IMG/VR virus record: IMGVR_UViG_3300003877_000008
Location: 1-31,953 of that record
From: a virus
Direction: 5' to 3' (one strand)
Length of the DNA: 31,953 bases
Shown: positions 1 through 31,953 of the stretch, piece by piece
Numbering within the stretch: the first letter of the stretch is position 1
How the letters are laid out: each line of letters begins with the position of its first letter
Program-made: the position numbers and the translations under genes
Notes under the pieces: model-generated
Told to the model about the DNA's origin: nothing
The model's input: only the letters and a program-made list of their open reading frames with translations
Databases searched by the model: none

Positions 1-666
1 TTGAAAGATAGAAAACCTAATCAATGGTACGTTGAGCCATTTGCTGGAGGTATGAATATGATTGATAAAGTAACAGGAAACCGAATAGCAAACGATATAC
101 ACACAGAACTTATTGAGATGTGGAAAGCCCTTGTTTACGATGATTGGTTTGCACCTACTGAAATAAGTAGGGTAACTTACAAAAAGATTAAGGACGAAAA
201 ACAAAATTATGAGCCTTGGTTAGTTGGGTGGGTTGGATTTAATTGTAGTTACAGTGGTAAGTATTTTGGAGGATATGCAGGGCGTACAAAAACAAAATTA
301 GGCACAATAAGAGATTACCAACTTGAAGCTAGGAAAAACAGCTATAAACAAGTACCTAACTTAAAAGGAGTTGTTTTTGTGAATAATAAATATAAAGAAA
401 TTGCAATACCTGAAGAAAGTATTATTTATTGTGACCCACCTTACCAAAATACGACTAAGTATAGTAATGACTTTAATCATATTTTATTTTGGGATTGGGT
501 GCGAGAAAAAAGTAAACAAGGGAATAAAGTATATGTAAGTGAATATAATGCGCCAGCTGATTTCGTTTGCGTATGGAGTAAAGAAACTAAAAGTAGCTTA
601 AGCGCAAATGGCGTAGGTGGTGGAAATAAAACAAGCGTTGAACGACTATTTAAGTATAAATTTTAA
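1..666 (+). CDS. DNA adenine methylase (Dam-like), 5' truncated by window edge
   Basis: This is an N6-adenine DNA methyltransferase of the D12/Dam class. Residues 11-18 read VEPFAGGM, the SAM-binding motif, and residues 145-148 read DPPY, the catalytic motif. The family normally begins with a short MxYxGSK segment about 20 residues before the VEPF motif. That segment is missing, so the TTG at base 1 is probably not the true start and the gene continues off the left edge. Phages use such enzymes to protect their DNA or modify regulation; the target site cannot be read from the sequence. The gene is followed by a long structured spacer like those separating the small orphan genes at 830-2187 and 28-31 kb, so it probably belongs to that accessory array. 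The family is confident and the start is incomplete. Confidence 0.9.
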   Translation: MKDRKPNQWYVEPFAGGMNMIDKVTGNRIANDIHTELIEMWKALVYDDWFAPTEISRVTYKKIKDEKQNYEPWLVGWVGFNCSYSGKYFGGYAGRTKTKLGTIRDYQLEARKNSYKQVPNLKGVVFVNNKYKEIAIPEESIIYCDPPYQNTTKYSNDFNHILFWDWVREKSKQGNKVYVSEYNAPADFVCVWSKETKSSLSANGVGGGNKTSVERLFKYKF

Positions 667-667
667 C

Positions 668-785
668 CGTAGTTGTATTGTAGTGTATGAATGGCTTAAA
701 AGCAATTAACAAATAAGACTTTAACATTAGCTAAAAAACACTAGCTTAGATACAGAAAGACAACATATATTACATTACAACTTAC
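668..785. repeat. Palindromic spacer element A
   Basis: The spacer between the methylase and the next gene (667-829) has no ORF. It is bounded by an imperfect inverted repeat: 669-683 (GTAGTTGTATTGTAG) against 770-785 (TTACATTACAACTTAC). The 17-mer at 668-684 recurs exactly at 27917-27933. In both places the 9-mer AAATAAGAC follows with the same 43-base start-to-start offset (711 and 27960). Further shared words, AGCTTA and ACAGAA, occur in the same order. It is therefore one member of a dispersed spacer family. Confidence 0.65.
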
Positions 786-829
786 AAGTATAAAAGAAGA
801 ACGAGTATTAATAATAAAAATAATAAATT

Positions 830-1042
830 ATGACAGATAGAGCAAAAGGATTTACAATTACACTAGAACAAGACATTAGAGTTGATAATATGGATTACGT
901 GTTAAACGCCTTAAAGATGGTAAAAGGAGTTGCGGATGTTAAACCTATAATAAATGATTCAAGTACTTTTGTAGCTGAGAGGCGTTTAGCTACTGAGTTG
1001 CGAGATAAATTATATGACTTTATAGATAAAGAACTAAAGTAA
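830..1042 (+). CDS. Small hypothetical phage protein, 70 aa
   Basis: I do not recognise a named family. The product is a compact soluble protein with a beta-alpha pattern: a hydrophobic strand near residues 7-13, a helix around 18-32, a short strand at 35-41, and a charged C-terminal helix. There is no membrane segment and no cysteine motif. The ATG follows an A/T-rich leader with no Shine-Dalgarno sequence, as throughout the phage. The gene stands alone between two long structured spacers. GTATAAAAG at 788-796 upstream is mirrored by CTTTTATAC at 1049-1057 just after the stop. The overlapping minus-strand frame has no family signal and lacks the flanking symmetry. Confidence 0.7.
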   Translation: MTDRAKGFTITLEQDIRVDNMDYVLNALKMVKGVADVKPIINDSSTFVAERRLATELRDKLYDFIDKELK

Positions 1043-1048
1043 GTTTTA

Positions 1049-1167
1049 CTTTTATACATAGTTAGTAGCTTTGTTGGAATGGTACAAAACAGGTATCGAA
1101 TAATTAAACAGCGATAAAAACACAAGTGCTGTTGAGGTTATTAAAGACAGCCAATATTGCTACTAAC
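1049..1167. repeat. Palindromic spacer element B
   Basis: This spacer (1043-1216) carries a perfect 9-bp inverted repeat, GTTAGTAGC at 1061-1069 and GCTACTAAC at 1159-1167, extended inward by TTGG and CCAA. An inner AACAGC/GCTGTT pair could form a second stem. The words ACACAAGTGC, TAAAGACA and CCAATAT recur in the same order in the spacer at 1779-1929. No ORF is present. Confidence 0.65.
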
Positions 1168-1216
1168 GTAATTTGGTATGGTTAAGTGCGAATTGAATAA
1201 CTAAAAATTTAAAATA

Positions 1217-1525
1217 ATGGAAAAAAATAAATTAAGACAAGATTTTGGAAATGAAACAGGGCAAAAAATAAGACAAGAAGCATATATAACGTTTAATCAA
1301 GATTATGTAAATTGGCTTGAAGATAAACTAATTAAAGCATTAACTATACCAGTAGTTACTGGAAGTATTGGAGAGGATAAAAAAGATAAGTTTGTAGTAA
1401 AAAAAATAACAGCACAAGAAAGCCAAAACCCTTGTAATTTATGCAAGTATAAAGGAGATGGTAGTGTTACAAAAGAGTGTGATTGGTGTTTAGACAATAA
1501 TGACTACAACCAATATTACCTGTAA
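1217..1525 (+). CDS. Hypothetical protein with a C-terminal four-cysteine motif, 102 aa
   Basis: No named family is recognised. The first 60 residues are charged and helical. The C-terminal third has two CxxC pairs, NPCNLC and ECDWC, about 15 residues apart, which suggests a small zinc-binding knuckle. Proteins of this shape are common orphan genes in flavobacterial phages, but the binding partner cannot be inferred. The start ATG follows an A-rich leader ending TTAAAATA, without Shine-Dalgarno. The gene sits between spacer B and a very short spacer (1526-1559). That short spacer resembles the one at 29746-29787; both carry a GATTRTAATATGA core. Confidence 0.7.
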   Translation: MEKNKLRQDFGNETGQKIRQEAYITFNQDYVNWLEDKLIKALTIPVVTGSIGEDKKDKFVVKKITAQESQNPCNLCKYKGDGSVTKECDWCLDNNDYNQYYL

Positions 1526-1545
1526 CTGATTATAATATGAATTTT

Positions 1546-1786
1546 AAAAATTACTGAATATGAGTACAAAACTTAAACCTTGCGATTGTAAAGATATAGT
1601 AACAGCAAGTAAATTAAACGAACAAGGAATAGGACACAATGACCAAAGCATAAAAATAAAGCCAAACTTAGTTATATTAACAATGGAACATACAACTTTA
1701 AAAATACCTATGTCAAGGTTTAAAATGTTTGCGGAATGGTATTTAAAAGAACAAGATATTAATGATAGAAAAATATAGTAATTTTT
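1546..1786. repeat. Inverted repeat pair bracketing the gene at 1560-1778
   Basis: AAAAATTACT at 1546-1555, just before the start codon, is perfectly mirrored by AGTAATTTTT at 1777-1786, which overlaps the TAG stop. The same arrangement, with different sequences, brackets several other small genes in the window. The interval given spans both arms and the gene. Confidence 0.6.
1560..1778 (+). CDS. Small hypothetical protein, 72 aa
   Basis: No family is recognised. The protein is basic. An N-terminal segment contains CDCKD (residues 8-12), the middle has a short beta strand pair (NLVILTMEH), and the C-terminal helix contains RFKMFAEWYLKEQ. The last segment resembles the amphipathic end of small host-takeover proteins, but this is only a shape argument. 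It starts 34 bases after the previous stop and has no Shine-Dalgarno. It is bracketed by a 10-bp perfect inverted repeat. Opposite-strand frames over this region are low-complexity and are not reported. Confidence 0.65.
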   Translation: MSTKLKPCDCKDIVTASKLNEQGIGHNDQSIKIKPNLVILTMEHTTLKIPMSRFKMFAEWYLKEQDINDRKI

Positions 1787-1794
1787 ATTATTTA

Positions 1795-1919
1795 TATTAG
1801 TTAGTTGGTGTTTGTTTTGGACAAGAATAAAATAATTGTCGGAATAACCGACATACCACACAAACACAAGTGCAGTGAACAGATTTAAAGACAACCAATA
1901 TAAACTGCAACTACTAATA
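1795..1919. repeat. Palindromic spacer element C
   Basis: The spacer at 1779-1929 is bounded by TATTAGTTAGTTG (1795-1807) and CAACTACTAATA (1908-1919), an imperfect inverted repeat. Inside are a GTGTTTG/CAAACAC pair and a small perfect hairpin, GTCGG (1838-1842) with CCGAC (1848-1852). The right half shares words with spacer B and with the spacer at 30210-30373 (AACTGCAACTA). It could fold into a cruciform in DNA or a multi-stem RNA. Confidence 0.6.
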
Positions 1920-1929
1920 AAATAAACAA

Positions 1930-2187
1930 ATGCAATACAAAACAAACACAATATCAATACATTACGAATTGAAATATCAATTTACAAAATGTAATTACAT
2001 ACAATTCACTGAAGATTTAGAAATGGTATTTAATTATCATTCAGGAGTAGAAATAACAACTTCAAACAATATGAAGAAAGGTTTTTGGTATAAACGTAAA
2101 TTTTATCAACTATCAAAAATAAAAGATAAGATAGAATTGATACCAAAACACAAATATATCAAAAATGATTTTTTAACAAATTTATAG
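1930..2187 (+). CDS. Small hypothetical basic protein, 85 aa
   Basis: No family is recognised. The protein is rich in Lys, Tyr and beta-forming residues, with no membrane segment. A KGFWYKRKFYQLSKI segment (about residues 51-65) looks like an exposed basic surface and could bind nucleic acid, but that is inference only. It is the last orphan gene before the packaging genes. The next 38 bases lead into the small terminase gene and contain TAAATTAG at 2203-2210, a possible weak -7 box for the late operon. Confidence 0.6.
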   Translation: MQYKTNTISIHYELKYQFTKCNYIQFTEDLEMVFNYHSGVEITTSNNMKKGFWYKRKFYQLSKIKDKIELIPKHKYIKNDFLTNL

Positions 2188-2225
2188 TTATTAACTTTTT
2201 TGTAAATTAGCAAGAAAATACAACA

Positions 2226-2627
2226 ATGGGGGGTAATCAATACAAAGAGTTCTGGACAATCGAGAAAGCACAAGAACTATTAGAAAGAGCAGTAAAAGAG
2301 TCAGAGAACAAAGAAAATGATTTTATTGGTGAAGTTTGTAGAAATATAAAGACTACAAGAAACAATCTTAAATATATAGCAGAAAAATTCCCAACGTTAG
2401 AACATTTGCTAGATGAGGTAAAATCAAATTGTGAAACTAATTGCTTTCAAAACGCAAAAAAAGGTGAGATAAATGTAGCAATGGGAATAATCAACTTAAA
2501 ATCAAATCACGGCTGGACAGATAGAAGCGAAAGCAATGTTAATGTTAAAAACGATTTTAAACATTACACAGAAACAGAATTAGAGAATAAGATAAAAGAC
2601 TTATTAAATAAAAAAAATGCTGACTAA
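2226..2627 (+). CDS. terS: Terminase small subunit
   Basis: This is the probable DNA-recognition subunit of the packaging motor, which binds phage DNA and hands it to the large terminase. The 133-aa length fits. The N-terminal half has the helical HTH-like character of small terminases. The segment AMGIINLKSNHGWTDRSE (near residue 86) matches the conserved end seen in Bacteroidetes phage small terminases, where an INLK-NHGW core precedes a charged tail. The stop overlaps the large terminase start by 11 bases, which is typical of coupled translation. Function comes from position and this motif; DNA specificity is unknown. Confidence 0.8.
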   Translation: MGGNQYKEFWTIEKAQELLERAVKESENKENDFIGEVCRNIKTTRNNLKYIAEKFPTLEHLLDEVKSNCETNCFQNAKKGEINVAMGIINLKSNHGWTDRSESNVNVKNDFKHYTETELENKIKDLLNKKNAD

Positions 2628-4083
2628 AGCACAAGAGATTGAGTTAGATAGATTAATATATCAGTTAGAAGTTGTGAAAAGTCGTGATTCTTTATTAAAT
2701 TTCACAAAAGCCACATTTAACAACTTTGAAGCTGAAAGATTTCACGAAATGTATTACAAACTTTTAGATATGTTTGCAAAAGGTGAAATCAAAAGGATGA
2801 TTATTACAATGCCTCCACAACACGGTAAGAGTGAAGGCTCTACAAGACGTTTACCAGCTTATATGCTGGGAATTAATCCTGAACTTAAAATTGCCATTGC
2901 GTCTTACAATACTACATTCGCATCAAAATTCAATAGAGATGTACAAAGAATTATATCAACTAAACCTTATCCAGATATATTCCCTAATACTACACTAAAC
3001 AAATCTAATGTTGTTACTGTTTCTAATAGTTACTTGAGAAACTCTCAAGAGTTTGAGATTGTCAATAAAACTGGTGGATTAAAGTCAGTTGGGAGAGGTG
3101 GATCGTTAACTGGAAATAAAGTTGATATAATGATAATGGATGATTTATATAAAGACTATATGGAGGGTAACTCTCCTATAATACGAGGAGCGGTTTGGGA
3201 TTGGTATACGTCAGTAGTAAAGACTAGATTGCATAATAACTCTCAAGAGTTGATAGTATTTACAAGATGGCACGAGGATGATTTAATAGGTAGATTGGAG
3301 CAGTTAGGGAAAGCAAAAGAGATAAAAAGTATACAAGAGATAAAACATTTAAGACTTAAAGATGACGAATGGATAAAAATAAATTTTGAAGCATTAAAAG
3401 ATAGCGAAAAAACAGAGATTGACAATAGAGAAAAAGGAGAGCCATTATGGGGGTCTCAACATTCAAAAGATAAACTAAAAAGTGCAATGGAAATGGATAT
3501 TGAAAAATTCAAGTGCTTATATCAGGGAAATCCACAGTCAAGTGAGGGTATGCTATACAGAAGTTTTAAAACTTATGAAGAGGTTCCAAAACTAAAAATA
3601 ATAAAAAATTACACAGATACAGCAGATACAGGAACAGATAAATTATGTTCAATAGTTTACGGTATGCCATTAGCAGAAAGCGACAATCATATCTATATTT
3701 TAGATATTTTATACACAGATAAACCAATGGAAGATACAGAACCATTGACTATCGAATTATTAAAACAAAATAAAGTAAATGAAGCAATGATTGAAAGCAA
3801 CAATGGTGGACGAGGATTTGCTAGGGTAGTAGAGAAAGATGTTAATACTTTTGTAAGATGGTTTCACCAATCAAACAATAAAGAAGCACGTATATTTTCA
3901 AATAGTGCAACAGTCAACAATAGAATAGTAATGCCAAGTGATTGGTTTTTACGTTGGACAGACTTCTATAAAGACGTAACGAGATATAAAAAGTTGTTTA
4001 AAGCGAATCTATTTGATGATGCGCCAGATACGTTAACAGGTATAATTGAACAAGAAACAGAAGAGGAAATATTCACTTTCTAA
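2617..4083 (+). CDS. terL: Terminase large subunit (ATPase/nuclease)
   Basis: This is the packaging motor that translocates and cuts phage DNA. Walker A is PPQHGKS at residues 66-72 and Walker B is IMIMDD at 171-176. The coupling motif VFTRWHEDD follows at about 214-222. The C-terminal RNase H-like nuclease is visible as TDTAD (D334, D337), an acidic position at E393 in MIESNN, and DDAPD (467-471). The 488-residue length is normal for the family and all key residues are present. It overlaps terS and is followed 45 bases later by the portal gene. The HGKS form of Walker A is common in this terminase group. Confidence 0.97.
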   Translation: MLTKAQEIELDRLIYQLEVVKSRDSLLNFTKATFNNFEAERFHEMYYKLLDMFAKGEIKRMIITMPPQHGKSEGSTRRLPAYMLGINPELKIAIASYNTTFASKFNRDVQRIISTKPYPDIFPNTTLNKSNVVTVSNSYLRNSQEFEIVNKTGGLKSVGRGGSLTGNKVDIMIMDDLYKDYMEGNSPIIRGAVWDWYTSVVKTRLHNNSQELIVFTRWHEDDLIGRLEQLGKAKEIKSIQEIKHLRLKDDEWIKINFEALKDSEKTEIDNREKGEPLWGSQHSKDKLKSAMEMDIEKFKCLYQGNPQSSEGMLYRSFKTYEEVPKLKIIKNYTDTADTGTDKLCSIVYGMPLAESDNHIYILDILYTDKPMEDTEPLTIELLKQNKVNEAMIESNNGGRGFARVVEKDVNTFVRWFHQSNNKEARIFSNSATVNNRIVMPSDWFLRWTDFYKDVTRYKKLFKANLFDDAPDTLTGIIEQETEEEIFTF

Positions 4084-4128
4084 AATAATTAAAAATAAAA
4101 TATTAAATTTACTCAAAATTTATAAAGT

Positions 4129-5961
4129 ATGTCGAAACTTACAAAGTTAGTTCAGAGAATAAATCCATTTAAGAAAAACATAGAAGAGAAAATAATAAAT
4201 CAGTTTAACGAAGCGTTTTTATGGGCAGTTGGTGGCGGTCAAACACAGTATGACGCAGATAACAAAACATACATTAATGATGGGTATAATGTCAATTCAA
4301 TAGTATACTCTATTATAAATCAACAAGCGACTAAAACAGCAAGTGTACCATACTATATTCGAGATATTAAAGACAGTACAAACAAGAAAGAGTTAGACAA
4401 TCTTAATTTAGCCACGAAATGTATTTACACACCTCAACAAAAAATAAAGAAAATAATTTTAGAGAAGAAAGCGTATGACGTAAGAAAAAAGTTTTTACCA
4501 TTAGAAAGACCAAACACAAATCAAACGTGGACAGAGTTTATAGCATTATTTAAAACGTTTATAAAAACTACGGGTAATGTTTACATTTATGTTATTACAC
4601 CTGAGTTTGGAATCAATGCAGGAACGCCTAAACAAGTTTATATATTGCCTAGCCATCTTATGCAAATTATTATTAAAAAAGATGTTGATACAATAATAGA
4701 TACAGATCCTATTGAGGGTTATATATTAATTGAAGGCAGGTCGTATATTGAGTTTAAACGAGAAGATGTAATTCATATAAAATACTCAAACCCAAACTAT
4801 GACGAAAGTGGCTCACATTTATATGGTCAATCTCCTTTAAGGGCAGCATTAAAAAATATAGAATCAAGCAACAAGGCACTAGATTTAAACATTAAAACAT
4901 TACAATCTGGAGGTGCATTTGGTTTAATTCACGCAAAAGGAACACCACTAAAAAAAGAACAGGCAGATAATATAAAAGAGAAGTTAATTGAAATGAATAA
5001 TAATCCAGAGGATTTATCTAAAATAGCTGGTGTAAGTGCTGAAATTGGATTTACTAGATTAAGTTTAACAAGTGACGAGTTGAAGCCGTTTGATTATCTT
5101 AAATTCGATTCTGAACAGATACACGCAGTTCTTGGTTGGGCTATGGACGATGCAAATAGAGGTGATTTTGGAGGTACAATAAAAGAAGTGAGAAAGCAAC
5201 GAATTACAGACAATATACTACCAGATTTAAAACTGTTAGAATATGCGTTAAACAATGAATTTTTACCTAGATTTAAAGGTTATGAGAACTCTATAATTGA
5301 GTTTGACGTTTCAGAACTTCCTGAAATGCAAACAGATGTTAAAGAACTGTCAACGTGGTTAAATACAGCATTATTAAACGGCGTAATAACAAGACAAGAG
5401 TACAGACTAGCAATAAACTACCCTGAAAGTGAAAATAAAAACTTGGAAATATTCACAATATCAAGCGATGTGCTAACTTTAGAAGAGGCAGTTGACAGTT
5501 CTTTCACGGTTGATAATCAAAAAGATTATGCTTATTTACTTGAAAATAAAGCAGGTTTTAACCAAAATCAGGAAAGAGACAACCAAGGTAGATGGTCTGA
5601 CAATGATAATAATTTCGATAAATATGGAGATTATGAAATAAATAAAAATCAAATAAAAAAATTAGACAAATTGTATGATGAAGCTGGAACAATGGCAGAA
5701 GAAGACGAAATAAAAGAGAAAAGGGCTCGTAAAATGCTTTTTAGTTTGCAGGATTATTTTGGAGGTAAATATACAGACGTATACGGTAAAGAAGTAAGAA
5801 TAGCAGACCACAAGGTAAGGTATAATGTAGATTTGTCATTTGTAGTCACAGGTATAAATAGAAGTGGCTCAGGGGGGTTTGATTATACAATTGATGGTAA
5901 ATATGATGATTTTGATGATGCTATTGAATTTATAAAAAAAACTGTAAAAGATAATCTATAA
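4129..5961 (+). CDS. Portal protein with C-terminal appended domain
   Basis: Residues 1 to about 470 form an HK97/SPP1-type portal, the dodecameric ring at one capsid vertex through which DNA enters and leaves. The sequence shows the usual order: an N-terminal NSIVYSIINQQA segment, a DVIHIKYSNP strand, a central helical region, and an EIGFTRLSLTSDEL segment. The family is often 400-500 aa long; this one has 610. The extra tail begins at a linker containing ERDNQGRW (482-489), continues through a charged helix, and ends in RIADH...VDLSFVV (557-570) with an acidic terminus. That arrangement resembles accessory domains carried by phage polyvalent or ejected proteins. The fusion is discussed separately. 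The leader is A/T-rich with no Shine-Dalgarno. Confidence 0.9.
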   Translation: MSKLTKLVQRINPFKKNIEEKIINQFNEAFLWAVGGGQTQYDADNKTYINDGYNVNSIVYSIINQQATKTASVPYYIRDIKDSTNKKELDNLNLATKCIYTPQQKIKKIILEKKAYDVRKKFLPLERPNTNQTWTEFIALFKTFIKTTGNVYIYVITPEFGINAGTPKQVYILPSHLMQIIIKKDVDTIIDTDPIEGYILIEGRSYIEFKREDVIHIKYSNPNYDESGSHLYGQSPLRAALKNIESSNKALDLNIKTLQSGGAFGLIHAKGTPLKKEQADNIKEKLIEMNNNPEDLSKIAGVSAEIGFTRLSLTSDELKPFDYLKFDSEQIHAVLGWAMDDANRGDFGGTIKEVRKQRITDNILPDLKLLEYALNNEFLPRFKGYENSIIEFDVSELPEMQTDVKELSTWLNTALLNGVITRQEYRLAINYPESENKNLEIFTISSDVLTLEEAVDSSFTVDNQKDYAYLLENKAGFNQNQERDNQGRWSDNDNNFDKYGDYEINKNQIKKLDKLYDEAGTMAEEDEIKEKRARKMLFSLQDYFGGKYTDVYGKEVRIADHKVRYNVDLSFVVTGINRSGSGGFDYTIDGKYDDFDDAIEFIKKTVKDNL

Positions 5962-5966
5962 AATAA

Positions 5967-6779
5967 ATGTACAGAATTAAAAAATACAGATTAAAGTGGT
6001 TAAGATGGCATAAAGAGTATGAGAGATATTCAACAAAGCAACTTAAATCTGTTTTTGAAACTTGGATTAGTAATATTGATTGGGAGAATATCAATAATAA
6101 AAACTATAAAAGAGTAATACGTAAAAGTATAGATATAGAAGTGCTTAAAGAAGCGTATTACAACATTTATTCTAAAATTGGTAGAGTACATAGTAAAAGA
6201 ATAATTAAAGAAATAGAAAGAAGTAAAAAAGATTTTTATATTGACTTTTTTAATTTGTACACAAGACAAATAGTAGAGTTTTTAAGAACAGACGGTAGTT
6301 ATAGAATAACAACGGTATCAGAGAACTTTTTTGAATATATTGTTGATATTTTAACAAATAGATTTGAGGATAATATTACAATAAGAGAAGCATCAAAAGA
6401 GATACAAGAAGTTGTAAATAAACCTACGTTTTATAGATGGCAAGCAGAGAGAATAGCACGAACAGAAACAACAAGTGCAGCCAATAGAGCAACTTGGATA
6501 GCAGGTGAAACGTCAGGTTTCGTAATGGAGAAAATATGGATAAGTGCGCAAGACAAACGCACAAGACGAAAACCTAGTAGTGAGTATGACCATTTTGAAA
6601 TGAATGGTAAAACAGTAAATTACTATGATAAGTTTATATTCAACAAAGGAGATATAAGAGAGGAAAGTTTGTTATATCCTGGTGATATTACAGGTTCTGC
6701 ACAAAATATTATTAATTGTAGATGTGCTATTGCAATAATTCCTAAAAGGGACGAAAACGGCGAATTAATATCGATATAA
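5967..6779 (+). CDS. Minor head protein, Mu gpF-like head morphogenesis family
   Basis: This is a capsid-associated protein of the Mu gpF/SPP1 gp7 family, needed for head assembly and often bound to the portal. The conserved C-terminal half is clear: RIARTET near residue 166, a SAQDKRTRR segment, a central histidine (DHFEMNG), and NCRCAI close to the end, the NCRC being the family hallmark. The first ~130 residues are a charged helical domain that varies in the family. It starts five bases after the portal stop, as expected for a translationally coupled partner. At 270 aa the length is normal. Confidence 0.88.
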   Translation: MYRIKKYRLKWLRWHKEYERYSTKQLKSVFETWISNIDWENINNKNYKRVIRKSIDIEVLKEAYYNIYSKIGRVHSKRIIKEIERSKKDFYIDFFNLYTRQIVEFLRTDGSYRITTVSENFFEYIVDILTNRFEDNITIREASKEIQEVVNKPTFYRWQAERIARTETTSAANRATWIAGETSGFVMEKIWISAQDKRTRRKPSSEYDHFEMNGKTVNYYDKFIFNKGDIREESLLYPGDITGSAQNIINCRCAIAIIPKRDENGELISI

Positions 6780-6818
6780 ATAAAAATTATTATATTTACA
6801 CAACAAATCTAAAAAAAT

Positions 6819-7526
6819 ATGATTTTAGAATATAAAACATTAACTGGTGGTATCAAAGATGTAGATACAAAGAATAGAATCGTAACTGGTTATCTTGCTA
6901 ACTTTGGCGATGTAGATAAAGTTGGAGATGTTATAGAGAAAGGCGCAATGGCTAAATCTATAATGGAGAGAAAAAACAATATATATTTCTTGAATAATCA
7001 CGACTGGAAGCAACCACACGGAAAGTTTAATGTATTAATTGAAGACAACAAAGGTTTATACTTTGAGAGCAACCCTTTAATTGATACAACATATTCAATG
7101 GATTTAATGAAATTATATGAAGCTGGAATCGTAAAAGAACACTCAATAGGTTATCAAACTGTTAAATTTAATAAAAGTCAAAGCGACAATATTAGATACT
7201 TAAAAGAATTAAAACTTTTTGAAGGTTCTAACGTAACGTTAGGAGCAAATCCAAACACACCATTTTTAGGTATGAAAGGGCTTACTTTAAAAGATATAAA
7301 TAAAGAAGTAAACCTAATTGTAAAAGCAATGAGAAACGGAACTTTTACAGACGAAACATTTACGCTTTTAGAAATAGCATTAAAACAATTACAATTAGAA
7401 GCATATAACTTAGGGAAAAAATCACTCAACGATAATGAGCCGCCAAGCACTCAAACAGACAATGAGCCGATATTGATAAAAACAATTAACGAATTTACAA
7501 AACAATTATGGACGCAAAAGAATTAA
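6819..7526 (+). CDS. HK97-family prohead maturation protease
   Basis: This serine protease (herpes-assemblin fold, family U35/S78) processes the capsid scaffold during head maturation. The N-terminal block GYLANFGDVDKVGD, the NNHDW histidine site, and EHSIGY with its candidate catalytic serine are all in family order. The NVTLGANP segment follows, as in relatives. After about residue 170 the protein becomes a variable helical tail. The last 19 bases overlap the capsid gene in another frame. A possible -7 box TATATTTA lies at 6791-6798 in the 39-base gap upstream. The length of 235 aa is typical. Confidence 0.9.
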   Translation: MILEYKTLTGGIKDVDTKNRIVTGYLANFGDVDKVGDVIEKGAMAKSIMERKNNIYFLNNHDWKQPHGKFNVLIEDNKGLYFESNPLIDTTYSMDLMKLYEAGIVKEHSIGYQTVKFNKSQSDNIRYLKELKLFEGSNVTLGANPNTPFLGMKGLTLKDINKEVNLIVKAMRNGTFTDETFTLLEIALKQLQLEAYNLGKKSLNDNEPPSTQTDNEPILIKTINEFTKQLWTQKN

Positions 7527-8671
7527 AAGATGCCTTGGAAACTTTATCAGTTGAGATACAAGGGAAAACAAAAACAGAAATAAAAACTTTAGTTGATGCC
7601 TTTGAAGTTAAATTCAAAGATGAGATGTTAGACCAAATAAAAAAAGGTCAGTTAGCAGATTCAAAAGAAACTAAAGCCGAATTTAAAAAACTTCAAGACC
7701 ACATCGACAGTTTAGATGCAAAATTGAAGTTGAACAAAAAAGTCACACCAGAGCAACAAAAAGATGAATTAAAAGAGTTAATATCTTTGAACTTTGAGAA
7801 AATCAAAACAGTTAAAAAAGGGAATGCAGTTACTTTAGAAACTAAAGTAGTTACAAATATGACACTTGCATCAGCATTAACTGGAGATCAACCTAGAGTT
7901 TACTCAAATCAGGTGGCCGCTGTACCTAACCAATTATTGAATATTGCTGATTTAATTAGTTCTATTACAATTTCAGGTGGTACGTATACTTTCCCAAGAG
8001 AAACAGGAAAAGAAGGAACTGTAACAACACAAGTAGAAGGAGCAGACAAATCACAAAATGATTATGACTTAGCTATGATTGACGTTAATACAGATTTCAT
8101 TGCTGGATTCTGTGTTTATTCTAAAAAAATGGCGAATAACTTACCATTCTTAGAATCATTTTTACCAATGGCATTAAGACGCGATTACTGGAAAGGTGAA
8201 AATGCTGTATTTAATACTGCTCTATCAACAGGTGTAACCGCATCAACAGAAATAATCACAGGCAAAAATAAGATTGAGATGTTGATTAATGAAGTAGCAA
8301 CTTTAGAAAGTTCAGACTTTGCACCAAACGGAATTGTAGTAACGCCATCAGACTTTTATAGTATCTTGAAAATTGAGAAATCAACAGGAGCAGGATATGG
8401 TTTACCGGGGGTTGTAACTTTCCAAAATGGACAATTAAGAGTTAACGGAATACCTGTATTTAAAGCTACTTGGTTGGCAGCTAATAAATACTATGTTGGT
8501 GACTGGACTAGAGTGAAAAAAGTTGTTACAGAAGGATTATCAGTTGAATTTTCAGAGGTTGATTCAGACAACTTTAGAAAAAACAACATAACAGCAAGAG
8601 TTGAAGCTCAAGTTGGTTTAGCTATTGAGAGAGTAGATGCATTAATATACGGAGACTTTACAGCCGTATAG
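7508..8671 (+). CDS. Major capsid protein, HK97 fold with N-terminal delta domain
   Basis: This is the main shell protein. Residues 1 to about 105 form a long charged coiled coil, the scaffold-like delta domain that the upstream protease removes. The mature part begins somewhere near the VTLETK segment, although the cleavage site cannot be fixed by reading. The HK97 fold follows, with SITISGGTYTFPRE and a conserved stretch of hydrophobic strands. The VRRE-like end is replaced by ARVEAQVGLAIERVDALI, typical of this capsid family. The gene overlaps the protease by 19 bases and is followed by a strong terminator, consistent with a capsid transcript being ended or attenuated here. Confidence 0.93.
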   Translation: MDAKELKDALETLSVEIQGKTKTEIKTLVDAFEVKFKDEMLDQIKKGQLADSKETKAEFKKLQDHIDSLDAKLKLNKKVTPEQQKDELKELISLNFEKIKTVKKGNAVTLETKVVTNMTLASALTGDQPRVYSNQVAAVPNQLLNIADLISSITISGGTYTFPRETGKEGTVTTQVEGADKSQNDYDLAMIDVNTDFIAGFCVYSKKMANNLPFLESFLPMALRRDYWKGENAVFNTALSTGVTASTEIITGKNKIEMLINEVATLESSDFAPNGIVVTPSDFYSILKIEKSTGAGYGLPGVVTFQNGQLRVNGIPVFKATWLAANKYYVGDWTRVKKVVTEGLSVEFSEVDSDNFRKNNITARVEAQVGLAIERVDALIYGDFTAV

Positions 8672-8698
8672 TATTTGGTTAATATTTATTTTAAATTT

Positions 8699-8732
8699 AA
8701 AAACGTCTTATCTTAATTGATAGGGCGTTTTT
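8699..8732 (+). terminator. Rho-independent terminator after the capsid gene
   Basis: AAAAACG-TCT-TATC (8699-8712) pairs with GATA-GGG-CGTTTTT (8719-8732) around a 6-base loop. Two G-U wobbles sit in the middle, giving a 14-bp stem ending in a U tract. It lies 27 bases after the capsid stop. It would end or attenuate the head transcript so that capsid protein is made in excess over downstream connector proteins. Confidence 0.85.
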
Positions 8733-8791
8733 ATGTTAAATAATTTTTTGTACTTTTATAGAAACTTTTTATTAACTATAAATATAAAATT

Positions 8792-8947
8792 ATGCCAAAA
8801 GTAGCGATTCCGTTTTACTGTATTAAAACAAAAAAAAATTACAAAAAAGGAGATGAGTACAAAGGAAAAAGAAAAGACTTAGACCATTTAATGGAAGGAT
8901 ATAAAATACCTGTAACACAGGAGGGTAATAAACTTGAAATAAAATAA
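8792..8947 (+). CDS. Small protein between capsid and connector, 51 aa
   Basis: A short ORF starts MPKVAIPFYC and is highly basic in the middle (a KKNYKKGDEYKGKRKD segment). No cysteine pair or membrane segment is present. Small beta-rich proteins of about 50 residues in this exact slot are common in Bacteroidetes siphophages and may decorate the head or act as joiners; here the role is inferred from position only. It begins 60 bases after the terminator and ends six bases before the connector start. No Shine-Dalgarno is present. Confidence 0.7.
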   Translation: MPKVAIPFYCIKTKKNYKKGDEYKGKRKDLDHLMEGYKIPVTQEGNKLEIK

Positions 8948-8953
8948 GAATAA

Positions 8954-9421
8954 ATGGCTTATATTGATGTTATAACATTAGCGAGTGCAAAAACTTATTT
9001 AAGAGTAGACACTGATTTAACGGATGATGATGCTTTGATAACTACAATGTTAGAGGCATCTTTGTCTTATATTGAAAGATGTACTAATATCTTTGTTTAC
9101 GCTAGAGATGTAGTACATTTAATGGTGGATGGACGTGTAACCGTTTATGATTATCCTATTAATAGTATTATAGACCCTGCAACAGACGTTTCAGAAGATA
9201 ATTTAGCGAACAGAACAAATTATCTATATGGTAACATTACAACAGAATTAACGTTGAATGTAGGTTATGTAACACCGTCAGACGTACCAAAAGAGTTGTT
9301 ACTTGTTGCTTATGAAATTTTAGATATTTATTACTATGGCAAAGAAACAGGTAAAACTGTAAACGACTTGTCTGCTTATTCTAAAGATGTTTTAAATAAT
9401 TATAGACGATTTACGATTTGA
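8954..9421 (+). CDS. Head-tail connector, gp6-like (gp15/gp6 family)
   Basis: This adaptor binds the portal and forms the first ring of the head-tail neck. It has the typical gp6-like architecture: an N-terminal helix starting with ITLASAKTYLRVD, a DDDALI segment, a SLSYIERCTN helix, then beta strands and a C-terminal helical part with DVPKELLLVAYEILDIYYYG. At 155 aa it is in the expected size range. The ATG stands six bases after the small ORF. Its TGA stop overlaps the TTG of the next gene (TTGA), so the two are probably coupled. Confidence 0.85.
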   Translation: MAYIDVITLASAKTYLRVDTDLTDDDALITTMLEASLSYIERCTNIFVYARDVVHLMVDGRVTVYDYPINSIIDPATDVSEDNLANRTNYLYGNITTELTLNVGYVTPSDVPKELLLVAYEILDIYYYGKETGKTVNDLSAYSKDVLNNYRRFTI

Positions 9422-9753
9422 GAGCAAGAGAATATACAAAGAGAATTAAAATTTATAAAGACGTAACAACGTCAGATAATTTTGGTGGGAATATTAATTC
9501 AGACACACCGACTTTAGTTCTTGATACTTGGGCTAATATTAAAACTTTAAAATCAGCAAGTGTTTCAGTAGATTTAGGTTTAATTTCGACTGAAAACAAT
9601 ATAATTATCAAAATTAGAAACAGAGCAAATACAGAGATAAAACCTAATGCTATGTGGTTAACGTATCGAGGTGATAAATATTCTATTAAAACAACTCCAA
9701 CTAACTTAGATTTTAAAGACAATATAGTTATGTTTATATGCACTAAGATATGA
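9418..9753 (+). CDS. Head closure / head-tail adaptor (SPP1 gp16-like)
   Basis: This small beta-barrel protein forms the stopper ring that holds DNA in the filled head. The family pattern is visible: an N-terminal REYTKRIKIYK strand, a DNFGG turn, WANIK after about residue 38, and a closing WLTYRGDKYSI strand pair. The 111-aa length fits. The start is TTG, overlapping the upstream stop by four bases. An ATG is absent nearby, so the TTG is supported by overlap and length. The stop overlaps the next ATG by four bases. Confidence 0.83.
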   Translation: MRAREYTKRIKIYKDVTTSDNFGGNINSDTPTLVLDTWANIKTLKSASVSVDLGLISTENNIIIKIRNRANTEIKPNAMWLTYRGDKYSIKTTPTNLDFKDNIVMFICTKI

Positions 9754-10205
9754 AGTTGCGTGTTAATATAAAAAATACGACTAAAGTACTTAAGAAGTTT
9801 GATGAATTTGGTTATGAAGGAATTGAGCAATTTAAAGCTATAACAAAGTTCAAAGCACAAGAGATTGAGTACAAAGCAAAAACTAATGCAGCTATTAATA
9901 AAATCTGGGATATGGGTAAGTTAATTCAAGGTATACGCAACTACCCAGTAAACGAAAAAGGTTTAGCTTATTTTATAAAAGCAACAGAGCCGTATTCAGC
10001 TTATCACGAATTTGGAACAGGAACAAAAGTTGAGATACCAGATGGTTGGGGTGATATAGCTCGACAATTTAAAGGAAAAGGAATTAAAGAAATAAATATA
10101 CAAGCTAGACCATTTTTATACCCAGCATTTAAAGATGGTGGTAAAAACTATATTAATGATTTGAATAGCGCACTAAAAAAATTAACAAAAAAATTTAATA
10201 GATAA
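9750..10205 (+). CDS. HK97 gp10-like head-tail joining protein
   Basis: This neck protein of the HK97 gp10 family (tail completion) sits between connector and tail terminator. Its hallmark YHEFGTGTKVEIPDGW is present near residue 87, and QARPFLYPAF near residue 113 gives the family's conserved C-terminal block. At 151 aa the length is typical. It overlaps both neighbours by one to four bases, which indicates tight co-translation within the neck cassette. Confidence 0.87.
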   Translation: MKLRVNIKNTTKVLKKFDEFGYEGIEQFKAITKFKAQEIEYKAKTNAAINKIWDMGKLIQGIRNYPVNEKGLAYFIKATEPYSAYHEFGTGTKVEIPDGWGDIARQFKGKGIKEINIQARPFLYPAFKDGGKNYINDLNSALKKLTKKFNR

Positions 10206-10480
10206 TGGCAAAAAAAATTGAAATTTTAGGAAACTCTCTTACAGTAACAGATACAGTTTCTGGGTTAACAGACATTGTACAACCAAAAAAAGATACTTGG
10301 TATATAGATACTGATTTAAAAAACGGCATTGTTAAATTTAGGTCAATAGCTGGATTCTCTGAAAGTAGAGAGGAAAGTATATACCCTACGTTTACATTAG
10401 CAGAATCCGTAGATAGCGCTTTGGTTGCTTTTACAGAAACTACTTTAAGAACGTTTATAACAACTAATTTAGGAGCGTAA
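10205..10480 (+). CDS. Hypothetical structural-region protein, 91 aa
   Basis: No named family is recognised. The protein is beta-rich with TDTVSGLTDIVQ and DTWYIDTDLKNGIVKF segments and has no membrane segment. It lies between two neck genes with a one-base overlap upstream and no gap downstream. A structural role in the neck or tail completion is therefore likely, but this is inferred from synteny. Similar small proteins occupy the same place in other Bacteroidetes siphophages. Confidence 0.7.
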   Translation: MAKKIEILGNSLTVTDTVSGLTDIVQPKKDTWYIDTDLKNGIVKFRSIAGFSESREESIYPTFTLAESVDSALVAFTETTLRTFITTNLGA

Positions 10481-10915
10481 ATGAATAAAGCACTACCAGA
10501 TAAATGGGTAAGACGGGCTATAAGCAACGCTATAAATGGTATGGTGGTTGATGGAGTTGTAATCAAAGTTTATGATTATAGAGCAACTGGTGTTGATGTT
10601 AGCGATTATTATGTACTTATGACGGTTCAAAGCAATGAGGTGGATAAAAATAATAAATGTGAGTATTTTTGGGATTCTGAAATACTTTTAGATATTGTTG
10701 TAAAATATTTAAGACCCGGGAATATAGGTAGTCGATTGTTTGCAGATAATATCTTGGATTCTGTAAGAACTAACTTACTAAATTTTCAATTAGATGTTGC
10801 GAGTAATTTAGAAGTTATAAATCAGTCTTTTTCATTTCCTAATGACTTAAATTTTGTTAGCGACAGTGAGATTGTATTTAGGAAATTTCTAAGATTGAAA
10901 TTAAAAATCAAATAA
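10481..10915 (+). CDS. Probable tail terminator / tail completion protein
   Basis: This has the size (144 aa) and position of the gp17/gpU-like tail terminator that caps the tail tube and docks it to the head. It has a characteristic alternating pattern: an N-terminal helix with WVRRAISNAI, a DYYVLMTVQSNE strand, WDSEILLDIVVKYLR, a helix with LFADNILDSVRTNLL, and closing strands. That fits a DUF3168-like fold. No catalytic motif is expected. It begins immediately after the preceding stop. Identity rests on order and fold pattern rather than on a strong motif. Confidence 0.65.
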   Translation: MNKALPDKWVRRAISNAINGMVVDGVVIKVYDYRATGVDVSDYYVLMTVQSNEVDKNNKCEYFWDSEILLDIVVKYLRPGNIGSRLFADNILDSVRTNLLNFQLDVASNLEVINQSFSFPNDLNFVSDSEIVFRKFLRLKLKIK

Positions 10916-10963
10916 GATAAATTTTATTATCTTTACAAATATAAACTTTAAAAAACTATTAAA

Positions 10964-11407
10964 ATGTCTAACTTTATAAAAGGGGAGGGTTTAATATTAT
11001 ACATTTGGGATACCACTGTATATAAACCAATAGCGTGTTTAACTTCAAACACATTAAGCAGAACTAAAGCGATAATAGAAGCACAAACTAAATGCGACCC
11101 CGGAGTTGTAATTAGAAAAGGTGGTACGAAATCATACGAATTAACGTTTGAAGGTAAATATATTGACACATCTTCTGTTGGTGCTGAAACAACAAAAGCG
11201 TCTCACGATACATTAATGGGTATATTCGATATAGATGCTGAACAAACTTGGAAATTAGATACTGGATTAACAGATACACCAGCTTATTACGGTACAGCTA
11301 TATTTAACGGGTTAGATATGACGGCTGGTTCTGGTGATGAGTTCACTGAATTTAGTGGAACTATGTCAGGTTCTGGTAATATAGTAACTGTTGACCCTAA
11401 AGTATAA
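10964..11407 (+). CDS. Major tail tube protein
   Basis: This is the subunit of the flexible tail tube, of the TP901-1/lambda gpV type. The opening NFIKGEGLILYIWDTTVYKPIACLTS has its closest relative inside this window, the protein at 15673-16155. The central block KGGTKSYELTFEGKYID and the C-terminal GTMSGSGNIVTVDP are typical of the tube beta-sandwich. It is the first gene of the tail cluster and is immediately followed by the chaperone frames. A TATCTTTA box at 10928-10935 in the 48-base gap could serve as a promoter. The role is confident; the assignment of which paralog is the main tube rests on position. Confidence 0.85.
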   Translation: MSNFIKGEGLILYIWDTTVYKPIACLTSNTLSRTKAIIEAQTKCDPGVVIRKGGTKSYELTFEGKYIDTSSVGAETTKASHDTLMGIFDIDAEQTWKLDTGLTDTPAYYGTAIFNGLDMTAGSGDEFTEFSGTMSGSGNIVTVDPKV

Positions 11408-11426
11408 TTTAAAACCTAATTAATAT

Positions 11427-11783
11427 ATGAAATCAATAACGATAGAATTTGATGGTAAAAATATAGATTTTTACTTCGGTCTTGGATTTTTAGGAGAAGT
11501 ATTGGAAGCAACAGGTTTAGATGTTGATGACTTAGCATTAAAACTAAATCAAAATCCATATAAAATTGTACCGTTAATGATGTATAACTCTATATCTTGG
11601 GGTTATATAGTACAGAATGAGATTATACCATTTACGCTTATTGAGATAATTGAAATGGTAGAAAAAGAAGGCGGTATAACTTCTGAAAACGTACAAAGGT
11701 ATCTAAAAGCATTTACTAAATCACTTACTAAAGATGTGCCAAAAGATGATAGTAAGAAATCAAATAGTCCAAAAAAAAAATAG
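11427..11783 (+). CDS. Tail assembly chaperone, upstream frame (gpG-like)
   Basis: This is the short form of the tail assembly chaperone that coats the tape measure during tube assembly. It is 118 aa, with an N-terminal beta strand (ITIEFDGKNIDFYFG), a LGFLGEVLEATG helix and a lysine-rich end. The C-terminus sits on a 10-A run (11771-11780) directly before TAG. A -1 slip there carries ribosomes into the next ORF. The arrangement (tube, G, GT, tape measure) is the canonical tail order, so the call rests on synteny and on the slippery site. Confidence 0.82.
   Translation: MKSITIEFDGKNIDFYFGLGFLGEVLEATGLDVDDLALKLNQNPYKIVPLMMYNSISWGYIVQNEIIPFTLIEIIEMVEKEGGITSENVQRYLKAFTKSLTKDVPKDDSKKSNSPKKK
11771..11783 (+). 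other. Programmed -1 frameshift slippery site (A10 before TAG)
   Basis: Ten consecutive A residues at 11771-11780 are followed at once by the TAG stop of the upstream frame (11781-11783). Slipping back one base makes the next codon ATA at 11780. The downstream frame is then open through IDWAKDVIS into the ATG at 11807, giving a fused GT protein. Transcriptional slippage on the homopolymer could give the same product. Confidence 0.82.
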
Positions 11784-11806
11784 ATTGGGCTAAAGACGTT
11801 ATTTCT

Positions 11807-12115
11807 ATGGCTATAAGTGAGTTAAACTGCCCGAGTTTAGAGTATGTATATTCTATGACTTGGGCAGAGTTTTTAATAAGATTGTACGCTTATAAAAGAA
11901 GAGAAAAAAAAGCGTGGTTTAAAGTTCGTGAAATAGCTTGGTATAGTTTAATTGGTTCACACGTTGACCCGAAGAAAATACCTAAAGACAAAGAAAAATT
12001 TATAAGATTAGAAAATAAAAATACAACGACAGATCTTATTAAAGAAAGAATAAAAGAGGCGCAAAGAAAGTATTTTAAAGAGATAGAAAAACAATCTAAA
12101 GATGTCAAAGGATAA
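11807..12115 (+). CDS. Tail assembly chaperone, downstream (T) frame, made by frameshift
   Basis: This is the C-terminal part of the GT-type fusion chaperone. The frame is already open from 11780 (IDWAKDVIS precedes the ATG), so a separate start is not required. The nominal ATG at 11807 is best read as an internal methionine. The 102 residues from there are basic and include an ELNCPSLEYVYSMTWAEFLIRL helix and a KRREKKAWFKVREIAWYS segment, as in other T domains that contact the tape measure. It overlaps the tape measure start by 14 bases. Independent initiation at 11807 cannot be excluded. Confidence 0.75.
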   Translation: MAISELNCPSLEYVYSMTWAEFLIRLYAYKRREKKAWFKVREIAWYSLIGSHVDPKKIPKDKEKFIRLENKNTTTDLIKERIKEAQRKYFKEIEKQSKDVKG

Positions 12116-13760
12116 CGAATTAAATGTTAAAATAGGAGCTGATAATAGTGATCTAAAACAAGCATTAGATGATAGTACTAAGTCGATAAAGAAGTTTGGT
12201 GACGAAACAAATAAATCTGGTGAAAACACTAAAGGTTTAAGCGATTCATTAGGTAAAATAAAAACATCCACTAAAGATGCTATGGGCGCCCTCGATAAAG
12301 CTAGTGGCAGTTTAGCTGGAGTTAGTGGTAATTTCAAGAGTACATACACGGCTGTAAAAGGAGCGACAGCAGGGTTGTCAGAGTTTAAAGTAGCATTAGC
12401 AACAACAGGGATAGGTCTTGCCGTAATTGCATTAGGTTTGTTAGTAGAGAATTGGGATAGTGTTGAGAATGCTATGAGCGCCACATATTCAGAACTTAAA
12501 AAAATAAATGATGAGTTAAAGAGATTAGGTGATAATTTAGATATTTTAGATAGTGAAATAAGTTTAATACGAGAGCAAATAAAACTCCAAAAAAACTTAG
12601 GAAACAATACAGATGATTTAATTAAAAAAGAAAAAGAACTATTAGCTGTAAAATTACAAAAATTAGTAACTCAACGGACCCTGTATGCGAATCAAATAGA
12701 AGTGCTAAAACTTAGAGTCACAGAATTAACAATAACACAAAAATTAGCCAACTTAATAGCATTAGCACAAGGTTACCCACCTGTTTATATTATAAATGAA
12801 GATGCCGCAGGTAAGATAAAAGATGCAACTATAAATCTAAATAAAACAGATAAAGAAATTGTTAAAATATCTGGAACAGTAGCAAAACTAAACGGTGGTT
12901 TTGTGGAAACAACTAAAAAAGTAAAAGCGTTAAAACAAGCAGTTACCGCAACTTTCGGTTCTCAAAATTGGGCTAAACAAACTATTAGTTTTTTACAAGA
13001 CTTACAAGCAAATACAAAAGTAGGAACAGATGCTTGGCTTGGTTATCAAAAAGCAATCGAAAATGTCAAAAGAACACTTGGTGAGTTATCCGGTAGAGAA
13101 ATACAAGTACCAATACCTACTCAACAAAAAGGATATACCAAATTAGCAGGAAACCCGGGTGCAAATAACGATAATAAACAAATAGTAGATGACACAAAAA
13201 GTACATTATCAGATATAAGTCAATTAATGGTTGATTTTGATAGAGATACTAAAACATTAATAACTGGTTCGATAACAAATACATTTTCTCAACTAGGCGA
13301 AGCAATAGGAACTGCATTAGCAACAGGAGGTGATGTATTTTCAGCAATAGGTCAAACAATACTTGTAGGTATTGGTAATTTTCTAAAAGATTTAGGTAAA
13401 TTACTTATACAGTATGGGGTTGCCGCAGTAGCATATTCAACAGCATCTAAGGCTTTAACAAATCCATTAACTGCCGCCCCAGCAGGTTTAGCGTTGATTG
13501 CCGCTGGTGTTGTATTAACAGCAGTCGGTTCAGCAATAGGTACAATGGCACGGGGAGGTGCATCAAGTTCTTATGGCTCATCAAATGTTTCAGGTTCAGG
13601 AAGTGAATATTCTCCTGGTGTTCAAAGTAGAAGTTACGGTACTAGCAGAAGTGGTGGTGGTAATGTTATATTTGAAATAGCAGGTACAAAATTAATAGGT
13701 GTTATAAAAAATACTTTAGATAGAAACAGATCATTTGGAGGTAATTTAACTTTTGGATAA
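12102..13760 (+). CDS. Tape measure protein
   Basis: This sets tail length and is ejected with DNA. The order is typical: a Gly/Ser/Lys-rich N-terminal region with coiled-coil character (residues 10-90), a hydrophobic segment FKVALATTGIGLAVIALGLLV at about 95-115, a long charged coiled coil (125-190), a middle region, and a second hydrophobic block (about 405-475, with GIGNFLKDLGKLLIQYG and AAGVVLTAVGSAIG). The Ser/Gly-rich tail ends FGGNLTFG. At 552 aa it is short. With the usual ~1.5 angstrom per residue rule, the tail would be about 80 nm. It overlaps the T frame by 14 bases and the next gene by one. Confidence 0.85.
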   Translation: MSKDNELNVKIGADNSDLKQALDDSTKSIKKFGDETNKSGENTKGLSDSLGKIKTSTKDAMGALDKASGSLAGVSGNFKSTYTAVKGATAGLSEFKVALATTGIGLAVIALGLLVENWDSVENAMSATYSELKKINDELKRLGDNLDILDSEISLIREQIKLQKNLGNNTDDLIKKEKELLAVKLQKLVTQRTLYANQIEVLKLRVTELTITQKLANLIALAQGYPPVYIINEDAAGKIKDATINLNKTDKEIVKISGTVAKLNGGFVETTKKVKALKQAVTATFGSQNWAKQTISFLQDLQANTKVGTDAWLGYQKAIENVKRTLGELSGREIQVPIPTQQKGYTKLAGNPGANNDNKQIVDDTKSTLSDISQLMVDFDRDTKTLITGSITNTFSQLGEAIGTALATGGDVFSAIGQTILVGIGNFLKDLGKLLIQYGVAAVAYSTASKALTNPLTAAPAGLALIAAGVVLTAVGSAIGTMARGGASSSYGSSNVSGSGSEYSPGVQSRSYGTSRSGGGNVIFEIAGTKLIGVIKNTLDRNRSFGGNLTFG

Positions 13761-15649
13761 TGGCAGTAAAATACGAGATACAATATTACGATGTTAGAAA
13801 TATAATACACAAATGTTGGATTTATGATGATGATTATACGGGTTCTATTATAGAAGTTCAAGGAATAGTTTATGTGGATTATTCAAAAGCTGAAAATAAC
13901 TTAGAGAGTATAAGAGGTCAAGGTATAAAAGTTGAGTTAGAAGCAAATGAAAATCTTACTTATGACGATTTATATTCTGAAACAGAAAAAACATTTTTAG
14001 TTGAGTATTACAGAGATGAGGCAATAGTCTTTAAGGGGTGGTTAAACCCCGCTGGTTGGTATGAGGATTTTGTGAATAGTGATTGGTATATAAGTTTTGA
14101 TTGTGTTGATGGTTTAGGATATTTGAAAGATTTGAGTTTTGTAGAATCAACAGGGTTACCGATAACTGGGAGAATAACACAAGCACAAATATTATATAAA
14201 GCACTTAAAAGGACAGGAATAAGTAAAAATCTTGAAACTTCGATAAGTATTTATTACACAGGTTTAGCAACAACCGAATCTGTATTAGATAATGTTTATG
14301 TTATAGCAGAAAGGTATATAAAAGATGATGGAGAAACTATAATGTCTTGCGAGGACGTAATACGTGATATTATAGAGCCATACGGTGCTATTTTAACTAG
14401 TTTTGGAGATAAATGGTATATCTATAAACCAAACGAATTGTACTTAAATAGCAAGCTTATTTTCGATTCTCACGATTTAGACGGAGTTTTATTAAATAGA
14501 TACCCTATTGAGTTTGGTGTAGCACTAGGAAGTTCTGTTAATTTTTATTATCCACACCATATAAATTCAAATCAAAAAATTTCATTATTACCTAGTATTG
14601 GCGCTTATAGAATATCATATAAATATGGTTTAGTACAGTCTTTTTATGACAATACAGGTTTATGCTCAACAGATGGGACAACCATAAGCGATTGGGATAT
14701 TGTTGACAGTTCGTATTTAGAAACACTTATTGCTGGAGAATGTGGAATAAAATTACAAACAGGACTATTAGCGACACAAGTCGAGCAATTAAGAACACAA
14801 GCTATTACGGTTGGAAATTACACACCGATTAGAGTACAAATAAAATATAATTCAACAAAATTACCAAGTATTTTCTCTTCTGTTAGAATCCAATATAAAG
14901 TAATGGTTTCAGACAAAGTTATAACAGATGCAACGGGTAAAAAGTTTTATTTACAAAGTGATTTAAGTTGGGGTGCAGACGGAGTTGATTGGATTTTAAA
15001 TGATATTGATTTATACAAAGAAAATTTAGTAGATATAACAACGCCTACATTACCAGAAGATGTGACAGATACAGCGTATTTATACGTATCAATTTACAAT
15101 CCTAATGAGTGGCCAACATCTTACGGAACGACAGGAACATTAGTAAATATAACAAACGTAAAAGTATCTCCAGATGACAGCAATACAGGACAAATAATTG
15201 AAGGAGAGTTTCACACATTTGAAAGAACTACAAAACCATCTGCAAGAGTTAAAGATGTTAGAGTAGTTGCAACAGGTGATAATGATACGGATTTATACGA
15301 AGGAACTTTATATAAAACAGATGCAGTAACACCCACAAAAACTTGGAATAGAAATGGATTTACAGAAGAGAAACCTATACTACAAATAATGGGTGAGGAA
15401 ACTATGAGAATGTTTCAAAAACCTACAAAGATTTTTAGTGGAGATATATTTGGATATATCAGTTATTTAAGCGTTATAACTATAAACAATATTAATGCAA
15501 TGTTTATGATTTTAGAGTATAGTTACAACACGAAAAATAATATTATTTCTTTAACTTTACAACAGATATTAGGTGATGAATTAAATGATATTGATTATGA
15601 GGAAACTCCGGATTATGGTAAAACAGTAAAACCAACAATTAAAGGTTAA
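13760..15649 (+). CDS. Large tail-tip / distal tail protein
   Basis: This is a 629-aa protein directly after the tape measure, the slot of Dit/Tal-type tip proteins that close the tube and organise receptor-binding proteins. The N-terminal ~170 residues are beta-rich (MAVKYEIQYYDV, then FKGWLNPAGWYED and WYISFDCVDGLGYLKDL). Helical and beta modules follow, including an INNINAMFMILEYSYNTKNN segment near the end. The sequence type is familiar from Bacteroidetes siphophages as a tail protein of unknown detailed fold. No enzymatic motif was seen. Start and stop are tight against neighbours: a one-base overlap upstream and 23 bases before the next gene. Confidence 0.72.
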   Translation: MAVKYEIQYYDVRNIIHKCWIYDDDYTGSIIEVQGIVYVDYSKAENNLESIRGQGIKVELEANENLTYDDLYSETEKTFLVEYYRDEAIVFKGWLNPAGWYEDFVNSDWYISFDCVDGLGYLKDLSFVESTGLPITGRITQAQILYKALKRTGISKNLETSISIYYTGLATTESVLDNVYVIAERYIKDDGETIMSCEDVIRDIIEPYGAILTSFGDKWYIYKPNELYLNSKLIFDSHDLDGVLLNRYPIEFGVALGSSVNFYYPHHINSNQKISLLPSIGAYRISYKYGLVQSFYDNTGLCSTDGTTISDWDIVDSSYLETLIAGECGIKLQTGLLATQVEQLRTQAITVGNYTPIRVQIKYNSTKLPSIFSSVRIQYKVMVSDKVITDATGKKFYLQSDLSWGADGVDWILNDIDLYKENLVDITTPTLPEDVTDTAYLYVSIYNPNEWPTSYGTTGTLVNITNVKVSPDDSNTGQIIEGEFHTFERTTKPSARVKDVRVVATGDNDTDLYEGTLYKTDAVTPTKTWNRNGFTEEKPILQIMGEETMRMFQKPTKIFSGDIFGYISYLSVITINNINAMFMILEYSYNTKNNIISLTLQQILGDELNDIDYEETPDYGKTVKPTIKG

Positions 15650-15660
15650 AAAATTATTAG

Positions 15661-15668
15661 TAAATTTG
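15661..15668 (+). promoter_or_regulatory. Possible -7 promoter box
   Basis: TAAATTTG matches the Bacteroidetes -7 consensus TAnnTTTG and lies five bases before the ATG at 15673. No convincing TTTG at -33 is visible. If functional it would give a leaderless or nearly leaderless transcript for the tail-tip and fibre genes. Confidence 0.25.
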
Positions 15669-15672
15669 AGAT

Positions 15673-16155
15673 ATGAGTTTTATAAATGGTACAGATAGAT
15701 TAATTTATATTTTGCGAGATAGTACTTGGTTTCCAATCGGGTGTTTGTCAAGCGATAATTTTAGTGAGGATATGGAAATGACACCGACAACGACAAGAGA
15801 TAACTCAAACGGTTGGCGGACTTCTATACCTACTACACAGGGTTATAGTTTATCTTTTAGTGGTTTATTATTTGATGAATATATTGGCACAGCAAAAATT
15901 TCTTATTATGAATTAGTAGTTTATAAAAGATACAAGCAATTAGTAAGCTGGAGAATGGACGATGGTTTAGGTGGTTATACATACGGACAAGGCTATATAA
16001 ATAATTTGAGTAACGTAGCAAGTATAGATTCTTATATCTCGTTTTCCTGTGAAATGGTAGGATATGGTGAGCCTTTAAATACGGAGTTAGAGGCATTATT
16101 AGTTGAAACAGGAAATTATGTTCTATTAGAAACAAATGGTAAAATAATATTATAA
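15673..16155 (+). CDS. Second tube-like tail protein (paralog of the major tail protein)
   Basis: This 160-aa protein aligns by eye with the tail tube protein at 10964-11407. The N-terminus has FINGTDRLIYILRDSTWFPIGCLSS against FIKGEGLILYIWDTTVYKPIACLTS. A GYSLSFSGLLFD strand matches SYELTFEGKYID, and a SFSCEMVGYGE segment matches the FSGTMSGSGN region. It sits among the tip genes, not with the tube, so it is probably a specialised ring at the tail tip or an extra tip subunit. The role is inferred from paralogy and position. It overlaps the next gene by one base. Confidence 0.72.
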   Translation: MSFINGTDRLIYILRDSTWFPIGCLSSDNFSEDMEMTPTTTRDNSNGWRTSIPTTQGYSLSFSGLLFDEYIGTAKISYYELVVYKRYKQLVSWRMDDGLGGYTYGQGYINNLSNVASIDSYISFSCEMVGYGEPLNTELEALLVETGNYVLLETNGKIIL

Positions 16156-17435
16156 TGGGAGTAGATAAAAAATTATCACAATTAACGTTGGTAGAAGTAG
16201 CAGAATCTACCGATTTATTGTATATAGTTAAAGATGTTAGTGGTGTAAGTACGAGTTACGGAATAGCAGTAAGTAATATAATAAAAAACACTATTACAGG
16301 TTTAAATAGAATAATTAGCGGACAAGTTATTTGGAGTGGTTCTGGTTATACATTTCAAAGTGTAAATCTTGTATATGAACTAGATAGTGTTATTTATATA
16401 AGTAACGGAGAATCAGTTACATTAACAACACCAGATGCTACAAATGACAGATTAGATGTAATAGTAGTCACAGTCTTAGGATTAAGTTTTGTTACGGGAA
16501 CGCCAAGTGCGACACCGTTAGAACCAAGTATAGATGAGCAGACAGAAATAAAAACAAATCTGGTTTTAGTGAGTGCCTCTTCAACTGCGCCATCGGAAGT
16601 TACCTTAGAGTTAATCTATGATGAGAATGCCCAAATATTAGGTGGTGAATGGGACACTAGTACAAACGCAAGTACTCGAATAAATCTAGCAAATACACTA
16701 ACACCTATAAATCTAACAAAAGATATTTTAATAGATACTCCTTTATTTTACGATGAGATTAGCTTTGTAGCCCCATTAGGAATTACGGTAGCTGATTTTA
16801 ACAACATTAAATTTAAAGTTAAAAGTTTATCAGAATGGGCTATAAAAGACAGAATAAATGTTGAATTTTGGAATTTAGGAGTGAGAATAGGATTGTATAG
16901 TATTGATAAAACTAAATTTAATACAGCTGATTTAACAACCATTCAAGAGTTATATGTATTTGATACCGATGTGTCGTTTACAGAAACAAGATTCGATGAG
17001 ATTAAATTAGTAATTAATACAGATACAGTAAGCGGAACTGCCATCTTTATACATTTAGACGAATTTTATATACAATACGGCGCCTCAACAACAACTCCGA
17101 GTATAAATAGTGTTGGTTATGCAGAACTAAAAAGAGAATTAAAAGGAGTTGTAGATTTAGGAGATGTAAGTGGAACATTAACAATTGATTTTTCACAAGA
17201 TATAATTTATAAATTTAATATGACTGCCGATACTACATTAGCCTTTACAACAGGCAGTTTAGTAGCAGGAAAAAGTATTGAATTAATATATACAGGTAAT
17301 TTTATTTTAACACACCCAACAGGTTTTAAAGCAGACCAACTTACAGGTTTTGATGGTACACTTACAAATTACGAAACCATTTATTGTCCTGATGCAACAA
17401 CACCTATTTTTAAAGCAAGTATAGACCCACGATGA
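16155..17435 (+). CDS. Tail tip / fibre protein, probable host-recognition component
   Basis: A 426-aa, Ser/Thr-rich, beta-strand protein. The N-terminus (KKLSQLTLVEVAESTDLLYIVKD) matches the attachment segment seen at the start of many Bacteroidetes phage tip and fibre proteins, which anchors the fibre to the baseplate. The middle is variable. The C-terminus has a repeated strand pattern (GKSIELIYTGNFILTHPTG), typical of trimeric fibre or carbohydrate-binding ends. Its stop overlaps the LRR gene by four bases, suggesting the two proteins are made together. Host range function is inferred from position and composition; no enzymatic residues were recognised. Confidence 0.65.
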   Translation: MGVDKKLSQLTLVEVAESTDLLYIVKDVSGVSTSYGIAVSNIIKNTITGLNRIISGQVIWSGSGYTFQSVNLVYELDSVIYISNGESVTLTTPDATNDRLDVIVVTVLGLSFVTGTPSATPLEPSIDEQTEIKTNLVLVSASSTAPSEVTLELIYDENAQILGGEWDTSTNASTRINLANTLTPINLTKDILIDTPLFYDEISFVAPLGITVADFNNIKFKVKSLSEWAIKDRINVEFWNLGVRIGLYSIDKTKFNTADLTTIQELYVFDTDVSFTETRFDEIKLVINTDTVSGTAIFIHLDEFYIQYGASTTTPSINSVGYAELKRELKGVVDLGDVSGTLTIDFSQDIIYKFNMTADTTLAFTTGSLVAGKSIELIYTGNFILTHPTGFKADQLTGFDGTLTNYETIYCPDATTPIFKASIDPR

Positions 17436-18667
17436 TAAATATTTTAGGAAATAGGATAGTAGGTAGAAAAAAAATACCGCCACCAATAATATTAAACAGC
17501 ACATCTGTTTTAGTCGCTTGGTCTCCTGCTAGTGTTATAAACACAGGAAGTACTTTAGCTTGGACTGTAAGCGGTGGTGTTACCATAGCACGAACAGTAA
17601 TAGATGACCCTACATTTGACTTTAGTGGCAATACAGGTACTGCAAATATTGCTATTGAAAATTTAGATACAGTAACTACATTTAATGTTAATACTTTATC
17701 ATTAACTAGTGTTAATTTAGCAGGTGCAATTACATTAAGTAAATTATATATATATTCAAATTTATTAACATCTTTAGATGTTACAAGTAACACAGCATTA
17801 ACAGATTTAAGATGTGCTTCTAATTCACTTACATCATTAGATACAAGTAGTAATACCTTATTGAGTATTTTAGTTTGTAATTCAAATTCACTTACATCGT
17901 TGGATTTAACGAATAATACAGCTTTATATTTTTTATACACATATTCTAATCCATTAGGTACTTTAGATGTTTCTACAAATATATTATTACAGTATTTATA
18001 TTGCTATTCTAATTCTTTATCAGCTTTAGATGTTTCTACAAACACAGCACTAATAACTTTATTTTGCCACACAAATTCAATAACCACCTTAGATGTTTCT
18101 ACAAATACAGTATTAAAAACTTTATTTTGTTATTCAAATACGATGACATCTTTAATTACTACGAATGCACCGTTAATAGATTTAAGATGTAGTTCAAACT
18201 CGTTAACAGCATTAGATGTATCAACTAATACAGCGTTGACTAACATCTCTTGTCAAGAAAATTCATTAACAGCATTAGATATTTCTACAAATACAAGTTT
18301 AACATCGTTAGATATTTCTATAAACTCAATATCAACATTAGATGTATCTGCAAATACTGCTTTAACTACTTTAAGAGTTCAGACTAATAGCTTATCAGCA
18401 TTAGATGTTTCCACAAACACAAGTCTAACACTTTTATATTGTCAAGAAAATTCATTAACAGCTTTAGATATTTCTACAAATACAGTATTAAAAACTTTAT
18501 TATGTTCGGGCAATAGTCTAACATCTACAGAGATAGATAATATTTATATAGATTTAGACACTAATGGAGTAACCGATGGTACTTTAACAATAGATATAGG
18601 AAGGACAACAGCAAGCGATACTGCCAGGGCAAATTTAATAACTAAAGGCTGGACTATAACCGATTAA
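17432..18667 (+). CDS. Leucine-rich-repeat tail protein, probable receptor-binding protein
   Basis: A 411-aa protein with a beta-rich head (residues 1-90), a leucine-rich-repeat solenoid (about 91-362) and a short C-terminal cap. The repeat unit is 21 residues of the form LxxLDVSxNTxLxxLxCxxNS. I count 12 clear copies plus one degenerate copy in front. Most copies keep a Cys at the same position, which would form a cysteine ladder as in the InlJ-type LRRs of Listeria. Such solenoids bind proteins or sugars, so receptor contact is plausible but inferred. It overlaps the fibre gene by four bases and is the last large structural gene. Confidence 0.75.
   Translation: MINILGNRIVGRKKIPPPIILNSTSVLVAWSPASVINTGSTLAWTVSGGVTIARTVIDDPTFDFSGNTGTANIAIENLDTVTTFNVNTLSLTSVNLAGAITLSKLYIYSNLLTSLDVTSNTALTDLRCASNSLTSLDTSSNTLLSILVCNSNSLTSLDLTNNTALYFLYTYSNPLGTLDVSTNILLQYLYCYSNSLSALDVSTNTALITLFCHTNSITTLDVSTNTVLKTLFCYSNTMTSLITTNAPLIDLRCSSNSLTALDVSTNTALTNISCQENSLTALDISTNTSLTSLDISINSISTLDVSANTALTTLRVQTNSLSALDVSTNTSLTLLYCQENSLTALDISTNTVLKTLLCSGNSLTSTEIDNIYIDLDTNGVTDGTLTIDIGRTTASDTARANLITKGWTITD
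17702..18517 (+). repeat. 63-bp tandem LRR-coding repeats
   Basis: The LRR solenoid is encoded by about 13 in-frame 63-base units. Units carry near-identical DNA words such as TTAGATGTTTCTACAAA and AATTCATTAACAGC. Similarity is high enough that recombination or slippage could add or drop whole 21-residue repeats without breaking the frame. Confidence 0.75.
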
Positions 18668-18677
18668 TATTAAGATT

Positions 18678-19235
18678 ATGTACGCAAAAAAAGAAGAAAA
18701 TAAAGTAAAAATATACGGTAAACTTCCAGAAGTTTATGAAAAGGAAAACGGACAAACAAAACCTAATTTTAGAAGTGCCTCACAAGAAGTTTACAATGAA
18801 GAAGGTTTTTACGATGTTGAAAACCCTGTTTATAATTCTAAAAATCAAAAGTTAGGTAAGGTAGAAATTTTTGAAGATGATAAAATAGCAAAATATAAAA
18901 TAATTGACAAGTCTGAAAAAGAGAAAGACGATGAAGAAGATAGAGATGAGGATAATAAGCAGAAAGAAAAAAAGAATTTAGGCAGTGATTTATACACTAA
19001 AACAAAAAGGCGTTTAGTGCGTAAATTAAGAAAAGATAAGCTAACACAAAACCAATTTAATAAGTTATATACACCTATTAGAAAAGCTATGATATGGTGT
19101 AATACTGGTGATTTTGATATTGCTTTAGAGGAATTACAAAAGTTAAGTTATTCAAATGATAAGTTACAAAATATAGTAGAAAATATTATGTCAAATTTAG
19201 AAGACGAAAACACAAGTTTAAAAAGAAATAAATGA
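18678..19235 (+). CDS. Hypothetical highly charged protein, 185 aa
   Basis: No family is recognised. The protein has a beta-like N-terminal third, a very acidic/basic low-complexity middle (EKEKDDEEDRDEDNKQKEKK, near residues 76-95), and a helical C-terminal half with a KAMIWCNTGDFDIALEELQKL segment. It has no signal peptide or membrane segment. It follows the LRR gene by ten bases and overlaps the next gene by four. It is therefore in the late operon and could be a virion-associated or assembly factor, which is a position-based guess. Confidence 0.65.
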   Translation: MYAKKEENKVKIYGKLPEVYEKENGQTKPNFRSASQEVYNEEGFYDVENPVYNSKNQKLGKVEIFEDDKIAKYKIIDKSEKEKDDEEDRDEDNKQKEKKNLGSDLYTKTKRRLVRKLRKDKLTQNQFNKLYTPIRKAMIWCNTGDFDIALEELQKLSYSNDKLQNIVENIMSNLEDENTSLKRNK

Positions 19236-19714
19236 GATATTTAAGATATATATTATTGGGTTTTGTGTTTGCCTTAGCTTGGCTATTAGGGCTTTTTATT
19301 ACACCTTTAAACTATTTTATCAAAGACTATGTACGAAAATGGAATATAGTTCCACTATGGTGGTTTTTAAATGATACTGTTGGCGGTAAAGACGCAGGAG
19401 ACTATGGTAGGTTTAAACATAATTTTAAAGGTTTCTACCAACAAAATGCAATACGTAACAGCCATTGGAATTTAAAGTTATTGGTAAGTCCTAAAGTTGG
19501 TAAAAAAGTAAATAAAAAAGGTAAGTTAACTTGGAGAAACTATAAAATAAAAGGGTGGCAATTTGCTACATACGAAATAAAAGGCACTAAATATTTTAGA
19601 TGGTCTTATAGTGCAGGTTGGTTTTACTTTCAGTTTGGAGCAAGTCACAATAGATATATTTATAAAATTAAAAATAGATTGTGGTCAATAATAATAAGAA
19701 AATTTAAGAAATGA
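19232..19714 (+). CDS. Membrane-anchored hypothetical protein (DUF7338-like), 160 aa
   Basis: An N-terminal hydrophobic segment (LRYILLGFVFALAWLLGLFITPL, residues 4-26) anchors a basic, aromatic-rich domain. That domain contains GDYGRFKHNFKGFYQQN and WSYSAGWFYFQFGASHNRYIY, a pattern I associate with a phage family often placed near lysis genes. The role is unknown. It overlaps both neighbours by four bases, so it is co-translated with the holin-like gene that follows. A part in membrane remodelling or virion assembly is possible, but not shown by the sequence. Confidence 0.65.
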   Translation: MRYLRYILLGFVFALAWLLGLFITPLNYFIKDYVRKWNIVPLWWFLNDTVGGKDAGDYGRFKHNFKGFYQQNAIRNSHWNLKLLVSPKVGKKVNKKGKLTWRNYKIKGWQFATYEIKGTKYFRWSYSAGWFYFQFGASHNRYIYKIKNRLWSIIIRKFKK

Positions 19715-19890
19715 AAGGATTTATAGATAAATTACTATCATGGACAATTAGCAAAAAGTTGACTGTTTTTTTTATAGCAACATTTTTAATATTTCAAGGT
19801 AAAATAGATGGTAAGGAGTGGGTGTACATTTCACTAATGTACATTGGAACTCAAGGAGCGATAGATTTGTATAACAGAATTAAAAAATAG
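19711..19890 (+). CDS. Small membrane protein, holin candidate, 59 aa
   Basis: A short ORF overlapping the preceding stop by four bases (ATGA). It has a short amphipathic N-terminus, a hydrophobic segment LTVFFIATFLIFQG (about 18-31) and a second, more polar hydrophobic stretch WVYISLMYIGTQGAIDLY (about 38-55), then a basic end. Two short membrane segments in a 59-residue product next to an endolysin gene fit a class II holin. Alternatives are an accessory membrane protein. Function is inferred from topology and context only. Confidence 0.6.
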   Translation: MKGFIDKLLSWTISKKLTVFFIATFLIFQGKIDGKEWVYISLMYIGTQGAIDLYNRIKK

Positions 19891-19898
19891 TCCTCACA

Positions 19899-20231
19899 AT
19901 GAAGACCCCGCACTATAACAGAATGACACAAAAGGAGATTAGCATTCAAAATCAGGCTGAAATTAATGCTCTTATACAAAGATTTGAGATTTTAGAAAAA
20001 ACAGCCTCAGAAACGAGTAGTGATGTTAAGAGAATTTTGTTTTATTTTAATAGTGATGATACAACAAAAACAGAAGGAATTATAGAGAGATCAAACAGGC
20101 ACGAAAAAGAACTGAAATGGCTAACAGAATTTGTTGGTAAAGGCAGAGTTGCTTTGTGGACAGTTGGATTTATATCCTCATTTTTAAGTGGTGTTTTAGT
20201 ATGGATTTTAAAAATTAAAGGAGAAGATTAA
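19899..20231 (+). CDS. Coiled-coil protein with C-terminal membrane anchor, lysis-region
   Basis: A 110-aa protein with an N-terminal helical coiled-coil region (EISIQNQAEINALIQRFEIL, about 12-31), a charged middle, and a single hydrophobic segment VALWTVGFISSFLSGVLVWIL near the C-terminus. This tail-anchored layout is common for phage holin partners and small lysis regulators. It is eight bases after the holin candidate and one base before the peptidase gene, which supports a role in lysis. No catalytic motif was seen. Confidence 0.6.
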   Translation: MKTPHYNRMTQKEISIQNQAEINALIQRFEILEKTASETSSDVKRILFYFNSDDTTKTEGIIERSNRHEKELKWLTEFVGKGRVALWTVGFISSFLSGVLVWILKIKGED

Positions 20232-20232
20232 T

Positions 20233-20667
20233 ATGTATAAACCGAAATTTTTTACGTTAAAAGAATTAGTACACCCTCAAATAATTAAGAGTATAGGTGA
20301 AATAAATGCATTAAGGCGATTAGATGCTGATGCGTTAGAAGATTTAGACTACATTCGTGAAGAATGGTATCTAATTTACAGAAGTGGGATTTACTGCAAC
20401 CGTTTAAATATTGGTTTAGATTCAAGAGGATTAAGACCTCCAAATGATAAAGACGGATCATTTTATTCTACACATAAACAAGGAAACACATTTGATTTAG
20501 AGCCTGTAAATGGTAAATTAAGGGAGTTGTATGATTTTATAAAAGTACTTATAAGTCACGGGAAATTGAAAAAGATTAATACTTTAGAAAACTTTGAAGA
20601 TACGGTTGGTTGGGTTCACGCAGGCTATATGAACACTTCAAAAAGGCCTTTAATAATTAACTTATAA
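20233..20667 (+). CDS. Endolysin, M15-type D-Ala peptidase
   Basis: This is a small zinc peptidase of the M15 class, predicted to cut peptidoglycan cross-links at lysis. Motif pieces are visible: an N-terminal FTLKELVHP block, the THKQGNTFDLEP segment (candidate zinc ligands His then Asp, residues 76-83) and GWVHAGYM near residue 129, the second histidine site. The 144-aa length is right for the catalytic domain alone. There is no signal peptide, so export would rely on the holin candidates upstream. The ATG is one base after the previous stop. Confidence 0.82.
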   Translation: MYKPKFFTLKELVHPQIIKSIGEINALRRLDADALEDLDYIREEWYLIYRSGIYCNRLNIGLDSRGLRPPNDKDGSFYSTHKQGNTFDLEPVNGKLRELYDFIKVLISHGKLKKINTLENFEDTVGWVHAGYMNTSKRPLIINL

Positions 20668-20673
20668 AAAGAA

Positions 20674-20697
20674 AACCAGCCAAATTAATGACTGGTT
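20674..20697 (+). terminator. Weak hairpin after the endolysin gene
   Basis: AACCAG (20674-20679) pairs with CTGGTT (20692-20697) around a 12-base loop. It follows the endolysin stop by seven bases. No strong U tract follows, so it may be an attenuator or an mRNA-stability hairpin rather than a full terminator. Confidence 0.4.
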
Positions 20698-20771
20698 AAG
20701 TTTACTAACCCTTAAATCAAATTTCTATGAAAAATTCAAGATGAAGCTAATTTACATAAAATAATTTAAAT

Positions 20772-21113
20772 ATGAAAGTAGAATTTGAAATAAAATCTTT
20801 TCACATTGCAATAATTTTCCTAATATTATTCCTTTTTGCTTCATCTTTTATAGGTTTACAACGTGTGAAAAAGTTAAATAAAGAGATTGAACAAATAGAC
20901 AATCAAAATAGAGAACTAGAAAGTGACATTGAAACTATTGATAAACTAAAAAATGAATTGCAATTAAAAGTAGATAGCCTAGAAAAAAAAGAAACATTCT
21001 ATAAAAATAAATACTATGTTACAAACAAAAAACTACAAGAGCTTTTGGCTGACTATTCTAATAGTGACAATGACACTAAAAATAAGCTATTCACAGACCT
21101 TATTAATAACTGA
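20772..21113 (+). CDS. Spanin-like protein: N-terminal membrane anchor plus coiled coil
   Basis: A 113-aa protein. One membrane segment (IAIIFLILFLFASSFIGL, about 13-30) is followed by a long periplasmic coiled coil (RVKKLNKEIEQIDNQN onwards). This is the topology of an inner-membrane spanin (Rz-like), which fuses inner and outer membranes in the last step of lysis of Gram-negative cells. It overlaps the next gene by 98 bases in another frame, the nested arrangement typical of spanin pairs. The call rests on topology and gene layout, not on homology. The upstream gap (20668-20771) has only the weak hairpin. Confidence 0.62.
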   Translation: MKVEFEIKSFHIAIIFLILFLFASSFIGLQRVKKLNKEIEQIDNQNRELESDIETIDKLKNELQLKVDSLEKKETFYKNKYYVTNKKLQELLADYSNSDNDTKNKLFTDLINN

Positions 21114-21399
21114 TGTACAAAGAGATAGTATTTATAACAAAATACAGCGTGGCAATGCTAATGCTAAGAAAGTTATTTTATTAAATAAATCTTTGGATGT
21201 ATGCGATAGCATAAAAGCAGTAAAAACAGAAATTATAGGTGTTCAACATATAAAAATTGGTAAACTAAATTACATAATAGACAATTTAAAAACTGTAAAT
21301 AAACTAGAAAAGAAAAAAGGACGTAGAAAATCATTTTGGGCATTTGTAAAAGGTACTGGAATAGGTGCATTCCTTATGTTTATTGGGCTTACAATTTAA
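21016..21399 (+). CDS. Exported partner of the spanin-like protein, with C-terminal membrane segment
   Basis: A 127-aa product beginning inside the preceding gene. The N-terminus (KNYKSFWLTILIVTMTL, then SYSQ) is a flavobacterial-style Sec signal peptide, with cleavage likely after SYS or near it. A helical middle follows, then a basic patch KKKGRRKSFW and a hydrophobic C-terminus (GTGIGAFLMFIGLTI). No lipobox Cys is visible after the signal, so a standard outer-membrane lipoprotein spanin is not supported. An alternative in-frame ATG at 21070 would destroy the signal peptide, so I keep the early start. The product ends before a strong terminator. Confidence 0.6.
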   Translation: MLQTKNYKSFWLTILIVTMTLKISYSQTLLITDVQRDSIYNKIQRGNANAKKVILLNKSLDVCDSIKAVKTEIIGVQHIKIGKLNYIIDNLKTVNKLEKKKGRRKSFWAFVKGTGIGAFLMFIGLTI

Positions 21400-21420
21400 T
21401 TATTCGTGCTAATATACTTT

Positions 21421-21459
21421 AGAAATGACTAATATTAACTTATTAGTCATTTCTTTTTT
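21421..21459. terminator. Strong bidirectional-looking terminator closing the late operon
   Basis: AGAAATGACTAAT (21421-21433) pairs perfectly with ATTAGTCATTTCT (21442-21454) around an 8-base loop, followed by a T tract. It separates late and early regions. Confidence 0.92.
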
Positions 21460-21478
21460 ACAGATATTTACAATTACA

Positions 21479-21510
21479 TTTGTATATATAAGATATATTT
21501 ATTACTTTAG
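21479..21510 (+). promoter_or_regulatory. Candidate early promoter
   Basis: TTTG (21479-21482) is followed after 20 bases by TACTTTAG (21503-21510), resembling the Bacteroidetes pattern TTTG-N19-21-TAnnTTTG with one mismatch in the -7 box. It lies 32 bases before the first early gene and directly after the late terminator, where an early promoter is expected. Confidence 0.5.
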
Positions 21511-21541
21511 CTTTATTATTAACCTAAATTAACAATTATAT

Positions 21542-22015
21542 ATGAATCTTTATGAAAAATTAACCAATGAACAGCAACAACAAATAGAAGAAAGTTACGA
21601 AAAGTATAAATACCTAAAGGATGCAATTGTAGACAGCCTTAAAAATGAAAGGATAGTCGGTAACTTAACTTTGAGAAATGCATTTAATACTTACCATTTA
21701 TTTAATGAGTTGAAACCGTTTAACTTTTTAGAGTTACACGAACTATTTGAAGAAAAGGAAAACATAAAAAAACTTATATTAGAATCTATTAAAGACTATA
21801 CAACTTATGAAGGCTATACAAATAGCTATGATAGTGAGATTGTTTTTTTGTGGAAAGAAGAACATTGTTATATTAATTTAAAGCATAGTGTTATTGTAGA
21901 AGAAGAAAAGGCAACGAAATTTAATGTTGAAGAAATTGATGTTATTATAAACGATATTAGCATTAATTTAGATCACATTTCAAATGATGAAATTATTGAA
22001 CAATTAAAATTTTAG
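21542..22015 (+). CDS. Hypothetical early protein, 157 aa
   Basis: No family is recognised. The product is acidic and helical (EQQQQIEESYEKYKYLK at the start), with a few beta strands in the second half (EIVFLWKEEHCYINLKHSVIVEEE) and no membrane segment. It is the first gene of the early operon and lies four bases upstream of the candidate recombination protein. A role in recombination or host takeover is possible on position only. Confidence 0.7.
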   Translation: MNLYEKLTNEQQQQIEESYEKYKYLKDAIVDSLKNERIVGNLTLRNAFNTYHLFNELKPFNFLELHELFEEKENIKKLILESIKDYTTYEGYTNSYDSEIVFLWKEEHCYINLKHSVIVEEEKATKFNVEEIDVIINDISINLDHISNDEIIEQLKF

Positions 22016-22019
22016 AAAA

Positions 22020-22523
22020 ATGGAAAACAAAAAAACACATTACAGGAAAGTATTTAAAAGCGACCATTTAGGAGTTGCAGATTTGGAAGATTTAATTGAA
22101 GAAAAAAAGAAATTGATATTTACAATAAAAAATGTTAAACAGGAAATTAATGTTATGGTTGCTGGTAGAAAAGGAAATTATAATATAGCTTATTTTAATG
22201 AAAATATAAAACCGCTTGTTTTGAACTCTACAAATTCAAAAGTAGTAAAATCATTTAATAACAATAGTCCTTTTGTTGAGGACTGGGTAAATACTAAAAT
22301 TGAGCTTTATATAGACTACAATGTTAAAATGAAAGGTGAAATAGTTGGTGGCGTTAGAATTAAAAAGGTGCAACCTAAATTGATTCAAAAAATAAATTTT
22401 ACTGAAGACAATTTTAAAAAGGCAAAAGAAGCGAATGCAACTATTGAAATGATAAAAAAATCATATAATATTACAAAAGATATAGAAACTAAATATTTGA
22501 ATTATGTTGGATCAAAGAAGTAA
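22020..22523 (+). CDS. Conserved phage protein, candidate ssDNA-binding/recombination partner
   Basis: A 167-aa protein of a type I recognise from Bacteroidetes phages. It has a KVFKSDHLGVADLEDLIEE opening, a beta-rich middle (FTIKNVKQEINVMVAGRKGNY) and SPFVEDWVNTKIELYID, with a KMKGEIVGGVRIKKVQP end. The strand-rich core would suit an OB-fold. It overlaps the YqaJ exonuclease by 20 bases, the place where a single-strand annealing or ssDNA-binding partner usually sits. No RecT/Erf signature is seen, so the functional call is inference from fold pattern and neighbour. Confidence 0.55.
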   Translation: MENKKTHYRKVFKSDHLGVADLEDLIEEKKKLIFTIKNVKQEINVMVAGRKGNYNIAYFNENIKPLVLNSTNSKVVKSFNNNSPFVEDWVNTKIELYIDYNVKMKGEIVGGVRIKKVQPKLIQKINFTEDNFKKAKEANATIEMIKKSYNITKDIETKYLNYVGSKK

Positions 22524-23133
22524 AGAGTGGTTTGAAATGCGAAAAGGTAGATTTACAGCATCTGACATAGTTAGGCTTTTAGGAAAAGAAGGATTAAAAA
22601 GAACTAATGATTCAATAGATTCATTTGCTTTTGAAAAGGCCGTTGAAGTTGTTTATGGATTAGATGAAGACGATACTCTAATTTCTTTTGATATGCAAAG
22701 AGGTATAGATTTAGAGCCTTTAGCGTTTAGTAAATTTAAAGAATTAAAGCAATTAGATTTTATTGATGTTAGTAACTGTATATTCTTTCCTTATGGCGAA
22801 CACGCTGGGGCAAGTCCTGATGGTTTAGTTGGTAATAATTCTGTATTAGAAATAAAAGCACCTAGAAGAAATAAATTTTTTAAATATGTTGCTAATGGAA
22901 TTAATGAAGTTGAGAAAAAATATATTGCTCAAATGCAAATGCAAATGTTAAGTACTAAATCTGATAAGGCTTATTTTTTTAACTATCTTTTAGAAAATGG
23001 AAAAGAATATTATCACGAAATAATCATATCTAGAGATGAGAAAATGATTGACTTAATAAAATCAAGAATTGAAATAGCTACGAATCTAAAATTAGATTAT
23101 ATTAATAAATTAATAAAAAATAGACAATTTTAA
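22504..23133 (+). CDS. YqaJ-like viral recombinase/exonuclease
   Basis: This is a lambda exonuclease-type 5'-3' DNA nuclease used in phage recombination. The family opener RSKEWFEMRKGRFTASDI is near the N-terminus (residues 5-22). The active-site set is visible: E71 in the LEPLAFSKF block, D106 in ASPDGL, and E116-x-K118 in LEIKAP. It is 209 aa, which is normal. It overlaps the upstream candidate ssDNA-binding gene by 20 bases and the DUF1367-like gene by one base. This suggests an exonuclease-annealing module. Confidence 0.92.
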   Translation: MLDQRSKEWFEMRKGRFTASDIVRLLGKEGLKRTNDSIDSFAFEKAVEVVYGLDEDDTLISFDMQRGIDLEPLAFSKFKELKQLDFIDVSNCIFFPYGEHAGASPDGLVGNNSVLEIKAPRRNKFFKYVANGINEVEKKYIAQMQMQMLSTKSDKAYFFNYLLENGKEYYHEIIISRDEKMIDLIKSRIEIATNLKLDYINKLIKNRQF

Positions 23134-23546
23134 TGAAACTGACAATAGTTAAACAGCTAAACAATTCTTTCAAAGTTGCGTATGATTCTGACTATGAAAA
23201 GTTGAAGAAAATAAAAGTAGGCGATTTGTTAGAGTGCGAAATTAAGAAGCCTAGAAACTATATGTTTCATAAAAAATACTTTGCATTACTTAATTTAGTA
23301 TTTCAAAATCAGGAAATATATGCTAATATAGACGATTTAAGGAATGATATTACTATTGAGGCTGGATTCTTTACATTAAGAGAAAATATTAAAGGAGACG
23401 TTATTAAACAAGCTCACAGCATTTCTTTTGCTAGTATGGACAAGTATAAATTTGAAGAGTATTATAGTAAATGTTTATATGTTATTGTAAAATACTTCAA
23501 TTTTAATAAAGAACTTATAAAAGAAAATATCGAACAATACTTTTAA
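23133..23546 (+). CDS. DUF1367-like phage protein
   Basis: A 137-aa protein with a beta-rich N-terminus, the motif MFHKKYFALLNLVFQNQEIY (near residues 45-64), then a DLRNDITIEAGFF segment. The HKK/RFFALLNL block is what I recognise from the DUF1367 family of phage proteins, found near recombination genes. Its biochemical role is not established. It overlaps the exonuclease stop by one base. Confidence is moderate because only one block was matched. Confidence 0.6.
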   Translation: MKLTIVKQLNNSFKVAYDSDYEKLKKIKVGDLLECEIKKPRNYMFHKKYFALLNLVFQNQEIYANIDDLRNDITIEAGFFTLRENIKGDVIKQAHSISFASMDKYKFEEYYSKCLYVIVKYFNFNKELIKENIEQYF

Positions 23547-23556
23547 ATTAAAAATT

Positions 23557-23742
23557 ATGAAAGAAACAAATACAGGTTTAAAAATTAAAAAGATACATAA
23601 AATTCGTATCGAAGTGGAAAGCAAAAAGCTAAAAGAATATCCAGTTTTTAGTGTTCCTATTGGAGTTAAAATTCAGAGTGGATTTATCCCGAAAAAAAGA
23701 ATAGAAATAAATAAATGGTTTAACAAATTTACAATTCAATAA
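23557..23742 (+). CDS. Small basic hypothetical protein, 61 aa
   Basis: No family is recognised. It is very basic and beta-strand rich (LKIKKIHKIRIEVESKK; FSVPIGVKIQSGFIPKK), with no cysteines or membrane segment. A nucleic-acid-binding role is possible from charge. It is in the early operon, 10 bases after the DUF1367-like gene and one base before the next ORF. Confidence 0.6.
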   Translation: MKETNTGLKIKKIHKIRIEVESKKLKEYPVFSVPIGVKIQSGFIPKKRIEINKWFNKFTIQ

Positions 23743-23743
23743 T

Positions 23744-23851
23744 ATGGAAAATTTAAAAAAAGTAATAATTTACGGTTTAATTTCAATAGCAAGTTTATAC
23801 ATTTTAACAGCTCTTATGTTTGCTGTTTATTTTGCTGTTAGATACGCTTAA
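23744..23851 (+). CDS. Single-membrane-segment miniprotein, 35 aa
   Basis: The short ORF reads MENLKKVIIYGLISIASLY and continues to a hydrophobic end followed by RYA. Nearly the whole chain is one membrane span (about 8-31), with a basic/acidic N-terminal cap. It is packed one base after the upstream stop and immediately before the VRR-NUC start codon, which supports translation. Function is unknown; early membrane miniproteins often alter host envelope or exclude other phages. Confidence 0.6.
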   Translation: MENLKKVIIYGLISIASLYILTALMFAVYFAVRYA

Positions 23852-24226
23852 ATGACTGAGCAACAACTACATTTGCAAGTTTGTACATACATACGCTTGC
23901 AATATCCTAAAGTGTTGTTCAATTCCGACATGAGCGGTGTTAAACTACCAATGGGTTTAGCTGTAAAAGTTAAGAAGTTAAGAAGTAGTAGGGCTTATCC
24001 TGATCTAATGATATTAGAACCTAATATTAAATTTTTTGCTTTATTTATTGAGCTAAAAAAAGAAACCCCATTTAAAGAGAATGGACAACTAAAATCAAAT
24101 GAACATTTGCAGGAGCAAAAGAAAATGATTGACAAACTTAATTTAAGAGGTTATTATGCTTGTTTTGGATGGGATTTTGAAATGATAAAAAAAATTATAG
24201 ATAACTATTTAAACGACAAATTATGA
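23852..24226 (+). CDS. VRR-NUC domain nuclease
   Basis: This is a stand-alone PD-(D/E)xK nuclease of the VRR-NUC family, typically a phage Holliday-junction or flap nuclease. The active-site pattern is visible: YPDLMILEP with D51, then FIELKKE with E67 and K69. The N-terminal EQQLHLQVCTYIRLQYP segment and the ending CFGWDFEMIKKIID match the usual edges of the domain. At 124 aa it is the domain alone. It overlaps the next gene by four bases. Confidence 0.88.
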   Translation: MTEQQLHLQVCTYIRLQYPKVLFNSDMSGVKLPMGLAVKVKKLRSSRAYPDLMILEPNIKFFALFIELKKETPFKENGQLKSNEHLQEQKKMIDKLNLRGYYACFGWDFEMIKKIIDNYLNDKL

Positions 24227-24432
24227 CACCAAATGAAAGCCAATTAACGCAAATAAGAAATCATTTTAAGAAATATAAATCAATCACTTCTTGGACTGCA
24301 ATTTCAAAATATCACATAACTAGATTGAGCCAATATATTTTATTGTTGAGAGAAGAAGGTATGGATATTGAAATGAAAAGAATACAACAAGAAGGATCTA
24401 AATGGTTTGGACTTTACACACTTAAAAATTAA
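24223..24432 (+). CDS. Small helix-turn-helix protein
   Basis: A 69-aa protein in which ESQLTQIRNHFKKYKSITSW is followed by a second helix containing ISKYHITRLSQYILLLREEG and then a short wing (MDIEMKRIQ). That fits a compact winged HTH such as HTH_39, found as stand-alone phage DNA-binding proteins. It probably binds DNA near replication or regulates the early operon. There is no second domain. It overlaps the VRR-NUC gene by four bases. Confidence 0.62.
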   Translation: MTPNESQLTQIRNHFKKYKSITSWTAISKYHITRLSQYILLLREEGMDIEMKRIQQEGSKWFGLYTLKN

Positions 24433-24434
24433 CT

Positions 24435-24863
24435 ATGGAAAAGATAGATGTAATATCAGAAGAGATTGAAAATTATTTCAATATAACAAAAGAGGAGTTA
24501 TTTGGTAAAAATAGACTTAGATATATAGTTGAAGCTAGACAATTTTTTCATTTCTTTTCTTGGAAATATACGCTTAGACCACTTGGTAAAATTGGTAGCT
24601 ACTATGGACACAATTTCACACACGCAACAGTTATACATTCACGAAAAATGATATTTGATTTAATGGTTGTTAAGAGGCATTTTAAGAAATTTAATGAACT
24701 TAATACTATTATAAAAGAAGCTATTTCTAATTATGAAATGGTATCTAAAACAGAAAATAATTATAAAAAATATATTTGCAGCAAAATACTAGGTTGTAAG
24801 TCAAAAGATGAAATCCATTTATTATTACAAAAAGAAATAAGTTATGACGAATTATCCGTTTAA
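24435..24863 (+). CDS. DnaA domain IV-like DNA-binding protein
   Basis: A 142-aa protein resembling the C-terminal DNA-binding domain of the bacterial initiator DnaA, but without the ATPase part. An opening YFNITKEELFGKNRLRYIVEARQFF corresponds to the domain IV start (DnaA: ...sRKREIvlARQiAmYL). FTHATVIHSRK (61-71) matches the DnaA signature helix, where RDHSTVLHA is usual. Here the DH of that signature reads TH. It could direct replication initiation on phage DNA or compete with host DnaA. It sits just before the replisome organiser and helicase genes. Confidence 0.75.
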   Translation: MEKIDVISEEIENYFNITKEELFGKNRLRYIVEARQFFHFFSWKYTLRPLGKIGSYYGHNFTHATVIHSRKMIFDLMVVKRHFKKFNELNTIIKEAISNYEMVSKTENNYKKYICSKILGCKSKDEIHLLLQKEISYDELSV

Positions 24864-24975
24864 AATGCCTAATAGTAAATTTAAAGTAATAATAGAAGCT
24901 GAGAATTACGATAAGGCAAAAGAGAGATTTGAATTAATTTTCAAACCAAATAAGAATATGTTAAAAGATTTTTAG
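24844..24975 (+). CDS. Miniprotein overlapping the DnaA-like gene, 43 aa
   Basis: An ATG at 24844, inside the end of the preceding gene in another frame, opens an ORF reading MTNYPFKMPNSKFKVIIEAE and ending NMLKDF. It has a beta-alpha pattern (KFKVIIEAENYDKAKERFELIF) and no membrane segment. The 20-base overlap is typical of real early genes here. Its stop is immediately followed by a TATATTTG promoter box. Function is unknown. Confidence 0.5.
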   Translation: MTNYPFKMPNSKFKVIIEAENYDKAKERFELIFKPNKNMLKDF

Positions 24976-24983
24976 TATATTTG
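24976..24983 (+). promoter_or_regulatory. -7 box, TATATTTG, upstream of the structured RNA
   Basis: TATATTTG exactly matches the Bacteroidetes -7 consensus TAnnTTTG. It lies one base after the preceding stop and about five bases before the first stem of the structured RNA. The -33 box is weak. Transcription starting near 24988-24990 would begin directly at the RNA element. Confidence 0.6.
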
Positions 24984-24986
24984 TAA

Positions 24987-25085
24987 AAGTTACGGTTTGG
25001 CAACATAGTAACTTAAAGAAATTATCATAAACCTTATAAATGAAAGTAGAAGCCAAACCCTACTAGATTTTATAAGGTTTTTTAA
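24987..25085 (+). ncRNA. Candidate structured RNA / cis-regulatory leader with kissing loop
   Basis: Stem 1: AAGTTAC (24987-24993) pairs with GTAACTT (25008-25014). Its loop contains GGTTTGGC (24994-25001). Stem 2: AAACCTTATAAA (25029-25040) pairs perfectly with TTTATAAGGTTT (25069-25080), followed by a U-rich stretch like a terminator. Inside stem 2 a third small stem, AGTAG (25045-25049) with CTACT (25060-25064), presents GCCAAACC (25052-25059). That is the exact complement of the stem 1 loop, so an 8-bp kissing interaction is possible. AAACC and GGTTT each occur twice, so alternative pairings could switch the terminator-like stem on or off. The element lies between two early genes. Confidence 0.68.
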
Positions 25086-25102
25086 TTTTAAAAACTACAC
25101 AA

Positions 25103-25333
25103 ATGACTTTAAAAGCATTTTTAGAACAAAATAGAATAACTGCTACACCTGACGAAAGAAGTAGTTTAGGACGTATGTTAGCTGAGTTAATAACATATAG
25201 AATGAAAGTTGTAGAGGATGGACATTTAGTTTTAGACTATCCAATTAGATTTTTGAAAAGCGATATTATAGTAGATGTTATACTTCAATTCTTTAAAGAT
25301 ATTGAAATTAATAAACTTTCAGAAACATTTTAG
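25103..25333 (+). CDS. Hypothetical early protein, 76 aa
   Basis: No family is recognised. The N-terminal half is helical and charged (ERSSLGRMLAELITYRMKV). The C-terminal half has a short strand, LVLDYPIRFL, and a helix IIVDVILQFFKDIEI. It is soluble with no cysteines. It is the first gene after the structured RNA leader, so it and the downstream replication genes could be controlled by that element. The next gene's true start (25335) is one base after this stop. Confidence 0.65.
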   Translation: MTLKAFLEQNRITATPDERSSLGRMLAELITYRMKVVEDGHLVLDYPIRFLKSDIIVDVILQFFKDIEINKLSETF

Positions 25334-25334
25334 T

Positions 25335-25979
25335 ATGGATAATAGCGGATGGATAAAAATACATAGAAAAATGTTAGATTGGGAATGGTACGATGATTCA
25401 AATACTTTTAGATTGTTTTTACACTTACTTTTAAAAGCAAATCATAAGCCTAAAAAATATAGAGGTGTATTAATAAATACTGGTCAAGTTATGACTGGTT
25501 TAAATTTACTTTCAAAGCAAACAGGGTTAAGCATTCAGAATATTAGGACTGCATTAGGTAACTTGGAACTAACAAACGAGGTAACAAACAAAACAAGCAG
25601 CAAAGGTTCTATAATCCAAATAGTTAAGTATAAAGATTATCAAGTGCTAACAAGCAAACAACAAACTGATAACAAACAACTAACAACTAACAAGAAGTAT
25701 ATATCTAAAGATATATACCCATCGTTTTCTGATTTTTGGGAGTTGTACGATAAGAAAGTAGGTAAAGAATTAGCTATTAAAAAATGGAATAAATTAAAAC
25801 AATCTGATAAAGAAAAAATTATTAAAGTAATTCCAAATTATATTTTAAATAATCCTGAAAAACAATTTCGCAAAAATCCATCAAGTTATCTAAATCAAAA
25901 AAGTTGGAATGATGAATTAATAATAAAAACAAAAAAACAAATTATTTACGGTGAAAATCCTTATAAAAGTCAATTATGA
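25335..25979 (+). CDS. Replisome organiser / DnaD-like replication protein
   Basis: This is a replication initiation protein of the phage replisome-organiser type. The opening DNSGWIKIHRKMLDWEWYDD is the family's hallmark N-terminus, followed by a winged-helix block (LFLHLLLKANHKPKK, NTGQVMTGLNLLSKQTGLS). A Gln/Lys-rich linker leads to a C-terminal helical part with SFSDFWELYDKKVGK and NPSSYLNQKSWND. I set the start at 25335 because the hallmark begins there. An earlier in-frame ATG at 25275 lies inside the preceding gene and would add 20 unrelated residues. It precedes the helicase genes, as expected for a loader system. Confidence 0.85.
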   Translation: MDNSGWIKIHRKMLDWEWYDDSNTFRLFLHLLLKANHKPKKYRGVLINTGQVMTGLNLLSKQTGLSIQNIRTALGNLELTNEVTNKTSSKGSIIQIVKYKDYQVLTSKQQTDNKQLTTNKKYISKDIYPSFSDFWELYDKKVGKELAIKKWNKLKQSDKEKIIKVIPNYILNNPEKQFRKNPSSYLNQKSWNDELIIKTKKQIIYGENPYKSQL

Positions 25980-26404
25980 AATATAAAACTGAAAAAGCAA
26001 TAAATAGGTTATCATGGAGATTCTCAAATAACAAATCTTTCAAACCAAATGAAGAAGACATTGACAGTCTTAATTGCATTCTTGAATGGATGAATAGAGA
26101 GATAAAAAATAACGTTAGAAACAACCAGTTATTTGCAAAGCTATATATTTACTTTTTGCACCAAAACATTAAATTTTATAATTCAACTGTTTTTGATAAC
26201 ATACCGCAAAAAGATTTAAGCAAATTATTAGATCTTCCGCTGGATTCTTTTTATAAATCATTTCATAAAGATTTACATTTCAACCAATTTAATAGAGTAA
26301 AAACAATAGAAGATTTAAAAAGTGTAAAGGAAAGTTATACTATTGAAAATGTTACTGAAAGATTAGATTTTATGATTAATGAAGCTCTAAATAGATTCTC
26401 ATGA
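25976..26404 (+). CDS. Hypothetical replication-region protein, 142 aa
   Basis: No family is recognised. The protein is mostly helical (INRLSWRFSNNKSFKPNEE; LNCILEWMNREIKNNV; FAKLYIYFLHQNIKF). It overlaps the replisome organiser and the helicase by four bases at each side. In phage replication operons, a gene between an initiator and a DnaB-like helicase is often the helicase loader or an adaptor. There is no Walker motif here, so it would be an adaptor rather than a DnaC-type ATPase. The role is inferred from position. Confidence 0.62.
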   Translation: MKYKTEKAINRLSWRFSNNKSFKPNEEDIDSLNCILEWMNREIKNNVRNNQLFAKLYIYFLHQNIKFYNSTVFDNIPQKDLSKLLDLPLDSFYKSFHKDLHFNQFNRVKTIEDLKSVKESYTIENVTERLDFMINEALNRFS

Positions 26405-27417
26405 TTAAATTAATAGATAAAAAAAACAAAATAGAAGTTGAAGAAAATATTTATTATAGTAAATTTATAGTAAATAAAAATAAAATAAATACAGATTTAT
26501 TAGATTTCTTTAATGGTAAAATTAAAAGAGGTTATAAGTCTGGAATCTATTTATTAGATAAACATTTTATTTTTAAAGACAATGAATTTTATGTGTTAAC
26601 TGGTAAAAAAGGTTCTGGTAAAACTACTATTACACAGGCATTGCAATTAATAGGAAGTATATCAAATGATTTAATTTGGGTAGTTTGCTTTCAAGAAAAT
26701 AGTGAATGGTCTATGAAATTGAATTATATGAATTATTTATTAGGAGATTTTGCATTAAATATTAAAAAAACAAATTTAGAATTATATAAAAAGGTAAGTG
26801 ATTGGGTGGATGAGCATTTTATTTTTATAGAAGTAGACGATATTAAAACAGCTTTATATGTAACAAAAAATTTAATAAAAAAAGGTAAAAAGATACATGC
26901 TGTTTTATTAGACCCCATTAATTCTTTTAGAAATGGATTCCAAGAAACTGGAAATGGTTATTCAGATGGTGTTGTTGCAGCAACTGAAATTTTAAAATTT
27001 ACAAAAAAATGGTGCAGCGTTCATGTATCTCAACATCCTACAATGGCAAATCAACGAAAATTAGAAGCTGTTACAAGTTACGATGCAGAGGGTGGATGGT
27101 TCTTGAATAAAGCGAGTTTCACGTACGTAATAGACAGAGAAAAAGGCACTAATCTAAATAAAATAATTGTTGAAAATGTAAGGAATAAACACACAGGAGG
27201 TTCAGAAACGGATAGTGAAAATCCTTTAATTTTAGAATGGTCTCCAAACAATATAAACATTAGATATAATAATGATATACACAAATCAGTTAATGTAATT
27301 CAAAAAATTATTTTAGAAAATGGTTTGTTTGAATTAACTGAATCATCTAAAAATGAATTAATTGAAAGTAATAAAAATGAATTTGATAGAGAAATTTTTG
27401 AAGATAACTTTATTTAA
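26401..27417 (+). CDS. DnaB/Twinkle-like replicative helicase
   Basis: This is a ring-type 5'-3' DNA helicase of the RecA-like superfamily 4. Walker A is GKKGSGKTT (68-76). A following VVCFQENS carries the candidate catalytic E99. Walker B is HAVLLDP with D171. Motif H3 is VHVSQHP with Q211, and VENVRNKHTGG (258-267) carries the candidate arginine finger. The DnaB primase-interaction domain is absent and the N-terminal ~55 residues are a short extension. The ATPase core is otherwise complete at 338 aa. No primase is recognised in the window, so priming may depend on the host. Confidence 0.88.
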   Translation: MIKLIDKKNKIEVEENIYYSKFIVNKNKINTDLLDFFNGKIKRGYKSGIYLLDKHFIFKDNEFYVLTGKKGSGKTTITQALQLIGSISNDLIWVVCFQENSEWSMKLNYMNYLLGDFALNIKKTNLELYKKVSDWVDEHFIFIEVDDIKTALYVTKNLIKKGKKIHAVLLDPINSFRNGFQETGNGYSDGVVAATEILKFTKKWCSVHVSQHPTMANQRKLEAVTSYDAEGGWFLNKASFTYVIDREKGTNLNKIIVENVRNKHTGGSETDSENPLILEWSPNNINIRYNNDIHKSVNVIQKIILENGLFELTESSKNELIESNKNEFDREIFEDNFI

Positions 27418-27442
27418 AATAGTATATTTTATATATTTTATG

Positions 27443-27450
27443 TATATTTG
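27443..27450 (+). promoter_or_regulatory. -7 box, TATATTTG, before the accessory region
   Basis: An exact match to the TAnnTTTG -7 consensus, 16 bases before the next ATG and 25 bases after the helicase stop. The region upstream is A/T-rich and no strong -33 is seen. It would start transcription of the accessory genes. Confidence 0.45.
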
Positions 27451-27466
27451 ATAAAAATAATACAAA

Positions 27467-27598
27467 ATGAAAAAACTTATAGACATTCCAGAAAAAGATG
27501 GAACTTTTGAAAGATTGCAAATAATGGCAATTAAAAATAAAACAAATTTAAAAAACTATATTGAAAAATTGTTAGTTAACCATTCTAATAAGAACTAA
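27467..27598 (+). CDS. Small ribbon-helix-helix-like protein, 43 aa
   Basis: The sequence KKLIDIPEKDGTFERLQIMA followed by KTNLKNYIEKLL has the size and shape of an Arc/MetJ-type ribbon-helix-helix DNA-binding protein: a short basic strand, helix, turn and second helix. Such proteins are dimeric repressors or antitoxins. It sits 16 bases after a TATATTTG box, the only small regulatory candidate at the start of the accessory region. It might autoregulate that promoter. No toxin partner was found next to it. The match is by pattern, not by a full domain search. Confidence 0.55.
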   Translation: MKKLIDIPEKDGTFERLQIMAIKNKTNLKNYIEKLLVNHSNKN

Positions 27599-27693
27599 TT
27601 TAAACACAAGAATAGACTTGACTTTGGTAAGTCTGACAAAAATTAATTGCAACTGTAATTAGACAAAAGAATTTTAAAATAATAAATAAATAA

Positions 27694-27903
27694 TATTTTG
27701 TAAGTAAAAATGAAACAGCAACACCAATTAAAAATTTTAAACACCCGAAAAGAGCTTGTTATTTACTTGGTGCGGAAGATAATGGTTTAACAAAAGAGGC
27801 TATAAATAAATGCCAAGAATTAATTTATTTACCTGGTGAAAGAAGTTTAAATGTAAGCGTGGCTGGTAGTTTAGTTTTGTTTGACAGAATACAAAAATGT
27901 TAG
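27694..27903 (+). pseudogene. 3' fragment of a SpoU/TrmH-family RNA 2'-O-methyltransferase
   Basis: One frame from just after TAA (27691-27693) to TAG (27901-27903) encodes about 69 residues matching the C-terminal trefoil-knot end of SpoU-family RNA methyltransferases. KRACYLLGAEDNGLTKEA corresponds to motif 2 (LGxExxGL), and LPGERSLNVSVAGSLVLFDR to motif 3 (SLNVSxAxxi). The N-terminal substrate-binding part and motif 1 are missing. No ATG, GTG or TTG precedes the conserved part, so it looks like an untranslated or captured fragment. An ATT/ATA start or a frameshift repair cannot be excluded. The surrounding 27599-28167 holds no other gene. It does have short hairpins, including AGACTT/AAGTCT near 27620. 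Confidence 0.7.
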
Positions 27904-27916
27904 CATAAGCTATAAA

Positions 27917-28149
27917 CGTAGTTGTATTGTAGTAGTTGAAACCTTAGCGCATTAAAACTAAATAAGACAAATACAATAATAGTATTAAAACAGTTAGCTT
28001 AAACAGAAGAAAAACAACCCAACTCACTACCAACTGTATTTTGCTATGATTTGTAATGATAAGAAATTTAAAATTACTATGCAAAACTTAAACTAAATGA
28101 TAAAAAAAAATATAAATATTAACATACTACATTATAAATTATAGGTGTA
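27917..28149. repeat. Spacer element M, related to element A
   Basis: The 17-mer at 27917-27933 is identical to 668-684, and AAATAAGAC follows at 27960 with the same 43-base offset as at the left end. Shared words AGCTTA and ACAGAA come next. The rest up to 28149 is A/T-rich and has no ORF longer than about 15 codons. It links the spacer families of the two ends of the window. Confidence 0.65.
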
Positions 28150-28403
28150 GTTATAACAAGTAAAATTATGGGAGCTAAAGAATACGCTAAAAAAATGTAC
28201 GGAGGTTTACCAACTTACCAAAAAATTGCAGAAGACGCATTTAAAGAAGGAGCTGAACAGGCAAAACCCAAAGATGTTGTTAAACTTGAAAAAGAATTAA
28301 AACAAGTTAAAGAAGAATTAAGATCACTTTGGGACACGCTAGAAAACCCAAGAGCATTAACTGATTTATTAGCAGGTATGTAATAATTTTATTTGATTAT
28401 AAC
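28150..28403. repeat. Inverted repeat pair bracketing gene 28168-28383
   Basis: GTTATAACAAGTAAAATTAT (28150-28169), which runs into the ATG start, is mirrored by 28383-28403 directly after the stop. The two arms agree except for one gap and one mismatch over about 21 bases. This is the longest of the gene-bracketing repeats in the window. In mRNA, the arms could pair and close the start codon in a stem. Confidence 0.75.
28168..28383 (+). CDS. Small coiled-coil hypothetical protein, 71 aa
   Basis: No family is recognised. The first 30 residues (AKKMYGGLPTYQKIAEDAFKEGAEQAK) are followed by a charged coiled coil (KLEKELKQVKEELRSLW) and a short end ALTDLLAGM. It is soluble and probably oligomeric. 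It starts an array of small genes each with its own spacer. Its start codon lies within the left arm of a 20-base inverted repeat and its stop within one base of the right arm. Function is unknown. Confidence 0.65.
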   Translation: MGAKEYAKKMYGGLPTYQKIAEDAFKEGAEQAKPKDVVKLEKELKQVKEELRSLWDTLENPRALTDLLAGM

Positions 28404-28409
28404 GGAATT

Positions 28410-28663
28410 GTATAAAAGCTATACGGATAAGGAAAATAAATTATTAATAATTAAATATAAATAAAATGGAATTAGTATTAAGAGACAAAAAAAACGAATT
28501 GTGTATTGAACACCAAGACGGAAGTGTTGGTTTTACTGTTTTAACTGACGATAACAAACAAATAGATTTTAGCATTAATGTTGATAAATGGAAACAATTA
28601 AAAACATTTATTGATGACAGTATTTATGAATTTGAACGAGAAAGCAAAGTATAGCTTTTATAC
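28410..28663. repeat. Perfect 15-bp inverted repeat bracketing gene 28466-28654
   Basis: GTATAAAAGCTATAC (28410-28424) has its exact reverse complement GTATAGCTTTTATAC at 28649-28663, overlapping the TAG stop. The left arm is itself a 5-bp hairpin (GTATA/TATAC). A related pair with base-paired substitutions brackets the gene at 30738-31088. The interval given spans both arms and the gene. Confidence 0.8.
28466..28654 (+). CDS. Small hypothetical protein, 62 aa
   Basis: No family is recognised. It is an acidic beta-rich protein: MELVLRDKKNELCIEHQD, then SVGFTVLTDD and IDFSINVDKWKQLKTFIDDS. The last helix is charged. The KWKQLKTFID end recalls small conserved proteins common in Bacteroidetes phages, but the role is unknown. 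It is bracketed by the perfect 15-bp inverted repeat. Its leader (28401-28465) is clearly related to the leader at 30673-30737. Confidence 0.62.
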   Translation: MELVLRDKKNELCIEHQDGSVGFTVLTDDNKQIDFSINVDKWKQLKTFIDDSIYEFERESKV

Positions 28664-28666
28664 TAT

Positions 28667-29000
28667 GTTGGGCGTAGTTTGCGACTTTGAAAGAGTACAC
28701 TTTCATTTGTACGATTAAAAATAAAATAATTTAATAATAATTAATAAATACAATAAAGATGAAAAAATTTTTAAAGAGTAAATTAGGAAAGTATATTTTA
28801 TATACGCTGTTGTGCGTATGTGTTTTTGTTGGAATATGGGCTATAGTAGGTTGGATGCTATATGATTTTAATTACTTAATAAACATACCTTCAAGAGTAG
28901 GAATGTTCATACAATTTATAGGAAGCTCACTTATTAGCATTATATTAATAATTAAATTAGATTTTGAGATAGAATATTGGTAAAAAATATTACGCACAAC
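28667..29000. repeat. Inverted GTTGGGCGTA / TACGCACAAC pair around gene 28759-28983
   Basis: GTTGGGCGTA at 28667-28676 is mirrored by TACGCACAAC at 28991-29000 (nine of ten bases complementary). In between the spacer also has GAAAG/CTTTC. After the gene CGCACA (28993-28998) can also pair with TGTGCG (29017-29022). It is a weaker example of the bracketing pattern. Confidence 0.45.
28759..28983 (+). CDS. Small two-span membrane protein, 74 aa
   Basis: Two hydrophobic segments, LYTLLCVCVFVGIWAIVGWML (about 15-35) and GMFIQFIGSSLISIILIIKL (about 48-67), are separated by a short loop (YDFNYLINIPSRV). A basic N-terminus (KKFLKSKLGKY) suggests an inside N-terminus. There is no recognised family. 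Possible roles are superinfection exclusion or a late accessory holin. It lies between two long spacers. Confidence 0.65.
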   Translation: MKKFLKSKLGKYILYTLLCVCVFVGIWAIVGWMLYDFNYLINIPSRVGMFIQFIGSSLISIILIIKLDFEIEYW

Positions 29001-29143
29001 TTAATAGTAAATGATATGTGCGATTGTATTGCAATATTATACTTAAAATTACACTATGAATTAAACTATTGCAAATTATCGTTAAATATTACATTAAAAG
29101 CATAGATTATTTACATAGTTAACTAACGTTTAAAATAAATAAA

Positions 29144-29353
29144 ATGACAGATTCAGAATTTAACAACAGACGACAACAAAAACACATTACAATTAATGAA
29201 TTGAAATATGCTATAATTACAGCTATTGATAAAGTAGCAAAAGATGGCGGTTTTGAACTTACTTATGCAGAAATTAATAGTGCTTTAAGTCAAGTTTTAA
29301 AAAGTAACTTAGATTTTGAGTTGCGAGAAGAAATTGATAGTAACAGCATTTAA
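29144..29353 (+). CDS. Small hypothetical protein, 69 aa
   Basis: No family is recognised. It is charged and largely helical (NNRRQQKHITINELKYAIIT, then DGGFELTYAEINSALSQVLKS). It is soluble, with no cysteines. The sequence after its stop (TTAACGTAA) partly mirrors the sequence before its start (TAACGTTTAA), a weak bracketing repeat. Function is unknown. Confidence 0.6.
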   Translation: MTDSEFNNRRQQKHITINELKYAIITAIDKVAKDGGFELTYAEINSALSQVLKSNLDFELREEIDSNSI

Positions 29354-29424
29354 ATGTTTTTTAACGTAACAGTTTATGCATTGTACGCTTAAAAACTAGA
29401 ATTTTAAATTAACAAATAAATATT

Positions 29425-29745
29425 ATGATTTTAGAAGAAGAAGTAAAAAGAAAATTAAGATTAAGGGGTTTTACAGAAAAACAATTACTTAATAATAGAG
29501 GCTTAATAGCTGCAACTATTGAAGATGTTATACTGGTGCAAAACTTAACTATACCAGTAGTTATGGATTGGGTGGCGTGTAAAGATAGACTTCCAACTAA
29601 AGAATGTAGTTATATTGTAAATTGGGATGGAATTATATTAGAAGCTCAATTTTATTGTAAAGAACAAATGTGGGGGGATTATGAAGTTTCTATTTATAAA
29701 AACGTGACTCATTGGATGGAATTACCAAAGCCACCTTGTGCATAA
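29425..29745 (+). CDS. DUF551-like small phage protein, 106 aa
   Basis: The C-terminal half matches the pattern of DUF551 proteins: VMDWVACKDRLPTKECSYIV followed at the end by VTHWMELPKPP. Related proteins occur widely in phages; the function is unknown. The N-terminal 45 residues are a separate helical region (EEEVKRKLRLRGFTEKQLL). It is followed by a short spacer, and TTATGCA (29374-29380) before the gene is mirrored by TGCATAA (29739-29745), which includes the stop. Confidence 0.75.
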   Translation: MILEEEVKRKLRLRGFTEKQLLNNRGLIAATIEDVILVQNLTIPVVMDWVACKDRLPTKECSYIVNWDGIILEAQFYCKEQMWGDYEVSIYKNVTHWMELPKPPCA

Positions 29746-29751
29746 CGGATT

Positions 29752-30003
29752 GTAATATGATTAGTGCGAATTTTAAAAAGATAAATTATGAGAACAAACG
29801 AAGAAGTAAAGGAATTATGTATTAAGGAATTAGAACAATTAATACAAAACATAAAAGATGATAAAATAAGTGATAATTATGTTTATGCTATGGATGTCTT
29901 AGAGTACAACCAATATTATGAATATACATCTGGTGTTGTTAGGTATTCTGTTACAAGAAATGAATATCGTAGAAGAACGGAAAGTAAGCATTAATTATAT
30001 TAC
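29752..30003. repeat. Inverted repeat pair bracketing gene 29788-29994
   Basis: GTAATATGATTA at 29752-29763 is mirrored by TAATTATATTAC at 29992-30003, which starts with the TAA stop. Eleven of twelve bases are complementary. The left arm is in the 42-base spacer, which resembles the spacer at 1526-1559. Confidence 0.65.
29788..29994 (+). CDS. Small hypothetical protein, 68 aa
   Basis: No family is recognised. The N-terminus is helical and acidic (NEEVKELCIKELEQLIQNIK), and the C-terminus is tyrosine-rich (DVLEYNQYYEYTSGVVRYS) with a basic end. No membrane segment is seen. It is bracketed by a 12-bp inverted repeat. Confidence 0.6.
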   Translation: MRTNEEVKELCIKELEQLIQNIKDDKISDNYVYAMDVLEYNQYYEYTSGVVRYSVTRNEYRRRTESKH

Positions 30004-30005
30004 GT

Positions 30006-30034
30006 GTTGTATGTCTTTTTTAATTGCATACAAC
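30006..30034. repeat. Hairpin after gene 29788-29994
   Basis: GTTGTATG (30006-30013) pairs perfectly with CATACAAC (30027-30034) around a 13-base loop that contains TTTTTT. It follows the stop by 11 bases. It is another GTTG...CAAC element and could also act as a weak terminator. Confidence 0.55.
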
Positions 30035-30074
30035 TAAATACGATAAAAACAGTACGAATAAATAAATATAAATT

Positions 30075-30209
30075 ATGAAAACAATTAAACAAAAACAACA
30101 GATAGAAAAAAGTAAAAAAGAAGTTAAAATTACTAAATTTTTAAAGAGCTGCCCTAATGGTGGTATATGTATAAATCCATTATGTATGTTTGGGTGTGTA
30201 GATAACTAA
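30075..30209 (+). CDS. Cysteine-containing miniprotein, 44 aa
   Basis: The ORF reads MKTIKQKQQIEKSKKEVKIT then continues to SCPNGGICINPLCMFGCVDN at the end. The first half is a lysine-rich helix. The last 20 residues have four Cys in a CxxxxxC...C...C arrangement and could bind zinc or form a small disulfide knot. It is preceded by the A/T-rich leader and the spacers typical of the array. Translation is likely given the clean single-gene layout, but no family is recognised. Confidence 0.5.
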   Translation: MKTIKQKQQIEKSKKEVKITKFLKSCPNGGICINPLCMFGCVDN

Positions 30210-30373
30210 GTATTGTTTTTATTGAATAGTTGGTGTTTTGTTTTAGGACGGCTTAATGGTTAATAACAAACAAGACACCAGCTTAAAAGATAACAACAGT
30301 TAGCGTAAACATTTACACTAATACGCTAAAATAAACTGCAACTAAATACAATATGAATTTTTAAACTTTTAAT
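30210..30373. repeat. Palindromic spacer element K
   Basis: This spacer has a near-perfect 13-bp stem, 30231-30243 (TGGTGTTTTGTTT) with 30268-30280 (AAACAAGACACCA), the only irregularity being a G-U pair. A second perfect stem is TTAGCGT (30300-30306) with ACGCTAA (30323-30329). The outer edges TAGTTGG and GCAACTA are inverted relative to each other, and AACTGCAACTA repeats in element C. No ORF is present. Confidence 0.65.
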
Positions 30374-30550
30374 ATGATAAAATTTACAGTAAGATACAGA
30401 ACACAAAAATGGGATGGTAGAAAGTATTTATACCAGGAACATGGAAGAATATTAACATTTGAAAATATTGAAGAAGTTACAGATGAAAATATAAATAAAT
30501 TTTTTATTGGTTGGGTAGAAATACTTGATATAAAACAAGTAGTAGTTTAA
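30374..30550 (+). CDS. Small hypothetical protein, 58 aa
   Basis: The ORF begins MIKFTVRYRTQKWDGRKYLY and has a beta-strand N-terminus with a helical middle (FENIEEVTDENINKFF) and a beta C-terminus (GWVEILDIKQVVV). The compact fold suggests a soluble single-domain protein. It has no recognised family. It sits between spacers K and L. Confidence 0.55.
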   Translation: MIKFTVRYRTQKWDGRKYLYQEHGRILTFENIEEVTDENINKFFIGWVEILDIKQVVV

Positions 30551-30672
30551 TTATTTATATTGCATAGTTGGTATTATCGTTTTTGAGAAACACAAAACCT
30601 TTTTTCCGCTAAGGAAAAAATGATACAAGTAAAAAGACGTTAATAGCATTAAAGACAACAAAAATTAATTAC
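30551..30672. repeat. Palindromic spacer element L
   Basis: This has a perfect 8-bp hairpin, TTTTTTCC (30600-30607) with GGAAAAAA (30613-30620), preceded by GTATTATCG, which partly pairs with GATAC after it. It starts with a TATTGCATAGTTGG edge like the other spacers. The right end holds TAAAGACAAC, as in elements B and C. Confidence 0.55.
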
Positions 30673-30680
30673 AACGGATA

Positions 30681-31103
30681 GTACAAGAGCTGTACGGATA
30701 AGAAAACGAATTATTAATAAATTAAAATAAATATATTTTGAAAGATTTAAAAAACGCTTGGTTGAATAAAAACGGAAAGATAGTTTGCGAACATCCTAAA
30801 TTTTGGCACGAAAGAACTTGGCACGTTGAATTAGCTGAATGTATATTAGGTGATTTATGGAAAATAGAAGATACTTTAGATGTATTTGAGAAGTGCCAAG
30901 ATGATTTTAACGCAAGCTCAACAGAAGTATTAGAAAAAATGGGATGGATTAGATTAATGGGGTTTGGTGGTATGTTACCTGTTTGGGTTATACCTGTAGG
31001 GTATAAATTAACTAAAAAGCAAGAGCAAACGATTCTTGAATGGTGTATGAATAATAATAGAAATTTTAACAATTGCTTTGCTAAGTGAGTATAGCTTTTG
31101 TAC
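30681..31103. repeat. Inverted repeat pair bracketing gene 30738-31088 (variant of 28410/28649)
   Basis: GTACAAGAGCTGTAC (30681-30695) and GTATAGCTTTTGTAC (31089-31103) are imperfect inverted copies (13 of 15). The left arm keeps a 5-bp hairpin, GTACA/TGTAC, where the copy at 28410 has GTATA/TATAC. The changed bases keep pairing. The leader 30673-30737 is homologous to 28401-28465. Confidence 0.68.
30738..31088 (+). CDS. Hypothetical phage protein, 116 aa, TTG start
   Basis: No named family is recognised, though the sequence style (KNGKIVCEHPKFWHERTWHVELAE) is familiar from phage proteins of unknown function. It has a helical first half with aromatic and histidine-rich patches and a basic end. 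KMGWIRLMGFGGMLPVWVIP is the hydrophobic centre, too short and polar for a certain membrane span. The start is TTG at 30738; no ATG is available upstream in frame. It is the last gene of the array and is bracketed by the inverted repeat variant. A minus-strand frame of similar length has no such support. Confidence 0.65.
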   Translation: MKDLKNAWLNKNGKIVCEHPKFWHERTWHVELAECILGDLWKIEDTLDVFEKCQDDFNASSTEVLEKMGWIRLMGFGGMLPVWVIPVGYKLTKKQEQTILEWCMNNNRNFNNCFAK

Positions 31104-31369
31104 TGTGTTGGTTGTGGGCTTTGGGAACGGTTGCGCTTTAAAAATAAATATACGATCCAGTTTGAGCTTAAAATAAATATTATTAAGCCGAGTGGTATCG
31201 TTTAAATTATAACAACTCCGTATAATGTATAGCCATTAGAACGGTGTCTATCTTCCGTTAACAAACATAAATTGGCAGAAATATTTTCACTACTTTTCGA
31301 TAAACAGCTAATTTAATTACATACTATCTGGACAATAAAAAATCCAGTCATAAAATTTTGGAGAATAAA
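31104..31369. other. Gene-free join between phage array and CHRD gene
   Basis: The first ~45 bases (through GGTTGCGCTTTAAAAATAAATA) still look like the phage spacer family. After about 31150 the word content changes. No phage-like element or ORF is seen up to the CHRD gene, which is preceded by a small CTGGA/TCCAG hairpin (31328-31332, 31343-31347). No direct repeat marking an insertion was seen by eye. Confidence 0.5.
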
Positions 31370-31933
31370 TTGAAAACTTTACAAAAACTTGGCCTTGCGG
31401 CTGTATTGGCGGCTTCTGTTAGTACTGCGATGGCGAGTCCTCATGGCCATGGCTTTAAATTTAAAACTGTTATGAGTCCAGCTCAAAGCGAGCGTTTAGG
31501 TACAGATGGTATTCTTGTGTCTATAAATTCCGATGCTACAGGCTCTGCAAAATTATCTTTTTCTAAAGACCTAAGCAGCGTAACTTACACTGTAAACGCT
31601 TTTAATACAGCTACAGGTGTTGGTGCAGCACACTTTCATTGCGCATCAGCAGAAACCAGAGGTAATGGACCTGCAGTTATAGTTGTAAGTAATCCTGGTG
31701 CAGATGTACCCTTTAATAATGTGAATTCAGGGCCAATAACACTTACAAATGCAGGCCTTAAATTTGTACCTGCTGATTCAGTTTGTGGCATAGAAATTAA
31801 TAATATTGCATCACTACTTCAAGCTACGCTTAAAGGCCTCATTTATATAAACATTCACCCAGCTGAGCCAACTGATGGCCTACCTGGTTCTGGCGAATTA
31901 CGTGGTCAGTTTTTTAAGCCTGTAAGAAGATAA
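31370..31933 (+). CDS. Exported CHRD-domain protein (probably not phage)
   Basis: This is a secreted protein of the CHRD family, a domain named after chordin and common in bacterial exported proteins of unclear role. A Sec signal peptide (KLGLAAVLAASVSTAMA, cut before SPHG) is followed by the domain. Markers are AAHFHCASAETRG and YINIHPAEPTDGLPGSGELRGQFF at the C-terminus. I start it at TTG 31370, because GGAG at 31360-31363 gives a classic Shine-Dalgarno with six-base spacing. The frame also opens earlier, at TTG 31358. The phage genes lack such sites. The base composition is visibly more GC-rich than the phage. It resembles gammaproteobacterial genes, hence probably foreign or chimeric. Confidence 0.82.
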   Translation: MKTLQKLGLAAVLAASVSTAMASPHGHGFKFKTVMSPAQSERLGTDGILVSINSDATGSAKLSFSKDLSSVTYTVNAFNTATGVGAAHFHCASAETRGNGPAVIVVSNPGADVPFNNVNSGPITLTNAGLKFVPADSVCGIEINNIASLLQATLKGLIYINIHPAEPTDGLPGSGELRGQFFKPVRR

Positions 31934-31953
31934 TATACTAGGGTATATCTCGT

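Follow-up and report, generated by a model that had tools for sequence, protein, structure and literature searches.

Comparative analysis of a 31,953-nt stretch of viral DNA (positions 1–31,953 of IMG/VR record IMGVR_UViG_3300003877_000008, hereafter the window) revealed a structured RNA of ~95 nt whose predicted fold, including an 8-bp kissing interaction between two loops, is shown to be real by covariation among homologues rather than by experiment, with a kiss formed either within one molecule or between molecules being compatible with the sequences. From its position, we infer with a probability of about one half that this RNA acts as a leader or attenuator of a replication-initiation operon.

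In the window, the element lies on the plus strand, as do the promoter box and the neighbouring replication-module genes described below, and it is directly preceded by a -7 promoter box of the flavobacterial sigma-A type, an exact TAnnTTTG (TATATTTG, 24976–24983). Stem 1 (AAGTTAC/GTAACTT, 24987–24993/25008–25014), which is supported by both the computed fold and covariation, closes a 14-nt loop consisting of the first kiss strand (GGTTTGGC, 24994–25001) and the unpaired remainder AACATA (25002–25007), the ATA of which is conserved by column. An A-rich linker with a conserved A at column 36 (25015–25028) connects stem 1 to stem 2, a terminator-like hairpin followed by a U-tract (25029–25083) that was identified by covariation and U count and whose arms pair in the fold as a perfect 12-bp helix (AAACCTTATAAA/TTTATAAGGTTT, 25029–25040/25069–25080). 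Inside this hairpin, an internal loop (TGAA/AGAT, at which the family shows tandem GA) and the nested stem 3 together occupy 25041–25068; stem 3 itself (AGTAG/CTACT, 25045–25049/25060–25064), also supported by covariation, presents in its loop the second, covarying kiss strand (GCCAAACC, 25052–25059), the exact complement of GGTTTGGC. The box, stem 1, the nested stem and the 12-bp hairpin were all found where the original prediction, made from this one sequence, had placed them. The computed folding energy was -21.9 kcal/mol, as compared to -12.0 kcal/mol (sd 2.6) for shuffled sequences (z = -3.8), and none of 200 shuffles was as low.

Homologues were collected by several routes. A blastn search of phage records returned matches to a replication gene and one match limited to the RNA, in Tenacibaculum phage Gundel_1, where the copy occupies an unannotated stretch before an antirepressor gene and carries the altered kiss GCTCTCAC/GTGAGAGC. 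Further members came from pattern scans of IMG/VR and one GTDB genome scan, and the resulting alignment holds 100 places (96 distinct) from IMG/VR contigs, two Flavobacteriaceae genomes and the named phages Gundel_1 and FL-1. Two pattern scans demanded loop complementarity, one of which over-represents GGTCTCAC, and two patterns were loop-free (GTTAC-N8-RACATAGTAAC and AATGAANNNGAMGNNNNNNCNNNNGGATTT); an extra search pattern, CGGTTTGGCRACATAG, gave zero new members. In the loop-free scans, matches having the other family features also had a kiss partner, and the covariation is therefore not an artefact of sequence selection. Specifically, among the matches to the GTTAC pattern, the loops GGTTTGGC, GGTTTGCC, GCTTCGAC, GGTCTCAC and GGCTTCAC were each accompanied by a perfect 8-nt partner further downstream. 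Among the matches listed for AATGAANNNGAMGNNNNNNCNNNNGGATTT, 72 had a perfect partner, namely GGTCTCAC (31), GCTCTCAC (15), GTTCTCAC (10), GATCTCAC (8), GCTTCCAC (6), GTTCCGAC (1) and GGTCTGAC (1); by inspection, eleven others pair with a one-base bulge and two are truncated by a contig end, while the remainder comprises one broken or chimeric copy (L364) and matches lacking the remaining family features. In L364 (around 800–880), mismatches affect stem 1 as well as the kiss (GGTCTGAC against GTGAGAGC), and the copy looks like a recombinant or an assembly chimera of two homologues. A subgroup (L210, L214, L255, L266 and similar) has a longer stem 3 (GCAAGG/CCTTGC), and its opposite strand also reads TTTG plus a complementary pair, so that the pattern matches it on both strands. 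One further match, L300, was rejected as an ordinary palindrome.

The covariance model was built in two rounds (R1 and R2) with the kiss left out of the fitted structure, the pseudoknot being added only for pair counting; the counts are thus biased in favour of the nested stems, which the model fitted, and not of the kiss. Across the 96 distinct homologues, 97.8% of cells in the helices and the kiss were standard pairs, and the covariation check proposed in the original prediction for stem 1, stem 2 and the kiss, here with stem 3 included, gave compensatory change on both sides for 27 of the 28 pairs. All five modelled pairs covaried in stem 1 (99.4% paired), as did all ten in stem 2 and all five in stem 3 (95.2% paired). 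The kissing loop, which had been proposed from a single pair of complementary loops, was likewise confirmed, with 99.1% paired cells and covariation at seven of its eight pairs; it is nearly always a perfect 8-bp duplex and is swapped as a unit (GGTTTGGC, GGTCTCAC, GCTCTCAC, GCTTCCAC, GCTTCGAC and others). Every covariation measure exceeded all 500 shuffles, and controls in which the pairing was slid fell to 32–44% paired.

G-U cells outnumbered A-C cells by 143 to 8 across the family, indicating that selection acts on the transcribed RNA strand and disfavouring a structure formed at the DNA level. Conservation also extends to unpaired positions, comprising the loop-1 ATA (A22, T23 and A25 are kept in 88–93 of 96), the A that opens loop 3, one linker A and the tandem GA, which is conserved on both sides of the internal loop between stems 2 and 3. 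The kiss duplexes in isolation have a computed energy of about -12 kcal/mol, and the linker, 11–18 nt long among members, would have to bridge a full stack of stem 1, kiss, stem 3 and stem 2; any strain arising there would link the kiss with the terminator.

The ends of the putative transcript were examined across the family as well. By itself, TAnnTTTG is uninformative in the window (65 observed and 61 expected), and it counts as evidence because its position beside the RNA is conserved: in 38 of 45 members that had been fetched without requiring the box, an exact copy lies 1–5 nt upstream of the RNA, as compared to 1.5% of random windows. The original prediction had noted the box in this one sequence, and its placement proves to be a family trait. 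In F. psychrophilum, the box is located at -12 to -5 (PMC9723704), and the predicted start is therefore at the base of stem 1, about 24988 in the window. At the other end, the six positions 3' of stem 2 are U in 525 of 600 cases across the family, and stem 2 with its U-tract is thus terminator-like, a putative intrinsic terminator. A generic scanner detected neither element, as the promoters that it seeks are of the E. coli type and its terminators have short loops.

The genes around the RNA point to replication initiation. The gene upstream in the window encodes a DNA-binding domain of the DnaA C-terminal (domain IV) type (24435–24863; PF08299, E = 1.4e-13, 51 bits with the cut-off at 31.5). 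Downstream, a small ORF with sub-threshold matches only starts 18 nt past the RNA (25103–25333) and is followed by a DnaD-like helicase loader or replication initiation protein (25335–25979; phrog_2514, E = 6.9e-21), a 142-aa ORF without assigned function and a DnaB-like ATPase of the primase/helicase type (26401–27417; phrog_18375, E = 2.1e-19). The RNA sits at the same place in Cellulophaga phi18:3 and Polaribacter P12002L. Across the family, the next ORF mostly begins 10–22 nt past the RNA, and at 88 of 95 loci it is co-directional; in 57 of 82 loci, the three genes nearest downstream include a member of the loader cluster. The idea that the RNA, as a leader or small RNA, controls replication genes is upheld in so far as it recurs before loader and helicase genes; the control itself is suggested by position. 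In 22 of the 82 loci, neither a loader nor a helicase cluster is nearby, which counts against an attenuator of a replication operon, and examples away from replication include the antirepressor gene in Gundel_1 and an HNH-type gene in L044. The first downstream ORF varies widely across loci, and the RNA is thus not tied to one protein, with the reservation that gene calling relied on a simple ORF finder, so that individual small ORFs may be wrong.

Several side observations concern the same loci and the rest of the window. About a third of loci have a stand-alone DnaA C-terminal-domain gene (a cluster of 33) directly upstream of the RNA; these genes were assigned by clustering and Pfam, a crude motif regex having found few and not being relied on, and the protein is possibly origin-binding or DnaA-competing. 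The RNA directly precedes a gene for an HNH/AP2-type protein in about 8 loci, and the copy at L044:3134-3230 stands with its downstream 161-aa ORF alone among opposite-strand genes, like a mobile cassette. Elsewhere in the window, a gene for a CHRD-domain protein at the end of the contig (31358–31933) has a GC content of about 0.39–0.40, as compared to 0.25–0.30 nearby, with no GC skew, and this region may have been acquired recently or be a chimeric end of the contig. A long repeat-rich ORF in the structural region (17432–18667) encodes leucine-rich repeats of the LDVSTNTALT type, and GC skew is near zero around it, over 17–19 kb.

The family is common in environmental phages of Flavobacteriia, with at least 96 distinct homologues, and is unannotated in the named phages checked. 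These include Tenacibaculum Gundel_1, Flavobacterium FL-1, Cellulophaga phi18:3 and Cellulophaga phi10:1; the phi10:1 kiss is 7 nt by inspection, although it was not picked out by the automated kiss check. Weak scores (E about 0.05) were obtained for Flavobacterium 11b and Polaribacter P12002L, in which the 8-nt kiss and the helices are visible by eye, and the RNA was not found in phi38:1, Panino or 6H. Among roughly 1,200 bacterial genomes (of the same family, order and class, in samples that may overlap), two carry the RNA, both copies lying before replication-type genes, and a host housekeeping RNA was rejected on these grounds. Two phage contigs hold two copies each on the minus strand, with kisses that differ within the contig: GGTCTCAC and GCTTCTGAC in L280 (1298–1392 and 3704–3794), and GCTCTCAC and CATCCTAC in L347 (5500–5590 and 7872–7964), as if arranged to avoid cross-pairing.

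In the reading that we favour, RNA polymerase would use the TAnnTTTG promoter and, as suggested by the box, begin transcription at the base of stem 1. The nascent ~95-nt RNA would then form stem 1 and subsequently stem 3, the loops of which would join in the 8-bp kiss, before the polymerase meets the stem-2 terminator and its U-tract, mostly 10–22 nt before the next start codon. Since the next gene lies directly behind the terminator, leaving no room for a second promoter, it would be transcribed only by polymerases that read through, and this requirement suggests that the RNA is an attenuating leader through which expression of the replication-initiation operon is set and perhaps conditionally released; the kiss may hold the leader in one state and thereby modulate termination. 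The arrangement of a promoter, a leader bearing a terminator and a same-strand downstream gene is that of an attenuator. An internal TAnnTTTG occurs in only 2 of 79 loci, a scan that weak or non-TAnnTTTG promoters could escape. The gene upstream of the RNA is divergent in L287, L053 and L044, where the next ORF lies 15–21 nt behind the terminator; hence, the RNA's promoter would head the unit, and the next ORF would be reached only through the terminator. The tight spacing on both sides of the RNA could merely reflect a compact genome. No conserved antiterminator pairing that would open the terminator was found when tested as loop 1 against the 5' arm of stem 2, the mean longest match across the family being 2.65 nt, as compared to 2.68 nt with arms exchanged between members. 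Accordingly, the two exchangeable terminator pairings of the original prediction are not conserved and amount to chance-level complementarity, a coincidence of the window sequence; that AAACC and GGTTT each occur twice in the window RNA is literally true but not meaningful.

The main rival, which we regard as possible but rather doubtful, is an autonomous trans-acting small RNA, stable at ~95 nt, whose place among replication genes would merely be the site of an early gene; it might, for example, bind a phage or host protein through the loop-1 AUA, the GA pairs and the linker. Its own promoter and terminator, as judged by sequence, would make the RNA a complete transcription unit, and the conserved unpaired positions, the varying first downstream genes, the two contigs with two differently kissing copies and the copies away from replication genes all fit such a role. 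However, the RNA is nearly always co-directional with, and directly before, the next gene, and where it heads the operon, that gene still needs read-through. Furthermore, a scan of the whole window found GGTTTGGC and its complement only within the RNA element, which leaves the window phage with no base-pairing target of that kind. Attenuator and small RNA are not mutually exclusive.

Processive antitermination in cis, in which the folded nascent RNA binds polymerase and makes it resist the RNA's own and later terminators, is improbable: the 5'-terminal position beside a promoter, the two-hairpin fold and the early-operon start recall put RNA, but the element, unlike put, holds its own conserved terminator and U-tract, and a literature search found no paper supporting the likeness. 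Least probable is a transcript that primes or opens a phage replication origin, which fits the replication-initiation module and the adjacent DnaA-domain gene (in the window and phi18:3) but not the absence of convincing iteron-like or origin-like repeats around the RNA in the window, the selection for a closed, terminated fold in the RNA strand, or the copies away from replication genes.

Beyond an attenuating leader of the replication operon, we only tentatively entertain a new class of RNA, in which an 8-bp kiss with a swappable code would reach into the terminator hairpin and govern polymerase entry into the replication operon; in phages with two copies, different kisses would keep the copies apart. 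The RNA marks the replication-initiation module in many phages of Flavobacteriia and offers a handle on how such phages switch on DNA replication; with cultured hosts existing for Cellulophaga phi18:3 and phi10:1 and Flavobacterium FL-1 and 11b, it is directly testable.

We assign the RNA to no known family, because a conserved antiterminator, tested in one form, was not found; by its position, it would work like an attenuator. Searches of the window and 15 homologue loci against Rfam 15 (4227 families) gave no match at the gathering cut-off and chance-level matches only at a permissive threshold, and no published description was found in the open-access literature. With attenuators and riboswitch-like leaders that use intrinsic terminators, the RNA shares a promoter, a structured leader, a terminator and, at most a few tens of bases further on, a co-directional gene; it differs from them in that the structured part joins the terminator hairpin by a loop–loop kiss and in that neither a conserved mutually exclusive antiterminator, in the one form tested, nor an Rfam match was found. 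The put RNA of phage HK022 is likewise a phage RNA in which an early transcript opens with a pair of hairpins, whereas here the second hairpin is the putative terminator and the loops kiss. The pRNA of phi29, a phage RNA of ~100 nt, has two complementary covarying loops, as does the present RNA, but here the kiss is 8 bp, its strands are complementary within one molecule and the RNA is located at replication genes; among the genes of the window is one for a large terminase subunit of the ordinary kind (phrog_38, E = 2.9e-87), and with the homologues lying by replication genes, the RNA does not belong to a phi29-type packaging motor. Phage small RNAs with their own promoter and terminator are likewise complete transcription units, of ~95 nt here, whereas for the present RNA no base-pairing target was seen in the window, and it is locked in position before the next gene. 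The RNA family appears new, while the kinds of function likely for it, attenuating leader or phage small RNA, are already known.
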